A stretch of 64,000 bases of DNA, taken from contig NZ_CP102509.1 in assembly GCF_024611995.1 (NCBI RefSeq), positions 7,626,001-7,690,000 on the forward strand, read 5' to 3'. Positions 1-64,000 of the stretch are shown one piece after another (position 1 is the stretch's first letter; every line of letters starts with the position of its first letter). The notes beneath the pieces are model-generated. The model ran no database searches. It had not been told where the DNA came from and saw only the letters and a list, made by a program, of their open reading frames with translations. A program made the translations under genes and the position numbers. The DNA is from Streptomyces sp. NBC_00162. GTDB taxonomy: Bacteria > Actinomycetota > Actinomycetes > Streptomycetales > Streptomycetaceae.

Positions 1-43
1 GGTCGTGCCGAACAGGCTCCTCTACACCCTCTACCTGCCGTAG
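1..43 (+). CDS. Possible 3' end of a gene entering from the left
   Basis: From position 2 an open plus-strand frame reads VVPNRLLYTLYLP and stops at TAG (41-43). It would converge with, and overlap by 13 bases, the condensation-domain gene. Thirteen residues are too few to assign a family, and the frame could be chance. Confidence 0.25.
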   Translation, partial: VVPNRLLYTLYLP

Positions 44-1518
44 CGGACCGCCACATCGAGCGGCGTCCGCTCGGGCCGGCGCGGCGCGGTCAGCGCGACG
101 GGCCGGCGGAAGCCGCCCGAGCGGGCGATGTCCTGGACCGTCCGGCGCAGCGCCTCCTGGAGGTCGCCCATGGTGCGGCGGGCCGCCGCGGTGTCGACGT
201 AGAGGGAGTTCATGTGCAGCCCGTCGGCATCGCGCTGGAACCACGAACAGGCACCGTTGGCACGCGCCGACCACACGTGGGTCGAGGGCCGCCACTCGTC
301 GTGCCGCTCGGCACCCCGGCACCTGCGCATGTCGATGTACGAGAAGAAGTTCACCGGGTACGGCCAGGAACGGGCGGCGAACTCCTCGGGGGCGAGCAGC
401 TCCCAGGCCCGTACGAACGGCACGTCGATGTGGCCGATCATCTCGCTGAACCCGGCCCGGACCCCCGCCATGATCTGGGCGAAGTCCCGGCCGGGCGAGG
501 CGTCGAACTCGATGGGCATGGTGTTGACGAACCAGCCCACCGAGTCCCCCCAGCCCTCCCGGCCGCGCTCGCTCACCGGCATGAACCCCCGGTAGACGCC
601 CGGTCCGCCGGCCTCGCGCAGGCATACGGCGACGGAGGCGAGCACCCCCATGAAGGGCTTGCCGCCGACGGCCAGACAGGTCTTCTCGAAGACCTCGGTC
701 TCGGCGGCGTCCAGCAGTGTGGAGGCCTCGTTGACGATCGGGTACATCCGGTCCGGCTCCACGCCGAGGTCGAGCGGGAAGCGGGGGAAGAACTCGCCGC
801 CGCGCGCGATGAACTCCTTCCAGTAGTCCAGGCGTTCGTCGCGGGCGTCGATGGACAGGTAGCGGCGGCGCTGCTCGTCGGCGAAGTCGAGATAGCTGGG
901 CGCGGCCGCCGGCAGTACGGTGTCCTCGCCGCGGCACAGGGCCTCGTACGCGGTCAGCACCTCGTGGACGACGATCGGCATCGACATGCCGTCGCACACG
1001 ATGTGGTCGAAGGCCAGGTAGACCGTCGCGGAGTCCTCGCGCAGCACCGCGCCCATGACGAACAGCGGCCAGGACAGCGTGTCGATGCTCCGGGTGAACC
1101 GCTCGACGAGAAAGCCCCGCAGCGCCGCGGAGGTCTCGAAGTTCCCCACCGTCGCGGCGTCGAGGGCGAGTTCGGCCGGGTCGAAGGGCTCACAAGCCAG
1201 CTCCCCGGCCAGGCGGAGGAACGCGCACCTGAGCACCTCGTGCCGCTGCACGAAGGCCAGCAGGGCCTGCGCCAGGGCCGGTTCGTCCAGCCGCCCGGCC
1301 ACCTCGAAGGTGACCGCGATCCACGATGCGACGGGGTCGTCGGCGGCCCGGCTCTCCTCGGCGACGGTGAAGTGCTTCTCCTGGTTGAAGGACGCCCTCC
1401 TGCCCGACTCGTCGTCGGGGCCGCAGGCCTCCGCGACCGCGGACCTGAGCCGCCACTCGACCACCCGGCCGGGTGCCACGTGGAGCATCTCCAGAGGAAA
1501 TTGCCGCATTCCGTTCAT
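31..1518 (-). CDS. Stand-alone condensation-domain protein
   Basis: A 495-residue protein with the fold signature of the NRPS condensation / PapA acyltransferase superfamily. The active-site motif HHxxxDG appears as DHIVCDG near residue 174, so the second (catalytic) His and the Asp-Gly are kept while the first His is Asp. Later motifs of the family are recognisable (for example GWFVNTMPIEFD). No adenylation or carrier domain is fused or adjacent inside the window. The length fits one complete C domain with a short N-terminal extension. It may acylate or condense a carrier-bound or free substrate made by genes to the left, or act like a PapA-type ester synthase; the substrate cannot be read from sequence. 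The ATG at 1518 is used; a short gap separates it from the ABC gene behind it. Confidence 0.75.
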   Translation of the reverse strand: MNGMRQFPLEMLHVAPGRVVEWRLRSAVAEACGPDDESGRRASFNQEKHFTVAEESRAADDPVASWIAVTFEVAGRLDEPALAQALLAFVQRHEVLRCAFLRLAGELACEPFDPAELALDAATVGNFETSAALRGFLVERFTRSIDTLSWPLFVMGAVLREDSATVYLAFDHIVCDGMSMPIVVHEVLTAYEALCRGEDTVLPAAAPSYLDFADEQRRRYLSIDARDERLDYWKEFIARGGEFFPRFPLDLGVEPDRMYPIVNEASTLLDAAETEVFEKTCLAVGGKPFMGVLASVAVCLREAGGPGVYRGFMPVSERGREGWGDSVGWFVNTMPIEFDASPGRDFAQIMAGVRAGFSEMIGHIDVPFVRAWELLAPEEFAARSWPYPVNFFSYIDMRRCRGAERHDEWRPSTHVWSARANGACSWFQRDADGLHMNSLYVDTAAARRTMGDLQEALRRTVQDIARSGGFRRPVALTAPRRPERTPLDVAVRYGR

Positions 1519-1596
1519 CCCTTCGCCCCCGAGTCAACCCCGAGGCCCTAACGACCCCTGGGCCGCGAAAGTGACGAAACCATTCGCGGGGGCGCC

Positions 1597-2564
<968 letters not shown>

Positions 2565-2568
<4 letters not shown>

Positions 2569-5321
2569 CGCTGGTCTCCCGCTCTCAGCTCGGTGGAGAT
2601 CTGTCGTCTGCCGGATATCGCCGCCTCCGCGAGCACGGCCACGGCGACCAGGGCCGCCAGGCCCAGCGCCTGGGTCAGCACGGGCCGCGCGGTGAGCCGC
2701 AGCCCCGCCGGGACCTGCGCACCGACCAGCGCGGAAAGGTCCACGGCCGGGCCGAGCAGGGCCACGGCCGCCGCCGCGACCAGCCCGCCGCCGACCGCGG
2801 CGACCAGCGCCTGCGGCAAGGCCTCGGCCAGGATCAGCGCCACGCCCTGCCGGGGACGCAGGCCCATGGTGCGCAGCCGTGCGAGCAGCGCGGCCCGGTC
2901 GGGCGCGGCCCGCATCAGCGTCAGCAGGACGGCCAGCACGGCGAATCCGGCGGCCCCGGCGACCGCCGCCCAGAACAGCCGTCCGGCCGAGTGCTGGAGC
3001 GGGTCGGCGGCGAGGCCGGCGACGGTGGCGGCACTCGTCCGCACCAGGACCTGCTCCGCGGTCGCGGCCGGGGTCCCGGCGCGGACCAGCTCCTCCAGCC
3101 GGTCCGCGTCGACGGATCCGGTGGCGAACCACCGGTTGGGGGAGGAGATCCGGGGCGTCAGGGCGACGGCCGGCTGCGCCGGCAGGACGAGGATGGCGGC
3201 TCCGCTGCCCGGCAGCGCCGGCGTGCCGTCGACCACGGCAGCGGCCCTGACCTGGAGTTCCTCGCCGCGGACCCGCAGCCGGTAGGCCTGGTCGCCGGCC
3301 CGCGCGACCAGGTCGCCGCTGAACAGCGCGGGCAGCGGAGCGCCGGGGGCACCCCCGGCGAGCAGCGCCGGGTCGAAGCGGCCGCGCCCGACCGTACGGG
3401 CCAGCGCCGCGTACGCCACCGGGTCGACGACGACCACCCTGACCTGCGGAGAGCCCCGATCGGTGCCGAAGAGGAACGCGTCGTCCTCTTCCACCCAGGC
3501 GGCGACCGGCGTCCGTACCCCGGGCAGTTCGTTCGCCGCCCGGATCAGCTCCGGCGTCAGGGCTTCTCCCGCGGGCGCGGCGATCTGGGCGTCCCCGCCC
3601 ACGGCCTGCCGGGCCACCTGGAGCCGCTCGGTGTCCACCGAACCCAGCACCGTGGCACCGAAGCCGCCCGTGGTCACCGCGAGCATCAGGGCGATCAGCG
3701 GCAGTACGGAAGGCCGCCCGCGGCTCCCGCGGCCCCCGCCGCCCCGGGCGGCGCGGGCCAGCCCGAGGAAGCCGATCAGGCCCGGGCGCCGGCCGGCCGC
3801 CCGGGCCAGTGCCCCGACGAGGGCGGGCAGGAGCCGGGAGAGCAGCAGGGCGCCGGACAGCGCGAGCAGCAGCGGGGCGGCCACCAGCAGCGGATCGAGT
3901 CCGGCGGCGGGGGCGACGCCGCGGCGGCGTACCTCCAGCACGGCCGCGGCGGTGGCGGCGAGGACCAGCAGCTCGGCGACGAGGCGGCGCCGGGGGCGCG
4001 GCCCGCGCGGCGCGGACAGCAGTACGAAGGCCCGTACGGGGAAGGCCAGCAGGGCGAGCAGCGTCACGGCGGTGGCGGCGACCAGCGAGGCCGTCAGCCG
4101 GGGAGTCGGCAGCAGCCGTATGGCGAGCCAGGCGGCGAGCGCGGCGGCCGGCAGCACGGTGACGGCACCTTCGCCGAGCAGGCGGCGCACCAGGGAGTGG
4201 CGCGAGCCGCCGCGGGCCAGCAGCAGCCGCAGCTCGGCCTGGCGCCGGTCGCCGGTGAGGGCGGCGGCCAGGCAGAACACGACGGCGGCCACCCCTGCGA
4301 CACCGGCCGGGCCGATCGCGGCGAGCGGCGCTGCGCCCCGCTGCCGGGCCTCGGCCCGCTTGAACAGTTCGGGAAGGCGGGAGCTGATGTGCAGATCGGG
4401 ACGCTTGAAGGCGGCGGAGAGTCCGGAGGCGGTGGGGCCGGTGACGAAGGAGGCGATCTCCCGCGAGACGCCCGGCAGCAGGTCGGCCCGCAGGACACCG
4501 GTGTCCACGGGAAGCCGCCAGAAGTACTCGGCCCCCTCGCCCCAGGCGCCGATGCGGTCGAGGCCGTCCGCGCCGACGAGGGCGGCGGTCTGCCAGTACA
4601 CCTTCGGCAGGGAGTCGGGGGTTCGGTTCTGGCAGGCCTTGGTCAGGCACGGCAGGTCGGTCCAGTAGACATCGGCGGGATCGGTGGCGTCGTACAGCCC
4701 GACGACCTCGGCCCGGAGCGTCCCGGAGATGCTCGGCGTGGATTCCAGCACGGTGCCGAGCGGGGCCTTGAGGGTCTCGGAGGCACTGCGCGACAGGGCC
4801 ACCGGGACCGGGGCGCCGGGTTCGCCGCCGCTCGGCCAGCGGCCGGCGACCAGCGAGGTGTGGGCGGCGGCCTCCGGGAGGTGGACCAGGGTGAGCCGGG
4901 GGTCGACGGCCTCGGGCCGGTCCAGGCCGGGCGTGGCCAGGTTGCTGGCCTTCACACCGCGCGCCCCGTGGACGGGACCGCTCGCGTCGAGGCGGAAGGC
5001 GCCGCCGGTGCGTGCGCGCAGGGCGGCCAGTACGGAGTCCAGGTCCTGCGGGGTCATCCGTCCGCCACGGGAGGTGACGGAGGCGGACAGGCTCGTCGGT
5101 CCGGGGCCCTGGTCGTGCAGGAAGGAACGCAGGGCCTGGTCGGCGCCGCGGTCCACGGCGCGCGGCAGCGCGGCCGCCAGCAGTACGGCGACGAATGCCA
5201 GGGCGGCGCCGAGCAGCACGGTCAGCGGCGCCGCGCGGAGCCGGGTCCGCACCCAGGGAGCGGGGCGGTGCCCGCGCCCGTCGGCGGTGGTCGGGGCCGG
5301 GGCCGGGGCCGGGCGGGTCAC
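2565..5321 (-). CDS. FtsX-like ABC transporter permease
   Basis: A 918-residue membrane protein with an N-terminal transmembrane anchor (about residues 31-52), a large extracytoplasmic region, a central cluster of hydrophobic helices, and a C-terminal FtsX-type helix set. This is the duplicated layout of large MacB/FtsX permeases. The start is the GTG at 5319-5321, overlapping the TGA of the preceding permease as GTGA, with a GGAGGA ribosome site just upstream. It is followed directly by its ATPase. Low-complexity Pro/Ala at the N terminus is cytoplasmic. Confidence 0.85.
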
Positions 5322-8300
5322 ATCTCCTCCAAGAGGCGCAGCCGGTCGGCGGTGCCCCGGGCGGTCCGGTCATGGCGGCCGCCGATCACGGCCGACAGCA
5401 GGGGCACCGCGGCGATCGCGGCGGCCATCAGCAGCGTTCCGACGGTCGGCAGGTCCACCCTCACTTCCGGCACGGGCCGCCGCGCGGCCGGCGTCAGCAC
5501 GACCAGCGGCACCACCAGGTGGACGATGGCGGCGCCCAGCCCCACCCCGACGGCGGTCCCGAGGCCGACCAGGACACCGTTCTCGGCGGCGGCCGTGCGG
5601 CCGAGCCCGCGGCGGGGCGCACCCAGCGCCGTCAGCACGGCGAACTCCCGGGCCCGCTCGCGCCCCGCGGCCGCGGCGGAGGCTCCGAAGCCGATCGCGG
5701 CCAGCACCGCGCAGGCCACCGCGAGGGCGGCGAGCGCGCTCTGCGGACCGGCGCTCAGCGGGTCCTCCAGCAGCGCGGCGGCCACTTCCCCGCGCAGCTC
5801 CACCTGTTGGCCACCGGCCCCGCCGCGCAGCTCGGCGGCGGCCCGCGCCGGAGCGGGGTCCCCGGCGGAGGCGGCGGGCAGCCACCACTCCGCGGGCGGC
5901 GGCAGCTCCCGCCCGGTGTCGGACGCCAGCAGCCGCCCGGCGGTGGCCAGATCCACGGCGAGCGCGGTGTCCCCGGCCACCGGCAGCGAGCCGACGGCGG
6001 CGGTGATCCGCACCGGCACGGTGGCGCCGCCCAGCGGCACGGGGACCAGGTCGCCGACGGCCGCCCCGACGGCGGCGAGGTAGCCGCGGGTGGCGATCCC
6101 GGGCACCTCGGCGGCGGGCGCGGGCCCGGCGAGCAGCCCGATCTGGACACCGCCGAAGGTGTCCGTGCCGCCGCGGTAGCGCAGCCGGAGCAGCGCCGGG
6201 CCGCCCGGAGCTTCCTGCGCGGGCAGGAGTTCGGCGGCGGGGGTGGCGCCGGACAGCGGCGGGGCCTTCAGGGTCCAGCCGGGCGGGGCCGCGGGGAGCG
6301 GCACGGGCACCGCCGCCGCGCCGGGGGCCTCGGCGACCGCGAGGCGACGTACGGTCAGCTCCCCGGGGAGCGCGGGCTCGCCGGTCCCGGGCTGCTCGGG
6401 GCGGCCGCCCGGTCCGGCCTCGAGGCCGTACGAGAGCACGAGCCCGGCCAGGCTCAGGGGGGCGGCGGCGGACCCGAGCGGGGCCCCGGCCAGCGCGTCG
6501 AGGTCCACCGGGACGGTGCCCTCCCCGGATTCGGGGAGCGGGAGCAGGGGCGTGCGGTAGGTCAGGCCGAACCGGTCGCGCAGCAGCAGTCCCAGACCGG
6601 GGCGGCCACCCGAACGGGGGGTCTGGGCGCTCACGTCGACCTCGAGCCGGCGGGGGTGACCCGGCAGTTCTATGCCGCCGCCCGCCGAGCCGTTCGCGGC
6701 GGCGAGCGGCGTGAACAGCTCGCGCATGGCCCGCCCGTCCCTCAGGTCGCTGCGCAGCGGCACCCGTTCGGCCACTGCGGCGGCGTCCAGCGCGAGCACC
6801 TGCCCGGCCCGGCCGCCGGGCAGCTCCTGTTTCGTGCGGACCACCGGGATCACCCGTTCGCCGCCGGGCAGCGAGGAGTAGCGGCCGCCCCGGCCCAGCG
6901 GGGCCAGCTCGCTGCCGGAGATCCGCAGGCCCCCGGCGGTGGCGAACTCCGCCTGGTCGCGCTGGGAGGCGGTCCAGGCGGTGTGCTGGCCGAGCGCCAG
7001 GACCCCGCTGGACACGGCGAGGACCAGCAGGAGGACCGGGCCGGTGGCCCGCCTCGGCCGGCGGGCGAGCTGCCAGCCGACCAGCGCCGGGCCGAGCCCG
7101 CGGCCGCGCGCCGCCAGCCGGCCGCCCAGCCGCGCGGCGAACGGCAGGAGGCGCAGCACCAGCAGGGTGCCCGCGCACAGGGCCAGGGTCGGCGCGGCGA
7201 CCAGCACCGGGTCGACGCCGAGCCCGCCGGACGCCCCGGCCGGGGCGGGCTCGTGCCCGGCGCCGCTGTACTGGGCGAGCTGCTGGTAGGCGAGGACGGC
7301 GAGGGCCACCAGCGCCAGGTCCGCGCCGGACCGGGCGGCCCCGGCGACCAGGGCCTGGCGGCGGCCGCTGCGGCGCAGAGCGGAGGCCCCCGCGCCGCGC
7401 AGCACGGCGGGCAGCGCGGTCAGGGCCACGCACCCGAGGGCGCAGGCGGCCGCGACGGGCCACAGCAGCCAGGTCCCGGAGGTGTCCAGGGGGACCCGCG
7501 ACAGCGGGCCGTAGCCGCTGAGGAGGTCGAGCAGGGGTGGGGTGAGGAGGGGTGCCAGAACGGCGGCGGGCAGGGCCAGGAGCAGCGATCCGGCGGCGCC
7601 GAGGGCGCCGAGCCGGGCGCGTGAGGCGCCGCGCGCGGTGAGCAGGACCCGCTCCGGCTCCTGGCGGTCCGTCAGCAGCTGGGCGACCAGCAGAAGTGCG
7701 GCCGCGGCGAGGACGGCGAGCTGGAGCGCACCGACCAGCAGGGAGGACCGGGCGACGAGCCGGCCCGACTCCAACTCCTCGAGCAGGACCGGGAGTTCCG
7801 TCTTGACCTGGAACCCGGCGGGGGTTTTCACCCCTGCTTCCCCGGGGCCGCCAGTCAGTCCCGCCGCGCGCTCGCGCAGGGCCCCGGCCTCGGCGGCGCG
7901 CACGGTGGTGAAGTCGGCGGTCAGGAGCGAGCCGCGGCTGTTCTGCGGAAGACCGCCCGCCGTGAAGGCGGTGTCGTCGACGAGCAGCGGGCCGTAGGTG
8001 GTGAAACTGCTGACCTGGAGTTCGCGGCCGCCGAGCGGGTCGAGCCGCCAGTACGGGTCCGCCGGATCGGCTGCCCGGTACACCCCGGTGACCAGCACCG
8101 TGAGCGGGGCGCCGCCGTACCGGTCGGCCAGGCGCACCTCGGCGGGCAGCGCGGCCTCGGTCAGCCCGAGCCGGACCAGCGCCGCCCGGGGCACCGCCAC
8201 CCCCAGGGGGGACGGGCCGGCCGCGGAGCCCGAACCGCCCGTCGCCTGTGGCCACTGGCCCGCGAGCAGTCGTACGCGTCGGCGGTCGAAGGAGGCGAGC

Positions 8301-8650
8301 AGCGTCAGATCGGCTTCCCTGCCGGGGGCGGCGGCGCCCGGCAGGCCGTACGGGCGGCTGCGCGCCAGGCTCTCGACGCCGACCGGGAGCCGGCCGAACA
8401 GCTCGTCCGCGAAGCCCCGTACGGCCGCGTCGTCCTGGGTGCGTGCCGGCGCCGGGTGCTCGCCGGTGACCAGCACGGTGGCCCGTTCCCGGCCCGGCCC
8501 CTGGAGGGCCTGGCGCAGCCCGGCCTCGCCCACGCCGCGCGTGAAGGCGAACAGCGCCGTCAGGACGGTCGTGGTGATCAATACGGTCAGCAGTACGGCG
8601 GCGGCGAGCGGCAATCGCCCGCGCAGCCGGCGCACGACGAAGCCGAGCAT
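5318..8650 (-). CDS. FtsX-like ABC transporter permease, large
   Basis: An 1110-residue permease beginning MLGFVVRRLRGRLP with an N-terminal transmembrane helix, long extracytoplasmic segments, and two further groups of helices including the C-terminal FtsX domain (helices around SALAALAVACAVLAAIGF and VGVGLGAAIVHLVVPLVVL). The ATG at 8650 is chosen because a GGGAGGA site lies about 9 bases upstream and the signal-anchor starts there; the frame is open far upstream but without such support. First gene of a three-gene coupled operon (this permease, the 918-residue permease, the AbrB-tailed ATPase). A second ATPase is divergent, so the two permeases may share two ATPases. Confidence 0.85.
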   Translation of the reverse strand: MLGFVVRRLRGRLPLAAAVLLTVLITTTVLTALFAFTRGVGEAGLRQALQGPGRERATVLVTGEHPAPARTQDDAAVRGFADELFGRLPVGVESLARSRPYGLPGAAAPGREADLTLLASFDRRRVRLLAGQWPQATGGSGSAAGPSPLGVAVPRAALVRLGLTEAALPAEVRLADRYGGAPLTVLVTGVYRAADPADPYWRLDPLGGRELQVSSFTTYGPLLVDDTAFTAGGLPQNSRGSLLTADFTTVRAAEAGALRERAAGLTGGPGEAGVKTPAGFQVKTELPVLLEELESGRLVARSSLLVGALQLAVLAAAALLLVAQLLTDRQEPERVLLTARGASRARLGALGAAGSLLLALPAAVLAPLLTPPLLDLLSGYGPLSRVPLDTSGTWLLWPVAAACALGCVALTALPAVLRGAGASALRRSGRRQALVAGAARSGADLALVALAVLAYQQLAQYSGAGHEPAPAGASGGLGVDPVLVAAPTLALCAGTLLVLRLLPFAARLGGRLAARGRGLGPALVGWQLARRPRRATGPVLLLVLAVSSGVLALGQHTAWTASQRDQAEFATAGGLRISGSELAPLGRGGRYSSLPGGERVIPVVRTKQELPGGRAGQVLALDAAAVAERVPLRSDLRDGRAMRELFTPLAAANGSAGGGIELPGHPRRLEVDVSAQTPRSGGRPGLGLLLRDRFGLTYRTPLLPLPESGEGTVPVDLDALAGAPLGSAAAPLSLAGLVLSYGLEAGPGGRPEQPGTGEPALPGELTVRRLAVAEAPGAAAVPVPLPAAPPGWTLKAPPLSGATPAAELLPAQEAPGGPALLRLRYRGGTDTFGGVQIGLLAGPAPAAEVPGIATRGYLAAVGAAVGDLVPVPLGGATVPVRITAAVGSLPVAGDTALAVDLATAGRLLASDTGRELPPPAEWWLPAASAGDPAPARAAAELRGGAGGQQVELRGEVAAALLEDPLSAGPQSALAALAVACAVLAAIGFGASAAAAGRERAREFAVLTALGAPRRGLGRTAAAENGVLVGLGTAVGVGLGAAIVHLVVPLVVLTPAARRPVPEVRVDLPTVGTLLMAAAIAAVPLLSAVIGGRHDRTARGTADRLRLLEEM

Positions 8651-8828
8651 GTGCCTGTTCCTCCCCCGACCGGACCACTGGCACCGGATAGCGGACGATG
8701 CTGTCAGATTCGAACGCACGGGGGAAGGGACTTGCGCGAAGGATGTGACGGATGAGCAAATTCGAGCAGGAGGTGCCTCGGGCGGCGTCCTCCGTCGGCC
8801 GATTCGAGTCCCAGGGGGAGCCCACAAC
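8651..8828. promoter_or_regulatory. Divergent intergenic region between the ABC operons
   Basis: These 178 bases separate the permease operon (minus) from the second ATPase gene (plus) and must carry both promoters. Two stretches resemble a tRNA T-loop (around 8704 and 8801) but no cloverleaf forms. I could not pick convincing -35/-10 pairs. An AGGGGGAG ribosome site at 8813-8820 serves the ATPase. Confidence 0.4.
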
Positions 8829-9557
8829 ATGACGCAGCACCAGGACGGCACGGCCGCGGACCGGACGCCCATGGTCGTCGTGGACGACGTCCACCGGAGC
8901 TTCGGCAGCGGCCCGCGGACCGTACACGCCCTGCGCGGCGTCTCGTTCGAGGTGCGCCGCGGCGAACTCACCGCGCTCAAGGGCCGCTCCGGCTCCGGCA
9001 AGACCACCCTGCTGAACCTGGTCGGCGGCCTGGACACCCCGACCACGGGAGCCGTCCTGCTCGACGGCACTCCGCTGGCCGGCCTCGACGAGCCGGGGCT
9101 GCTGGCCCTGCGCCGGGACCGGATCGGCTTCGTGTTCCAGTCCTTCGGCCTGATCCCCGTCCTCACCGCCGCCGAGAACGTCGGGGTCCCCATGCGGCTG
9201 CGCAAGATCCCGGCCCAGCAGCGCGAGGAACGCGCCAGGACCCTGCTGGCCCTGGTGGGCCTGGCCGAGCACGCGGGCCAGCGCCCCGGCGAACTCTCCG
9301 GCGGCCAGCAGCAGCGCGTGGCCGTGGCCCGCGCCCTCGCCAACGAACCCGACCTGATCATCGCGGACGAACCGACCGGCCAGCTCGACTCCGAGACCGG
9401 GCGCTCGATCATGCGGCTGCTGCGCGCGGTGGTGCGCAGCGAAGGCGTCACCGCGCTGGTCGCCACCCACGACCCGGCCCTGATCGAACTGGCCGACCGG
9501 GTGGTGGAACTTCGCGACGGCCGCATAGCCGACGAACACCGGCCGATGAACCTCTGA
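8829..9557 (+). CDS. ABC transporter ATPase (MacB/LolD type)
   Basis: A 242-residue ATPase with Walker A GRSGSGKTT (residues 52-60), a Q-loop in FVFQSFGLIP, signature LSGGQQQR, Walker B LIIADEPTGQLDSE and switch His in VATHDP. This sequence pattern and length are typical of ATPases that work with FtsX-like permeases. It is divergent from the permease operon and likely energises the same transporter. The start is the ATG at 8829, eight bases after a purine-rich ribosome site. It lacks the AbrB-like tail of the other ATPase in the locus. Confidence 0.9.
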   Translation: MTQHQDGTAADRTPMVVVDDVHRSFGSGPRTVHALRGVSFEVRRGELTALKGRSGSGKTTLLNLVGGLDTPTTGAVLLDGTPLAGLDEPGLLALRRDRIGFVFQSFGLIPVLTAAENVGVPMRLRKIPAQQREERARTLLALVGLAEHAGQRPGELSGGQQQRVAVARALANEPDLIIADEPTGQLDSETGRSIMRLLRAVVRSEGVTALVATHDPALIELADRVVELRDGRIADEHRPMNL

Positions 9558-9591
9558 TCCGATCGGATCTGAACTGATCGGATCGGATCGG
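9556..9591. repeat. GATCGGATC repeat cluster / possible terminator
   Basis: Immediately after the ATPase stop are overlapping copies of GATCGGATC, starting with the palindrome GATCCGATCGGATC (9556-9569). GATCCGATC (9556-9564) can pair over 9 bp with GATCGGATC (9576-9584), leaving an 11-base loop. It could be a terminator or a protein-binding repeat; there is no T-run. Confidence 0.5.
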
Positions 9592-9643
9592 GCGGCGCGC
9601 GGAGCGGTGACGGTCCCCCGTCCACGGGCGGTGATGACGGACA

Positions 9644-10504
9644 GTGGGCCGCGTGGATGTGGAAGAGATCATCGACACCCTGTACGCGCTGCCCCCGGCG
9701 CGGTTCACGGCGGCCCGGGACGAGGCCGCCGCCCGCGCGAAACGGGCCGGGGACCAGGCCGCGGGGAAGCGGATCGCGGGACTGCGCCGCCCCACGCTCG
9801 CGGCCTGGACGTCGAACACGCTGGTCCGTGCGAAGCCGGACGAGGTCGAACAGTTCCGCCAGCTCGGGCAGGCGCTGCGGGCGGCGCACCGGTCCCTGGA
9901 CGGGGAGCAGTTGCGCGATCTGTCCCACCAGCAGCACGTGGTGATCGGGGCCCTGGCCCGCGAGGCGCTCCGGCTGGCCGAGGAGGCCGGGACGGCCGTG
10001 TCCGAGACGGTGGTGCGGGAGGTCGAGCAGATCCTGTACGCCGCCCTCGCCGATCCGGAGGCGGCCGAGGCCTGGGCCTCCGGCCGGCTGACGAAGGCCC
10101 CGGCCCTGTCGACGGAGTTCCCCGGTGTGGACCCGGACGCCGTACCGACCGCCCCGCCCGCGCCGCCCGCGTCACCCCCGGAGCCGACCGCCCCGCCCGA
10201 ACCCCGGGTGACCGCCGCCCGCGCCGCCGCCCAGGACGCGCAGTGGGCGGCCGTGGCGCGGGAGGACGAACTACGGCTGGCCGAGGAGGCCCGGCAGCGG
10301 GCCGTCGGGCAGGCGGCGGCCGCCGATGCGGAGCTCGAGCGCGCCACGGCCGCCCGCGACCACGCGTACGCCGCCGTGGCCGAGACCGAGGAACGCCACC
10401 GCGAGGCCGACCGGGAGGCCGGAAAGGCCCGCCGCGCGGCGGAAACCGCCGCCCGCCGCCTGCGCACCCTGACGGCCGGGACACCGGAGGACGGGGCCGG
10501 CTGA
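9644..10504 (+). CDS. Hypothetical protein with coiled-coil C terminus
   Basis: A 286-residue soluble protein of no family I recognise. Residues 1-150 are helical and charged (VEEIIDTLYALPPARFTAARDE...). A Pro/Ala-rich linker covers about residues 160-190. The C-terminal 90 residues are an Ala/Glu/Arg-rich helix likely to form a coiled coil. There is no signal peptide or membrane segment. The start could be GTG 9644 or GTG 9653; both are weakly supported. Codon use and GC at third positions look like real coding sequence. It stands alone between the ABC gene and the LysR gene. Confidence 0.7.
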   Translation: MGRVDVEEIIDTLYALPPARFTAARDEAAARAKRAGDQAAGKRIAGLRRPTLAAWTSNTLVRAKPDEVEQFRQLGQALRAAHRSLDGEQLRDLSHQQHVVIGALAREALRLAEEAGTAVSETVVREVEQILYAALADPEAAEAWASGRLTKAPALSTEFPGVDPDAVPTAPPAPPASPPEPTAPPEPRVTAARAAAQDAQWAAVAREDELRLAEEARQRAVGQAAAADAELERATAARDHAYAAVAETEERHREADREAGKARRAAETAARRLRTLTAGTPEDGAG

Positions 10505-10536
10505 CGGACGGCTCGCCCGCGCGGACAGGAGGCGGT

Positions 10537-11445
10537 TCACGGTTGGGCTGCCCGGTGGGCGGTGGCGGTCAGGGCTTCGGTCAGGGATCGGGCGTACGGG
10601 TGGGGGCGGCGTCGGCGGGGGAGGAGGAGGCCGATGTGGCGGGCGGGGCGCGGGGGTTCGACGCGGATCACCGTCAGTTCCGGGGACGGGGCCAGCGAGA
10701 CGTTCGGGACCAGCGAGACGCCCACGCCCGCCGCGACCAGGGTCTGCGCGAAGAAGTAGTCGGTGGTGGACGCCCCCACCCGGAGGTCGAAGCCGGCGAG
10801 TTCCGCGTAACGGCGCAGGAACGCCTCCGTCTTGAGGCAGCCGAGCACCCAGCGCTCGCCGGAGAGCTCGGCCAGGCTCAGCGAGGACCGGTCCGCGAGC
10901 CGGTGCCCGCGCGGCAGGACCAGCCAGAGCGGGTCCTCCATCAGCGGGACCCAGTCGAGCGCCGGGCGCTCGCCCGGCCGCACGGGCGGCGGCCCGTCGA
11001 AGTGATAGGTGAGGGCGAGGTCGGCCGCGCCGCCGCGCACCATCGGCACGGCGGCCTCCGGCTCGCTCTCCAGCACCGTCAGTTCCACCTCCGGATGCGC
11101 GGCCACGAACCGGGCGAGCGCCGCGGGCAGCAGGTGGCGGCCGCCGCTGGTGAAGGTGGCCACGGTCAGGCGCGGCCGCGGAGCGGTGAGCCGGTCGATC
11201 TCGTGGCGGACCTGGTCCAGTTCGGCGGAGATCGCCTCCGCCGCCTCCACCAGCAGCCGTCCGGGCTCGGTCAGGGTGACCCCGCGGGTGCTGCGCACGG
11301 CCACGGGGTGGCCCAGGGTGCGTTCCAGCGCGGCGATGTGCTGGGAGACGGCCGACGGGGTCAGCAGCAGGGCGCCGGCGGCCCTGTTGAAGCTGCCGTG
11401 CTCCGCCACGGCCCGCAGGACGCGCAGCCGCTGCACATCGATCAT
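10537..11445 (-). CDS. LysR-family transcriptional regulator
   Basis: A 302-residue LysR regulator. The N-terminal winged helix-turn-helix is clear (MIDVQRLRVLRAVAEHGSFN, then LTPSAVSQHIAALERTLG), followed by a linker helix and a periplasmic-binding-protein-like effector domain from about residue 90. It is divergent from the epimerase gene at 11517 with 71 bases between starts, the classic arrangement for a LysR protein controlling its neighbour and itself. The inducer is unknown. Confidence 0.9.
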   Translation of the reverse strand: MIDVQRLRVLRAVAEHGSFNRAAGALLLTPSAVSQHIAALERTLGHPVAVRSTRGVTLTEPGRLLVEAAEAISAELDQVRHEIDRLTAPRPRLTVATFTSGGRHLLPAALARFVAAHPEVELTVLESEPEAAVPMVRGGAADLALTYHFDGPPPVRPGERPALDWVPLMEDPLWLVLPRGHRLADRSSLSLAELSGERWVLGCLKTEAFLRRYAELAGFDLRVGASTTDYFFAQTLVAAGVGVSLVPNVSLAPSPELTVIRVEPPRPARHIGLLLPRRRRPHPYARSLTEALTATAHRAAQP

Positions 11446-11516
11446 CAGTTTTCCTTCATACGGGTTCAGTCGATCACCAGTTCCGCTGGGGACCCTACAG
11501 CGGCAGAGTCGACCGC
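11446..11516. promoter_or_regulatory. Divergent promoter region, LysR/epimerase
   Basis: Seventy-one bases between two divergent starts. A TTCA-N11-ATCA stretch (11455-11478 area) is compatible with a LysR T-N11-A box, but this motif is loose and I treat it as weak. Confidence 0.35.
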
Positions 11517-12422
11517 ATGAACACGATTCTTGTCATCGGCGGGAGCCGGTACTTCGGAAAGTCCCTGGTCACCAAGGCGCGGGACGCGGGGCACGAGGTC
11601 ACCGTGCTCAACCGGGGCTCCAGCGCCCCGCCCGTCGGCGTCGGCCACGTCGTCGCCGACCGCGACGACGAGGAGGGGCTGCGGACGGCGCTGGGTTCGC
11701 GCACCTTCGACGCCGTCATCGACCAGGTCTGCTACACGCCCCGGCAGGCCGGCGTCGCCCGGCGCGTCCTCGCCGGGCGGACCGGCCGGTACGTCATGAC
11801 GTCCACGATGGAGGTGTACGACCCCGCCACCCTCCCCGGCCGCGCGGCGAACGGCGGGACCCCCGTCACGGAGGACTCCCTCGACCTGGCGGGCACCGGG
11901 CTCACGGCGCCGTACGCGGACCCCGCGCACGCCTACGCCGAGGGGAAGCGGCAGGCCGAGGCGGTCTTCCTGCGCGAGCCCGCCTTCCCGTTCGTCTCCG
12001 TACGGACCGCCCACGTCCTCGGCGGCGGCCGGGAGGAGTTCACCGGGCGGCTGGCGCACTACGTGGAGCGGATCGCCGCCGGGACCCCGGTCGACGTGCA
12101 CAAAGCCCCGTACGCCACCTCGTTCATCCATCACCGGGAGATCGCGGACTTGCTGTACTGGGCAGCCGCGCAGAGCTTCACCGGGCCGGTGAACGCCGCC
12201 TCCCACGGGGAGCTGGACGTGGCCGGGCTCTGCGAGCTGGTCGCCGCGCGGCTCGGGCGGCGGCCGCGGTACCGGGTGGTCGAGGAGGGCGCCGCCGCCT
12301 CGCCGTTCTCCTTCGACCGCGCCTACGCCATGGACAACGGCCGCGCCGCCGCCCTGGGTTTCGGCTTCGGCCGGGTCGCCGAGTGGCTGCCCGGGGCGAT
12401 CGCCGAAGCGGCCGGGCACTAG
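11517..12422 (+). CDS. NAD(P)-dependent epimerase/reductase-like protein
   Basis: A 301-residue Rossmann protein. The N-terminal dinucleotide-binding motif is variant (ILVIGGSRYFGKSLV, GGxxxxG), as in the CSP41-like / atypical extended SDR group, and a YAEGKRQAE stretch near residue 140 supplies the SDR Tyr-x-x-x-Lys. Cytosolic. Probably the target of the divergent LysR regulator. The substrate (often a nucleotide sugar in extended SDRs) cannot be told from the sequence. Confidence 0.8.
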   Translation: MNTILVIGGSRYFGKSLVTKARDAGHEVTVLNRGSSAPPVGVGHVVADRDDEEGLRTALGSRTFDAVIDQVCYTPRQAGVARRVLAGRTGRYVMTSTMEVYDPATLPGRAANGGTPVTEDSLDLAGTGLTAPYADPAHAYAEGKRQAEAVFLREPAFPFVSVRTAHVLGGGREEFTGRLAHYVERIAAGTPVDVHKAPYATSFIHHREIADLLYWAAAQSFTGPVNAASHGELDVAGLCELVAARLGRRPRYRVVEEGAAASPFSFDRAYAMDNGRAAALGFGFGRVAEWLPGAIAEAAGH

Positions 12423-12449
12423 CCCGGACAGGACCCGGCCGATCGGGAG

Positions 12450-13202
12450 TCAGCCGTCTCCGGCCCGCCGCTCCAACGGGGTTGCTACCGCCGAGTTGCT
12501 CACACTGAAGGTGACGCTCCCCGCCCGGTAGCGGTCGTCGGACCACTCGATCGGGCGGCCCGTCGCGGTCGCGGAGACGTGCCTCTGGCGCAGCAGCGGG
12601 CTTCCGCGCCGGACCTCCAGCAGCCGGGCGTCCTCGCTGCCCGCGCCGAGGGCGTCGATGAGGTGCTCGCCGTGGTGGGCGACGATCCCGGAGCCCTGGG
12701 CCAGGCTGTCCATGACGGAGCGGCAGTCCGCGGGCAGCGCCTCGACGGCCGCCGCGACCCAGTCCGCGTAGGCGGTCCGCTCCACCATGGTGGGCTCCCC
12801 GTCGAGCAGGCGCAGCCGCAGCACGGCCAGGATCTGCGTACCCGGGTCCAGCGCGAGCCGCTCCGCCTCCTCGGCCGTGGCAGGTCTGCGGATCCGGGAC
12901 AGGAAGCGGCTGTCCGCCCGGTGCCCGACCCCCTCGGCCCACTGGGCGAAGCTGTTCAGCTCGCCGAAGCTGTGCCGGCGCTCCTGGCGCAGGACGGTCC
13001 GCCGCGCGCCCTGCCGGGAGCCGATCAGCCCCTCCGCGGCGAGGCTGGCGACCGCCTGTCGGACGGTCCCGCGCGAGGCGGACCAGCGCGCCGCCAGATC
13101 GCTCTCGGAGGGCAGCTGCGCGCCCACCGGGAGTTCGCCGGAGGCGATCGCCGCGCGCAGCGCCTCGGCGATCTTCACATGCCGGACCGTGCCCGTGCCC
13201 AT
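12450..13202 (-). CDS. GntR-family regulator (HutC/UTRA type)
   Basis: A 250-residue regulator with an N-terminal GntR winged helix (ALRAAIASGELPVGAQLPSE, then SRGTVRQAVASL) and a C-terminal UTRA effector domain (VERTAY..., PIEWSDDRYRAGSVTF). It is clearly paralogous to the regulator at 20100-20873: both share VERT-Y, the LLR-R pattern and the EWS-DRY-PG ending. It is divergent from the importer operon, with a GntR-like palindrome (13367-13382) in between. By position it is the likely repressor of the importer, with a phosphonate or phosphorylated ligand plausible by analogy with PhnR-type regulators. Confidence 0.88.
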   Translation of the reverse strand: MGTGTVRHVKIAEALRAAIASGELPVGAQLPSESDLAARWSASRGTVRQAVASLAAEGLIGSRQGARRTVLRQERRHSFGELNSFAQWAEGVGHRADSRFLSRIRRPATAEEAERLALDPGTQILAVLRLRLLDGEPTMVERTAYADWVAAAVEALPADCRSVMDSLAQGSGIVAHHGEHLIDALGAGSEDARLLEVRRGSPLLRQRHVSATATGRPIEWSDDRYRAGSVTFSVSNSAVATPLERRAGDG

Positions 13203-13366
13203 GCCCTTCGCCCCCTGATCGCCGTGCGTCCGATTCCGCTTCCCAAGATCATTCCAACAGGCGTTTCCCGGATTGCCGCCGACATTCTCGTCTCTTCGTC
13301 GAGCCGTGCTCCCGCAGACAGCCTCCGTTCACCGTCCGTACAGCGGGCCCGGGCGAACTGGAGCCA

Positions 13367-13382
13367 ACTTGTTCAGACAAGT
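13367..13382. promoter_or_regulatory. GntR/HutC-type operator upstream of importer
   Basis: ACTTGTTCAGACAAGT has perfect 6-bp inverted arms around a 4-base centre, 26 bases before the importer's GTG start. Size and TTGT-N4-ACAA layout match the site at 22569-22584, and resemble HutC-subfamily and DasR-type operators. Binding by either local GntR protein is an inference. Confidence 0.65.
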
Positions 13383-13408
13383 GAACCCCTTCGTCTCCGG
13401 GAGAGACC

Positions 13409-14572
13409 GTGCTCAGTTCCTCCGCCCGTCGCGGTGCGGCCGTACTGCTCAGCGCCGCCGTCCTCACCACGCTCAGCGCGTGTGGTGCCGCACCTGACCC
13501 CAAGTCCGGCGCCGCCGGCGACGCGAAGAGCAAGGTGCAGCCGGGCGCCGCCGCCTCGGTGGCCGACTTCGGTTCCATGGAGGCCCTCGTCGCCGCCGCG
13601 CAGAAGGAGGGCAAGCTCAATGTGATCGCGCTGCCGCCGGACTGGGCGAACTACGGCGAGATCATCAAGGCCTTCGAGGCCAAGTACAAGATCAAGGTCA
13701 ACAGCGAGAACCCGGACGCCTCCAGCTCCGACGAGATCGCCGCCGTCAAGTCCCGCAAGGGCCAGGACCGCGCCCCCGACGTGATGGACCTCGGCATCGC
13801 CTTCGCCCGCAGCGGCGCCGCGGAGAACCTGTTCGCCCCGTACAAGGTCACCGCCTGGGACAAGATCCCGGCCGGCCAGAAGGACGCGGACGGCCGCTGG
13901 TACAACGACTACGGCGGCTACGTCTCCATCGGCTGCGACGCCGCGAAGATCCCCACCTGCCCGCAGACCTTCGCCGACCTGCTGAAGCCCGAGTACAAGG
14001 GCAAGGTCGCCCTCAACGGCAACCCCACCAAGTCCGGTTCGGCCTTCGGCGGCGTCTACGCGGCCGCCCTCGCCAACAAGGGCTCCTTCGCCGACATCCA
14101 GCCCGGCATCGACTTCTTCGGGCAGCTGAAGAAGAGCGGCAACTTCATCCCGGTCGAGTCCACCCCGGCCACCGTGGAGAAGGGCGAGACGCCCATCTCC
14201 ATCGACTGGGACTACCTGAACGCCGGCTACGCCGAGCAGTTCAAGGGCAAGGGCGTCGACTGGAAGGTCGCCGTCCCCACCGACGGCGTCTACGCCCAGT
14301 TCTACTCGCAGGCCATCAACAAGGAGGCCCCGAACCCGGCGGCCGCCCGCCTGTGGATGGAGTTCCTGTACAGCGCGGACGGCCAGAACCTCTGGCTCAA
14401 GGGGCACGCCCGCCCGGTCCTGCTGCCCGTCATGACCCAGGACGGCACCGTCGACAAGGACGCCGTCACCAAGCTCCCGCAGGTCCAGGGCACCCCCGCC
14501 TTCCCGGCCTCCGAGGAGCTCGACAAGGCCAAGGCCACCCTCGCCGAGAAGTGGGACAAGGCCCTCTCCTGA
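13409..14572 (+). CDS. ABC importer solute-binding lipoprotein (phosphonate-type candidate)
   Basis: A 387-residue extracellular solute-binding protein. The signal peptide ends in a lipobox LSAC with Cys near residue 25, so it should be a membrane-anchored lipoprotein. The mature part is of the iron/polyamine/2-aminoethylphosphonate class (family-1-like): NVIALPPDWANYGEIIKAFE early, then a VMDLGIAFA segment. The GTG start at 13409 follows a GGAGAG ribosome site. It is translationally coupled to the first permease (TGATG). Two permeases and one ATPase follow, the PhnS-U-V-T composition, and oxygenases for phosphonate cleavage lie downstream. That context makes an aminophosphonate the best guess; the fold alone would also allow spermidine or ferric iron. 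Confidence 0.85.
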   Translation: MLSSSARRGAAVLLSAAVLTTLSACGAAPDPKSGAAGDAKSKVQPGAAASVADFGSMEALVAAAQKEGKLNVIALPPDWANYGEIIKAFEAKYKIKVNSENPDASSSDEIAAVKSRKGQDRAPDVMDLGIAFARSGAAENLFAPYKVTAWDKIPAGQKDADGRWYNDYGGYVSIGCDAAKIPTCPQTFADLLKPEYKGKVALNGNPTKSGSAFGGVYAAALANKGSFADIQPGIDFFGQLKKSGNFIPVESTPATVEKGETPISIDWDYLNAGYAEQFKGKGVDWKVAVPTDGVYAQFYSQAINKEAPNPAAARLWMEFLYSADGQNLWLKGHARPVLLPVMTQDGTVDKDAVTKLPQVQGTPAFPASEELDKAKATLAEKWDKALS

Positions 14573-15459
14573 TGCCCACCACCCCCTCCCGTACCGCCGG
14601 CGGCACCAGCCGCCGGCGGCGCGGCCCCCGCACCTGGCTCGCCGCCCTCCCGCTGCTGGCCTTCACCGGGCTCTGCTTCGGCCTCCCGCTCGGCGCCATC
14701 GCCTTCGGCGCGGTCACCCGCACCGACCCGGCGGACGGCGCCACCCGGCTGACCGGCGAGCACCTCGCGCGCTCGCTCCAGGGCCCGTACCTCGGCTCGC
14801 TCATCGGCAGCGTCCAGCTCTCCGCCCTCACCGCACTGATCGGCGGAGTGCTCGGCGTCCTGATCGCCCAGGTCGTGGTCACCTCCCGCTCCACCGCCCT
14901 GCGCAGTGCGGCGCTCACCGCCTCGGGCGTGCTCGCCAACTTCGGCGGCGTTCCCCTCGCGTTCGCGTTCATCGCCACCGTCGGGATCTCCGGAGTCGTC
15001 ACCCAGCTCGCCGACCTCACGAGCCTCGGCTGGAGCCTGTACTCCTTCACCGGCCTCACCGTGGTCTACCTGTACTTCCTGATCCCGCTGATGGTGCTGG
15101 TGATCGCCCCGGCGCTGGAGGGCCTGCGCCCGCAGTGGCGCGAGGCCGCCCAGAACAGCGGGGCCAGCGGACGGCAGTTCTGGCGCCACGTCGGCCTGCC
15201 GGTCCTCGCGCCCTCCCTGCTCGGCGGGTTCGTGCTGCTCTTCGGCACCGCCTTCGCCGCGCACGCCACGGCCGCCGCCCTCGTCGGCGGGTCCGTCCCG
15301 CTGGTCACCCTCAAGATCGCGGACGCGCTGGCCGGCAACGTGCTCACCGGCCAGGAGAACGTGGCGCTCGCCCTCGGCCTCGACATGATCCTGATCGCCG
15401 GCCTGGTCATGGCGGTCTACCTGCCCCTCCAGCGACGGAGCGCCCGATGGCTGCGATGA
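14572..15459 (+). CDS. ABC importer permease 1
   Basis: A 295-residue BPD-type permease with six predicted transmembrane helices and an EAA-type loop (EGLRPQWREAAQNSGASGRQFW) near residue 185 for ATPase contact. The ATG overlaps the TGA of the binding-protein gene (TGATG), and the 3' end overlaps the second permease. Part of the same importer. Confidence 0.9.
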   Translation: MPTTPSRTAGGTSRRRRGPRTWLAALPLLAFTGLCFGLPLGAIAFGAVTRTDPADGATRLTGEHLARSLQGPYLGSLIGSVQLSALTALIGGVLGVLIAQVVVTSRSTALRSAALTASGVLANFGGVPLAFAFIATVGISGVVTQLADLTSLGWSLYSFTGLTVVYLYFLIPLMVLVIAPALEGLRPQWREAAQNSGASGRQFWRHVGLPVLAPSLLGGFVLLFGTAFAAHATAAALVGGSVPLVTLKIADALAGNVLTGQENVALALGLDMILIAGLVMAVYLPLQRRSARWLR

Positions 15460-16379
15460 CCCCGACCGCCCCGGACACCGAGGCCCCGACGCGGACCCCG
15501 GCGCAGCGCCGGACCGCCTCCCGCCCCCGCTCCGGCGCGAGCCGCGGGACGGGCATCTGGCGCGGAGCCGTGCTCGCGCTGACGGGCGCGTACTTCCTCG
15601 TCCCGCTCCTCGCCTCCTTCGTGTTCACCGTGCACGTGCCCGGCCAGGGGATCACCTTCGAGGCGTACACCGAGCTGCTGTCCGCCGACGGGTTCACCGA
15701 GAGCCTGCTGCTCTCCCTCGGCCTGGCCGCCGCCACCATCGCGCTGTCGCTGCTGCTCGCCGTGCCCGCGCTGGTCGCCGTCCGCATCGGCTCCCCGCGT
15801 CTGCGGCCCGTCGTCGAGATCATGTGCATGCTGCCGCTGGTCGTGCCGCCGATCGCCCTCGTCACCGGCATCACCACCGTGCTGCGCTGGGGACCGGAGC
15901 ACCTGTCGCGGACCCCGCTCTACCAGACCTTCCTCGCCGTCCAGAACGAGAAGTTCCCCGTCGTCCTGGTCCTCGCGTACACCGTGCTGGCACTGCCCTT
16001 CGTCTACCGTTCGCTCGACGCCGGACTGCGTGCCGTCGACGTGCCGACCCTGGTCGAGGCGGCCCGCAGCTGCGGCGCGAGCTGGCCGTACGTGGTCCTG
16101 CGGGTGCTGCTGCCGAACCTGCGGGCCTCGATCGCCGGCGCCGCCTTCCTCACGCTGGCCCTGGTGCTCGGCGAGTTCACCATCGCCTCCCTCCTCGGGT
16201 TCCAGCCCTTCGCGGTGTGGATCGTCTCGATCTCCGGAGCCCAGGCCCGGATGTCCGTGGCCGTGTCCGTCCTCAGCCTCCTGATCACCTGGCTGCTGCT
16301 GCTCGCCCTCTCCCGGGCCGGAACCGCCCCGTCCACCGCCGCGGCCGCGCCCGCCACCACCTCCCGCAAGGAGTCCTGA
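15447..16379 (+). CDS. ABC importer permease 2
   Basis: A 310-residue BPD-type permease; six helices follow an Arg/Thr-rich cytoplasmic N terminus, and the EAA loop reads VPTLVEAARSCGASWPYV near residue 205. Two in-frame ATGs are possible, 15447 and 15456; the second overlaps the previous stop as ATGA and is equally plausible. Pairs with permease 1 as a heterodimer. Confidence 0.88.
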   Translation: MAAMTPTAPDTEAPTRTPAQRRTASRPRSGASRGTGIWRGAVLALTGAYFLVPLLASFVFTVHVPGQGITFEAYTELLSADGFTESLLLSLGLAAATIALSLLLAVPALVAVRIGSPRLRPVVEIMCMLPLVVPPIALVTGITTVLRWGPEHLSRTPLYQTFLAVQNEKFPVVLVLAYTVLALPFVYRSLDAGLRAVDVPTLVEAARSCGASWPYVVLRVLLPNLRASIAGAAFLTLALVLGEFTIASLLGFQPFAVWIVSISGAQARMSVAVSVLSLLITWLLLLALSRAGTAPSTAAAAPATTSRKES

Positions 16380-16384
16380 CCCCG

Positions 16385-17491
16385 ATGTCCACCACGCCCA
16401 CCGCCCTTCCCGCCGCCGGGAAGCCGGCCGCCGATTCCGCGCAGCCCGCGGGCGCGCGCGTCGAATTCCGCGGCCTGCGCCGGGCGTTCGGCTCCACCGT
16501 CGCCCTCGACGGCCTCGACCTGACCGTCGAGCCCGGCGAACTCCTGGCCCTGCTCGGCCCGTCGGGCTGCGGCAAGACCACCGCCCTGCGCGTCGTCGCC
16601 GGATTCGAGCAGCCCGACTCCGGTGAGGTCCTGGTCGACGGAGCGGACATCACCCGGGTCCCGGCCAACCGCCGCGACGCGGGGATGGTCTTCCAGTCGT
16701 ACAGCCTCTTCCCCAACCTCAACGCCCGCGACAACGTGGCCTTCGGCCTGCGCGTGCGCAAGGTCGGGGCGGCGCAGCGCCGCGAGCGTGCGGCCGAACT
16801 CCTCGACCTGGTGGGCCTTCCCGACCACGGCGACCGCTACCCGCACCAGATGTCCGGCGGCCAGCAGCAGCGCGTGGCCCTGGCCCGCGCCCTCGCCCTG
16901 CGCCCGCGCGTGCTGCTGCTCGACGAGCCGCTCTCCGCGCTGGACGCCAAGGTACGGGCGAACCTGCGCGAGGAGATCCGCAGGCTCCAGCTGTCCCTCG
17001 GCATCACCACCGTGTTCGTCACGCACGACCAGGAGGAGGCGCTGTCGATGGCCGACCGGGTCGCCGTCCTGAACGCCGGCAAGCTCGAACAGTGCGCCGC
17101 CCCGGCCGAGTTGTACGAGCGTCCCGCGACGCCGTTCGTCGCCGAGTTCGTCGGCACCATGAACCGGCTGCCCGGACAGCTCACCGACTCCGGCCTGGTG
17201 GCGGTGGCGGGCGTCCGGCTGCCGGTGGACGGCCCCGTCCCGTCGACCCCCGACGTGGAGGTCCTCGTACGCCCCGAGAACGTGACGGCGACCGCCGACG
17301 CCGAGGGCGAGGCCACCGTGGTCTCCGCCTCCTTCTTCGGCTCGGTGACCCGCCTCCACCTCGAGCTGCCCGGCGGTGTACCGGTCAAGGCCGACCTGCC
17401 CTCCCGGGACGCCGGGGCGCTGGTGCCGGGCGCCCGGGCCGCCGTGGGACTGGCCGAGCGGCCCGTGCTCGTCGTGGCCAGGACCGCGTGA
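16385..17491 (+). CDS. ABC importer ATPase (PotA/PhnT type)
   Basis: A 368-residue ATPase. Walker A GPSGCGKTT, signature MSGGQQQR, Walker B VLLLDEPLSALD and switch His VTHDQEEA are intact. After the ATPase core comes a C-terminal TOBE-type domain (VEVLVRPENVTATADAEG...), as in PotA, FbpC and PhnT proteins. It closes the importer gene set and overlaps the HAD gene by GTGA. Confidence 0.92.
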   Translation: MSTTPTALPAAGKPAADSAQPAGARVEFRGLRRAFGSTVALDGLDLTVEPGELLALLGPSGCGKTTALRVVAGFEQPDSGEVLVDGADITRVPANRRDAGMVFQSYSLFPNLNARDNVAFGLRVRKVGAAQRRERAAELLDLVGLPDHGDRYPHQMSGGQQQRVALARALALRPRVLLLDEPLSALDAKVRANLREEIRRLQLSLGITTVFVTHDQEEALSMADRVAVLNAGKLEQCAAPAELYERPATPFVAEFVGTMNRLPGQLTDSGLVAVAGVRLPVDGPVPSTPDVEVLVRPENVTATADAEGEATVVSASFFGSVTRLHLELPGGVPVKADLPSRDAGALVPGARAAVGLAERPVLVVARTA

Positions 17492-18153
17492 GCGTGAGCG
17501 CCCTCGGCGCGGTCCTGTTCGACATGGACGGCACCCTCGTCGACACCGAGGTGCTGTGGTGGCGGACCACCGAGGAGGTCGCCGACGGCCTAGGCCACCG
17601 GCTCACCGACGCGGACGCGCCGGAGGTGGTCGGCCGCGCGGTCGAGGACACCGCGGCGCACCTCGTACGGGCCGTGGGCCGGGGAGATCCGGCCGCGATC
17701 GCGGCCGAGCTCACCCAGCGGTTCTTCCGCCGGGTGGAGGCGGGGGCGCCCATGCGGCCCGGCGCCCAGCGGCTGCTGACCGCCCTGGAGGCGGAGGGCG
17801 TTCCCTTCGCCCTGGTCAGCGCCTCGCCGCGGGTGGTCGTGGACTCGGTGGTCGGCGGCTCGCTGGCCCATGTCCCCTTCGCCTTCACCGTGTCCGCCGA
17901 CGACACCGAGCGGACCAAGCCGCACCCGGACCCGTACCGGGCGGCCGCCGGGCGCCTCGGCCTCGAACCGGGCGCCTGCGTGGCGGTGGAGGACTCGCCC
18001 GACGGGGCGGCCTCGGCGGAGGCGGCCGGCTGCGGGGTCCTCGTCGTCCCCTCGCTGCTGCCGGTCCCGGCGTCACCGCGGCGGACCTTCGCGCGGTCCC
18101 TGGAGGACGTCACTCCCGCGCTGTTGAGGGGTCGCGTGGGGCCGCCCGTGTGA
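17488..18153 (+). CDS. HAD-superfamily hydrolase (subfamily I)
   Basis: A 221-residue HAD phosphatase with motif I FDMDGTLVDTE, motif II LVSAS, motif III Lys in ERTKPHPDPY and motif IV VEDSPDG. The cap insert lies after motif I, as in beta-phosphoglucomutase-like enzymes. GTG 17488 overlaps the ATPase stop; GTG 17494 is an alternative. Its place directly behind the importer suggests it acts on the imported phospho-compound or a product of it. It does not show enough to be called a phosphonatase (PhnX). Confidence 0.85.
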   Translation: MSVSALGAVLFDMDGTLVDTEVLWWRTTEEVADGLGHRLTDADAPEVVGRAVEDTAAHLVRAVGRGDPAAIAAELTQRFFRRVEAGAPMRPGAQRLLTALEAEGVPFALVSASPRVVVDSVVGGSLAHVPFAFTVSADDTERTKPHPDPYRAAAGRLGLEPGACVAVEDSPDGAASAEAAGCGVLVVPSLLPVPASPRRTFARSLEDVTPALLRGRVGPPV

Positions 18154-18220
18154 GACCCGGCCCGGTTGGTTGGGTAGGGTGCCGGACGTCGGGAGAGATC
18201 TGCGTGGGAGACATGAGTTG

Positions 18221-20095
18221 ATGAGTGGTCAGCAGCCGGGCCGGGACAGTTCGCCTCAGGTCTTCCAGCCGCTTGCCGGTGACGACCCGACCACCATCGC
18301 CGGGTACCGGCTGGCCGCCAAACTCGGCGCCGGCGGCATGGGCAAGGTCTACCTCTCGTACACCCCCGGCGGCCGGCCCGTGGCGATCAAGGTGATCCGG
18401 CCCGAGTTCGGCGAAGACGCCGAATTCCGGCGCCGGTTCACCCAGGAAGTGCAGTCCGCGCAGCGCGTGCAGGGGCTGTTCACCGCTCCCGTCATCGACG
18501 CCGACACCGACAGCGCCCAGCCCTGGCTGGCCACCGCGTACGTGCCGGGGCCCTCCCTCGCCGACGCGGTGGTCGCGCACGGGGCGCTGCCCGTCGAGGC
18601 GGTGCTGCTGCTGATCGCCGGCATGGCCGAGGCCCTGCACGTCATCCACGGCGCGGGCATCGTCCACCGGGACCTCAAGCCGTCCAACGTGCTGCTCGCC
18701 GCGGACGGGCCCCGCGTCATCGACTTCGGCATCGCCTACGCCGCCGACGCGACCTCCCTCACCGGCAGCGGGGTGACCATCGGCACCCCCTCCTTCATGG
18801 CCCCGGAGCAGGCCGCGGGGCGCAAGGTGACCCCGGCCACCGACATCTTCGCGCTCGGCCAGGTCGCCGCGTACGCCGCCACCGGAACCCCGGCCTTCGG
18901 CGAGGGGACCTCGCACGGCGTGCTCTACCGCATCGTCCACGAGGAGCCCGACCTCAGCGGGGTCCCGGAGCGGCTGACCGAACTGGTCACCCGGTGCCTC
19001 GCCAAGGACCCCGAGGCCAGGCCCTCCCTGGCCGAGATCATCGCGCTCTGCCAGGCCGCCAACGCCGAGACGGTGCTGCGCCGCCCCGAGGACTGGCTCC
19101 CGGCCCCGGTCGCCGCCGACATCACGGTGCGCGCCGCCGCCCCCGCCCCGGTGCAGACCCCGCCGCCCCCGGCGACCGCCCCGGCCGTGCCGGCGTACAC
19201 GCCCACCGCGCCGGTGGCTCCGGCCACCCCGCCCCCGGGGTTCGGCCCGCCGCCGCAGCAGCACACGCAGCCGCAACAGCCCCAGCAGCCCCCGCAGTCG
19301 TACCCCACGCCCGCGCCCACGCCTGCCCCGGCCCCCGGACCCGCCGCCGCGCAGGCCCACGCGCAGCACTACGCCCCGACGCATTTCCCGGCGCAGCCCC
19401 AGCCCCAGCATCCCCGGCCGTACCCTGGCCAGTTCACGCCGCCGCCCACCCAGCCCCCGCAGAGCAAGGGCAAGAAGGGCCTGCTCATCGCCCTGGCGGC
19501 CGCGCTGGTCTTCGCCGTGGCGGGGAGCGCCACGGCGTACGTCCTGCTGAAGAACAACAAGGGAGGGCAGGCACAGGGCAGCGGCCCCTCGCAGGACAAG
19601 GGCAAGGACGCGGAGCAGGCCGCAGGAGGCCAGACGGGCTCGGCCAAGCCGAGCGCCAAGCCGAGCACCAAGCCGAGCGCCAAGGCCGACCCGACGCCGG
19701 CCGACTTCAAGGCGATCAACCTCACCGCCGGCTACCACCTGACCCTCGGGGACGACGACGTCCGGCCCCAGCAGGGTGAGGACGGTGGGTACGAACTCTC
19801 CTACGACACCGGCGGGTACCTCGACGCGGAAACCTCGGAGGGGAACCTGGTGCTGCTCGATCCGGGGCAGGAGGGCTCCCTCGCCGCCTGCCGCGCCGAA
19901 ACCCGGTTCGCCAAGAACATCTATCTGACCAAGCTCGCGAAGGGCCGCCAGATCTGCGTCATCACCGGGACGGGGCACATGGGCCTGGTGACCGTGCAGG
20001 GGTTCTCGCCCGAGGGCTCGCCGAGCAAGTACATGACGCTGGACGTCACCGTCTGGCGCAACGCCGTCGGCGCCGGCTCCGGCTCGCGCAGCTGA
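18221..20095 (+). CDS. Membrane-anchored serine/threonine protein kinase
   Basis: A 624-residue Hanks-type kinase. The kinase domain (about residues 25-285) has GAGGMGKVY, the VAIK lysine, HRDLKPSN, DFG and APE, so it should be active. A long Pro/Gln/Ala-rich linker (about 300-415) leads to one transmembrane helix (LLIALAAALVFAVAGSATAYVLL), then an extracytoplasmic domain of about 150 residues preceded by repeated KPSAKPS/T units. No PASTA repeats are seen. The start is ATG 18221; an upstream GTG at 18170 in frame adds 17 residues without a better ribosome site. It lies 67 bases behind the HAD gene and 4 bases before a GntR gene, so it may be co-transcribed with the importer; the sensed ligand is unknown. 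Confidence 0.9.
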   Translation: MSGQQPGRDSSPQVFQPLAGDDPTTIAGYRLAAKLGAGGMGKVYLSYTPGGRPVAIKVIRPEFGEDAEFRRRFTQEVQSAQRVQGLFTAPVIDADTDSAQPWLATAYVPGPSLADAVVAHGALPVEAVLLLIAGMAEALHVIHGAGIVHRDLKPSNVLLAADGPRVIDFGIAYAADATSLTGSGVTIGTPSFMAPEQAAGRKVTPATDIFALGQVAAYAATGTPAFGEGTSHGVLYRIVHEEPDLSGVPERLTELVTRCLAKDPEARPSLAEIIALCQAANAETVLRRPEDWLPAPVAADITVRAAAPAPVQTPPPPATAPAVPAYTPTAPVAPATPPPGFGPPPQQHTQPQQPQQPPQSYPTPAPTPAPAPGPAAAQAHAQHYAPTHFPAQPQPQHPRPYPGQFTPPPTQPPQSKGKKGLLIALAAALVFAVAGSATAYVLLKNNKGGQAQGSGPSQDKGKDAEQAAGGQTGSAKPSAKPSTKPSAKADPTPADFKAINLTAGYHLTLGDDDVRPQQGEDGGYELSYDTGGYLDAETSEGNLVLLDPGQEGSLAACRAETRFAKNIYLTKLAKGRQICVITGTGHMGLVTVQGFSPEGSPSKYMTLDVTVWRNAVGAGSGSRS

Positions 20096-20099
20096 CCCC

Positions 20100-20873
20100 G
20101 TGCCCGTGAACCCGGCACCGGAACCGGCATCCCGGCGGACACCGCTCCACCGGACCGTCGCCGCGGATCTGCGGACCGCCATCACGGCGGGCGAGTACGG
20201 CTCAGGCGCCCGGCTGCCCGCCGAGGACGAACTCGCCCGCCGCTACGGCGTCTCGCGCGGTACGGTCCGCCAGGCGCTGGCCGCGCTGCGCAGCGACGGG
20301 CTGATCACCTCGCGCCGAGGCACCCGCCGGGTGGTCCTGGCCGGGCCCGGCGGCGGGAGCGGTACGACCGAGCTGCGCAGCTTCACGCGGTGGGCCCGCT
20401 CGCTGGGCGAGCAGCCGGGCGGCCGTACCGACTCCGTCGTCCGGGGGCGGGCGGACGCCGAGGAGGCGGAGCAGCTGCGGATCGAACCGGGCGCCACCGT
20501 CCACCACGTGCTGAGGCTGCGCACGCTGTCGGGCACCCCGGTGATGGTGGAGCGTACGACGTACCCCGGGGCGGTGGGGGAGCTGGTGGCCGCCATGCCC
20601 GCGGACACCGTCTCGTACTCGGAGCAACTCGCCCTGCACGGCGTGCTGTTCACCGACGCCCACCACACCATCGACCTCGTGCCCGCGGACGCGGACGACG
20701 CGCGGCTGCTGGGCTGCCGGGCCGGGGAGTCGCTGCTCCGGGAGCGGAGGCGCTCCACCGACCCGGCGGGGGTCCCGGTGGAGTGGTCCCAGGACCGGTA
20801 CCTGCCGGGGACGGTGGCCTTCACCGCCCACAGCACGGCGGCCGGTGCGCTGGGCCGGAGGCTCAGGCCCTGA
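20100..20873 (+). CDS. GntR-family regulator (HutC/UTRA type), paralogue
   Basis: A 257-residue GntR/UTRA regulator with LRTAITAGEYGSGARLPAED and SRGTVRQALAALR in the DNA-binding domain and a UTRA domain ending EWSQDRYLPGTVAFTA. It is the paralogue of the regulator at 12450-13202 and sits four bases behind the kinase gene. Its 3' end overlaps the convergent PhnZ-like gene by 11 bases. Candidate controller of the oxygenase operon through the palindrome at 22569-22584. The start could be GTG 20100 or GTG 20106. Confidence 0.88.
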   Translation: MPVNPAPEPASRRTPLHRTVAADLRTAITAGEYGSGARLPAEDELARRYGVSRGTVRQALAALRSDGLITSRRGTRRVVLAGPGGGSGTTELRSFTRWARSLGEQPGGRTDSVVRGRADAEEAEQLRIEPGATVHHVLRLRTLSGTPVMVERTTYPGAVGELVAAMPADTVSYSEQLALHGVLFTDAHHTIDLVPADADDARLLGCRAGESLLRERRRSTDPAGVPVEWSQDRYLPGTVAFTAHSTAAGALGRRLRP

Positions 20874-21426
20874 CCAGCAGCCGTTCCAGCAGGGGGCGGA
20901 AGTACTCGAAGTCCGGGATCGCCGCCTCCGGGTCCTTGGCCTGCTCGTCCCAGCGCCGTACGGCCACCGCGTCGGCCGCGCCGGGCAGTGCCTCGAAGGC
21001 GCGCGCCTGGGCCTCGGTCATCGGGCCGCCCTGTACGCGCAGGGTGTGTACGGAGGCCTCGGACAGCAGGTCGAAGTAGCCGGGCTCGGCCGTGCACAGG
21101 TAGCGCTTCGCGGCGACGTGCAGCCGCACCGGCTCGGTCACCGCCGGTCCGAACCACCGGGCCAGCCAGTCGGCGCCGGTGTGGCTGTGCCGGTTGTCCA
21201 GGCCGTCCTCCATGAGGTCCCGGCCGGTCACGGCTCCGTGGAAGTGCCCGATGTCGTGCAGCAGCGAGGCGGCGACGAGATGTGCGGGGGCGCCGGCCGC
21301 CTCGGCGAGGGCTGCGGCCTGGAGCATGTGCTGGGCCTGGGTGACGGCCTCGCCGAAGTACTCGGCGCTGCCCTCGCCCTCGAAGAGCGCGGCGAGGGTG
21401 TCGATGGGGCTGATGTCACGGGTCAT
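20863..21426 (-). CDS. PhnZ/TmpB-type HD-domain phosphonate oxygenase
   Basis: A 187-residue HD protein. The N-terminal substrate motif Y-F-G-E-A-V with a His seven residues beyond the Glu, the metal ligands in LLHDIGH, a following HSHTGADWL, and HVAAKRYL with Lys match the PhnZ mixed-valent di-iron oxygenases. These cleave the C-P bond of 1-hydroxy-2-aminoethylphosphonate (PhnZ) or its trimethylated analogue (TmpB), releasing phosphate plus glycine or glycine betaine. The ATG at 21426 overlaps the stop of the TauD-type gene by ATGA, so the two are coupled. Which substrate is used is an inference from the partner enzyme, which favours TmpB. Confidence 0.85.
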   Translation of the reverse strand: MTRDISPIDTLAALFEGEGSAEYFGEAVTQAQHMLQAAALAEAAGAPAHLVAASLLHDIGHFHGAVTGRDLMEDGLDNRHSHTGADWLARWFGPAVTEPVRLHVAAKRYLCTAEPGYFDLLSEASVHTLRVQGGPMTEAQARAFEALPGAADAVAVRRWDEQAKDPEAAIPDFEYFRPLLERLLVRA

Positions 21427-22553
21427 GAGCGGTCTCCTCCACGGCGCAGGACGGACAGGGTGGACAGCAGGCCGTCGAGGTCGGCGTACGCGCCCTGGAG
21501 GTGGCGGGCGCCGGACTCGGCGAAGGCCGTACGGGCGTGCAGCAGGCGGGTGTTGTCGAAGACCACGCAGTCGCCGGGGGCGAGGCGGAAGTCCAGCTGG
21601 AGCTCGGGGCGCAGCAGCAGCTCCGCGAAGCTCCGGTAGGCGGCGTAGAACTCCTCGACGACCGCGGCGGGCTGGTGCAGGGTGCCGATGGAGCGGTTGT
21701 TGAACCGGATCTCGCGGATGCGCCCGAGCGGGTCCACGCCGATCAGCGGCCGGTGGGCGCGCAGCTCGGTGCGGGCGTCGGCGAAGGCGAACTCCACGGG
21801 CACGCGGGTCAGCACGGCGAAGGCGTCCGGGTCCTCGGCGCGCAGCAGCGCGGCGGCGTGGAAGCCGTCGACGAGTCCGGAATCCCCGCCCCGGGCCTCG
21901 TTGCTCAGACAGTGCAGCAGCTGGAGCGTGGGTACCGGGTCCCGGTACGGGTTGTCCGTGTGCGGGGTGATCCGGGCCCCGGTGAAGGCGAGGTTGTTGG
22001 GGTCGGCCTCCACCCGCACCTCGAAGAGTTCGCCGTAGTTCGTCTCGCGCACGAAGCCGAAGGTGCGCGCCACGTCGAGGACCATCCGGTCCCGTGGCGG
22101 TACGCCGCGCAGGAGGACGAAGCCGAGGCGCACCACGCTCTCCAGCGTCCGCATCCGGACCCGGCGGTCGCCGATGTACGCGTCCCAGCCGGCCTCGGGG
22201 ATCCGCCCGGCCAGGTCTGCCGCGGCCCACGGCTCCTTGTCGGCCTCGGTCCGGCCGTCGCCCGCGTGGGGCGCGCCGGTGGTGTGTGCGGCGCCGGGCG
22301 CGTGGGCGGTCAGCCAGGCCTGCGGGTAGACGGACCGGTGCCCGTCGGGCTCCCACCGCACTTCCAGGCCGGGGCTGCCGTCGGCGGCCGGTACGCCGCT
22401 TCGTACCGCGCCGATGGCCAGGCCGTCGGGCAGGTCGGTGATCTGGAACAGCTTCTGGCCGGTGCGCGGATCGCGGCACTCGACGCAAGGGCAGTTGTCG
22501 CGCAGCCAGAACGCCGGCGGATGGGCCGGGTGGATGGTCTCCGTCACGGACAT
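21423..22553 (-). CDS. TmpA-like Fe(II)/2-oxoglutarate dioxygenase
   Basis: A 376-residue TauD-family dioxygenase with an N-terminal DUF971-type zinc-binding region (FWLRDNCPCVECRD near residue 15), the architecture of gamma-butyrobetaine hydroxylase and TmpA. The iron ligands are in ITPHTDNPY, with the distal His likely in VVFDNTRLLHAR. In TmpA the reaction is hydroxylation of 2-trimethylaminoethylphosphonate at C1, feeding TmpB. The ATG at 22553 is chosen over longer in-frame starts because the DUF971 region begins there and a perfect palindromic operator lies just upstream. A role in carnitine metabolism is the alternative, made less likely by the coupled PhnZ-like gene. Confidence 0.82.
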   Translation of the reverse strand: MSVTETIHPAHPPAFWLRDNCPCVECRDPRTGQKLFQITDLPDGLAIGAVRSGVPAADGSPGLEVRWEPDGHRSVYPQAWLTAHAPGAAHTTGAPHAGDGRTEADKEPWAAADLAGRIPEAGWDAYIGDRRVRMRTLESVVRLGFVLLRGVPPRDRMVLDVARTFGFVRETNYGELFEVRVEADPNNLAFTGARITPHTDNPYRDPVPTLQLLHCLSNEARGGDSGLVDGFHAAALLRAEDPDAFAVLTRVPVEFAFADARTELRAHRPLIGVDPLGRIREIRFNNRSIGTLHQPAAVVEEFYAAYRSFAELLLRPELQLDFRLAPGDCVVFDNTRLLHARTAFAESGARHLQGAYADLDGLLSTLSVLRRGGDRS

Positions 22554-22568
22554 CGATGCTCCCGTCAG

Positions 22569-22584
22569 AGTTGTATATACAACT
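22569..22584. promoter_or_regulatory. Perfect palindrome, GntR/HutC-type operator of the oxygenase operon
   Basis: AGTTGTATATACAACT is a perfect 16-bp palindrome whose centre GTATATAC fits the HutC-subfamily GT-N-TA-N-AC pattern. It ends 15 bases before the TmpA-like ATG, where a repressor would block transcription or overlap the -10. Its outer arms match the site at 13367-13382. Confidence 0.75.
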
Positions 22585-22701
22585 TTCGAGACGGCATGCT
22601 GGCAGCGCCGGATGACCGGAAGGTGTCGGCAAGGTGTCCGCGGGCCCCGCCCGCTCCCGAGGAACCGGATCGGGCGGGCCGTCGTCTGAGACCCCGTGTG
22701 G

Positions 22702-23772
22702 ATGAAACGAAGAATTCTGGTCCTGCTGTTCGCCCTGCTCGCGACCCAGTTGGGCTCGCTCGTCAACCCCGCGTGGGCCTGCGGATGCGGGGCGATGATC
22801 CCTGAGGGCTACGCGCGGATCGGGGTCGAGAAGGAGACCTCCGTCGTGCGCTGGGACGGCCGCACCGAACAGATCGTGATGCGGTTCGTGGTGCGCGGGG
22901 ACGCGCCCCGGGCGGCCTGGATCATGCCGGTGCCGGGGCGGGCCACGGTGGAGCTCGCGGACGGGGCCATGTTCGGCGAGCTGTCCCGGCTGACCGAGCC
23001 GCAGGAGAAGACCCGCCACTACTTCTGGCCGCGCGAGGACGACTGGCCCTTCTCCTCCCGCTCCCGGGACGGCATGGTCGGAGCCATGCCCGGCGCCGGT
23101 GCGCCCTCGGTCGGGGTGGTGGGCCGGGAGCAGCTCGGCGACTTCGACGTCGCGCGCCTGACCGCGACCGACCCGGACGCGCTGCGGAACTGGCTGGAGG
23201 ACAACGGCTTCAAGCTGCCGGACGGCCTCGCCACCGAACTGAAGCCCTACGTGGACCAGAAGTGGGAGTACGTCGCCGTCCGGCTCGCCCCGCGACAGCA
23301 GGGCAAGAAGCTGCAGGGCACCCTGGACCCGCTGAAGATCCGCTTCGACAGCGACCGGCTGGTCTACCCGATGCGGCTCTCCCGGATGGCGAAGACCCCG
23401 CAGTCCCTCGGCCTGTACGTGCTCGCCGACCACCGCATGGAACCCGGCTCCACGATCGGCGGCTCCGCACCGAAGGTGACCTTCGCGGGCACCGTGACCG
23501 CGAAGGACGCTCCCCTCGCCGAACTCACGGGCGGCAAGCCGGTGTTCCTGACCGCGATCGATCAGGAGTTCCCGGAGCCGGGCCGCATAGACGGGGACCA
23601 CGAACTGCGCGCCACCGCCAAGGACACCCCGTACCGCCGGACCGTCTACCACGACGAACTGCTCACGGTGGGCGACGGCGTACCGGTGTGGCTCCTGACG
23701 GTGGCGGCGGCCCTGGTGGTGTCGGCCGCCGCCATCACGGTCCGGCTCCGGCGCCGCCGGCGGACCTCCTAG
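22702..23772 (+). CDS. DUF2330-family secreted/membrane protein
   Basis: A 356-residue protein with a signal peptide (residues 1-28) ending before the invariant ACGCGAMIP motif of DUF2330. The body (IVMRFVVRGDAPRAAWIMPVPG...) lies outside the cell, and one C-terminal transmembrane helix (VWLLTVAAALVVSAAAITVRL) followed by an Arg-rich tail anchors it. The function of the family is not known. GTG 22696 two codons upstream is an alternative start. It is divergent from the oxygenase operon, so the GntR palindrome might influence it too. Confidence 0.85.
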   Translation: MKRRILVLLFALLATQLGSLVNPAWACGCGAMIPEGYARIGVEKETSVVRWDGRTEQIVMRFVVRGDAPRAAWIMPVPGRATVELADGAMFGELSRLTEPQEKTRHYFWPREDDWPFSSRSRDGMVGAMPGAGAPSVGVVGREQLGDFDVARLTATDPDALRNWLEDNGFKLPDGLATELKPYVDQKWEYVAVRLAPRQQGKKLQGTLDPLKIRFDSDRLVYPMRLSRMAKTPQSLGLYVLADHRMEPGSTIGGSAPKVTFAGTVTAKDAPLAELTGGKPVFLTAIDQEFPEPGRIDGDHELRATAKDTPYRRTVYHDELLTVGDGVPVWLLTVAAALVVSAAAITVRLRRRRRTS

Positions 23773-23799
23773 GACAGGGCCTGGAAGGGCCGGTCCTAG
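23769..23799. terminator. Bidirectional hairpin between convergent genes
   Basis: CTAGGAC (23769-23775) pairs with GTCCTAG (23793-23799) around an inner GGCC/GGCC pairing. The arms include the stop codons of both convergent genes. No T-run; a compact shared terminator is plausible. Confidence 0.5.
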
Positions 23800-25388
23800 A
23801 AGGGCCGGTTCGGCTGGGTTCGCCAGAACGCGCACTGGTGGTCCGCCCCGAACGACGAACCCGGACCGGCCTCCACCGGGCCCAGGGTGAGGACCGGGGC
23901 GACCCCGGAGCCGGGGACGACCGCCGGCCAGCGGGCCTGACCCGGCACGACGGGAGAGCCGAAGCGCGCGAAGGCGCCCCAGTAGCGCTTCATCCGGGTT
24001 GCCAGCGCCACCTGCACCGGGGTCAGCGGCCGTTCACCCATGGTGAAGTCGTGCAGATAGGCCAGCTCGGCACTGTGCGCGTTCGACTGGTCCAGGCCCG
24101 GTACCTGCGCCCCGGCCAGCGTCGGCGACTGCGGATCGTCGAACTCGTACGCGTACGTCGGTACCTGGGACGCGAACAGCTCCGCGGTCCACGCCGTGTG
24201 ACAGGCGAACGTGGAGTCCGTCATGACAGCCGAAAGCGCCAGATAGGGCGAGCCGTGGGCCTCGACCGGATAGCGGGCCAGCACCTCGGGCCCCGCGTCC
24301 CCGTACCCCGCGAGGACCTGCGCCGTGTACTGCTCCCGGGTCAGGTGCGGCTGCGTCAGCGCGACGAAGAACCGGGCCTCGGAACGGGTGCTGCCGATCA
24401 GGACCGGCACCTTGTTCCACGCCCCGCTCCGGACGGCCCGCTCCGGATCGGCCGGCAGCAGGCCGTCGCCCGACGCCGGACCCGGAGTGGGCAGCGTACG
24501 GGCCGCCTCGACCAGAGCCGCTCCCGGGGCGCCGCGCAGACACGCGGCGACCCCGGCCGGACCGCCGCACCCCGCCTGGGCGGCGAACTCCCGCGCCAGG
24601 GCCTCGGCCCGGGCCCTGTCGGGCGTACGCAGCAGGGTGCACGGCCCGCTCTGCAGGACCGCCCGGTGGAACAGGCCGGCCGCCGAAGGGGCCGCCAGCA
24701 GCGCGCACACGGAACCGCTGCCCGCAGACTGGCCGGAGACCGTGACGCTGTCCGGATTCCCCCCGAACGCGCCGATGTTCTCCTGGGTCCACCGCAGCGC
24801 CGCGATCTGGTCCATCAGCCCGAAGGAGCCGGAGCGCACCTCGTGCTGCCCGTTCAGCTCGGGAATGTCCAGATAACCGAGCTGCCCCAGCCGGTAGTTG
24901 ATGCTGACCACCACGGTCTGGGTGAGCTCGGCCATCGTCCGCCCGCCGAACTGGGTCCCGGTGCCCTGGCTGTACGCACCCCCGTGCATCCAGACGATCA
25001 CCGGGAGCCGGGCTCCGGGCCGGGCCGTCCGGGGCCGGTACACGTCCAGGTACAGGCAGTCTTCGCTGACGGCCCGCGGATCACGCAGGCCGAACGGGGA
25101 GAACTGCAGGCACGCGGGAGCCTGTTGGCCGGCCTCCCGCACCCCGGTCCAGTGCGACGGCGGCTGCGGCGCCCGCAACCGGGCGTCCCCGACCGGGGGA
25201 GCGGCGTACGGGACGCCCAGGAACTCCTGCGCCCCGTCCCGGGTCTGTCCGCGAAGGGCGCCCTGCTCGAGGGCGACCACCGGGTGCCCCGATCCGCCGC
25301 CCTGTGCCGTCGCCGGAGCCGTCGGGATGAGCAGGGCGACCGCCAGGGCGAGGACGGCGCCGAGCAGGGGCCCGGTCCGGCGTTTCAC
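23796..25388 (-). CDS. Secreted type-B carboxylesterase
   Basis: A 530-residue alpha/beta hydrolase of the carboxylesterase/cholinesterase family with an N-terminal signal peptide (to about residue 29). The oxyanion motif is HGGAY, the nucleophile sits in VSGQSAGSG (GQSAG in place of the common GESAG), and the catalytic His is likely in NAHSAELAYLHDF. The GTG at 25388 overlaps the SurE stop (GTGA). Third gene of an MFS-SurE-esterase operon. The substrate is probably an extracellular ester. Confidence 0.88.
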   Translation of the reverse strand: MKRRTGPLLGAVLALAVALLIPTAPATAQGGGSGHPVVALEQGALRGQTRDGAQEFLGVPYAAPPVGDARLRAPQPPSHWTGVREAGQQAPACLQFSPFGLRDPRAVSEDCLYLDVYRPRTARPGARLPVIVWMHGGAYSQGTGTQFGGRTMAELTQTVVVSINYRLGQLGYLDIPELNGQHEVRSGSFGLMDQIAALRWTQENIGAFGGNPDSVTVSGQSAGSGSVCALLAAPSAAGLFHRAVLQSGPCTLLRTPDRARAEALAREFAAQAGCGGPAGVAACLRGAPGAALVEAARTLPTPGPASGDGLLPADPERAVRSGAWNKVPVLIGSTRSEARFFVALTQPHLTREQYTAQVLAGYGDAGPEVLARYPVEAHGSPYLALSAVMTDSTFACHTAWTAELFASQVPTYAYEFDDPQSPTLAGAQVPGLDQSNAHSAELAYLHDFTMGERPLTPVQVALATRMKRYWGAFARFGSPVVPGQARWPAVVPGSGVAPVLTLGPVEAGPGSSFGADHQCAFWRTQPNRPF

Positions 25389-26305
25389 GGGCGGAGCCCG
25401 GCGATCAGGGCGGAGGCCACGGCCTGGTCGGCCGGGCCGGTGTTCCAGTCGGAGTTCATCGGGCTGACGGCGATCCGGCCCGCGCTGACGGCCTCGATGT
25501 CGCCGCCCTTGGCCGCGGGCCGCAGCGCCACCCTGACGGTGACCTTCCAGGTGCCGTCGCCGGAGTCGGCGAAGTCCGGCTGGAGGAAGTTCTGCGGATC
25601 CTGGAAGGTCGCGGCCACACCGGCGGCCGTCCCCGTACCGTCCGTGCCGACCACCGGGTGGTTGACGTTGAGGCCGACACCCGCGGGCAGCAGCCGCCCG
25701 GACCGGGCCCGCGTCTGCAGCCGGTCGATCAGCTTGACCGCGAAGTCGAGGGTCGGGCCCATGGCGTTGACGGTGGTGACCGGGTCCGGCGCGGTCACAC
25801 CGCCGGTGCTCAGCGCGATGGCGGGCACGCCGGACTCCAGCGCGGCGACGGCGCCGCCGACCGTACCGGAGTGGGTGGCGAGCCCGCCGACGTTCGGGCC
25901 GAAGTTGGTGCCGGAGACGACGAGGTCGGGGGCCTTGTCCGCGAAGACCTCGGCCAGCCCGAAGGCGACGGAGTCGCCCGGCGTGCCGTCGACGGCCCAC
26001 ACCTTGGGCTCGGGGTGCTTCACCGCGAGGGTGGGAGCGCTCATCATCTTCGTGCCGGTGCCGCTCTGGTTGGTGAGCGGGGCCACGATCGTGACGTCGT
26101 GGCCGGCCGCGGTCAGCCACTCGAACGCCTTCCGGATGCCGGGCGCGTTGTAGCCGTCGTCGTTGGTGAGCAGGATCCGCAGCGGGGCGGCGGGCTCGTG
26201 CCCCGGGGCGGCGGTCTGCGGGGAGGCGGCCGCGGGCGCCGTACCGGCCAGGGCCGGAGTGCACAGCAACAGGGCGGCCAGCGGCAGAACACGCTTGCGT
26301 ATCAC
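25385..26305 (-). CDS. surE: SurE-like 5'/3'-nucleotidase, exported form
   Basis: A 306-residue protein with SurE hallmarks: LLTNDDGYNAPGIRKA with the metal-binding Asp pair near residue 50, then SGTNFGPNVGGLATHSGTVGGA. Classical SurE is cytosolic; this one has a signal peptide (VIRKRVLPLAALLLCTPALAGTAPAAAS), so it should act outside the membrane, as secreted SurE-like acid phosphatases do. GTG 26305 follows a GGAG site. Coupled to the esterase and 44 bases behind the MFS gene. Confidence 0.86.
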   Translation of the reverse strand: MIRKRVLPLAALLLCTPALAGTAPAAASPQTAAPGHEPAAPLRILLTNDDGYNAPGIRKAFEWLTAAGHDVTIVAPLTNQSGTGTKMMSAPTLAVKHPEPKVWAVDGTPGDSVAFGLAEVFADKAPDLVVSGTNFGPNVGGLATHSGTVGGAVAALESGVPAIALSTGGVTAPDPVTTVNAMGPTLDFAVKLIDRLQTRARSGRLLPAGVGLNVNHPVVGTDGTGTAAGVAATFQDPQNFLQPDFADSGDGTWKVTVRVALRPAAKGGDIEAVSAGRIAVSPMNSDWNTGPADQAVASALIAGLRP

Positions 26306-26349
26306 GGGGATGCTCCTTCGGAGGGGTGGGTGAGGGTGGGTTCGGGGGA

Positions 26350-27612
26350 TCAGCGCACGCTGCGGATCGGGAGGATGGCGAGCGCGCCGATCAGGGACAG
26401 GGCCCCGCCGGCCAGGAAGAGCGGGGTGTAGCCGCCCAGTCCGGTGACGATGGCCGAGGCGACGAACGGGGCGATGATCTGCGGCCCGGCGTTCGCGATG
26501 TTGAGGACGCCCATGTCGCGGGCGGCGTCCTCGGCCCGGGGAAGGACCAGGGTGACCAGCGCGGTGTCGACGGCCATGAAGCAGCCGAAGGCGAGGCCGT
26601 TGAGCGCGCTGAACACGATCATGCCGGTCCACGTCGGGCTCACCACGGGGACCGCCATGACGAGTCCGGCCAGTGCGGCCGAGACGCCCACGAACACCTT
26701 GCGGCGGTTCCACCGGTCGGACAGCAGGCCGCCCAGCACGGTCGAGAGGGCCATCGCGACCATCGACACCGGGGTGAGGACGGCCATGGCGGCGGGCGGG
26801 GTCAGTCCGGCGGGCAGCGCGATGTGGTCGTCGAGGATGTACAGCTGGTAGCCGACGACCGAGAAGTAGCCGAGGACCATCAGGGCACGGCCGATGAAGG
26901 CCCACCGGAAGTCGTGGTTGCCCAGGGACGAGAGGAAGGCGGCGAGCCGGGCGCCCTTGGGACGGGCGGCCTCGGCGGCAGCCGCCGCCGTGGCGGACGC
27001 GCTGCGCGGGAGATCCCGGCAGAAGGTGGTGAGCGCCAGCGCCGCCACGGCGACGATGGCGCCGAAGACCAGGTAGCCCGTACGCAGGTGTTCCGCGGTC
27101 TGCGAGGCGACGAGGACGCCGACCGTGCCGCCGATGGGCAGACCCAGTCCGACCAGCGCGGACGCGGTGCCGCGGCGGGCGGCCGGGATGCGGTCGGGCA
27201 CGATCGCGGTGACCGCGGCCTGGTAGACGTTCATGGTCGCCTGCACCAGGCACCAGCCGATGCCGACCAGGAGCGCGGTGCTCACGCTGCCGAGGAAGGC
27301 CAGGGCGGCGAGCGAGGCGAGGGCGCCGCCCAGGATCCAGGGGCCGCGGCGCCCGGTGCGGTCGGAGAGGGCGCCGGCGATCGGGTTGAAGGCGGTGGCG
27401 AAGATCGAGCTGACTCCGCCGACCAGGCCCAGGACGGCGACCTTGTTGACGGGGTCGATCTCGGCGATCTGGAGGGGCAGCAGGACCGAGCCCACGCCCA
27501 TGTAGACCGCCATCATGGCGGAGTTGGCGAACAGCAGCAGGGGCAGCAGACCGCGCTGGCGGGGCGGTTCGGGGGCCGCGGGGACGGGATCGACGACGTC
27601 GGGCAGGGCCAT
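26350..27612 (-). CDS. MFS transporter
   Basis: A 420-residue major-facilitator protein with 12 predicted helices. The loop 2-3 motif (GALSDRTGRRGPW) and its counterpart in the second half (GGLLSDRWNRRKVF) are present. It resembles the SLC45/GPH-like sugar group more than drug exporters, though the substrate is not readable. ATG 27612 follows GAGGAG. First gene of the operon; the LacI-type operator at 27728-27739 lies 115 bases upstream, so the LacI protein at 29705 is the likely repressor. Confidence 0.87.
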   Translation of the reverse strand: MALPDVVDPVPAAPEPPRQRGLLPLLLFANSAMMAVYMGVGSVLLPLQIAEIDPVNKVAVLGLVGGVSSIFATAFNPIAGALSDRTGRRGPWILGGALASLAALAFLGSVSTALLVGIGWCLVQATMNVYQAAVTAIVPDRIPAARRGTASALVGLGLPIGGTVGVLVASQTAEHLRTGYLVFGAIVAVAALALTTFCRDLPRSASATAAAAAEAARPKGARLAAFLSSLGNHDFRWAFIGRALMVLGYFSVVGYQLYILDDHIALPAGLTPPAAMAVLTPVSMVAMALSTVLGGLLSDRWNRRKVFVGVSAALAGLVMAVPVVSPTWTGMIVFSALNGLAFGCFMAVDTALVTLVLPRAEDAARDMGVLNIANAGPQIIAPFVASAIVTGLGGYTPLFLAGGALSLIGALAILPIRSVR

Positions 27613-27727
27613 GACGACTCCTCGGGGACGGAGCGGGGAGGTGGCGGGTGCGGGGGCGCCGCACAGGCGGGGAGCGGCGGCGGAACGCCGAAAGACGCGG
27701 CGGACGAGCGCGGTTCACTTAATGTTG

Positions 27728-27739
27728 TTACACGTGTCA
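27728..27739. promoter_or_regulatory. LacI-type operator upstream of the MFS operon
   Basis: TTACACGTGTCA is palindromic around CACGTG except for one base pair and differs by one base from the perfect site at 31860-31871. Confidence 0.65.
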
Positions 27740-28034
27740 CCTAAGGCGCTGGACACTGTGTAGCACCCATTTCCGGCCACCGCCAGGGGGTATGCGGGGT
27801 AGTGGTGCAGATCGTGACCGCCCGGAGATCCCTTGCTGCCATGACGTGTAACCAAGGCTTGTGTGACGACGGGGTCTCGGCCATACTCCGCGCCGCGGCG
27901 CGACGGCCCCTTGCGTCGGCAGGGTCCTGGCGGCGCGTCCGTCGGTGGGGCTGGTGGTGTTCCCGTTGTGTGCGGGACGCTGGTGATGGAGGCGGCGGGT
28001 CTTCACTGAAGAGCGCCCCAGATATCGCGAAGTG

Positions 28035-28062
28035 TTGACGGTCGAGAATTTCGCGCAATACT
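28035..28062 (+). promoter_or_regulatory. Candidate promoter of the carboxylesterase
   Basis: TTGACG (28035-28040) and AATACT (28057-28062) are 16 bases apart, a housekeeping-type pair, placing transcription start about 40 bases before the ATG at 28111. Confidence 0.45.
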
Positions 28063-28110
28063 CTCGTGGTGTCGGCGCGCATCCGGCGCGCGACCAGGAA
28101 GGACCGGCTC

Positions 28111-29661
28111 ATGGCTCACTCCCCAGGCGAGGACCCGATGGTCGTGGACCTGCCCGCAGGGCGGCTCCGCGGCGCGGCCGAAGGGGGTCTCCTCGTCTTC
28201 CGCGGCGTGCCGTACGCCGAACCGCCGGTCGGCGACCTGCGCTGGAAGCACGCCCGCCCGCACGCGGGCTGGAGCGGAATCCGCGACGCCACCGCCGACG
28301 GCCCGAGCGCGCCGCAGCTCTACCGGGAAGGCGGTGACCCGGTTCTCGGCGGCCACGGTTCGCCCCCCTTCGACGAGGACTGCCTGACGCTCAACGTCTG
28401 GACTCCCGGCGCCGACGGAGCCCGCCGCCCGGTGCTCGTCTGGATCCACGGCGGCGGCTTCGTGTCCGGCTCCGGTTCACTGCCCGGCTACTCCGGCGCG
28501 ACCTTCGCGCGCGACGGCGACCTCGTGGTCGTGAGCATCAACTACCGCATCGGACCGCTGGGTTACCTCTGTCTCGGCCCCGAGGACGGCGAGCAGGGCG
28601 AGCCGGGCGAAGGTGTCAACCACTGGCTCACCGACCAGCTCGCCGCCCTGCGCTGGGTACGGGAGAACATCGCCTCCCTCGGCGGCGACCCGGACTCCAT
28701 CACGGTCGCCGGCCAGTCGGGCGGAGCGGTGTCCACCGCGGCCCTCGCCGGGCATCCGCAGGCGCAGGGCCTGATCAAGCGAGTGATCCTGCAGAGCCCG
28801 CCCTTCGGGCTGGACCTCCCCGACCCGGACGCCGCCCTGGAGCGCACCGCCGCCTACCTGGAGCTGGCCGGGGCCAAGGACGTGGCGGAACTGCGCACCC
28901 TGCCCTGGCCCGCGCTGATCGGAGCGAGCATCGGACTGTTCGCGCGGACCACGCGGTGGGGGTACTGGCCGACCCCCTTCCTGCCCGTGATCGACGCCGA
29001 CACCCTGCCGCAGCACCCGGCCGAGGCCCTGCTGGGCGGGGCGGCTGCCGGGATCGATGTCATGATCGGCTGGACGCGGGAGGAGGCCAACTTCGGGTTC
29101 GCCCTCGACGAGGGGTACGCCGCCGCGACCCGGGACCAGGTCACCGACCGCATCGCGGAGACCTTCGGCGCTGCCGCCGCCCCTTCGGTGTACGCGGCGT
29201 ACGAGCGGACCCGCCCCGGCGCCGGCCCGCACGACGTGCTCATGGACCTGATCACGGACGAGCTCTTCCGGGTCCCCGCCGTACGGCTGGCCGAGGCCAG
29301 GGCCGAGCTGGGCCGGCCCGTCTGGGCCTTCCAGTTCGACCTGCCCACCCCCGCCTGCGAGGGCCGGCTCGGCGCCGCGCACTGCCTCGAGCTCCCCTTC
29401 GTCTTCGACAACTTCGACCAGTGGTCGCACGCGCCCTTCCTGAACGGGCTCGACCCCGCCGTCCGCGACGGCCTCGCGCACGCCATGCACCAGGCCTGGA
29501 TCGCCTTCGTCCGCACGGGCGACCCGAACCATTCCGGCCTGCCGCGATGGCAGCCGTACGACACCGGGACGCGCACCACGATGCGCTTCGACTCGGTCGT
29601 CACCGCCCTCGACGACCTCGCCGGCGACTCCCGGCTCCTTCATCTGACGCGTGTAACCTAA
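28111..29661 (+). CDS. Type-B carboxylesterase, cytosolic
   Basis: A 516-residue carboxylesterase-family hydrolase without signal peptide. It shows the family start (RGVPYAEPPVGDLRW), HGGGF oxyanion motif, nucleophile in VAGQSGGAVS, an acidic residue in WTREEANF and catalytic His in GAAHCLELPFVF. ATG 28111 is preferred to GTG 28066 because AGGAAGGA lies nine bases upstream and the longer form adds only Arg-rich sequence. A weak LacI-type site overlaps its last codons, and the LacI gene follows after 43 bases. Confidence 0.88.
   Translation: MAHSPGEDPMVVDLPAGRLRGAAEGGLLVFRGVPYAEPPVGDLRWKHARPHAGWSGIRDATADGPSAPQLYREGGDPVLGGHGSPPFDEDCLTLNVWTPGADGARRPVLVWIHGGGFVSGSGSLPGYSGATFARDGDLVVVSINYRIGPLGYLCLGPEDGEQGEPGEGVNHWLTDQLAALRWVRENIASLGGDPDSITVAGQSGGAVSTAALAGHPQAQGLIKRVILQSPPFGLDLPDPDAALERTAAYLELAGAKDVAELRTLPWPALIGASIGLFARTTRWGYWPTPFLPVIDADTLPQHPAEALLGGAAAGIDVMIGWTREEANFGFALDEGYAAATRDQVTDRIAETFGAAAAPSVYAAYERTRPGAGPHDVLMDLITDELFRVPAVRLAEARAELGRPVWAFQFDLPTPACEGRLGAAHCLELPFVFDNFDQWSHAPFLNGLDPAVRDGLAHAMHQAWIAFVRTGDPNHSGLPRWQPYDTGTRTTMRFDSVVTALDDLAGDSRLLHLTRVT
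29645..29656. promoter_or_regulatory. Weak LacI-type operator before the LacI gene
   Basis: TGACGCGTGTAA, inside the last codons of the esterase, differs at two positions from TTACACGTGTAA and could serve autoregulation. Confidence 0.4.
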
Positions 29662-29704
29662 AGGGAGGTACAAGAGTCCGGCAGAAGGAGCCCCGAGGGA
29701 CGTC

Positions 29705-30712
29705 ATGGCCAAAGACACGAGCGTCCCCGCGTCCATCACCAGTGCCGACGTGGCGCGGCTCGCCGGGGTGTCACGCGCCACCGTCTCCTTCGTGCTGAAC
29801 GACACCCCCGGTCATCGCGTCAGCGAGACCACCCGGGCCCGGGTGCGCGACGCGGCCAGGCAGCTCGGCTACGTCCCGCACGCCGCCGCCCGGTCCCTGC
29901 GGGCCGGCCGCAGCAACCTCGTCCTGATGCCCGCCTCGATCTCCGCGATCGGCCGCCTCGTCAGCGACTGGGTGGACGACCTGCACAGCGAGCTCGACCG
30001 CCACGGCTACACGGCCGTGCTCCACGCGGGCCGCTTCGCCGACCCCCTCGACGCCGCCCGGGCCTGGGCCGAACTGCGCCCGGCGGCCGTCGTCGCCATG
30101 GACGGCGACCGCTTCACCGGCCAGGCGGCCGAGCTGCTGCGCCGCGCCGGGGTGCGGGGCCTGCTCGCCTTCGCGGCCCACCCCGTCGAGGGGGTGCACA
30201 CCATCGACTTCGACCACGCCCGGATCGGCGCCGCCGCGGCCGAGCACCTGATCGGCCGGGGCCGCAGCAGGATCGGCGTCGTCATGCCCCTCGAGCGCGG
30301 CCTCGGCACGCTCGCCCAGCCGCGCCTCGCGGGCGCCGAGTCGGTCGCCGCCCGCCGCATGGCCACGGTCACCCCGGTGGAGCTGGCCTACACCCGCGAA
30401 TCCGTGACCGCCCTGGCCCGGCGGTGGCGGAGCCTGCACCTGGACTCCGTCTTCGCCTACAACGACGAGTACGCGGCCCTGCTCCTGCACGCGTTCCAGG
30501 CCGAGGGCATCTCCGTACCGGACGAGGTCGCCCTCGTCGGCTCCGACGACCTCGTCCTCTCCGCGCTCCAGCAGCCCGCGCTCACCACGGTCCGGCTGGA
30601 CCTGCCGTCGGCCGCCCTGATCGCGGACACCGTGCACGAGCTGATCGAGACCGGAACGGCCCCGGCGGTACCGGCCGTCGAGGCCGTGCTCGTCCACCGC
30701 CAGACCTCCTGA
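29705..30712 (+). CDS. LacI-family transcriptional regulator
   Basis: A 335-residue LacI regulator. The N-terminal helix-turn-helix reads SADVARLAGVSRATVSFVLND with hinge helix YVPHAAARSLRAGRS, followed by a periplasmic-binding-protein-like effector domain (VALVGSDD late). ATG 29705 comes after a purine-rich stretch. CACGTG-centred operators occur before the MFS operon, inside the preceding gene end and before the hydrolase at 30790, suggesting one local regulon. The inducer is probably a sugar or an ester-linked carbon source. Confidence 0.92.
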   Translation: MAKDTSVPASITSADVARLAGVSRATVSFVLNDTPGHRVSETTRARVRDAARQLGYVPHAAARSLRAGRSNLVLMPASISAIGRLVSDWVDDLHSELDRHGYTAVLHAGRFADPLDAARAWAELRPAAVVAMDGDRFTGQAAELLRRAGVRGLLAFAAHPVEGVHTIDFDHARIGAAAAEHLIGRGRSRIGVVMPLERGLGTLAQPRLAGAESVAARRMATVTPVELAYTRESVTALARRWRSLHLDSVFAYNDEYAALLLHAFQAEGISVPDEVALVGSDDLVLSALQQPALTTVRLDLPSAALIADTVHELIETGTAPAVPAVEAVLVHRQTS

Positions 30713-30727
30713 GGACCCTTCCGGGGC

Positions 30728-30779
30728 GTGTCCGCGGCCGCGCGGCGCCCCGACAGCCGTCGGGACGCCGCGCGGACAC
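30728..30779. terminator. Bidirectional terminator hairpin
   Basis: GTGTCCGCG (30728-30736) pairs with CGCGGACAC (30771-30779), with further GC-rich pairing inside. It lies between the convergent LacI and hydrolase genes. Confidence 0.6.
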
Positions 30780-30789
30780 GGTGGTGGGA

Positions 30790-31764
30790 CTACTGCTCGG
30801 CGCTGCCCGACGCGGCCGCGGGAGTGAGGTGCCCGGCCAGGAAGGCCACGCTCTCGGCGACGATCCCGGGGACGTCCGGGGAGCCGAGGAAGATGTGGTC
30901 CGCGCCCTCGACGGGCTGCAGGGTGACCTCGCCCCCGGCGCCCTCCAGCGCCTCGGCGAGCGCCTCGCTCTGGCTGTAGGGGACCAGGCCGTCGTGGGTC
31001 CCGTGCACCAGCAGGAAGGGCGGCAGGTGCGGACCCCCGGCGTACGTCACCGGGCTGGCCGCCCGCGCCGGTTCCGGGTCCTCGTGCACCGGGGCGCCGA
31101 GCAGGGCCTCGTACGGGTCGGGGAACTCGACCTCGGACGGCATCGCCGGCATGGGGTGGGCGGCCAGGGCGACCAGGTCGGAGCAGCCGTACCAGTCGAC
31201 GACGGCCAGCACCCCGCTCTCCCCGGAGGCGACCCCCTCCGTGCCCTCCAGGGCCGGGCCGCCCGGGCTGCCGGGGCCGACGAGACCGGCGAGCGCGGCC
31301 AGGTGGCCGCCGGCCGACTCGCCCCAGACGCCGATCCGTTCGGGGTCGATGCCGAGGACGTCCGCGAACGCGCGGACGTAGCGGATGGCGGACTTCACAT
31401 CGTGCAGCTGGGCCGGGAAGGGCGCTTCGAGGCTGTGCCGGTAGTCGATGGAGACCAGCGCGAGCCCGGCCCCGAGCACCGAGCCGTGCAGCAGGTCGGC
31501 GGGCACGGTCGGCGGCGGGTAGCGCCGGTCGCCGTCCAGCCAGCCGCCGCCGTGGATCCAGACGACGGCGGGGAACGGTCCTTCGCCGGCGGGCACCTGG
31601 ACGTCGAGCAGCCGGGGACGGTAGCCGGGCGTGGTCGCGTACGTGACCCCCTCGAAGCGGCGTACGCCGTCCGGGCCGGTCACGGGCCGTACCGGGGGCC
31701 GGTACGGCGGGGGCGGCCAGGTCATGTCGGCGATGTCGAAATCGGCCGGGAGAGATTGCGTCAT
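30790..31764 (-). CDS. Alpha/beta hydrolase (HSL-like esterase)
   Basis: A 324-residue esterase of the hormone-sensitive-lipase type: oxyanion motif WIHGGGWLDGD near residue 70, nucleophile GVWGESAGGHLAAL, acid in LVHGTHDGLVPY and His in VEGADHIFLG. No signal peptide. Divergent from the RsbW-like gene; the perfect LacI-type palindrome at 31860-31871 lies 95 bases upstream, so it probably belongs to the LacI regulon with the two carboxylesterases and the MFS pump. Confidence 0.88.
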   Translation of the reverse strand: MTQSLPADFDIADMTWPPPPYRPPVRPVTGPDGVRRFEGVTYATTPGYRPRLLDVQVPAGEGPFPAVVWIHGGGWLDGDRRYPPPTVPADLLHGSVLGAGLALVSIDYRHSLEAPFPAQLHDVKSAIRYVRAFADVLGIDPERIGVWGESAGGHLAALAGLVGPGSPGGPALEGTEGVASGESGVLAVVDWYGCSDLVALAAHPMPAMPSEVEFPDPYEALLGAPVHEDPEPARAASPVTYAGGPHLPPFLLVHGTHDGLVPYSQSEALAEALEGAGGEVTLQPVEGADHIFLGSPDVPGIVAESVAFLAGHLTPAAASGSAEQ

Positions 31765-31859
31765 TGCGGCCCTTCCAGGGTGAGGCGGCCGGGGCGGGCA
31801 CGGGCTTCGCGACGTTTGTCCGAAATGCTTGCGCGGGCCACCGGGGAGACGTTAATGTG

Positions 31860-31871
31860 TTACACGTGTAA
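31860..31871. promoter_or_regulatory. Perfect LacI-type operator
   Basis: TTACACGTGTAA is a perfect 12-bp palindrome in the divergent region between the HSL-like hydrolase and the RsbW-like gene. It is the best member of the local operator set. Confidence 0.75.
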
Positions 31872-31935
31872 TCACGACTCTAGCGAGGCGTTTCCGCTGA
31901 CCACAAGCCCAGGGGCTCACCCATTTGGGGATTGG

Positions 31936-31947
31936 TTACACGAGTCA
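31936..31947. promoter_or_regulatory. Degenerate second LacI-type site
   Basis: TTACACGAGTCA, 76 bases from the perfect site, keeps the left half and loses part of the right. Two sites at this spacing could allow looping, or the second could affect the RsbW-like gene. Confidence 0.4.
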
Positions 31948-31985
31948 CTCCAGCGGCCGCTCGCCTTCCCCTCCGGGAGCACGTC

Positions 31986-32414
31986 ATGCTCACCACCATC
32001 GGCGGCTCGGTCCGCAGCTTCACCCACTGGGTCACCGATCCCGCCCCGGCGGCCGTCCCGCAGGTCAGGGCCCGGGTGCGGGCCGTACTCGAAGTCTGGC
32101 GGGTTTCCCTCGACGAGTCGGACGCCCTGCTGCTGGCCGTCAGCGAGCTCGTCGGCAACGTCGTCCGGCACGCGGGCGCGGGCCGGATGCGGGTGGCGGT
32201 GACCTCCGACGCCGGATGGCTCCGGCTGGAGGTCACCGACCAGGGCGCGTCCCTCCCGCGGCTGCCCGCACCCCGCTCGGAGGTCGACCCGGACTCCGAA
32301 GACGGGCGCGGACTGCTGATGGTCCAGCTTCTGGTGGCCGGGATGGGCGGCGAACTCGCCGTGATCGCGGACGAGTTCGGCAAGTCCGTCCGCGTGCGCA
32401 TCCCGGCGGCCTGA
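31986..32414 (+). CDS. RsbW-like ATP-binding regulatory protein
   Basis: A 142-residue HATPase_c protein of the anti-sigma (RsbW/SpoIIAB) type that is abundant in Streptomyces. The N-box is ELVGNVVRHAG, the G1 region VTDQGASLP and the G2 region EDGRGLLMVQLL. ATG 31986 with a GGGAG site is chosen over GTG 31932, which lies next to the degenerate operator. The partner anti-anti-sigma or sigma factor is not in the immediate neighbourhood. Confidence 0.85.
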   Translation: MLTTIGGSVRSFTHWVTDPAPAAVPQVRARVRAVLEVWRVSLDESDALLLAVSELVGNVVRHAGAGRMRVAVTSDAGWLRLEVTDQGASLPRLPAPRSEVDPDSEDGRGLLMVQLLVAGMGGELAVIADEFGKSVRVRIPAA

Positions 32415-32429
32415 TCGCCCGGACAGGAC

Positions 32430-34649
32430 CTACCCGACGGAGACGCGGTCCTCTTGTGGCCTGGCGGCCGCGGGCTCGGCCTGGTGGCGGCGACGGGCGC
32501 CGCCCGGGCGGACCGGCCACCAGGTGCTCCGGCCGAGGAGCGCGGCGAGCGCGGGCACCAGCACGATGGACAGGACGAACGCGGACAGGATGATGCCGAG
32601 CGCCGTCGCGAAGCCGATTTGCTGGGTGGACGGGTTCGAGTTGACGGCCAGGCTGCCGAAGGAGGCCGCGAGGACGACGCCCGCCGTGGCGATCGCGGGC
32701 GCGGTGTGCCGCACGGCACGGGCGACGGCCGCGCGGGCCGGTCCGGGACGTTCCATCTCCTCGCGTATGCGGTCGCTGATCAGGATGTTGTAGTCGGTGC
32801 CGAGGGCGACGACGAAGAGGAACAGCACCAGCGGGAGGACGAAGTTGACGCCCGGCTCGTCGAGCAGGTGCTGGAAGAAGAGGGCGGAGGCGCCGAGGGT
32901 GGCGGCGAACCCGAGGCCGACGGAGATCATGAGGATCGCGGGGGCCAGCAGGCTGCGCAGCAGGACGAGCAGGATGAGGGCGATCAGCACCGCGGCGACC
33001 GGGAACACGATCCGCAGATCGTGGTCGACGGCGGTGGAGATGTCGGCGAAGATCGCGGCCGTGCCGCCGACATGGGCCTCGGTCCCGGCGGGGGCGGCGC
33101 CGGCGATCGTGTCGCGTACGGGTCCCGAGACGAGGTCGCGGGCCTGCTGGGTCTGCGGGCCAGGGGTGAGGTAGAGGTCGAAACGAGCGGCCGTGCGGCC
33201 TTCGTTGAGGGTGGTCGCGCCGATCCTGCCGACGCCCTCGACCACGGCGAGGGCCCGGGGCAGGGCCTCGATCCCCTCTGCGGTGAGGGTCTGGCCGTCC
33301 TTCGCGGTGACGTAGACCGTGGCCGGGTCGGACACCCCGGCGGGCAGGGCGCGGGAGATCTCGGCGGCGGTGGCGGCGGCCGGGGTCTCGAGGTTGCCGC
33401 CACCCTGGCCGAAGTCCATCCGGATGCCGGCCAGTCCGGCCGCGAGGGCGCCCAGCAGGGCCACGGAGGCGAGCACGAGGGTCAGCGGGCGGCGGGCGAC
33501 CAGGGCGCCGAAACGAGAGGCGGCCCCTTCGGCGGGCTCCCGCTTGAGGGCGCGGGAGGGCCAGAACATCTTCCGTCCGGTGGCCGCGAGCAGCGCGGGC
33601 ATCAGGGTCAGGCTGGCCAGCAGCATGACCAGTACCGACACGGCGATGGCCGGCCCGAGGACGCGGAACTGCCCGAAGGTCGCGATGGCGAGGGTGGCGA
33701 ACGCGGCCACGATGGTCAGGGCCGCCGACGTGATGGCCGTGCCGACCCGGGCGCTGACCTCGGCCGCCGCCTCGCGGACGGGCTGCTCCGGGCGGGACCG
33801 CAGCTGCTCCCGGAAGCGGAAGAGGAGGAAGAGGAAGTAGTCGACGCCGATGCCGATCAGCACGACGCTGATCATGCTCGGCGTGGAGGGGTCCAGCTTG
33901 ATGCCGGTGAGCGCCGCGCCGCCGACCACCGCGCCCGCCGCCGCGCCGCCGACGATGACCACCGCGAACAGCGGCACGAAGGCGGCCAGGACACTGCGGA
34001 ACACCAGGATGTTGATCAGCACGATCAGGCCGACCATGACGATCCCGACGATGGTCTGGGTGGTCTTCTCGGCGTCGGCGGTGTCCGTGAGGTCGGCCAG
34101 GCCACCGGTGAAGCCGGTGCGCATCCCCGCCTCACCGAACGCCTCCTTGGCCTGGTCGCGGAAGACGCGGTAGACGCCGTGGAGGCCGGGGTCCGTGGAG
34201 TTGCCGGTCAGCCGGACGGAGAGCAGCTCGAAGCTCCGGTCCGGAGCGGTCATCGCGGGGCTGACCCCGGGGGTCTGGGAGTGGTCCTCGTTCAGGAAGG
34301 CGGGCGGGTCGTCCTCCTTCGGCGCGGGCATCTCCACGCGCCGGCTGCCCAGCTGGCCGGCGACGGCGCCGACGCGGCGGTGGTCGGCCTCGGTGAGGGG
34401 TTCGCCGTCGGCGCGGGCGACGAGCACCGTCACCGCGTTGCCGTCGGGCTTCACCCCGAACTTCTCCTCGGCGACCTTCAGCGCGGCGGCCGAGTCGTAC
34501 TGGGCGGGCAGGAACTCACCGCTCTGGGTCTCGGTGACACGGTAGACGAGGGGCTGACTGAGCACGCTCAGGAAGATGCCCAGCACCGCCCAGACGGCGA
34601 TGACCTTCCACGGGTTGCGGGTGGAGAACCCGGTCAGGGCGCGGATCAC
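32430..34649 (-). CDS. MMPL-family RND transporter
   Basis: A 739-residue membrane protein with two MMPL halves: an N-terminal helix (NPWKVIAVWAVLGIFLSVLSQ), an extracytoplasmic loop, a five-helix bundle including the GVDYFLFLLFRFRE motif, then a second loop and bundle with ALGTDYNILISDRIREE. This is the full length for the actinobacterial MmpL-like exporters. GTG 34649 with GGAGGAC upstream. Divergent from a two-component system, which probably controls it. The substrate (lipid, antibiotic or siderophore) is unknown. Confidence 0.9.
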   Translation of the reverse strand: MIRALTGFSTRNPWKVIAVWAVLGIFLSVLSQPLVYRVTETQSGEFLPAQYDSAAALKVAEEKFGVKPDGNAVTVLVARADGEPLTEADHRRVGAVAGQLGSRRVEMPAPKEDDPPAFLNEDHSQTPGVSPAMTAPDRSFELLSVRLTGNSTDPGLHGVYRVFRDQAKEAFGEAGMRTGFTGGLADLTDTADAEKTTQTIVGIVMVGLIVLINILVFRSVLAAFVPLFAVVIVGGAAAGAVVGGAALTGIKLDPSTPSMISVVLIGIGVDYFLFLLFRFREQLRSRPEQPVREAAAEVSARVGTAITSAALTIVAAFATLAIATFGQFRVLGPAIAVSVLVMLLASLTLMPALLAATGRKMFWPSRALKREPAEGAASRFGALVARRPLTLVLASVALLGALAAGLAGIRMDFGQGGGNLETPAAATAAEISRALPAGVSDPATVYVTAKDGQTLTAEGIEALPRALAVVEGVGRIGATTLNEGRTAARFDLYLTPGPQTQQARDLVSGPVRDTIAGAAPAGTEAHVGGTAAIFADISTAVDHDLRIVFPVAAVLIALILLVLLRSLLAPAILMISVGLGFAATLGASALFFQHLLDEPGVNFVLPLVLFLFVVALGTDYNILISDRIREEMERPGPARAAVARAVRHTAPAIATAGVVLAASFGSLAVNSNPSTQQIGFATALGIILSAFVLSIVLVPALAALLGRSTWWPVRPGGARRRHQAEPAAARPQEDRVSVG

Positions 34650-34747
34650 GTTGTTGTCCTCCGGCGTTGGTGGTTCGCCGAGGTCTCCCGGCTGGTGTCC
34701 AGCTCATCAGCGCGACGCGGGCGAATCGTCGGGGCGCGGGACGAGAC

Positions 34748-34822
34748 GGGACCCGGGAGCGGGGGCCGGGGCGCAGCGCCGACCAGGACCCTGGTCCTGG
34801 GTCGGGATCGGCTCCGGGTCCC
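34748..34822. promoter_or_regulatory. Nested inverted repeats between MMPL and sensor kinase genes
   Basis: CCAGGACC-CT-GGTCCTGG (34783-34800) is a perfect 8-bp inverted repeat. Around it GGGACCCGGGAGC (34748-34760) and GCTCCGGGTCCC (34811-34822) are inverted partners with one base missing. They lie centrally in the 275-base divergent region and are good candidates for a response-regulator target. Confidence 0.55.
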
Positions 34823-34924
34823 GGGGCGGGGCCGCGGACCGGTGCCAGAATGGATCACGAGACGACAGTCAGTCGTGCGCACCGGCAGCGGTCGGCGGGG
34901 GCGCTCGCGGGGGAGGACCACACC

Positions 34925-36103
34925 ATGCCGAAAACGCTCACCGCACGGGGAACTTCCCGTGCCGACGGGCCCTCGCCGGGCGGCGACGCCCTGCCCTGGA
35001 CGCGCAACGACGCGCTGGTCACCGTCGGGGCGGCCGTAGTGGACCTGCTCAGCTTCTCGCTCGGCAGCCAGGTCGACCACGGGTACGTCCCGCCGGCCGG
35101 CTGCGTGCTGCTGGTGGTGGCCGCACTGCCGTTGCTGGTCCGGCGCCGCGCCCCGCTGGCCACGCTCGCGGCGGTCCTGCTGCTCGACCTGGTCTTCAAC
35201 CTGAGCGTGCCGGTGGGGCAGCACTTCACCGCCACGGCCGTGGTCGCGCTCTACACGGTCGCACGGTCCCGGGGCGCGGCCGTGGTGGCAGTGGCGGCGC
35301 TCGTCTCCGCGGTGATGCCGCTGGTGGGGCAGTCATCGCAGCCGGGGACCGTGGACGTGATCGGCAGCGTGGCCAACCCGCTGTTCGTGCTCGTCACCGC
35401 GGCCGCGATGAACCGATGGCACCGTGAGAACGAGGCCAACCGCCGCCTGCTCGCCGACCGCGCGGTGGCCGACGAACGGCGCCGCATCGCCCGGGAGCTG
35501 CACGACATCGTCGCCCACCACATCACCACCATGCAGCTGATGGCCGGAGGCGCCCGGGCCAACCTGGCGAGCGACCCCGAGGTGGCCCGGGAGGCGCTGG
35601 TCACCCTGGAGGGATCCGGGCGGATGGCGCTGAGCGAGATGCGCCAACTGCTGGACGTGCTGCGGGCGGGAGACGAGGCCGAGGAGGAGCCCACCGCCCC
35701 GCAGCCCGGGGTCGGGGACCTGGCGGGGATCGTCGGCGAGACCTGCCGGGCCGGGCTGCCCGTCGAACTGGACGTGCGGGGCGAGGAGCGCCCGCTGCCG
35801 CCGAGCGTGGGCCTGACCGTGTTCCGCATCGTGCAGGAGGCGTTGACGAACGCGCGCAAGTACGCGGGCGAGGCGCGGGCCTCCGTACGGCTGACGTACG
35901 GACCGCACGGGCTGGCCGTGGAGGTGTCCGACGACGGGGCCGGAGCGGCGGCCGCGCCCGCCGGGTCCGGCTACGGTCTGGTGGGAATGCGGGAACGGGT
36001 CGCACTGCACGGCGGCACGCTGGAGGCCGGACCGCTGGCCGGGGGCGGGTTCCGGGTGGCGGCCCGACTGCCGCTGAAGGCCGGGGAAGGGGCGCTGCGA
36101 TGA
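34925..36103 (+). CDS. Two-component sensor histidine kinase (NarX/HisKA_3 type)
   Basis: A 392-residue kinase with four to five N-terminal membrane helices (about residues 30-170), a short linker, the HisKA_3 phospho-acceptor segment ERRRIARELHDIVAHHITTM (His near 197), and a HATPase domain with N-box FRIVQEALTNARKYA and a GYGLVGMRERV G-box. No large extracellular sensor, so an intramembrane signal is likely. ATG 34925 follows GGGGGAGGA. The stop overlaps the response regulator ATG (ATGA). Confidence 0.9.
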   Translation: MPKTLTARGTSRADGPSPGGDALPWTRNDALVTVGAAVVDLLSFSLGSQVDHGYVPPAGCVLLVVAALPLLVRRRAPLATLAAVLLLDLVFNLSVPVGQHFTATAVVALYTVARSRGAAVVAVAALVSAVMPLVGQSSQPGTVDVIGSVANPLFVLVTAAAMNRWHRENEANRRLLADRAVADERRRIARELHDIVAHHITTMQLMAGGARANLASDPEVAREALVTLEGSGRMALSEMRQLLDVLRAGDEAEEEPTAPQPGVGDLAGIVGETCRAGLPVELDVRGEERPLPPSVGLTVFRIVQEALTNARKYAGEARASVRLTYGPHGLAVEVSDDGAGAAAAPAGSGYGLVGMRERVALHGGTLEAGPLAGGGFRVAARLPLKAGEGALR

Positions 36104-36783
36104 GCGGACGGACGACGGAGGCGATCAGGGTGCTGATCGCGGACGACCAGCCGCTGGTGCGGCGCGGGCTGGCCCTGATCCTCGCCCCCGACCCGGCCTT
36201 CGAGGTGGTGGGCGAGGCGGCCGACGGCGAGGAGGCGGTGGCCCTCGCGCACCGGCTGCGGCCCGACGTCGTCGTGATGGACATCCGGATGCCGGTGCTG
36301 GACGGAGTCGGGGCGACCGAACGGCTCGCGCGGACGCTGCCCGAGTGCCGGGTACTGGCGCTGAGCACCTTCGACATGGACGAGTACGTGGTGGCGGCGC
36401 TGCGCGCGGGTGCCTACGGCTTCCTGCCCAAGGACATCTCGCCCGAGGAACTGGTCGCGGCGGTACGGGTGGTGCACACCGGAGAGGCCGCCGTCGCGCC
36501 CCGGCTGCTGACCCGGCTGATCTCCGCCTACGTGCTGGCCCCGCGCCGGCCGCAGCCGCCCGCGGCGAGCCTGGGCGACCTCACGCCGCGCGAGCAGGAG
36601 GTGTGGCGGCTGATGGCCACCGGACTCGACAACGCGGAGATCGCCGAGGCCATGGACATCAGCGTGTCCACCGTGAAGAACCACATCACCAGCCTCTTCG
36701 GGAAGCTCGGCGCCCGCGACCGCGCCCAGGCGGTGATCGCCGCGTACGAGACCGGGCTGGTCGAGGCGGGCAGCCGGAACTAG
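36100..36783 (+). CDS. NarL/LuxR-type response regulator
   Basis: A 227-residue regulator: receiver domain with IADDQPLVRRG, phospho-acceptor Asp in VVMDIRMP and Lys in LPKD, then a LuxR helix-turn-helix (LTPREQEVWRLMATGLDNAE, STVKNHITSLFGKLGARDR). Coupled to the kinase and probably acting on the divergent MMPL gene via the nested repeats at 34748-34822. Confidence 0.93.
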   Translation: MSGRTTEAIRVLIADDQPLVRRGLALILAPDPAFEVVGEAADGEEAVALAHRLRPDVVVMDIRMPVLDGVGATERLARTLPECRVLALSTFDMDEYVVAALRAGAYGFLPKDISPEELVAAVRVVHTGEAAVAPRLLTRLISAYVLAPRRPQPPAASLGDLTPREQEVWRLMATGLDNAEIAEAMDISVSTVKNHITSLFGKLGARDRAQAVIAAYETGLVEAGSRN

Positions 36784-36787
36784 GTCC

Positions 36788-37840
36788 TTACGGATCCTGC
36801 CCCGCCCGCGGCAGGATGATCGTGACCCCCCGCCCCGGGGCCGTGCCCATCGCGGCGAGCGCCGCCGGGGCCGCGTCGAGGTCGATCGTCGAGGTGACGA
36901 GCAGGTCCGGCCGCAGCACTCCGGACCGGACCAGTTCCATCATCGGCGGATAGGCGTGCGCCGCCATCCCGTGGCTCCCGAGGATCTCCAGCTCCCAGCC
37001 GATCACCCGCTCCATCGGCAGGACCGTCCCGCCCGCGGCCGCCGGCAGCAGCCCGACCTGTACGTGCCGCCCCCGGCGGCGCAGCCCGCCCACCGAGGCC
37101 GCGGCCGTGGCGGGCGACCCCAGGGCGTCCAGCGAGAGGTGCGCGCCCCCGCCGGTCAGCTCCCGCACGGCCGCCGCGGTGTCCACGGCCGCCGCGTCCA
37201 CGCAGTGCGCGGCCCCGAACCTCCGCGCCAGCTCCAGCGCCTCGGGCGCCGTGTCCACGGCGACCACCCGCGCCCCGGCGGCCGCCGCGATCATCACCGC
37301 GGAGAGCCCGACGCCGCCGCAGCCGTGCACGGCGACCCACTCGCCCGCAGCGACCCGTCCCTGCCCGACCACGGCCCGGAAGGCCGTCGCGAAGCGGCAG
37401 CCGAGCCCGGCCGCCGTCGCGTACGACAGCTCCCCGGGCACGGCCACCAGGTTCACGTCGGCGTGGTCGAGGGCCACGTACTCGGCGAAGGAGCCCCAGT
37501 GCGTGAACCCGGGCTGCGTCTGCCGCCGGCACACCTGGTGGTCGCCCGCCGCGCATTCGGCGCAGCTCCCGCAGGCGCACACGAACGGCGCCGTGACCCG
37601 GTCGCCGACCCGCCAGTTGGCGACGCCGGACCCCACCGCCTCCACCACCCCGGCCAGTTCGTGGCCCGGTACGTGCGGCAGCACGATGTCCGGGTCGTGC
37701 CCCATCCACCCGTGCCAGTCGCTGCGGCACAGACCGGTGGCCTCCACCCGCACCACCACCCCGGCCGCCGGCGGACGCGGATCCGCGACCTCCCTGACCT
37801 CGGCCGGCTCGCCGTACCGCTCGAACACCACCGCGCGCAT
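36788..37840 (-). CDS. Zinc-dependent alcohol dehydrogenase
   Basis: A 350-residue MDR-family enzyme. The catalytic zinc ligands lie in [10 protein letters not shown] (Cys) and PGHELAG (His-Glu); the structural zinc is bound by the four-Cys lobe [17 protein letters not shown]. The NAD(P)-binding motif is [15 protein letters not shown] (GxGxxG). It ends four bases from the convergent response regulator. Substrate unknown. Confidence 0.9.
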
Positions 37841-37873
37841 GCCAACCGCCCTCCACTCGAAATGCCCCGCACG

Positions 37874-38734
37874 CTACCCGGCGCCGTCCGGGGCGGCGGC
37901 CCGGGCCAGGGCGAGCACCCCCGCGCAGATCAGGGCCAGGCCCAGCAGCTGGGGCAGCAGCCACCACTGCACCCGCACGTGTTCCTCGTACAGCAGCACG
38001 CCCAGCGCCACGCTGACGCTCGCGTCCCCGAGGGTCAGCGCGGGCTGCGAGGCGACCAGCGGGCCGCCCTGCATGGCGTGTTCGAGCAGGAGCAGCGCGC
38101 AGATGCCGCTCGCGGCGAAGGCGTACGTCTCCCAGGTGGTCAGGAACGCGCCGATGCCGCCCTCGTCGAGGACGTGCATGGCGGACTTCATCAGGGCGGC
38201 GGTCAGCGCGTAACAGACGGCGGTGGCCGCGCCCAGGCACCCGGCCCGCATCCGCCCGGGCGGCCGCCGCAGTCCGGCCACGGCCAGCAGGGCCACCGCC
38301 ACCGCGCACGCCGCCAGGGCCAGCACCCACCGGTCGAGCGGTACGTGCGTACGGTTCCCCTCGGGCGAGGCGGCCGCCAACGCGATCCCCAGCCCGGCCA
38401 CCACCCCCGCCACGGCGAGCCACAGCGCCCCCGGCAGCCGGGTCCGCGTCACCAGCGAGGCGATCAGCAGCGCGAGCGGCAGCTCCAGTACGAACAGCGG
38501 CTGTACGAGGGCCAGCGCGCCCGTGGCGAGCGCGACGGCCTGCCCGACCCCGGCCGCGATCACGGCCAGGATCCCGGCGATCCACAGGGGCCGCCGCAGC
38601 AGGTCGAGGACGAGGCCGAACCGGAAGCCGTCGCTCTGCGGCACGGTGAGCGCGGCCCGCCGCTGGAGCACCGTCGCCAGTGCGTTGCTGAGCGCCGCGA
38701 ACAGCGCGAAGAGGACCGGCAGGACGAAGCCCAT
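37874..38734 (-). CDS. DMT/EamA-like multi-helix membrane protein
   Basis: A 286-residue integral membrane protein with nine or ten helices in two related halves, as in EamA/DMT transporters (start MGFVLPVLFALFAALSNALATVLQRRAA). It could export small metabolites. ATG 38734. It lies downstream of the ATP-grasp pair with a 56-base gap and may be co-transcribed, which would fit export of their ligated product. Confidence 0.8.
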   Translation of the reverse strand: MGFVLPVLFALFAALSNALATVLQRRAALTVPQSDGFRFGLVLDLLRRPLWIAGILAVIAAGVGQAVALATGALALVQPLFVLELPLALLIASLVTRTRLPGALWLAVAGVVAGLGIALAAASPEGNRTHVPLDRWVLALAACAVAVALLAVAGLRRPPGRMRAGCLGAATAVCYALTAALMKSAMHVLDEGGIGAFLTTWETYAFAASGICALLLLEHAMQGGPLVASQPALTLGDASVSVALGVLLYEEHVRVQWWLLPQLLGLALICAGVLALARAAAPDGAG

Positions 38735-38790
38735 GCCCCGATCCTCACCGATCCCGCGCCCCGCGCGGCGCCGCGACACCCCGATGGGAG

Positions 38791-39603
38791 CTAGGGGGTG
38801 TCTGACCCTCCGCCGGTGGCCCGGCGCAGGGTCAGCGCCGCCAGGGCCTCGGGGGCGCCCGACTGGCCGCGGACGCCGGGGAAGGCGTTCACGTCCACGA
38901 TCAGCGGTGTGCCGCCGCCGGCGTCGATGATGTCCACGCCGTAGACGTCCAGCGCGAAGGCCGCGCCGGCCGCCCGCACCAGATCGGCCCAGCCGGCGGG
39001 CAGTTCGGCCAGGGCCAGCGGCAGGTTGGGCCCGCGCCCGCCCGGCGAGAGCTCGGAGCGGCGCAGGGCCGCGAAGACCTGGTCCCCGATCGCCCACAGC
39101 TTGTGGTCCCAGCCGCTGTTGGGCGCGAAGTCCTGCACCACCACCGGTTCGCCCGGCCACCGCGCCGCCAACTCCCGCAGCCCCGCGGCGTCGTCCACCC
39201 GGGCCACCAGGTCGCCCCGGCGGCTGTAACGGCTCTTGACCACCACCGGCGAGGCCAACGGGACGGCGGACCGCGCCCACACGGAGAGGGAGCCGACACA
39301 GCGGGTCGCGGCGAACGGCAGCCCGGCCCGCTGGGCGAGCTCCGCCATCGCCGTACGGTCCTGGCACAGCGTGGTCGCCGCCGCCGTGTTGACGACGGAC
39401 GCGCCCCGCCCCTCCAGCCGCCGTGCGAGATCCAGCGCGTGCGCGGTACGCGACTTCAGCAGGTACACGTCGGCCGGCCGATCGGGGACGCCTTCCGCCG
39501 TGCTCGGGTCCAGCACCTCGACGACGTGCCCGGGTGCCAGCAGGGCGGCGGTGGCCGCCAGCAGCGGATGACCGGGTTCCGGAGTGATCAGACCGATCCT
39601 CAC
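38791..39603 (-). CDS. RimK-like ATP-grasp ligase 2
   Basis: A 270-residue ATP-grasp protein. The preATP-grasp start RIGLITPEPGHPLLAATAALL, ATP-binding lysine in VVVKSRYS and magnesium ligands in DIIDAGGGTPLIVDVNAFPG are present. GTG 39603 overlaps the stop of the first ATP-grasp gene (GTGA). Only part of the 300-residue RimK form is kept, but all catalytic segments are there. Substrate unknown; RimK-type enzymes join an amino acid or amine to a carboxylate. Confidence 0.83.
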   Translation of the reverse strand: MRIGLITPEPGHPLLAATAALLAPGHVVEVLDPSTAEGVPDRPADVYLLKSRTAHALDLARRLEGRGASVVNTAAATTLCQDRTAMAELAQRAGLPFAATRCVGSLSVWARSAVPLASPVVVKSRYSRRGDLVARVDDAAGLRELAARWPGEPVVVQDFAPNSGWDHKLWAIGDQVFAALRRSELSPGGRGPNLPLALAELPAGWADLVRAAGAAFALDVYGVDIIDAGGGTPLIVDVNAFPGVRGQSGAPEALAALTLRRATGGGSDTP

Positions 39604-40505
39604 GCGCCGTCCACCGCCCCCGCCGACATCTGCGCCGGAATCGACAGGGGCAGGGCGTACGAGCGTGGCGACGGCACCGGCGGGGGCGTGGAACCGCCCG
39701 TCCGCGCCAGGTCCAGCACCGCCCGGGCCACCCGCGCGGCCGCGTCCGGCACCTGACGGAAACTGGGGAAGTCGTTCACGTCGACGACCACGGGCCCGTC
39801 GGGCCCCAGCAGCACGTCCACCCCGTACAGGTCGAGCCCGTACACCGCCCCCACCTGCGCGGCGATCGCCGCGACCTCGGCCGACAGCGGAACACGGCGC
39901 TCCCGCACCGCCGGGTCGGGGTGCAGCGGGGAGCACCGCTCGGTCGCGAACAGCTCCCCGCCGACCCCGTACACCTTGATGTCGGTGCCCGAGTTGGGCA
40001 CGTACGGCTGGGCGATGAGCAGGCCCTCGCCCGCCAGGACCGGGAGCATCGCCTCCAGCCGCTCCGGCGAGGACACCAGGTGCACGGCCCGTCCGGAGCT
40101 CCCGTCGGCCGGCTTGACGACGAGGGGGTACTCGGCCGCCGGTATCTCCCGCAGCAGCTCGGGGCTGGCCGCCGCGTAGGTCGGCGGCAGCGGAAGGCCC
40201 CGGGCGCGGCCGATGGCGGCGGCCAGCGCCTTGTCCCGTACGCCGCGGATCGAGCGGGCGTCGTTGACCGTGGTCAGCCCGGCGGCGGCCGCGGCCTCCA
40301 GCAGGGTCAGCCCGGGGCCGCCGGAGACCGTCTTGAGCACCCAGGCGTCATGGGAACCCGCGCTCACCGTCTCGGTCATGCACAGCAGCGAGCCGCCCGG
40401 CCGCACCACGTCGACCCGGTGCCCCCACGCGGTCAACTGGCGGATCACCTCGTTCGGCATGCCGTCGTGGCGGTAGTGCTCCTCCACCAGGAAGCAGAGC
40501 CTCAT
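39600..40505 (-). CDS. RimK-like ATP-grasp ligase 1
   Basis: A 301-residue ATP-grasp protein beginning MRLCFLVEEHYRHDG. The ATP-binding core has VVKPADGSSGRAVHLV with a Gly-rich loop, AQPYVPNSGTDIKVYGVGGELFA, and the metal site DVLLGPDGPVVVDVNDFPSF. It is a distant paralogue of its neighbour. ATG 40505 is preferred (GGGGAAGG site). First gene of a coupled pair, then a DMT-type permease. A palindrome at 40554-40565 lies in its promoter region. Confidence 0.85.
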   Translation of the reverse strand: MRLCFLVEEHYRHDGMPNEVIRQLTAWGHRVDVVRPGGSLLCMTETVSAGSHDAWVLKTVSGGPGLTLLEAAAAAGLTTVNDARSIRGVRDKALAAAIGRARGLPLPPTYAAASPELLREIPAAEYPLVVKPADGSSGRAVHLVSSPERLEAMLPVLAGEGLLIAQPYVPNSGTDIKVYGVGGELFATERCSPLHPDPAVRERRVPLSAEVAAIAAQVGAVYGLDLYGVDVLLGPDGPVVVDVNDFPSFRQVPDAAARVARAVLDLARTGGSTPPPVPSPRSYALPLSIPAQMSAGAVDGA

Positions 40506-40553
40506 GGACCTTCCCCATATTCCCCGGACGTCCGCCGATCCCGTCCGGCGAGT

Positions 40554-40565
40554 TGTGACGTCACA
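40554..40565. promoter_or_regulatory. TGTGACGTCACA palindrome
   Basis: A perfect 12-bp palindrome 48 bases upstream of the ATP-grasp start and 112 before the DUF7873 start. Probably a repressor or CRP-like regulator site; the protein is unknown. Confidence 0.5.
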
Positions 40566-40677
40566 GGATGTCATGAACCGCAATGTGATGATCGGTCCAC
40601 CTCGGCAGGTCCGGTGGGTCGGGAGGGCGCCGGATATTCGAATGTACGGGCGCCCCGGCTCCTGTTAGGTTCATCGC

Positions 40678-41409
40678 GTGCCGAAGCTGAATCAGATCAT
40701 CGCAGTCGAAAAGGGCGTCAAGTCCAAGTCCCTCCAGGAGCTTTCGCAGGCTCACCACGACGTCCAGAAGCCCGCCCTGCTGGCCGGCATCTCCCGGACC
40801 TACCAGCCCAAGGACGAGGAGGGCGAGCAGCTGCCGCCCGAGTCCACGCGGGTACAGGTCAAGGCCGAGGACGTGCTGCGCGCGACGGCCGGAACGCTGA
40901 CGCGGCTGTTCGACGTGACGGCGACCAAGGACTGGGCGAACCGCACCGCGGCCGCCGACGTCGTCGTGGACGGCACGGTCCTGCTGGCCCAGGTGCCCGT
41001 GCCCTATCTGCTCTTCCTGGAGAAGCAGCTCACGGACATGCACACCTTCGTACGGAAGCTGCCGGTGCTGGACGCGTCCGAGTCCTGGAACCTGGACCCG
41101 TCCACGGACTCCTGGAAGACGGACCCGGTGCGCACGATCCGCACCAAGAAGGTGCCGCGCAACCACGTCAAGGCCGAGGCCACCGAGAAGCACCCGGCGC
41201 AGGTCGAGGTCTACTACGAGGACGTCCCGGTCGGTTACTGGACGACGGTGAAGTTCTCGGGCGCACTGCCGGCCCGGCGGGTGAACGAACTGCTCGACCG
41301 CGTGGAGAAGCTCCAGCAGGCCGTCAAGTTCGCCCGGGAAGAGGCCAACAGCGCCGAGATCACCGACCAGCGGGTCGGGGACGCGGTGTTCGGCTACCTG
41401 TTCGGGTAG
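40678..41409 (+). CDS. DUF7873-family conserved protein
   Basis: A 243-residue soluble protein common in actinobacteria and without known function. It has a charged N terminus (PKLNQIIAVEKGVKSKSLQELSQAHHD) and ends VGDAVFGYLFG. GTG 40678 follows a TTAGGTT stretch by only six bases, so a leaderless transcript is possible. It directly precedes the unusual tRNA-like cluster; whether that matters is unknown. Confidence 0.82.
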   Translation: MPKLNQIIAVEKGVKSKSLQELSQAHHDVQKPALLAGISRTYQPKDEEGEQLPPESTRVQVKAEDVLRATAGTLTRLFDVTATKDWANRTAAADVVVDGTVLLAQVPVPYLLFLEKQLTDMHTFVRKLPVLDASESWNLDPSTDSWKTDPVRTIRTKKVPRNHVKAEATEKHPAQVEVYYEDVPVGYWTTVKFSGALPARRVNELLDRVEKLQQAVKFAREEANSAEITDQRVGDAVFGYLFG

Positions 41410-41420
41410 CCCCACGATCT

Positions 41421-41442
41421 CCCCCTGTATGTCTGCAGGGGG
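41421..41442 (+). terminator. Hairpin after the DUF7873 gene
   Basis: CCCCCTG (41421-41427) pairs perfectly with CAGGGGG (41436-41442) over an 8-base loop, starting 11 bases past the stop codon. No T-run. Confidence 0.6.
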
Positions 41443-41456
41443 TGCGCGAGAGCGCA
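41443..41456 (+). other. GNRA-capped hairpin preceding the tRNA-like elements
   Basis: TGCGC-GAGA-GCGCA: a 5-bp stem closed by GAGA, a GNRA tetraloop, directly before the first tRNA-like element. Likely part of a structured RNA. Confidence 0.5.
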
Positions 41457-41472
41457 AGCTGAAACTGATGTT

Positions 41473-41575
41473 GAAGCTGAACAGGGGTGTCAGTTGGGGG
41501 TTCGAATCCCTCCCCCGGCATTACGCGCCGGGGTGGCCCAAGCCTGGCAGAGGCGGCCCCGTAAATCTCAGATTC
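41473..41575 (+). tRNA. Permuted tRNA-like element 1 (3' half before 5' half)
   Basis: The 3' half comes first: anticodon-stem strand GGGGT (41484-41488), variable region, T arm GGGGG-TTCGAAT-CCCTC (41496-41512), acceptor strand CCCCGGC (41513-41519) and discriminator A. After six bases the 5' half starts: acceptor GCCGGGG (41527-41533), D arm with GCCC...AGGC and a GG-containing loop, then GCCCC (41556-41560). In this order the acceptor closes with seven Watson-Crick pairs and the anticodon stem with four plus one G-U. A further helix joins 41473-41480 to 41568-41575 (seven pairs, one mismatch), leaving GTAAATC opposite ACA at the anticodon loop. No 5' half fits upstream and no 3' half downstream. 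Identity is unclear. It may be a permuted gene, a novel RNA or a relic. Confidence 0.5.
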
Positions 41576-41627
41576 TCGCTCCAGTCTCAGTATTCGCCGC
41601 CGAACACCGGATCGACCGAGCGTGGAC

Positions 41628-41718
41628 GATCATCGACGGATGGGGGTTCAAGTCCCTCCTGCGCCTCTCCTCGTGGCGCGGTAGTTCAATGGCAGAACAC
41701 GTCGGTCTCAATATGATC
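41628..41718 (+). tRNA. Permuted tRNA-like element 2 (Gly-like body)
   Basis: The 3' half comes first: anticodon-stem strand CGACG (41634-41638), a 3-base variable region, T arm GGGGG-TTCAAGT-CCCTC (41642-41658), acceptor strand CTGCGCC (41659-41665) and discriminator T. Eight bases later the 5' half starts: acceptor GGCGCGG (41675-41681), TA, a canonical D arm GTTC-AATGGCA-GAAC (41684-41698), A26, and CGTCG (41700-41704). The acceptor pairs 7/7 (one G-U), the anticodon stem 5/5. GATCAT (41628-41633) pairs perfectly with ATGATC (41713-41718), extending the stem and leaving GTCTCAAT bulged; GTCTCAA would be a normal loop with U33, anticodon CUC and A37. D arm and U73 look like glycine tRNA, while CUC would read Glu codons. 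Confidence 0.55.
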
Positions 41719-41764
41719 CGCGGCTCTTAAACGCCGCCGGTGTGCGCAATTGGGTGGCAAGCAG

Positions 41765-41795
41765 GAGCCCGGGAGCTGGACATGCTCCCGGGCTC
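41765..41795 (+). terminator. Strong hairpin closing the tRNA-like cluster
   Basis: A 12-bp perfect stem, GAGCCCGGGAGC (41765-41776) with GCTCCCGGGCTC (41784-41795), 7-base loop. It ends the transcript carrying the two tRNA-like elements or separates it from the IS remnant. Confidence 0.75.
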
Positions 41796-41865
41796 TGTCA
41801 CGTCCCCGCCCGCCCCGATGGCCGGGGCGACCGGCGGCCGGGGCTCTTGGGTTTTGTTTTTCGGA

Positions 41866-42135
41866 TCATGCGCCGAGCCAGATGATGAGGGCTGCAAGGG
41901 CGACGGTGCCGAGTGAGATGCAGGCGCGTTTCTCGTAGCGGGTGGCGACGGCGCGGAAGCCCTTCAGACGGTTGATGGCGCGTTCGACGGTGTTGCGTTT
42001 TTCGTGGCGCTCGCTGTCGAACCCGGTGGGGCGGGCGCCTCGGGAACCGCGGTTCTTGCTGTGTATTTGCTGGTCTAGGCGTTCGGGGATGGTGTGCCGG
42101 ATTCCGCGTCGTCGCAGGTAGCGGCGGTTCTTGGT
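41866..42135 (-). pseudogene. IS5-family transposase, C-terminal fragment
   Basis: About 90 residues of an IS5-type DDE transposase end: NRRYLRRRGIRHTIPER, then the DDE Glu region KRNTVERAINRLKGFRAVATRYEKRA and a hydrophobic tail. The N-terminal two thirds with the two catalytic Asp residues are missing; upstream of 42135 the frame runs into unrelated sequence (the antisense of the WYL fragment). Confidence 0.8.
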
Positions 42136-42162
42136 GCCGGTGGGCCGTACGGTGCCGGCGGG

Positions 42163-42366
42163 CGTCTCGAAGAGCTGGGCCCGAACAGCTGCCGGCTCGT
42201 CCTGGCCTCCTGGCCATGGCCCGGCCTGGCCGCCGCCATCGGCAGATTCGACGCCGACTTCGAGGTCGTCGGCCCGCCCGAGCTCAAGGCCGCCTTCGCG
42301 CACCTGGCCCGCTGCTACGCCAACGCCGCAACCGCCACACCCGCCACACGGTCATCTACGGTCTGA
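42163..42366 (+). pseudogene. WYL-domain regulator, C-terminal fragment
   Basis: RLEELGPNSCRLVLASWPWPGLAAAIGRF... down to FAHLARCYANAA is the typical last 60 residues of YafY/DeoR-type WYL regulators. Everything before it is replaced by the transposase remnant, so the gene was truncated by insertion or deletion here. Confidence 0.7.
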
Positions 42367-42831
42367 TGGCCGACGGCGGCCTCCTGGGTGGGCTCCACGG
42401 CCTCGGGCGGTGTGGCTGAGGCTTCGAGGGGCGAGGAGACGGATGCCTCCGAGCCCGAAGTTCCGCAACGGCCGCGACACCCCGTGGCGTATCGATCAGC
42501 GCTCGATCCTGATCGTTTTCCGCCACGGCTCATCACTCTGCCGGATCGTGGAGCTGCCACGACAGTCGGCAGCCCGGCCGGGGGTGCTCGTCAAGCTTGG
42601 TCGGCATGATTGGTGCGCGAGTCGGCCTGCGACGGGCGGTTTCTCGCAGCCTCGGCGCATCGTGGCGCCCAGGTCGGTGTGTGTGCCGTGGCTCTCTGGG
42701 CGAGGGGCAAGTTCTGGTTGGCGCCGGCGTTGGACGCGCAGATGATGAGCTGAGTGCCGGGGGTGGTGCCGTGGCTGGCGTTTCGAGTACTTGGCCCGGG
42801 GGTGAGGGTGTGGACTCCGCTGAAGGGGTCG
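42367..42831. other. Gene-free decayed stretch
   Basis: No frame here resembles a protein family, GC is lower than in neighbours, and open frames are short or shadows. It lies between two gene remnants and is best read as decayed sequence. Confidence 0.55.
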
Positions 42832-43050
42832 TGTCCCCCAGCTGAACGTGGCCGTGCCGCTGACGGTGACCGTCACGGTCGAGGCGCCGGGGGTGCCGCT
42901 GATCAGGCCGCCGGGGCTGATGTCCAGCCCTGCGGAAAGACCCGTCGCCGTGTGGGTCAGTGGCTTGCCAACGGAGTCGGTGGCCTGGAGCTGGATGGAG
43001 GTGGCGTTGCCCACGGTGCTGTTCTTGCGGCCTGGGTTGCCCCCGTTCAC
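42832..43050 (-). pseudogene. Ig-like (He_PIG) domain fragment of a secreted protein
   Basis: Seventy residues with the putative-Ig pattern STVGNATSIQLQATDS, ATGLSAGLDISPGGLISGTP and VTVTVSGTATFSW, as found at the C terminus of many Streptomyces secreted hydrolases. A stop codon lies two codons upstream and the frame drifts into non-homologous sequence downstream, so both ends are broken. Confidence 0.65.
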
Positions 43051-43213
43051 CGTCTATGGAGCCTTTCGTCCGTGCCGTGACGGCCGTTCGCTGGGCGGCC
43101 TGGAATGCGGGTACTTCGTGCCTCTCTGCGCCAATCGAGGGTGAACGTTCCTCCAGGTGCGGGGCACGCCTCCCTGAGATTTCGGGTCTGCCAGGCGCCT
43201 ATTCTCGGGCACA

Positions 43214-43624
43214 ATGTGGCGCATGCCCGAATACCTCGAACTCGATCTCGCCGGTGCCGCGTTACGTGTGGAACTCTCCGACGCTGGAGAACTGGCACCC
43301 GCACTCGCCCCCGCCGACTCCTCCGAAGCGGCGGACCTTCCCGACGGCTTCGGCACGGCCACCCCGGTGGCCCGCGGAGGACGTGCGGCCGCGCTCGCCC
43401 AGGACGTCCTGCAGTCCACCCTGCGCCCCCTCGGACCACTGCTTGAAGAGGTCCACGGCGCGGTCACCGGCACCGGGCACCCGCCGCAGGAGCTGACAGT
43501 CGAGTTCGGCATCGAGATTGGCCAGGACCTCAAGCTCGGGATCGTCGGAGCCAATGGCAAGGCCACCATGACCGTCAGCGCCACCTGGCAGAACCAGGGC
43601 ACCGGCGACGCCTCCCAGGCGTAG
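43214..43624 (+). CDS. Trypco1 (CU044_2847-family) protein with a TTA codon
   Basis: A 136-residue protein of the CU044_2847 family, also called trypsin-co-occurring domain 1. Its core (PEYLELDLAGAALRVEL..., ELTVEFGIEIGQDLKLGIVGANGKATMTVSATW) is the family pattern of a small beta-rich domain found beside trypsin-like proteases in conflict systems. Codon 17 is TTA (43262-43264), which in Streptomyces needs the developmental bldA tRNA; I found no other convincing in-frame TTA in the window. A TATTCT -10-like element (43200-43205) ends eight bases before the ATG, so translation may be leaderless from ATG 43214; ATG 43223 is the alternative. Its stop lies two bases before the protease gene. First gene of the four-gene system. 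Confidence 0.85.
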   Translation: MWRMPEYLELDLAGAALRVELSDAGELAPALAPADSSEAADLPDGFGTATPVARGGRAAALAQDVLQSTLRPLGPLLEEVHGAVTGTGHPPQELTVEFGIEIGQDLKLGIVGANGKATMTVSATWQNQGTGDASQA

Positions 43625-43626
43625 GA

Positions 43627-45831
43627 ATGGGCTGGTTCCGCCGGCCGGCAGCCCCGGTCTTCCATGCCGCGCTATTGCGCGAGAGCGACGCCAAGGCGGC
43701 GGGTGCCGCCGTACTCCTCTCGCCGAACCGCCTTCTGACCTGTGCCCACGTTGTCAACGACGCGTTGGGGCGGAAGCTGCTGAGCACGGAGCGGCCTGCG
43801 GGCGAACAGCCCCTGAGCATCGCATTCCGCGGGTCGGGGGCGGCCACACGTCGCGGCACCGCTCGTCTGTCGGTGTGGCTGCCGCCCCGGCCACGGCCGC
43901 ACAGCATCGCGTGGGACGGCGACCTGGCTGTATTGGACCTGGAGGAGTCCGCTCCCGACTGGGCCACCCCCGTGGTCTGGCGCGAGATGTCCGAGGGGCT
44001 GAAGCTCCGGGCCTGGCACGGCGGCGGCGTCGCCATCACCTATGCCGACACCGTGGCTGGCCATCAGGACGAAGGGTGCTGGTACCTCGACGGAACCCTC
44101 ACTGGTGCCGCCATCGGGCCCGGATACAGCGGTGGCCCCCTGTGGGTCAGGTCCGACGTTACCGTCGCTGGGCTTGTCATTGCCCAGGTAATGCCGGACA
44201 CGGGCCCGTTGCGACCGCAGGACACCGTTCGGCGGGGCTGGGCCGTGCCCTGGCAGACGGTCCGGGAGCAACTGACCTGCGCGGGGGCCAACGACGTCGT
44301 CGCCGAGTGCCGGGTCGCCGAGCCGAGTGGGCCCACCTGTACCGGGCCCGGCGAGGCACCCGGACAAGCGATGGTGCCGATGCTGCGGGCCCTGCTGGAC
44401 GACCCGGCACGGCGCGCCGACCATTGCCGGGATCTCGCGGTCGGCATCGGCTGGGAACCGCCGCCCGATGGCGAACAGTCTGCGCCCACCCTGGACGAGC
44501 TCGCGGCGCTGTTGCTGACCGAGGCGCGTGCGCTGGCCACGCTGACGGAGTCACTGGCCCCCGCGGTCGGGAACCACGTCGGCGATCGCCGGACGCTGAA
44601 CGGCCTGCTGGCATTCGGCCGCATGGTGGCCGACGTCCGGCTGCTGTCCGTCGCCGAGCACCGGCAGCTGCTCACGGCACTGCTCGCGGTCGTCACGGCG
44701 GAACCGGACCTGATCTCCCGCGCCGCACGGGAAGCACTGCGCTTCATGGAGCTTCCGGAGGTGCTGGCACACACTTCCCGACTGACGGAGGCGGATGTCG
44801 ACTACGTCGTGCTGACGTTGGAGGACTACCCTGACGGGCGCGGTGGCGCGGCGGATTCCCTGCCTGTCCCGGCACTGCTCAGACTCGCGGAGTTCGTGGC
44901 GGCCGCGGTGGCCGACCCGGGCTGCCGCGCGGTCCTGCGCGCGTGGTGCGACCGTGTCGCCGGACGCCTGGGGATCAGCCCCTCGGCGCTCAGGGAACGG
45001 CGGGCGGACGCGGAAGCGTGGGCGTCCCACCGCCCGTCACCCGTCACCCGGATCGTCGTCCGCTTGACTCGGGCGGGAGCTGACAGCCCGGAACACTTCT
45101 TGTGCGAGATCTGGCTCAGCCGCCGCGACGGGACGCAGACGTCCGTGACCATCCCGCAAGGCTCCCTGCCACCGGACGAGATCGGACGGCTGATCCGTCG
45201 GGCAGCGGACGGAAGCCAGGTGGGAAGTGGCCATCCGCCGACTCAGGTGGACGTGGTCGTCGGAGCCGACGGACTGGAGATCCCTGTTGACAGCTGGCAG
45301 ACGGGGAGCGAGCTCGGAGATGTCTTCCCCGACCTCGGCGACCTCAGCGTCGCGCTCGGCAGCCGGTACCAGGTGGCCCTTCGCTGCCCCGAGCTGACCG
45401 GCCGCGTCCCCACGGCCGCGAGCGACATGCGCAGACGATGGGCGGCCGGCGACACCGGCACGCTCGTCGTCGACGAGCCGTCCGTTGACATAAGGCGCCT
45501 GCACGACCTTCTGAAGGCGTCGCACCACGACACCACACGCGTCGTGCTCCATGGCTCACCGGAGCAGCGGTCTCGGCTTCTCCCCATATGCCTGGCCATG
45601 GGCGTTCCCGTCGTGCTGTGGGACCGGGCCGCCGAGTCACACGAGGACGCGGCCCGACTGAACGACTTCGAGCCCACTGGATCGCTGCACAAACTTCCGC
45701 AACGGCTCCAGGACTTCAGGTCGGTCCTCTACGGATCCGAGGCACCCTCCTCGGCCGCGAGACCGGCGCTCGTGTGGGAAGACGGCGACCTGGCGCTGCC
45801 GGGGCCACTGCAATTGGCGGACCCCTCATGA
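43627..45831 (+). CDS. Trypsin-like protease fused to VMAP-C domain
   Basis: A 734-residue cytosolic protein (no signal peptide). Residues 10-220 are a trypsin-like domain with His41 in LTCAHVV, Asp99 in WDGDLAVL and Ser168 in GPGYSGGPL, so the triad is complete. An alpha-helical middle region (about 245-455, containing repeated Leu-rich helices) follows. From about residue 475 the sequence matches the VMAP C-terminal domain (PVTRIVVRLTRAG... EIWLSRRDG, GMPVVLWDRAAE near the end). In vWA-MoxR-VMAP ternary systems VMAP proteins recruit or carry effectors that are switched by the ATPase; here the protease would be the effector. Its target is unknown. Confidence 0.88.
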   Translation: MGWFRRPAAPVFHAALLRESDAKAAGAAVLLSPNRLLTCAHVVNDALGRKLLSTERPAGEQPLSIAFRGSGAATRRGTARLSVWLPPRPRPHSIAWDGDLAVLDLEESAPDWATPVVWREMSEGLKLRAWHGGGVAITYADTVAGHQDEGCWYLDGTLTGAAIGPGYSGGPLWVRSDVTVAGLVIAQVMPDTGPLRPQDTVRRGWAVPWQTVREQLTCAGANDVVAECRVAEPSGPTCTGPGEAPGQAMVPMLRALLDDPARRADHCRDLAVGIGWEPPPDGEQSAPTLDELAALLLTEARALATLTESLAPAVGNHVGDRRTLNGLLAFGRMVADVRLLSVAEHRQLLTALLAVVTAEPDLISRAAREALRFMELPEVLAHTSRLTEADVDYVVLTLEDYPDGRGGAADSLPVPALLRLAEFVAAAVADPGCRAVLRAWCDRVAGRLGISPSALRERRADAEAWASHRPSPVTRIVVRLTRAGADSPEHFLCEIWLSRRDGTQTSVTIPQGSLPPDEIGRLIRRAADGSQVGSGHPPTQVDVVVGADGLEIPVDSWQTGSELGDVFPDLGDLSVALGSRYQVALRCPELTGRVPTAASDMRRRWAAGDTGTLVVDEPSVDIRRLHDLLKASHHDTTRVVLHGSPEQRSRLLPICLAMGVPVVLWDRAAESHEDAARLNDFEPTGSLHKLPQRLQDFRSVLYGSEAPSSAARPALVWEDGDLALPGPLQLADPS

Positions 45832-45892
45832 CGATGCGGTCAGGGCGCCGTACGACGGACCCATGGACTTACGAACAAGGAGCGGACACCCG

Positions 45893-46912
45893 ATGACGGC
45901 CCAGAAACTTCAGGGGCAGCACGACACGGCGGATGACGGGCGGGGCGCCGAATGGCGGCTGTTCAAGGGTGACGGCCGGGCAAGGAGCATCTCGTTCCCC
46001 GAGGCCCCGCCGTGGCGACGGTTCGGCGGGGCGGAAGCGGACGACTCCCACCGCGAGCGGCCGTACCTGATCGGCGACCAGGAGGCGGATGTCGTCAACG
46101 CCGCACTGCTCCTGCGCCGCCCGCTGCTGGTGACAGGTCATCCGGGAACAGGTAAGTCGTCGCTCGCGTACGCTGTGGCCCATGAGTTGTCCTTGGGTCG
46201 TGTCCTGCACTGGCCGGTGAACAGCCGCACCACCCTCCAGGACGCGCTGTACCGCTACGACGCGATCGGCAGGCTCCGCGAGACGAACATGAGACGCGAA
46301 CCCCATGCGGGGGACGACTCCGCGGCGGAGGATCCCGGCATCGGCTCGTACGTACGTCTTGGCCCGCTCGGCACGGCACTGGTGGCGTCGACGACCCCCC
46401 GCGTGCTCCTCGTGGACGAGCTGGACAAGGGAGACGTCGACCTGCCGAACGATCTGCTCAACGTCTTCGAGGAAGGCGAGTTCGAGATCCCGGAACTGGC
46501 GAGGCTCCCGGAAGAGCACTCCTCGGTACGCGTGCTGACCGCCGACTCCGACGCATGGACGGACGTCGTCCGCGGCCACGTGCGCTGCTCCGAATTCCCC
46601 GTCGTCGTCATCACCAGCAACGGCGAGCGCGACTTCCCGCCGGCCTTCCTGCGCCGCTGCGTACGGCTGGACCTCCCGGAACCGGACGAGGACCGCCTGC
46701 GTGCCATCATCTCCGCTCACCTGAATTCCGGCGGCGAGCCCGACACGGACGGCATCGACGACCTGATGCGCGCCTTCCTCGCCCGCAGAGCTCGGGGGGA
46801 ACTAGCGACGGACCAATTGCTCAACGCGGTGTTCCTGCGCCGCGGTGGCGTCCAGCTTGACGCGGACGGCCTGCTGGACGCCGTGCTGCACCGGCTCGCC
46901 AGAACGCTGTGA
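45893..46912 (+). CDS. MoxR-type AAA+ ATPase
   Basis: A 339-residue AAA+ protein with Walker A GHPGTGKS (residues 82-89), Walker B VLLVDELDK (171-179), sensor 1 VVITSNGERDFP and an Arg finger in PAFLRRCVRLDLP. The start is ATG 45893, which has AAGGAGCG upstream; ATG 45863 would add ten residues including a TTA codon. It overlaps the following vWA-like gene by GTGA. In the ternary systems MoxR ATPases remodel the vWA partner. Confidence 0.9.
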   Translation: MTAQKLQGQHDTADDGRGAEWRLFKGDGRARSISFPEAPPWRRFGGAEADDSHRERPYLIGDQEADVVNAALLLRRPLLVTGHPGTGKSSLAYAVAHELSLGRVLHWPVNSRTTLQDALYRYDAIGRLRETNMRREPHAGDDSAAEDPGIGSYVRLGPLGTALVASTTPRVLLVDELDKGDVDLPNDLLNVFEEGEFEIPELARLPEEHSSVRVLTADSDAWTDVVRGHVRCSEFPVVVITSNGERDFPPAFLRRCVRLDLPEPDEDRLRAIISAHLNSGGEPDTDGIDDLMRAFLARRARGELATDQLLNAVFLRRGGVQLDADGLLDAVLHRLARTL

Positions 46913-49900
46913 CCGAATCCATGCTGCACAGAGTTCGTGGTGTCCTGTCCGGCGACGACGAGCTTCTCGACGCCGAGGAGCTCCTCGACGCGCTGTGGCT
47001 GGCTGCCCGGCTGCCCCCGGCAGCGGCCACAGCCCTGGCGCGGGCGGCGACCGCCGCCGAGTCACGCGCCGCGGCGGCCGATCGCACGGCTGGTGCCGCC
47101 ACTGCCGGGCTCGCCTCCGAGCCGTCCGACGAAGACCACAATGACGACCAACAGGGGAAGGCTTCCCCGAGCGCGGATACAGGGGCCGGATCCGATGCCG
47201 CACTGAGGAACGGCCTGCACGCCGCTCCCGCCTCCGCCTCCGGGGAGAGGCAGGCCGCACACTCCGACCGGGCCGCCATGGCCGTACGCACTCCCGGGGT
47301 GAAGGCACTGGAGGGCGCGGAGCTCCGACTCGGGCGAGCCCTTCGCCCACTGAAACAGCTACGAACCGACGCGCTGCGCACGGAACTCGACGTCAATGCG
47401 ACGGTCTCGGCCATAGCCGAGACCGGCCTGCCGGAAGCCGTGCTACGCCCCGCGAGAACCAGATGGCTCGATCTGGCGCTTCTCGTCGACGACGGCGTCT
47501 CCATGCTCCTGTGGCAGCAGCTCGCGGGGGAGATCCGAGGGCTGATGGAGCGCTGCGGAGCCTTCCGGCACGTGCGCGTCCACGGCCTCGACAGCCGCGA
47601 TCCCGATGGCCCCCGACTGAGTAAACGCCCGTACGGAGACACCGGCGCGACGCTGCCGCTGTCAACCGTGCACGATCCCTCGGGCAACACCCTGCTCCTC
47701 GTCGTGAGCGACGGCGTCGGCCGGGCATGGCGGGACGGGTCGATGCACCAGGCCCTCCTGCGTGCCGCGTCGGTTGGGCCGACGGCTGTGGTGCACGCGC
47801 TCCCGCGGCGCCTCTGGGCAGGCTCGGGAATCGACGCGGAGCCGTGGAAGGTGACGACCCGCCGGAGATGTGCGGCGAATCGGTCCTGGCACATCGAGGA
47901 CCCCGTGCTGCCGCCCGAACTCGCCCCATACGACGGGGTGCCGGTCCCGGTGTTGGCCACGGACGGGAGCAGCCTCAGCACCTGGGCCCGACTGATCGGC
48001 TCCCCCGAGGACACCGCGGTGCTTCCCCTGCTGACCCTCTCCGGCTCCCCAGCTCCGACCACCGGCGATCGGGTCTTCGGCCGGCAGGACACGGTGGGCG
48101 ACGCGGAGGAGGCCGTGCTGCGGTTCAGGGCCGCCGCCTCCTCGGACGCTTACCGCCTCGCGGCGCATCTGGCCGCTGTGGCCCCGCTGCCTGTCCCGGC
48201 GATGCGGCTCCTCCAGCACGCGGTCACTCCGGCAGTCGACACGTCCCACCTGGCGGAGGTCTTTCTCGGTGGGCTGATGCACGGCGTCGACGGGCCCGAG
48301 AACGTCCCGCACCAGAAGGCCTTCGACTTCACGGAGGAGACCCGGAGGGTCCTGCTGGGCACGGTGCCGCCGGCTGAACTGGTTCGCACCGCGCACGCGG
48401 TCACGACTCAACTGGCCGAACTCGCGCGTTCCTCGGCCGGATTTCCGGCCTGGCTTCCCCATCCCGAGGGTCCCGACCGGGTGCGATCCGGTGGGCCGTT
48501 CGGCTGGGTGGACGACACCCTCAGGCGCAGGCTCGGGGTCTCGCTGCCCGACACCTCAGGACCGGAGCCGGAGCCGCTGCCGTCCCGCGGCGAGCTGCGA
48601 GAGCTTCCGGAGGGCTTCGCACTCGACCCCGAGCTGACGGGATGGCGCCGACTGTCGGTGGCCGACCCTCGGTTCGAAAGCCGGGACGACCTGCCATACG
48701 ACGTGTTCGCCGAGCACGAGGGAGGTTGGTCGGATGTCGGGATGTTCCTGGCGCACGACGGAGAGGGCCGCGTCCTCGTCGTCCGCATTCCCGCTGTACG
48801 GCACGCCCTCGAGCTCGTTGCGACCGAAGTCGCTGCGCTGAAGCGGATGGACGGCGTCTACGCGCCTCGACTGATGGCCTGGGACACCAGCCATGACCGA
48901 CCATGGCTCGCGGTCGACTGCGCGCTGGACGGCACGCGGGAACCGGCACCGAACCTACGGGCCTTCACGCAGCAGCAGGGAATCCTACACCATGCGGCTC
49001 TGGTCACGGTGGCTCGGCAGCTCGCGAGCGGCCTGTCCAGGGCCCACCACAGAGGGCTCGTCCACGGCTCTCTCACTGCCAACTGCGTGCTGATTGCGGG
49101 GCGCGACGTACAGATCGCAAGTTGGGCGACGGCATCGCTCAACGGCAGGACCAGTCGGTACAGGTCACGCTATGAGCCCAACCGCCGGTATCGGGCCCCG
49201 GAACTGGAGGACGCTGCGACTGACCCGACCGAGAAGGCCGATGTCTACGCACTCGGCATCATCCTCTTGGAGGCGACGACAGGCCGGAAGGAAATTGTGG
49301 ACCTCCTCGAAGGCCTGAGGTCATCGAAGGCGACGCTCTCGCCCGCGTTGGTTGCCATTCTTCGAGCCTGTACGCACACCGATCCTGACCGCAGACCTTC
49401 AGCGGCCAAGTTGCTCCGATCCTTCGACGCCCTTGCCGATGGCCCGTACCCCGAGAGTCACCCCCTGACGGTGACCCTCGGGTTGAACACAGACCTGGAC
49501 AAGGTGGAATTGGCCCTGGAGAGTGAACACCGCGGCGGCCAAGGCCCCCACCTCCTGTGCCTGGGGCGTCCGGCTCGTGTACGCCGGGAGTTCATCGGTC
49601 GCGTCCTGGAGCAGCTGACGCGGCAGGCCCGGACGGGCATGGAGCTCATCGTTGCCGACTACGACGGCCGCAGCGAGCTCGCCCGCTTCGAGGGTGCCGT
49701 GAGCGGTTCGTCCTACCTCAACCTGCGCGACGACACGACGCACGCTCTCTCGCTGTGCGAGAAGCTCAGGTCCGAGATCAGCCGTCGCCGGCACGTGCTG
49801 GAGACGATCACGGCTCACAACGACATTGGGAAGCTCGAGAACGCGGCATTCGAGAATGCTCTCCTGCCCCGGCTACCGCGCCTCGTCGTGGCCGTGGAGA

Positions 49901-50169
49901 ACTTCCCACGGATTTTCCGGTCGGCGCCGGAAGTGCTCACCGTGATGCAACAGGTCGCGCGGGCCGGCCCGCAGCTCGGCATCCACTTGATCCTGTTCGC
50001 GGACGACTTGGAGCAGCTCCGGGCCGCTCACGGTTTCCTGGCCATGATGCCGACACGGATCGATCTGCAGCCCACCCCTCCGTCGGAAGGCAACTCGACC
50101 GAACCGCTGACGGAGGGCGCGGCGCTCTTCGTCCAGTCCGATTCTCGGCAGCTCTTCTTCATCACATGA
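46909..50169 (+). CDS. SAV_2336-type vWA-like / pseudokinase / degenerate FtsK-like protein
   Basis: A 1086-residue cytosolic protein. Residues 1-120 are Ala/acidic and disordered. The SAV_2336 region (about 130-560) holds a vWA-like fold: LDLALLVDDGVSM (about 187-199) with an incomplete MIDAS and a later LLLVVSDGVG. Residues about 580-850 are a protein-kinase fold whose catalytic loop is HGSLTANC (no HRD Asp) and whose DFG is SWA, while YRAPELE and DVYALGIILLE stay, so it is a pseudokinase. Residues about 860-1086 look like an FtsK/EccC-type ATPase (LLCLGRPARVRREFIGRVLEQL, LIVADYDGRSELARFEGA, GIHLILFADD) whose P-loop Gly-Lys-Ser is lost. It is coupled to MoxR and likely the scaffold or sensor of the system. 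Confidence 0.85.
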   Translation: MTESMLHRVRGVLSGDDELLDAEELLDALWLAARLPPAAATALARAATAAESRAAAADRTAGAATAGLASEPSDEDHNDDQQGKASPSADTGAGSDAALRNGLHAAPASASGERQAAHSDRAAMAVRTPGVKALEGAELRLGRALRPLKQLRTDALRTELDVNATVSAIAETGLPEAVLRPARTRWLDLALLVDDGVSMLLWQQLAGEIRGLMERCGAFRHVRVHGLDSRDPDGPRLSKRPYGDTGATLPLSTVHDPSGNTLLLVVSDGVGRAWRDGSMHQALLRAASVGPTAVVHALPRRLWAGSGIDAEPWKVTTRRRCAANRSWHIEDPVLPPELAPYDGVPVPVLATDGSSLSTWARLIGSPEDTAVLPLLTLSGSPAPTTGDRVFGRQDTVGDAEEAVLRFRAAASSDAYRLAAHLAAVAPLPVPAMRLLQHAVTPAVDTSHLAEVFLGGLMHGVDGPENVPHQKAFDFTEETRRVLLGTVPPAELVRTAHAVTTQLAELARSSAGFPAWLPHPEGPDRVRSGGPFGWVDDTLRRRLGVSLPDTSGPEPEPLPSRGELRELPEGFALDPELTGWRRLSVADPRFESRDDLPYDVFAEHEGGWSDVGMFLAHDGEGRVLVVRIPAVRHALELVATEVAALKRMDGVYAPRLMAWDTSHDRPWLAVDCALDGTREPAPNLRAFTQQQGILHHAALVTVARQLASGLSRAHHRGLVHGSLTANCVLIAGRDVQIASWATASLNGRTSRYRSRYEPNRRYRAPELEDAATDPTEKADVYALGIILLEATTGRKEIVDLLEGLRSSKATLSPALVAILRACTHTDPDRRPSAAKLLRSFDALADGPYPESHPLTVTLGLNTDLDKVELALESEHRGGQGPHLLCLGRPARVRREFIGRVLEQLTRQARTGMELIVADYDGRSELARFEGAVSGSSYLNLRDDTTHALSLCEKLRSEISRRRHVLETITAHNDIGKLENAAFENALLPRLPRLVVAVENFPRIFRSAPEVLTVMQQVARAGPQLGIHLILFADDLEQLRAAHGFLAMMPTRIDLQPTPPSEGNSTEPLTEGAALFVQSDSRQLFFIT

Positions 50170-50338
50170 AACTGAGTTGGACTACGTACAGCCCTCGCCG
50201 CTCCTCGGGACTCCTCGGGCGCCAATGAGCTCTTGCTGACGCCATAGGATCCAATAGGTTCTTGACCTACATGAAGACGGATGTCTCGGCTTTCGTTTTG
50301 GTACTCAGATATAAACCAACTGCAGTACGGTGATCGGC
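50170..50338. other. Junction between conflict system and TnpB element
   Basis: No gene. A TTGAC (50262-50266) could be the target-adjacent motif left of the IS200/IS605-type element; no convincing left-end hairpin was found. Confidence 0.35.
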
Positions 50339-51556
50339 ATGCAGTTGAGGTACAGCTTTCGCCTGTACCCGAACGGGGCTCAGCGCACAGCGCTGGCAAA
50401 GGCGTTCGGGTGTGCGCGCGTGGTTTACAACGACGCCATTCGGGCTCGTGAGGCTGCCCGCACCGCAGGCGAGCCGTTCCCGAAGATCGGGGACCTGTCC
50501 AAGCTGCTGATCACCGAGGCGAAGAAAACCGAGGAACGCGCCTGGCTCGCCGCTGTGTCAACTGTGGTACTCCAGCATTCCCTTCGGGACCTGGATGCCG
50601 CCTATCGGAACTTCTTCGACGGCTTGAAGGGCAAGCGTCCACGCATAGGTGCACCCCGCTTCAAGGGCCGTAAGGACAACCGGCAGGCCGTACGGTTCAC
50701 CGCCAACGCCCGCTGGAGGGTCACAACCGGGGGGAACCTGTCGTTGCCGAAGATCGGCGACGTGCGCGTGACGTGGTCGCGCAAGCTGCCGTCCGTACCG
50801 TCCACGGTGACCGTGGTAAAGGACGCGGCAGGCAGGTACTTCGCGAGCTTTATCGTGGAGACCGAGCCCGAGGCGTTGCCCGAGGCCGCGTCCCACGTCG
50901 GTATCGACCTGGGCCTGTCGCACTTCGCGATCCTCTCGGACGGTACGAAGATCGAATCCCCGCGCTTCCTACGCCGCGCGGAGAAGAAGCTGAAGCGGGA
51001 ACAGCGACGTCTGTCCCGTAAGTCGAAAGGCAGCAACAACCGAGGAAAGGCCCGGCTGAAGGTCGCCCGCGCTCACGCGCAGGTGGCCGACGCACGGCGC
51101 GAGTTTCACCACCAGCTCTCAACGAAAATCATCCGCGATAACCAAACGGTTGCCGTTGAGGGCCTGGCGGTGAAGGGACTCGCCCGTACGCGCCTGGCCA
51201 AGTCCATCCACGATGCCGGATGGTCCGCATTCGTGTCGATGCTGGAGTACAAGGCCGCCCGGTACGGGCGCACCTTCGTGCGCATCGGCCGGTTCGAGCC
51301 GACCTCGCAGGTCTGCTCGCAGTGCGGTGTCAAGGACGGCCCCAAGCCCCTCCACGTGCGCGTGTGGGAATGCCGGGCATGCGGGGCCGTCCTCGATCGG
51401 GACGTCAACGCTGCGGTCAACGTAGCCAAGGCCGCCGGACTGGCGGTGTCAGCCTGTGGAGCGCAGGTAAGACCGGGACTCGTCCCGGCACAGCGCCGTG
51501 AAGCAGGAACCCACCGAGACGGTCGGACGACTGTGGTAGGACTCCCCGGGCGTTAG
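50339..51556 (+). CDS. tnpB: TnpB (OrfB) RNA-guided nuclease
   Basis: A 405-residue TnpB with an N-terminal helix-turn-helix/wedge part (MQLRYSFRLYPNGAQR) and a complete split RuvC centre: Asp in GIDLGL (about 190), Glu in VAVEGL (about 273) and Asp in DRDVNAAVN (about 354). The zinc finger CSQCG...CRACG lies between the last two. This is the ancestor group of Cas12 nucleases, using an omega RNA read from the element's 3' end. ATG 50339 is chosen; GTG 50330 is possible. It is likely active by sequence, and its slightly lower GC fits a recent arrival. Confidence 0.93.
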   Translation: MQLRYSFRLYPNGAQRTALAKAFGCARVVYNDAIRAREAARTAGEPFPKIGDLSKLLITEAKKTEERAWLAAVSTVVLQHSLRDLDAAYRNFFDGLKGKRPRIGAPRFKGRKDNRQAVRFTANARWRVTTGGNLSLPKIGDVRVTWSRKLPSVPSTVTVVKDAAGRYFASFIVETEPEALPEAASHVGIDLGLSHFAILSDGTKIESPRFLRRAEKKLKREQRRLSRKSKGSNNRGKARLKVARAHAQVADARREFHHQLSTKIIRDNQTVAVEGLAVKGLARTRLAKSIHDAGWSAFVSMLEYKAARYGRTFVRIGRFEPTSQVCSQCGVKDGPKPLHVRVWECRACGAVLDRDVNAAVNVAKAAGLAVSACGAQVRPGLVPAQRREAGTHRDGRTTVVGLPGR

Positions 51557-51565
51557 CCCGGGGAG
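51542..51565 (+). repeat. Right-end hairpin of the TnpB element / omega RNA 3' scaffold
   Basis: CTCCCCGGGC-GTTA-GCCCGGGGAG, a perfect 10-bp stem overlapping the tnpB stop. Followed by CGGAAGTCAA (51566-51575), the probable scaffold end; bases from about 51577 would act as the guide. Confidence 0.65.
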
Positions 51566-51571
51566 CGGAAG

Positions 51572-52297
51572 TCAAACCGGCACGGACACGAACGTCTTGC
51601 CCGCCTCGTTCTCGACCAGGACCGCCTTCACGTTCGCCGGATCGACGGCCGCCGAGCCGTCCAGCGACGCGCCCTTGGCCTGGCCGTTCTCCTGGCTGCC
51701 CACCACCCAGCCACCCGCGGTGGTGCGCGTGCCGTCCTTGGCGACCACAACCAGCCGGCACCGCTCGCCCGGCGGCACCCCCGTGACGGCGGCGTTCACC
51801 CGCACCCACTGGGCCGCGGGGGTCATCTGTACGGTCATCCGCGCGCCCGTGCCCGGATCGGTCGCGGAAGCCACCTTGGTCCCGGGGACGTGCGACGAAG
51901 GAGCCGTCGACACCGTCGGCGAGGGCTGGGGCAGCGCGACCGCCCCCGAATCACCGGCGCCCAGCTGAGACCCGGCCCAGAACACGGCGGCCAGCGAAGC
52001 CGCCGCGGCCAGTCCCGCGAGCCCCGCCCGCCGGCGCTGCTCACCGGCCCGCTCACCGCGCATCTGCCGCAGGGTGCGCTGGAGCAACAGGTCTCCGCCC
52101 TGCGGCGGCCCGTCGAGGAACGCCTCCTCGGGCACCTCACCCAGCGCCGCCTCCATCTCGCGCAACGCGGCCACCTCCTCCCGGCACTGCACGCACCCGC
52201 TCATGTGTTCCTCGACCCGGCGGACCTCCGTGTCGTCCAGGACGCCGAGCACGTACGGGCCGAGCTGTTCTTCCTCCTCGTGCCGCTGCCGGTTCAT
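51572..52297 (-). CDS. Zinc-finger (ZAS) anti-sigma factor
   Basis: A 241-residue anti-sigma factor. The N-terminal ZAS motif is H-x3-C-x2-C (EEHMSGCVQC near residues 30-39), one transmembrane helix lies near residues 90-110 (AGLAGLAAAASLAAVFWAG), and an extracytoplasmic RskA-like C-terminal domain follows (GTRTTAGGWVVGS). ATG 52297 overlaps the sigma factor stop (ATGA). Its own TGA falls in the end sequence of the TnpB element, so the last codons may have been changed by the insertion. Confidence 0.9.
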   Translation of the reverse strand: MNRQRHEEEEQLGPYVLGVLDDTEVRRVEEHMSGCVQCREEVAALREMEAALGEVPEEAFLDGPPQGGDLLLQRTLRQMRGERAGEQRRRAGLAGLAAAASLAAVFWAGSQLGAGDSGAVALPQPSPTVSTAPSSHVPGTKVASATDPGTGARMTVQMTPAAQWVRVNAAVTGVPPGERCRLVVVAKDGTRTTAGGWVVGSQENGQAKGASLDGSAAVDPANVKAVLVENEAGKTFVSVPV

Positions 52298-52905
52298 GCC
52301 ACCACCTCACGCAGTCCGGCGGGCTGCTGGGGCGGCCTGCCCGATCGTTTGCCTTGTCTGGAACCGCTGTCCCCGGCGCTGTTGTCCCGGAAGACGTCGC
52401 GCAGGGCCTTGAGCGCGTAGTGCGAACGCGATTTGACCGTCCCGGCCGGGATGCCGAGGCTGTCGGCGGCCTCCGAGACGCTGAGCTGCCGGTAGTACAA
52501 CTCCCGCAGCACGTCCCGGTGTTCTGGCGACAGCTGGTCCAGTGCGCCCAGCACCGTCATCGTGTCCACCACGGAATCCGCGTGGTCCGCCTCCACCGGG
52601 GGAGTGGCGGCGACCCCGGAGACCTCCGGCGGCCGGGCGGCCTTGGCCCGGTACCGGTCGGTGATGATGTTGCGGGCCACCGTGAGCAGCCAGCCGCGTA
52701 CCGACCCCTTTCCGTTCACCAGGATCTCGGAGTGCCGCCAGGCCCGGATCAGCGTCTCCTGGACGATGTCCTCGGCGGCGGCCCGGTCTCCGGTCAGCCG
52801 GGTGGCGTACGCGAGCAGGGCGTGGCCGTGCTCCTCGTACACCGACTTGATCAATGCCTCATCGGTCGAGCCCCGCCGAGTGCGGGGCCACAGTGGTCCG
52901 GCCAT
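52294..52905 (-). CDS. ECF sigma factor (SigL-like)
   Basis: A 203-residue ECF sigma factor with region 2 (YEEHGHALLAYATRLTGD, EDIVQETLIRAWRH) and region 4 (LSPEHRDVLRELYYRQ, IPAGTVKSRSHYALKALRD). ATG 52905 has a GGAGAGGGTGAG leader and gives the standard length; a longer frame to 52974 is less likely. Coupled with its ZAS anti-sigma factor, as in SigL/RslA pairs. Confidence 0.92.
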   Translation of the reverse strand: MAGPLWPRTRRGSTDEALIKSVYEEHGHALLAYATRLTGDRAAAEDIVQETLIRAWRHSEILVNGKGSVRGWLLTVARNIITDRYRAKAARPPEVSGVAATPPVEADHADSVVDTMTVLGALDQLSPEHRDVLRELYYRQLSVSEAADSLGIPAGTVKSRSHYALKALRDVFRDNSAGDSGSRQGKRSGRPPQQPAGLREVVA

Positions 52906-53059
52906 CTCACCCTCTCCGTCTTCCTCGCTTACGTGGTGCGGTCGGAACACGCCGCCCGTACGGACCCGGTTCACGTGACGTGCGTCACTTTCGCGTTGCG
53001 CCCGCCTTGCGTTGCGCCCGTGTTGAGCTCGCGTCGCGCCCGGGCCGTGCCGGCGCCCC

Positions 53060-54058
53060 TCACATCCGGCAGTCGCGGCCCTCGTTGAGGCAGGCCACGA
53101 CCCCGGCCATCTGCCGCTCGGTCATCGCGTTCACGAACATGCCGTGGTCCGTCTTGGGGCTGTGCCGCTGCTCGGGAAAGGAGTCCAGCGCCATGGGGGC
53201 GCCCGCGGGGACCTCGTAGGAGAGGGAGAGGCGCAGTTCGGGCACCGGGAAGGTGCCCCGCGGGCAGACGCCGTCGGCCGCGGGGAACTTCAGGTGCGAA
53301 CGGTGTCCCTCGCCCGCGGTGTCCAGACCGTTCCAGCAGCTCGGAAAGACCAGGGTGCGCGTGACGCGGTCGCCCTCGGGGCAGCGCGGATAGCGGGTGG
53401 TGGGCCGGTCCGGAGCGCCCGAACAGCCCCAGCGGGCCCGGACTTCGGCGTCGCTGGCCGCCGTGTAGGCGACGGCGTCCCCGGTCATCCCGCGCAGGAA
53501 GCGCGGCATCGCCACCACCTTGCTCACCGGACTGCCGCGGAACTCCACCCGGACCGAGGCCTCCGGCAGGATCGCCCCGGCGTTGCCGTGGCCTGCCGAG
53601 CCCTCGTGCGGGCGCGAGCCGGGCCGGTCCGTCCGCCGCAGGACGGGCCAGTAGTACGTCGACCGGTCGCCGCCGCGGCAACTGGTCGCGGCCGCGTCGA
53701 GGGAGGCGTCGGTCGACATCGCGTCCGTGGACAGGTTCCCCACGTACGCGTGGGTGTGGTGGGCGCCCGCCCGCAGTCCGGGCGAGACCACCAGGTTGTC
53801 CTCGTTGTAGTGGCCCTCCTCGTTGCGGCCGCAGTCCATCACCACCGAGCCGGCCGAACCGTCGGGCCCCTGGGCCGGGATGGGCTCGGATATGCGCGGA
53901 ACGTCTTGTATGTCCACGTAGTCGGAGGGTGCCGGACGGGCGCCCGCCGCCCCCCGGTGCGGACCGGCCGCTCGCGAGGCCCCCAGGACGGCGGCGAGCA
54001 GCCCGCCGCCCAGGACCAGGCAGATGACGAGAGTGAGCAGTCGGCGTTCTTTCCCCAT
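53060..54058 (-). CDS. DUF1996-domain secreted protein
   Basis: A 332-residue protein with an N-terminal membrane/signal segment (LLTLVICLVLGGGLLAAVLG) and the DUF1996 pattern: HHTHAYVGN early and FPSCWNGLDTAGEGHRSHLKFP late, ending CLNEGRDCRM. The family occurs in actinobacteria and fungi; function is not established, some members are linked to extracellular polymer binding. ATG 54058 fits the signal segment; a longer open frame upstream lacks support. Confidence 0.85.
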   Translation of the reverse strand: MGKERRLLTLVICLVLGGGLLAAVLGASRAAGPHRGAAGARPAPSDYVDIQDVPRISEPIPAQGPDGSAGSVVMDCGRNEEGHYNEDNLVVSPGLRAGAHHTHAYVGNLSTDAMSTDASLDAAATSCRGGDRSTYYWPVLRRTDRPGSRPHEGSAGHGNAGAILPEASVRVEFRGSPVSKVVAMPRFLRGMTGDAVAYTAASDAEVRARWGCSGAPDRPTTRYPRCPEGDRVTRTLVFPSCWNGLDTAGEGHRSHLKFPAADGVCPRGTFPVPELRLSLSYEVPAGAPMALDSFPEQRHSPKTDHGMFVNAMTERQMAGVVACLNEGRDCRM

Positions 54059-54183
54059 GGCGGTCACGGTCGCCGGTGGCGCCACCGACGTCAACCTGGC
54101 ATCCGGATGGCGAACGGCGCCGCCCGCTCCGTGGCGCGATGCCTGCTTGCCGGTCCGGGCGCCGACCGCGCACAGTACGGCGT

Positions 54184-54957
54184 ATGACACCCGCGATGAC
54201 GCCCGCCGAGCTGCTGCACGCCTTCGCCCGCACCCGCGCCTCGCTCGACGGCGCCGAGGTGACCTTCTGGTGGTCGGGCGACGTCTACACCTGGGCCCCC
54301 GGTGAGCCCCATCAGCGCCTCTTCGGCTTCGAAGGGCTGAATGTCGCCCGGCTCGTCACGGACGGGGAGGGGGGCGGCTATCAGCTGCTGTCCAGGGAAG
54401 CCGCCTTCTACCTGGACCCCCTGACCCGGGAGATCCTGGACACCTGGCAGGGCCGGCCGGTGGTCCACGTCTGGAACGATCCGGCCAACCAGAAGTGGCG
54501 GCCCTTCCCGGTCCCCCTGACGGAGCTGGGCGACCAGGTCTGCTTCAGTCTGGAGATCCCGCTGGCCTATCCCTCGCCGTTGCCCGTCGAGGAGTACCCG
54601 GCCAACTCGGCCGACGACACCTACCGGGCGCTGGAGCTCTTCCAGTTCTTCGCGCCCGCCCATGTGCTGTCCACCGAGGCGCCCAGTGTCCCCGCCACGA
54701 TGTCCTGGACCCGGATGTCGCCCTGGCTGCCCTGGATGGAACAGGGGCAGCGCCCCGGCGGCCTCACCTTCCACTGCCGCGGCCGCAAGCTCGGCTCCTA
54801 CGCGGAGGTTCCCGAGCGCACCCGCGCGTACATTGCCGCCCAACACCCTGAATTCGCCCGTTCCCCGGACAAATGGTCCGAGCCGAACGAGACCAGCTGG
54901 ACGTACTTCCGCAAGCTCTTCCCGCCCCGCGGGATCGGCGGCGCCCCTACCCCCTGA
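54184..54957 (+). CDS. DUF1838-domain protein
   Basis: A 257-residue protein. WWSGDVYTWAPGEPHQRLFGFEGLNVAR and FYLDPLTREILDTW are the conserved DUF1838 blocks; the family's role is unknown. No signal peptide. ATG 54184 or ATG 54196 could start it. Divergent from the DUF1996 gene with 125 bases between. Confidence 0.82.
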   Translation: MTPAMTPAELLHAFARTRASLDGAEVTFWWSGDVYTWAPGEPHQRLFGFEGLNVARLVTDGEGGGYQLLSREAAFYLDPLTREILDTWQGRPVVHVWNDPANQKWRPFPVPLTELGDQVCFSLEIPLAYPSPLPVEEYPANSADDTYRALELFQFFAPAHVLSTEAPSVPATMSWTRMSPWLPWMEQGQRPGGLTFHCRGRKLGSYAEVPERTRAYIAAQHPEFARSPDKWSEPNETSWTYFRKLFPPRGIGGAPTP

Positions 54958-55288
54958 CGAGCCGCGGGGGGAGGGGCAGGGAGCGGACAAGGGTTTTCCC
55001 CGTATCGAGTTCATCGCCGTGTTGCCTACTGTCTGCCCACCGGCGATCTTCCCCTGACCCGGCGGCCGACACGCCAACCCCACATGGCATGATGCCGTCC
55101 CACCAGGGGGAATCTTCGGTACCGCCGTTGCCCTGCCCCGCCGTCGAGGCCGGGGCAACGTGGCGCGCGGCGGCGGCCGGGACGAGTTCGACCAGCTCGC
55201 TCCCGGCCCCGCGGCCGCCGGTCACCTCCCACACTGCACTGATCGGCCGCTCCGGCCTGCCCGGAACCGGCCCGCGAAAGGGAACTTC
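54958..55288. other. Intergenic region before the subtilisin gene
   Basis: About 330 bases with no gene I can support. GCCCCG (55136-55141) and CGGGGC (55151-55156) form a small hairpin. A GAAAGGGA ribosome site (55276-55283) precedes the GTG start. Confidence 0.45.
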
Positions 55289-57079
<1,791 letters not shown>

Positions 57080-57101
57080 TCCGTCCGCACCCGGACCGGA
57101 T

Positions 57102-57125
57102 CTCCCCCAGCTGACGCTGGGAGGT
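57102..57125. repeat. Streptomyces-type short intergenic hairpin repeat
   Basis: CCCAGC-TGAC-GCTGGG with flanking CTCC and AGGTGCCCCC. This CCCCCAGC...GCTGGGAGGTGCCCC element recurs between genes in many Streptomyces. Confidence 0.55.
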
Positions 57126-57181
57126 GCCCCCGGTCCCAACTCGGCCTGACGGGCCGATAGTACGGACCAACCCCACCCCGC

Positions 57182-57224
57182 GGGCCCGCCGATACACCGT
57201 GTATCGGCGGGTCCGACGGCTTTT
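57182..57224 (+). terminator. Rho-independent terminator of the protease gene
   Basis: A 15-bp stem (57182-57196 with 57200-57214, one G-U) with a 3-base loop, then TTTT at 57221-57224. Confidence 0.85.
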
Positions 57225-57341
57225 CCCGTCACCTGGCTGATTTCTGCGTCACAATCCGTGTTCACCCGGCATCCGACCTCGTATTGTCGCGTCTCACAGG
57301 AATGGCACAGGAGCTGGGGATCGAGAGGCTGGTGGCTGTGC

Positions 57342-60125
57342 GTGGTGGCGGCGACGGGGAACGCTGACACAAGTGTCGGACAGGACGAACTGGTCAAAGC
57401 GGTCGACCGTGCGCTGATCTCGCACGGCCGGGCTCTGCTCACCGGCCCGGCCGGCGCGGGCAAGACGGAGGTCGTCCGCGCGGTCGCCGCTGCCGCCGAG
57501 TCCCGGCGCGAGACCGTGCTGCGCCTCGCACCGGAGGCCGCCGACCAATGGATACCCGAGGCCTCCGCCGCGGCCCTCCTGGCCACCGTCCCAGGCGCCG
57601 CCCTCGAACAACTCTCCGGACCCCAGCGCACCGCCATCGCCCTGCTGTGCCGCGAGACGGACGCCCCCCGCGCCGGCCGCGACCACGTCGCGCTGCGCCT
57701 CGCCGTCGTCGAGGTCCTCCGTACCCTCGCCGCCCGCCACCCCGTCCTGCTCGTCATCGACAACGCCCAGTGGCTCGACGCCGAGAGCACCGACCTGCTG
57801 CGCTTCGCCCTGCGCCTCACCCCGCCCCGGGTCCGCGTCCTGGTCGCCGAATGCGTCCAGGGCGGCGCACCGGTCGGCGAACCCCTCTGCGGTACCGGCA
57901 CCCCCGCGATCCGGGTACCCCCGCTCGGCGCCGACGAGATCGCCGAACTCCTCGTCCGCCACGGCCTGCCCGCCCGCCTCGCCGGCCGCATCCACCAGGC
58001 CAGCGGCGGCAACCCCCGCCTCGCCCTCGCCCTCGGGCACTCCCTCGCCGAAGCCGCCGGCGCCCGCGACGGCGGCGCCCACCACGCCGACACCCTGCCC
58101 GTCTCCGGACAGGCCCGCGAGGTGGCCCGCAGACTGCTCGCCGAGGCTCCCGCCCAGGCTCGGCGCACCCTGCTGCTCGCCGCCTTGGCCGCCCGCCCCA
58201 CCACCGCCCTGCTGCGCCGGGCCGGACGCCCCGACGCCGAGGCGGAGTTGGCCGAGGCGGAACGGGCCACGCTCGTCAGGGTGGCGGAGGACGGCAGCGT
58301 GGAGTTCACCGCCGGCGCCCTGCCCACCGCGCTCGCCGCCGACGCGGGCTGGCCCGAGCGCTCCGCCGCTCACGCCGCGCTCGCCGAGGCCGTCGACGAC
58401 CCCGTGCAGGCCGTACGCCACCGCGCGCTGGCCGTGGACACCCCCGACCAGTGGCTCGCCGCGGAGATCACCGAGGCCGCCGCCGTCTGCCGCCGCCTCG
58501 GCCAGCGGGCCCTCGCCGCCGAACTCGGCCTGCTCGCCGCCGAACGTACGCCCTCCCACCTGGCCGGGGAGGAACTCGCCCGCCTCGTCAACGCCGCCGA
58601 GGACGCCGGCTGGGCGGGCCGCGCCGACCTCGCGCGCCGCGCCACCCGGGCCGTCCTGGCCCGTGACGCCTCGCCCGCCAGCCGGGTCCGGGCCCGGCTC
58701 GCCGTGATAGACGCCGCCGGGCAGGCACTGGGCGCCCTCGACGAGACCTTCGCGTACGCCATGGCCGACGCCGCCGGGGACCCCTCGCTCGAGGCCGCCG
58801 TCCAGCTGCGGATCGCCTGGAAGCACAACCTCAGCGACGGCGACCCCGTCCGCTCCCGCGACGCCGCGGCCCGGGCCGGAGCCCTTGCCGCACTCGGCGG
58901 TGACCAGGTCGCCGAGGCCATGGCCCTGACCGTACGGGCCCGCATGGGCCGCATCCTCGGGGACCCCGGCGCCGAGGCGATCCTCGCCGAGGCGCTCGCC
59001 CTGCCCGCGCCCGAAGTACCGCTCGGCATGCGCAACGCGCCCCAATACCTCGCCGTGCGGCACGCACTCTTCGACGACCGCCTGGACGACGCCCGCAAAC
59101 AGCTGATGGTCCTGCTGCCCGCCGTCCAGCGCACCGGCTCCGCCGAGGACGTCTTCGAGGTCCTGCGCAGCCTCACGGAGGTCGAACTGCGCAGCGGCCG
59201 GTGCACGGCAGCCTCCGCCCGCGCCCGCCAGGCCCTGGAGCTGACGATCGAGGCGGGCCTCTCGCCGGGCCCCGCCTGGTACGTCGCCGCGATGGCCGAG
59301 GCCACCGGCGGCAGCTTCGGCCGCGCCGCCGGATACGCCCGGCGCGGCATCCAGGCCTCGCACGAGGAGCACGACCAGGTCTTCCTCTCCCGCAGCCTGC
59401 ACGCGCTCGGCCTGGTCGAACTGGCCACCGGGGAGGCGGCGAAGGCCGTCGCCACCCTGCGCCGGGTCGCCGAACTCGAGGCCGCCCAGAAGGTGGTGGA
59501 CCCCTCGATCCTGCGCTGGCACGGGGAGCTGGCCGAGGCCCTGGTCGCCGCCGACGCAACCGACGAGGCCGCCCGGCTGCTCGACTCCGTACGCAGCGTC
59601 GCCCGCGGCCTCGGCCGCACCGGGGTCGTCGCCGCCCTCGACCGGGCCCGCGGCCTGTGCCTGTCCGCACAGGGCGAGGCGGACGCCGCCGTCCAGCTCC
59701 TGGAGGCCACGGCGCAGCGGTTCGAAACCCTGCGACTGCCGCTGGAGAGGGGCCGCACGCTGCTCGCGCTGGCCCGGGTGGAACGCCGCCGCCGCCGGCG
59801 CGCACCCGCCCGCGTCGCGCTCCTGGCCGCGGCCGAGGTGTTCGAGCGGGCCGGAGCCACGCCGTGGACCGAGCTCGCCCGGGAGCCCGCTGCGGGCGAC
59901 GGAGGCCGTACGGAGGCGGCGACGGCCGCCGCGCTGACCGAGGCCGAGACCCGGCTCGCGCTGCTCGTCAGCCAGGGGGCCAGCAACCAGGAGGCCGCGG
60001 CGAAGCTGTTCCTCAGCGTCAAGACGGTGGAGGCACGGCTGACCCGCATCTACCAGAAGCTCGACGTACGCTCGAGGGCCCAGCTCGCCACTGCCCTGGC
60101 CACCGCACTGCGCGCCACTCGCTGA
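57342..60125 (+). CDS. LuxR-family regulator with AAA/NACHT-like ATPase (LAL type)
   Basis: A 927-residue regulator. N-terminal P-loop ATPase with Walker A GPAGAGKTE (near residue 30) and Walker B VLLVIDNAQWLD, a long TPR-like helical middle (about 300-830), and a C-terminal LuxR helix-turn-helix (ASNQEAAAKLFLSVKTVEARLTRIYQKLDV). This is the LAL/MalT-like layout. GTG 57342 is chosen where conserved sequence begins; in-frame GTG 57258 would add an atypical Trp-rich leader. Targets unknown; no neighbouring biosynthetic cluster in the window. Confidence 0.85.
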   Translation: MVAATGNADTSVGQDELVKAVDRALISHGRALLTGPAGAGKTEVVRAVAAAAESRRETVLRLAPEAADQWIPEASAAALLATVPGAALEQLSGPQRTAIALLCRETDAPRAGRDHVALRLAVVEVLRTLAARHPVLLVIDNAQWLDAESTDLLRFALRLTPPRVRVLVAECVQGGAPVGEPLCGTGTPAIRVPPLGADEIAELLVRHGLPARLAGRIHQASGGNPRLALALGHSLAEAAGARDGGAHHADTLPVSGQAREVARRLLAEAPAQARRTLLLAALAARPTTALLRRAGRPDAEAELAEAERATLVRVAEDGSVEFTAGALPTALAADAGWPERSAAHAALAEAVDDPVQAVRHRALAVDTPDQWLAAEITEAAAVCRRLGQRALAAELGLLAAERTPSHLAGEELARLVNAAEDAGWAGRADLARRATRAVLARDASPASRVRARLAVIDAAGQALGALDETFAYAMADAAGDPSLEAAVQLRIAWKHNLSDGDPVRSRDAAARAGALAALGGDQVAEAMALTVRARMGRILGDPGAEAILAEALALPAPEVPLGMRNAPQYLAVRHALFDDRLDDARKQLMVLLPAVQRTGSAEDVFEVLRSLTEVELRSGRCTAASARARQALELTIEAGLSPGPAWYVAAMAEATGGSFGRAAGYARRGIQASHEEHDQVFLSRSLHALGLVELATGEAAKAVATLRRVAELEAAQKVVDPSILRWHGELAEALVAADATDEAARLLDSVRSVARGLGRTGVVAALDRARGLCLSAQGEADAAVQLLEATAQRFETLRLPLERGRTLLALARVERRRRRRAPARVALLAAAEVFERAGATPWTELAREPAAGDGGRTEAATAAALTEAETRLALLVSQGASNQEAAAKLFLSVKTVEARLTRIYQKLDVRSRAQLATALATALRATR

Positions 60126-60171
60126 GCCCGCGGGGCGGGGCGCGCAGTGCGGGGCCGGGGGCGGGAGCCGG

Positions 60172-61092
60172 TCAGCAGCTCAGGTTGTTGCCCGGTGTGA
60201 CGCCCAGCAGCTGGGTGAAGCTCTGGTACTTCGAGATCCGGCTCTGGACCTGCGCGGGGTTGCCGCCGTTGCACTCCAGGGAGCCGTTGATGGAGCGGAT
60301 GGTCTCGCCGAAGCCCGCGCCGTTCACCATGGCGGCGTGTGCGGTCATCGTGCCCGGGCCGTTCTGGGTGTTCCAGTACCAGAGCGCCGTCTTCATGGCG
60401 ATCGCCGGGTCCTGCTCCACGAGGTACGGGTTGCCGAGGAGGTTGATGCCGAGCGCGTCACCGGCCGCCTTGTAGTTGAAGTTCCAGCTCAGCTGGATCG
60501 GGCCGCGCCCGTAGTACGCGGCCTGGCCGGCCGGACAGCCGTAGGGCTGGCTCGCGTCGCAGTAGTGGGGGTAGTTGGCCGTGTTCTGCTCGACGATGTG
60601 GACGAGTCCGCCGGTCTCGTGCGAGACGTTCGCGAGGAAGGCGGCCGCCTCGCGCCGCTTGACGGTGTCGTCACCGGTGTTGGCGAAACCCGGGTACGCG
60701 GACAGGGCCGACACCAGGCCGTTGTAGGTGTAGAAAGGGTTCCGGTTCGGGAACATCTGGTTGAACTGGGCCTCGGAGACCACGAATCCGGACGGGTTGC
60801 CCGGACCCGGGTCCGTGCCCCCGCCCCCGCAGGCGCCCTGGTCGGACCACACGCCCCACTCCCCGGTGGTCCCGGGCGTCTCGCCCTGGGTCCACCACTT
60901 GGCCTGCCAGTTGTGCCCGTTGTACGAGGCGCTCATGCCGCCCGTGTAGACGGCGGACGCGGTCCAGCCGCCGGCGCAGGGGGCCGCCGCGGAGGCGGGG
61001 GAGGAGGGGAGGACGAGGGTGAGACCGAGGCCTGCCGTGACGGTCGCGGCGGCGGCCAGCGAGAGCACACGGCGACGAAGCGCACGTATCAC
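60172..61092 (-). CDS. GH19 chitinase with CBM5/12
   Basis: A 306-residue secreted chitinase: signal peptide to about residue 36, a CBM5/12 chitin-binding domain (WTASAVYTGGMSASYNGHNW ... GEWGVW), a Gly/Pro linker, and a GH19 catalytic domain with the acid Glu in ANVSHETGG and the YYGRGPIQLSWNFNY motif. It resembles the plant-type family 19 enzymes (ChiF/ChiG) of Streptomyces. GTG 61092 start with AAGGAG upstream. Its promoter has a chitinase-type repeat, so induction by chitin oligomers under DasR or a similar regulator is likely. Confidence 0.94.
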   Translation of the reverse strand: MIRALRRRVLSLAAAATVTAGLGLTLVLPSSPASAAAPCAGGWTASAVYTGGMSASYNGHNWQAKWWTQGETPGTTGEWGVWSDQGACGGGGTDPGPGNPSGFVVSEAQFNQMFPNRNPFYTYNGLVSALSAYPGFANTGDDTVKRREAAAFLANVSHETGGLVHIVEQNTANYPHYCDASQPYGCPAGQAAYYGRGPIQLSWNFNYKAAGDALGINLLGNPYLVEQDPAIAMKTALWYWNTQNGPGTMTAHAAMVNGAGFGETIRSINGSLECNGGNPAQVQSRISKYQSFTQLLGVTPGNNLSC

Positions 61093-61143
61093 GTAACTAC
61101 TCCTTCAGTGGGGGGAGTTGCCGTGGGGGCGGCAACAGTGCCC

Positions 61144-61183
61144 ACTGAAGCGAAATGGTATGGACCTGTCAAGGTCTAGACCA
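61144..61183 (-). promoter_or_regulatory. Chitinase promoter with DasR/chi-type repeat
   Basis: On the minus strand TGGTCTAGACCT (61183-61172) overlaps the -35 TTGACA (61172-61167), which is 17 bases from a -10-like TTCAGT (61149-61144). A decayed second repeat (AGGTCCATACCA) lies over the spacer. This copies the direct-repeat design of Streptomyces chitinase promoters and fits a DasR-responsive site. Confidence 0.75.
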
Positions 61184-61256
61184 AACGAAACGCGCCGACG
61201 CGGCCTGCCGCGTCGGCGCGAAACGAGAGACCGGAGGACCGGGAGGGCCCGGGGGA

Positions 61257-61670
61257 TCAGCTGCCGGCGGAGAGGTTGCCGGAGAGGATCGGGATGTTGC
61301 TGAGGATGTGCGAGGCCGAGTCGTCGCCCTTCGCCTGGGTGGAGTTCTCGGCGCACTGCTGGTTCTGCGGGTTGGCCAGCACGTTGACGTCCTGGACGCC
61401 GACGTTGGCGATCAGCGCGAAGAGGGACTGGGCGTTGACCTTGGCCGGCAGGCCGATGCAGAGCTTGTTGACGGAGCCCTGGACCAGGCTCGCCTGCGGG
61501 CTCAGCGCGCCCTTGGTCTCCTGGTTGCCGTAGATCTGCGCGGCGCCGTTGCCGTTGACGGTGTTGACGCCGTTGTCGTTGCCGATCGCCATCGCCGGGG
61601 TGGCCACAGCGGCGCCGGCACCCAGCACGGAGGCGGTGACCGCGGCGGTGGCCATGAACTTCTTGAGCAT
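61257..61670 (-). CDS. Rodlin
   Basis: A 137-residue secreted protein: signal peptide (MLKKFMATAAVTASVLGAGA...), then IGNDNGVNTVNGNGAAQIYGNQETKG and LVQGSVNKLCIGLPAKVN, VQDVNVLANPQNQQCAENSTQAKGD. This is the rodlin (RdlA/RdlB) pattern, proteins that arrange chaplin fibrils into the rodlet layer of aerial hyphae and spores. ATG 61670 has AAGGATCC upstream. Only one rodlin gene is here, whereas many species have a divergent rdlA/rdlB pair. Confidence 0.92.
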   Translation of the reverse strand: MLKKFMATAAVTASVLGAGAAVATPAMAIGNDNGVNTVNGNGAAQIYGNQETKGALSPQASLVQGSVNKLCIGLPAKVNAQSLFALIANVGVQDVNVLANPQNQQCAENSTQAKGDDSASHILSNIPILSGNLSAGS

Positions 61671-61841
61671 GTGGGGGATCCTTCTGTCGCGCTGTCGCAT
61701 GAGATGGCTGCCCTCGGCGGGGGCGAGCTGATCAACTGCTTCCGGCGCTGGTGGTTATCCCCACTCACCCGTGTGGCTCAATGGCGGAGCGGCCCGGTCC
61801 CGCCGCCGTGACGGCGAGACTGAGCTCCTCGTGTCCGAGGG

Positions 61842-62033
61842 TCAGCCGGTCTTGCGGCGGACCTTCTTGTTCTTGCCGCCGGGGCCGCTGCTGGCACCCT
61901 GGACCTTCGCGCGACTCTGGTGCGCCTGCTGGGACTGGGCATTCGCGGCGTTGCGCTCCAGCGCCTCCCGGAACTTTCGCTTGGCCTCCTCGGCCGGGGA
62001 TTCGTCCTGCGGGGTCTCTGCTTCGTCTGCCAT
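61842..62033 (-). CDS. DUF5302-family small protein
   Basis: A 63-residue, highly charged protein: acidic N terminus (MADEAETPQDESPAEEAKRK), a helix (FREALERNAANAQSQQAHQ), and a basic tail (GKNKKVRRKTG). It matches the small actinobacterial DUF5302 family of unknown function. ATG 62033 is preceded by GGAGGA. Confidence 0.85.
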   Translation of the reverse strand: MADEAETPQDESPAEEAKRKFREALERNAANAQSQQAHQSRAKVQGASSGPGGKNKKVRRKTG

Positions 62034-62211
62034 GTGTCCTCCTGGGGGTGGTCAAGCGGTTTCAGTCTGTCAGCTGGTGTGCCCGCTGACCAGCGAGTTC
62101 CGCTGGACCGGCTCCTCGGTGCGCGGCCACCAGGTCAGTTCACCTCCAAGGATCGCTTGGAGAGGCCATAAGTTCCGGTGATGGGGTCATAAGGCGATAC
62201 CGGGTGCTGGG

Positions 62212-62230
62212 TAAGGATTGCCTTAGTTTA
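62212..62230. promoter_or_regulatory. Possible DtxR/IdeR-type iron box upstream of the reductase
   Basis: TAAGGATTGCCTTAGTTTA agrees with the degenerate iron-box consensus TWAGGTWAGSCTWACCTWA at 15 of 19 positions and contains the inverted repeat TAAGG-ATTG-CCTTA. It lies 58 bases before the reductase ATG. Confidence 0.5.
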
Positions 62231-62288
62231 GGGTTCCCATTGATCCATCTGTGATCCACCGTGCTGTCGCTCGAAGGGAACCTTTGCC

Positions 62289-63650
62289 ATGCCTCGACCT
62301 CTGCGGGTAGCAATCGTCGGTGCCGGCCCCGCCGGGATCTACGCCGCCGACGCGCTGCTGAAGTCCGAGGCCGCGGCCGAGCCCGGTGTGTCCATAGACC
62401 TCTTCGAGAAGATGCCCGCGCCCTTCGGCCTGATCCGCTACGGCGTGGCCCCCGACCACCCGCGCATCAAGGGCATCGTCAATGCGCTGCACCAGGTGCT
62501 CGACAAACCGCAGGTCCGCCTCTTCGGCAACGTCGACTACCCGAACGACATCAGCCTGGACGAGCTGCACTCCTTCTACGATGCCGTGATCTTCTCCACG
62601 GGTGCCACGGCCGACCGCGCCCTCACCATCCCGGGCGTCGACCTCGACGGTTCCCACGGCGCCGCCGACTTCGTCTCCTGGTACGACGGCCACCCCGACG
62701 TCCCGCGCACCTGGCCGCTCGAGGCGGAGAAGGTCGCCGTGCTCGGAGTCGGCAACGTCGCCCTCGACGTCGCGCGCATCCTCGCCAAGACGGCCGACGA
62801 ACTGCTGCCGACCGAGATACCGCCGAACGTCTACGAAGGCCTCAAGGCCAACAAGGCCCTCGAGGTGCACGTCTTCGGCCGCCGCGGTCCGGCTCAGGCC
62901 AAGTTCAGTCCCATGGAGCTCCGGGAGCTGGACCACTCGCCCAACATCGAGGTCATCGTCAACCCCGAGGACATCGACTACGACGAGGGCTCGATCACGA
63001 CCCGCCGCTCCAACAAGCAGGCCGACATGGTCGCCAAGACCCTGGAGAACTGGGCGATCCGCGACATCGGCGACCGGCCGCACAAGCTGTTCCTGCACTT
63101 CTTCGAGTCGCCCACCGAGGTGCTCGGCGAGGACGGCAAGGTGGCCGGACTGCGCACCGAGCGCACCGAGCTCGACGGCACCGGCAACGTCAAGGGCACC
63201 GGCCAGTTCACGGACTGGGACGTCCAGTCCGTCTACCGGGCCGTCGGCTACCTCTCCGACGAGCTGCCCAAGCTCCCCTGGGACGTCGAGTCGGGCACGG
63301 TCCCGGACGAGGGCGGCCGCGTCATCGAAGCGGGCGGCCACCTGGCGTCGACGTACGTGACCGGGTGGATCAGGCGCGGCCCGGTCGGCCTGATCGGCCA
63401 CACCAAGGGCGACGCCAACGAGACCGTCGCGAACCTGCTGGCCGACCACGCCGAAGGCCGCCTGCTCACCCCGGCCGCGCCCGCGCCGGAGGCCGTCGAG
63501 GCCTTCCTCGCCGAGCGCGCCGTCCGCTACACCACGTGGGAGGGCTGGCACCGGCTGGACGCGGCCGAGAAGGCACTCGGCGAACCCCAGGGCCGCGAGC
63601 GCGTGAAGATCGTCGAGCGCGACGAGATGCTCGAGGCCAGCGGAGCCTAG
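62289..63650 (+). CDS. fprA: FprA-type ferredoxin/adrenodoxin NADP+ reductase
   Basis: A 453-residue flavoprotein of the adrenodoxin-reductase class: FAD motif VAIVGAGPAGIYAADALL (residues 8-25), PFGLIRYGVAPDHPRIK, NADP motif VLGVGNVALDVARIL (about 157-171), GRRGPAQAKFSPMELREL and C-terminal GWIRRGPVGLIGHTKGDA. It transfers electrons from NADPH to ferredoxin, for P450s, iron release or Fe-S work. It closely follows mycobacterial FprA in layout and length. The ATG at 62289 fits the family start. A possible iron box upstream would make it iron-responsive. Confidence 0.93.
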   Translation: MPRPLRVAIVGAGPAGIYAADALLKSEAAAEPGVSIDLFEKMPAPFGLIRYGVAPDHPRIKGIVNALHQVLDKPQVRLFGNVDYPNDISLDELHSFYDAVIFSTGATADRALTIPGVDLDGSHGAADFVSWYDGHPDVPRTWPLEAEKVAVLGVGNVALDVARILAKTADELLPTEIPPNVYEGLKANKALEVHVFGRRGPAQAKFSPMELRELDHSPNIEVIVNPEDIDYDEGSITTRRSNKQADMVAKTLENWAIRDIGDRPHKLFLHFFESPTEVLGEDGKVAGLRTERTELDGTGNVKGTGQFTDWDVQSVYRAVGYLSDELPKLPWDVESGTVPDEGGRVIEAGGHLASTYVTGWIRRGPVGLIGHTKGDANETVANLLADHAEGRLLTPAAPAPEAVEAFLAERAVRYTTWEGWHRLDAAEKALGEPQGRERVKIVERDEMLEASGA

Positions 63651-63660
63651 GAAGTGAAGG

Positions 63661-63696
63661 AAGAGGGCCGGGACCCCTATGGGTTCCGGCCCTCTT
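63661..63696. terminator. Strong terminator hairpin
   Basis: AAGAGGGCCGGGACCC and GGGTTCCGGCCCTCTT pair over 16 bp (one G-U) around CTAT. It serves the reductase and probably the convergent gene at the window edge. Confidence 0.85.
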
Positions 63697-63717
63697 CGCG
63701 CTGTGCGTGGACGGGTG

Positions 63718-64000
63718 TCAGCCCCGGACGGACACGATCTTCCGGGTGGCCAGGTCGGCCTGGACGAAGACCTGCGTCGTGTCGCTGCCCCACGTCAGGG
63801 TGACCGTGGCATTGGCCTTGCCCATCCCGTTGCCGGTGGAGGTGACCTTCCACTTGAGCGGCACGTTCTGCGCGCGCAGCACGCCGTCCGCGTGGTTCGT
63901 CTCCTCCCACGTCCTCAGCTCCGCCTGGAGCGGCTCGGAGAGGTAGAAGGCGCGCAGCCGGTCCGCGGTCTGCCCGTCCCCGTCGTACACCGCGTCGATG
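63718..64000 (-). CDS. Partial gene, hypothetical protein (5' end beyond window)
   Basis: The last 94 codons of a minus-strand gene that runs past the window edge. It ends in a beta-rich stretch (VPLKWKVTSTGNGMGKANATVTLTWGSDTTQVFVQADLATRKIVSVRG). I do not recognise a family; the pattern resembles C termini of small secreted or lipoprotein NTF2-like domains. Only the 3' part can be judged. Confidence 0.7.
   Translation of the reverse strand, partial: IDAVYDGDGQTADRLRAFYLSEPLQAELRTWEETNHADGVLRAQNVPLKWKVTSTGNGMGKANATVTLTWGSDTTQVFVQADLATRKIVSVRG

Follow-up and report, generated by a model that had tools for sequence, protein, structure and literature searches.

The window, by which we mean the whole 64-kb stretch of the Streptomyces sp. 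NBC_00162 genome analysed here, encodes a protein of the family DUF7873 (Pfam PF25283; 402.9 bits, E 7.2e-121 in a Pfam search of the 40678-41409 product) and, directly 3' of this gene, two tandem RNA elements (41458-41743, forward strand) that carry the parts of a tRNA in permuted order, hereafter E1 and E2. The gene is the sole DUF7873 copy found in the genome, its AlphaFold2 model has a mean pLDDT of 93.8, and among its best 80 relatives the nearest named ones are from Streptomyces, at up to 99% identity. E1 begins approximately 50 nt past the DUF7873 stop, and E2 is followed by a hairpin that likely forms the 3' end of the transcription unit; this hairpin has no T run and is unlisted by a consensus terminator scan. 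Further out, two neighbouring genes with RimK-like ATP-grasp matches in Pfam lie divergent to the DUF7873 gene (38791-40583, reverse strand), and a three-gene set (43627-50169) encodes a trypsin-like and VMAP-C protein, an AAA ATPase and a large kinase-domain protein, a vWA-MoxR-associated conflict-type system going by the Pfam names. An ORF at 50330-51556 presumably encodes a TnpB-type transposon protein, which its product resembles. The features of the locus are:

40678..41409, forward strand: DUF7873 gene, GTG start, 243 aa; the protein-coding half of the proposed unit
41458..41591, forward strand: E1, permuted tRNA-like RNA with outer rod (scanner and sequence parse)
41458-41480 with 41568-41591, forward strand: E1 outer helix
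41484-41488, forward strand: E1 anticodon-stem 3' strand, GGGGT
41496..41512, forward strand: E1 T arm, loop TTCGAAT
41513..41533, forward strand: E1 acceptor hairpin (7-nt 3' strand, 7-nt loop, 7-nt 5' strand)
41513-41519, forward strand: E1 acceptor 3' strand, CCCCGGC
41520-41526, forward strand: E1 acceptor loop, 7 nt
41527-41533, forward strand: E1 acceptor 5' strand, GCCGGGG, 7/7 pairs
41536..41554, forward strand: E1 D arm, canonical
41556-41560, forward strand: E1 anticodon-stem 5' strand, GCCCC, 5/5 pairs including one G-U
41561..41591, forward strand: E1 3' rod strand with the partly conserved stretch TCTCAGATTCTCGCTCCAGTCTCAG (alignment A4, 35 loci)
41604..41743, forward strand: E2, permuted tRNA-like RNA with two-part outer rod (model R1, RNAalifold and pair counts, 31 loci)
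41611..41615, forward strand: E2 conserved internal-loop motif, 5' side, AUCGA; in alignment A3 two of its positions are invariant and the other three nearly so
41634-41638, forward strand: E2 anticodon-stem 3' strand, CGACG
41642..41658, forward strand: E2 T arm, loop TTCAAGT
41659..41681, forward strand: E2 acceptor hairpin (7-nt 3' strand, 9-nt loop, 7-nt 5' strand)
41659-41665, forward strand: E2 acceptor 3' strand, CTGCGCC
41675-41681, forward strand: E2 acceptor 5' strand, GGCGCGG, 7/7 pairs including one G-U
41684..41698, forward strand: E2 D arm (sequence parse)
41700-41704, forward strand: E2 anticodon-stem 5' strand, CGTCG, 5/5 pairs
41726..41733, forward strand: E2 conserved internal-loop motif, 3' side, CUUAAACG; in alignment A3 one position is invariant and several others nearly so
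41764..41796, forward strand: hairpin 3' of E2, 13-bp stem, -29.8 kcal/mol

Parsing the sequence confirmed the central claim of the first-pass annotation, that two permuted tRNA-like elements lie at this place with acceptor strands pairing at 7/7 and anticodon-stem strands at 5/5 positions in each, the only G-U pairs being one in the E1 anticodon stem and one in the E2 acceptor. In both elements the T arm and acceptor 3' strand precede the acceptor 5' strand and D arm, with spacers of 7 and 9 nt between the acceptor strands rather than the 6 and 8 first given. The additional helices proposed outside the anticodon stems exist as well, although their extent had been understated and reaches about 41458-41591 and 41604-41743. 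The acceptor sequences of E1 and E2 differ, neither window copy encodes a CCA after its acceptor 3' strand, and the E2 D arm is one that we take to resemble that of tRNA-Gly. AUCGA faces CUUAAACG in the internal loop of the E2 rod, and a UCGCUC stretch is partly conserved in the E1 rod (A4); such conserved rod motifs are putative protein sites.

A scanner that requires a T arm, a 7-pair acceptor hairpin and a D arm matched only E1 and E2 on the forward strand of the window and nothing on the reverse strand. At its strict setting it gave five matches in 1,222,690 bases of base-shuffled related loci, which argues against a chance arrangement. ARAGORN detected no tRNA in the 64-kb window, and Rfam gave no match there at the gathering threshold. 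When folded, positions 41410-41800 (391 nt, with strong hairpins at both ends) beat all 100 shuffles (z -3.67), and four stretches around single elements were unremarkable (z -1.11 to -0.20). In its minimum-energy fold (41620-41725) E2 forms the rod and the T, D and acceptor hairpins, as expected, whereas E1 takes up an alternative structure. Single-sequence folding is ambiguous for the two elements, and the case for them rests on their relatives.

Since the scanner itself requires pairing, covariation was assessed with a partner-blind test, in which acceptor strands were picked by the T-arm or D-arm pattern alone and the partner strand was ignored, rather than from scanner pair counts. Among 34 distinct E1-type pairs, 30 were complementary at 7/7 positions and four at 6/7; for the E2 type, 18 of 19 distinct pairs reached 7/7 and one 6/7. 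When acceptor partners were swapped between loci, with identical sequences counted once, 7/7 pairing fell to 6.0% (E1) and 11.7% (E2). Anticodon-type stems in their best register paired at 5/5 in 83 of 107 E1 and 84 of 107 E2 elements, against 29.7% and 32.5% after swapping.

Alignments were made of 31 E2 (A3) and 35 E1 (A4) sequences, leaving out near-duplicates, elements with long acceptor or variable loops and a further four of 35 selected E2 and four of 39 selected E1 sequences, including the divergent L197 and L012. For E2, the helices recovered by RNAalifold are the outer and inner ones of the rod and the T, acceptor and D stems; 27 of their 31 pairs show compensatory changes. A pair count over the same 31 loci found 96.0% of cells paired and 203 cells changed on both sides, whereas shuffled alignments gave 50.6 such cells and slid ones no more than 49. 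The E2 acceptor shows compensatory changes in all seven pairs with 99.5% of cells paired, and every pair of the outer (six) and inner (seven) rod helices changes on both sides. RNAalifold on A4 predicted 16 pairs for E1, in the T, acceptor and D stems, and 12 of them show compensatory changes; the E1 rod was not recovered from these 35 loci. A GC-corrected duplex swap test supports both rods, since none of 20,000 permutations gave as low a value for E1 (35 divergent loci) or for E2; when GC content is left uncorrected, the own partner is best in only 2 of 35 (E1) and 6 of 38 (E2) duplexes. The covariance search over relatives that had been proposed as a check is thereby clearly positive for the acceptor, T and D stems, and for E2 also for both rod helices, and it supports the earlier suggestion of a tRNA-derived structured RNA in permuted order.

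DUF7873 occurs in 7 of 396 genomes sampled across the phylum, all seven of the window's genus, and in 73 of 50,697 phage records, in phages named after Vibrio, Gordonia, Rhizobium, Klebsiella, Serratia, Arthrobacter, Pseudanabaena, Rhodococcus and Microcoleus. A genome scan (Streptomycetaceae) yielded at least 592 stretches and at least 573 relatives, of which the best 80 were used, together with the best 80 of 256 viral contigs from one search. Among 14 control genomes, Deinobacterium chartae was the sole carrier of DUF7873 and also the sole genome with a TROVE match, and is thus a cellular organism with both that does not belong to Actinomycetota. The DUF7873 gene was readable in 194 loci, and 189 were counted after excluding five with less than 450 nt downstream. 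At least one permuted element lies within 900 nt past the DUF7873 stop in 183 of these 189 loci, a count that covers chromosomes, plasmids and phages and includes near-copies (L014 and L079 are one plasmid); 132 of the 189 have two or more downstream. The background of the relaxed scanner at the same setting was 61 further matches on the forward and 55 on the reverse strand in 1,566,620 bases. Eleven of 12 named phage loci examined (Arthrobacter, Gordonia, Rhodococcus, Rhizobium, Klebsiella, Vibrio and Pseudanabaena phages) carry a permuted element. In Klebsiella phage Centimanus (L198, 5013-5096) the annotation gives 'tRNA-Stop(tta)' for the element region, an example of how permuted elements can be mistaken for unusual tRNAs.

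The covariance model of E2 (R1), built from A3 and so matching its own members by construction, scores the window copy, which belongs to its training set, at 131.4 bits. Of the six loci missed by the scanner, three have strong E2 model matches (L138, 112 bits; L156, 100 bits; L172, 78 bits), two have weak ones in a range that tandem tRNAs also reach (L160, 42 bits; L011, 34 bits), and L154 has none. In L172 the element-model matches lie upstream of the DUF7873 gene (2647-2921) and none was called directly downstream, perhaps reflecting a second copy of the unit upstream. L011 (Microcoleus phage My-WqHQDG) has two weak element-model matches approximately 2 kb downstream of DUF7873, separated from the gene by 4950-6461, which holds an Rfam HEARO match (4950-5159, 129 bits) and an annotated ORF; a mobile element has perhaps entered the unit here.

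Linkage extends to whole genomes. Among 121 genomes of the window's genus, the E2 model reaches at least 57 bits in exactly the 58 that carry DUF7873 and in none of the 63 others, a line drawn after the scores were seen, and in all 58 the match lies just downstream of the DUF7873 gene. Scores in 56 of these genomes are 92 bits or more, and the other two are 63.0 and 57.1. Matches of 55.7 bits and below are widespread in genomes of the genus, and one that was inspected, L003 in the window's own genome (1480-1630; C1:5816364), proved by eye to be two tandem tRNA-Asn genes, which score 50 bits with R1 and 40.6 bits with the Rfam model of YrlA. Tandem identical tRNAs are a false-positive mode of permuted-tRNA and YrlA searches, so that model matches of up to about 55 bits mean little alone. 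Tandem tRNAs do in this way mimic a permuted tRNA, and tRNA genes are frequent neighbours of the viral copies of the unit, as would be expected of the relics of an ordinary tRNA array that had earlier been offered as one explanation. This origin is nevertheless refuted by the covariation, with compensatory changes throughout, by the differing acceptors of the two elements and by the identical sets of genomes carrying elements and DUF7873 (58 of 121); relic or chance, taken together, we regard as hardly conceivable.

The arrangement of the unit is regular. The anticodon-type stems of E1 and E2 stand 70-80 nt apart in 79 of 86 distinct pairs (median 73), and the distance from the DUF7873 stop to the E1 anticodon-type stem has a median of 77 nt, counting identical sequences once and only elements with a 5/5 anticodon-type stem; acceptor loops range from 4 to 76 nt across elements. 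We infer that E1 and E2 are carried on one composite RNA. No other conserved neighbour gene was found, the non-overlapping families listed reaching at most 15 of 80 chromosomal loci. The consistent position of the elements after the gene, beginning in the window so soon after the stop and closed by a strong hairpin, would also suit a 3'-UTR device, in which tRNA-like folds cut by tRNA-processing enzymes or bound by DUF7873 set the stability or level of the mRNA. We consider such a device rather unlikely, since two elements with distinct conserved rods at near-fixed spacing exceed the needs of a simple UTR switch. The upstream model matches in L172 and, although those matches are weak, the HEARO match and ORF between gene and matches in L011 also speak against it.

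Selection acts on the elbow and acceptor of the tRNA-like heads, not on the anticodon, judging by which positions are kept. U8 is present in 98 of 99 E1 and 95 of 95 E2 elements and A14 in 98 of 99 and 91 of 95; U54, U55, C56, A58 and the D-loop GG are present too, most of them demanded by the scanner. In decoding tRNAs position 33 is U. Among distinct elements with a 5/5 stem, U33 is not conserved (40 of 99 E1, 47 of 95 E2), making a decoding permuted tRNA unlikely. Of 118 distinct E1 elements, 47 encode ACCA after the acceptor 3' strand; TCCA stands at this place in 17 of 113 distinct E2.

These counts bear on the proposal that the elements are true permuted tRNA genes, whose ends would be joined and whose acceptor loop would be cut by RNase P and a 3' nuclease to give a working tRNA. 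Permuted tRNA genes that mature into tRNAs are described from six algae and one archaeon (PMC3978253); they have the same order of halves, with a short spacer between the acceptor strands, as the elements at DUF7873 loci, and two archaeal genes encode CCA; CCA is likewise encoded in many DUF7873-linked elements. Every tRNA stem is present here in permuted order, the 3' half lying upstream with matching acceptor and anticodon stems, and an RtcB ligase was found in 7/7 DUF7873-bearing genomes of the window's genus. However, a usable anticodon loop, as judged by U33, is not maintained, and the rods covary, which a throw-away leader and trailer need not do. Algal and archaeal permuted tRNA genes mature via a bulge-helix-bulge junction, whereas the junction in the DUF7873-linked elements is a long covarying rod, and red-alga permuted tRNAs have been shown to be aminoacylated, in contrast to elements that do not conserve U33. 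Of 25 phage, plasmid and viral records only two gave an RtcB, although a host enzyme could serve, and no other gene is conserved beside the unit in the 80 chromosomal loci. We consider maturation into working tRNAs very unlikely, and the bacterial permuted tRNA system with its own circularisation route that the first-pass annotation had envisaged appears unlikely given the loss of U33 and the lack of a second conserved gene in those 80 loci.

The statement that permuted tRNAs have no established bacterial counterpart was wrong. YrlA, the Y RNA of bacteria, is a circularly permuted tRNA according to PMC11472068, so that permuted tRNA mimics in bacteria are already established, and both window elements match the whole Rfam YrlA model (RF02553) at a loose threshold, E2 with 26.8 bits (E 0.0051) and E1 with 23.4 bits (E 0.048), below its threshold of 69 bits. 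YrlA is the closest known kind to the DUF7873-linked RNAs: in both, a permuted tRNA-like module made up of T arm, D arm and closed acceptor hairpin sits on a basal rod, and this rod contains an internal loop. In a published model (PMC8394870), the Y RNA basal stem is bound by Ro60/Rsr and the tRNA-like domain by PNPase. Unlike YrlA, the DUF7873-linked RNAs score below the Rfam threshold (23.7-37.6 bits at other DUF7873 loci with a listed match, several further loci having no YrlA match listed in the Rfam search), follow a DUF7873 gene instead of a Ro60 gene, carry the E2 rod motif AUCGA / CUUAAACG, are mostly paired at near-fixed spacing and encode CCA in many copies. The YrlA score does not discriminate, since the tandem tRNA-Asn pair exceeds both window elements at 40.6 bits.

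The window elements are not beside a Ro60 (TROVE) gene, and the DUF7873 protein of the window has no TROVE domain in Pfam at E up to 0.001, which gives DUF7873 only. In the whole genome TROVE matches at one place, approximately 4.7 Mb away (51.8 bits, model positions 289-351 of 442). Beside this match lies a tandem YrlA-type pair (C1:2942366-2942679; L002, 1260-1620). With 46.3 and 35.1 bits this pair too stays under the Rfam threshold, a hint that RF02553 misses some Y RNAs of actinobacteria. The inspected RNAs of the Ro60 locus in this genome lack the E2 rod motif. Across 35 DUF7873-bearing genomes and records, a survey that left out L013, Ro60 was found in nine and not in the other 26: five of seven genomes of the window's genus have it, as do one of 14 named phage or plasmid records and three of 14 viral contigs, which may be fragments.

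The full-length YrlA model matches, the separate Ro60 locus with its own YrlA-type pair and the presence of Ro60 in five of the seven genus genomes would be consistent with ordinary YrlA Y RNAs that lie beside DUF7873 by happenstance and serve Ro60 in trans. We hold this to be unlikely: all listed element scores are 23-38 bits against a threshold of 69, Ro60 was not found in two of seven genus genomes, 13 of 14 phage or plasmid records and 11 of 14 possibly fragmentary viral contigs, the E2 rod motif is missing from the Ro60-locus RNAs inspected, and the co-occurrence is with DUF7873. A plain YrlA family assignment was rejected on the threshold and the partner gene. In its architecture the unit resembles a Y RNA unit, but it falls outside YrlA on both counts, score and Ro60 neighbour.

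A quick, midpoint-rooted tree of 104 thinned DUF7873 proteins (alignment A2, made without L174, L188 and L152, which has an internal stop) places the Streptomycetaceae copies in one clade of 18 rows inside viral diversity (SH-aLRT 99). This clade comprises 12 chromosomal, two plasmid-record and four viral-contig rows, and L013, an 11.85-Mb Nonomuraea record labelled as a plasmid, branches outside it. Given the midpoint root and the placement of L013, a phage origin of the Streptomyces copies is likely rather than established. ARAGORN, run on 60 of the 91 viral DUF7873 loci, made at least one call in 33; in 17, five or more tRNA or tmRNA genes were called close to the unit, some calls overlapping the elements themselves. 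tmRNA genes lie close to the unit in viral contigs L158, L164 and L177 (ARAGORN) and in Gordonia phage Phendrix (L007, 2072-2600, Rfam).

Evasion of tRNA-targeting defences with the help of phage tRNAs has been reported (PMC10264068 and PMC11555353), and viral copies of the unit are likewise often found among tRNA genes, which together point to a role of the heads in tRNA protection or turnover. Unlike phage-encoded tRNAs, the DUF7873-linked RNAs are not decoding tRNAs, are coupled to a conserved protein and are also kept in Streptomycetaceae chromosomes. The authors of a Salmonella study (PMC7790460) suggest that the tRNA-like domain of Y RNA could act as a competitive inhibitor of an anticodon nuclease.

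Based on these comparisons, we propose that DUF7873 and the two elements form one unit, probably a Ro60-independent, DUF7873-partnered, Y-RNA-like ribonucleoprotein that is itself probably phage-derived. The gene would be followed by a composite RNA of approximately 290 nt, in which two permuted tRNA-like heads each sit on a double-stranded rod. Each head retains the tRNA elbow and acceptor arm, with the rod in place of the anticodon loop, and hence should not read codons. The heads are thus tRNA mimics built like bacterial Y RNA, and DUF7873 may bind the rods via their conserved internal loops, taking the role that Ro60 has for YrlA. The heads could then tether or decoy tRNA-recognising enzymes. 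In phages the most likely use would be to shield or handle tRNAs under host tRNA-cutting attack or during tRNA turnover, and the Streptomyces copies look like a phage-derived acquisition.

Beyond the ribonucleoprotein itself, we tentatively raise a more specific possibility, which we think doubtful in its entirety: that DUF7873 and its double tRNA-mimic RNA represent a new class of Ro60-free ribonucleoprotein, born in phages as a counter to tRNA-targeting immunity or as a manager of tRNA ends and subsequently taken over by Streptomycetaceae. Where CCA is encoded, the heads may be cut within the acceptor loop and then charged, as two-piece tRNAs whose parts the rods hold together. A literature search found no publication naming DUF7873 and no comparable unit in work on permuted tRNAs, YrlA or bacterial Y RNAs, as represented mostly by records other than full texts.

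Bacterial Y RNAs have been known as partners of Ro60; here a permuted tRNA mimic supported by covariation follows a different protein family, and DUF7873, a family of unknown function, gains a likely RNA partner. This suggests that tRNA-mimic ribonucleoproteins are a broader class than Ro60 and Y RNA, and the compact unit found in harmless Streptomyces and in actinophages makes the purpose of tRNA mimicry by noncoding RNA directly testable.
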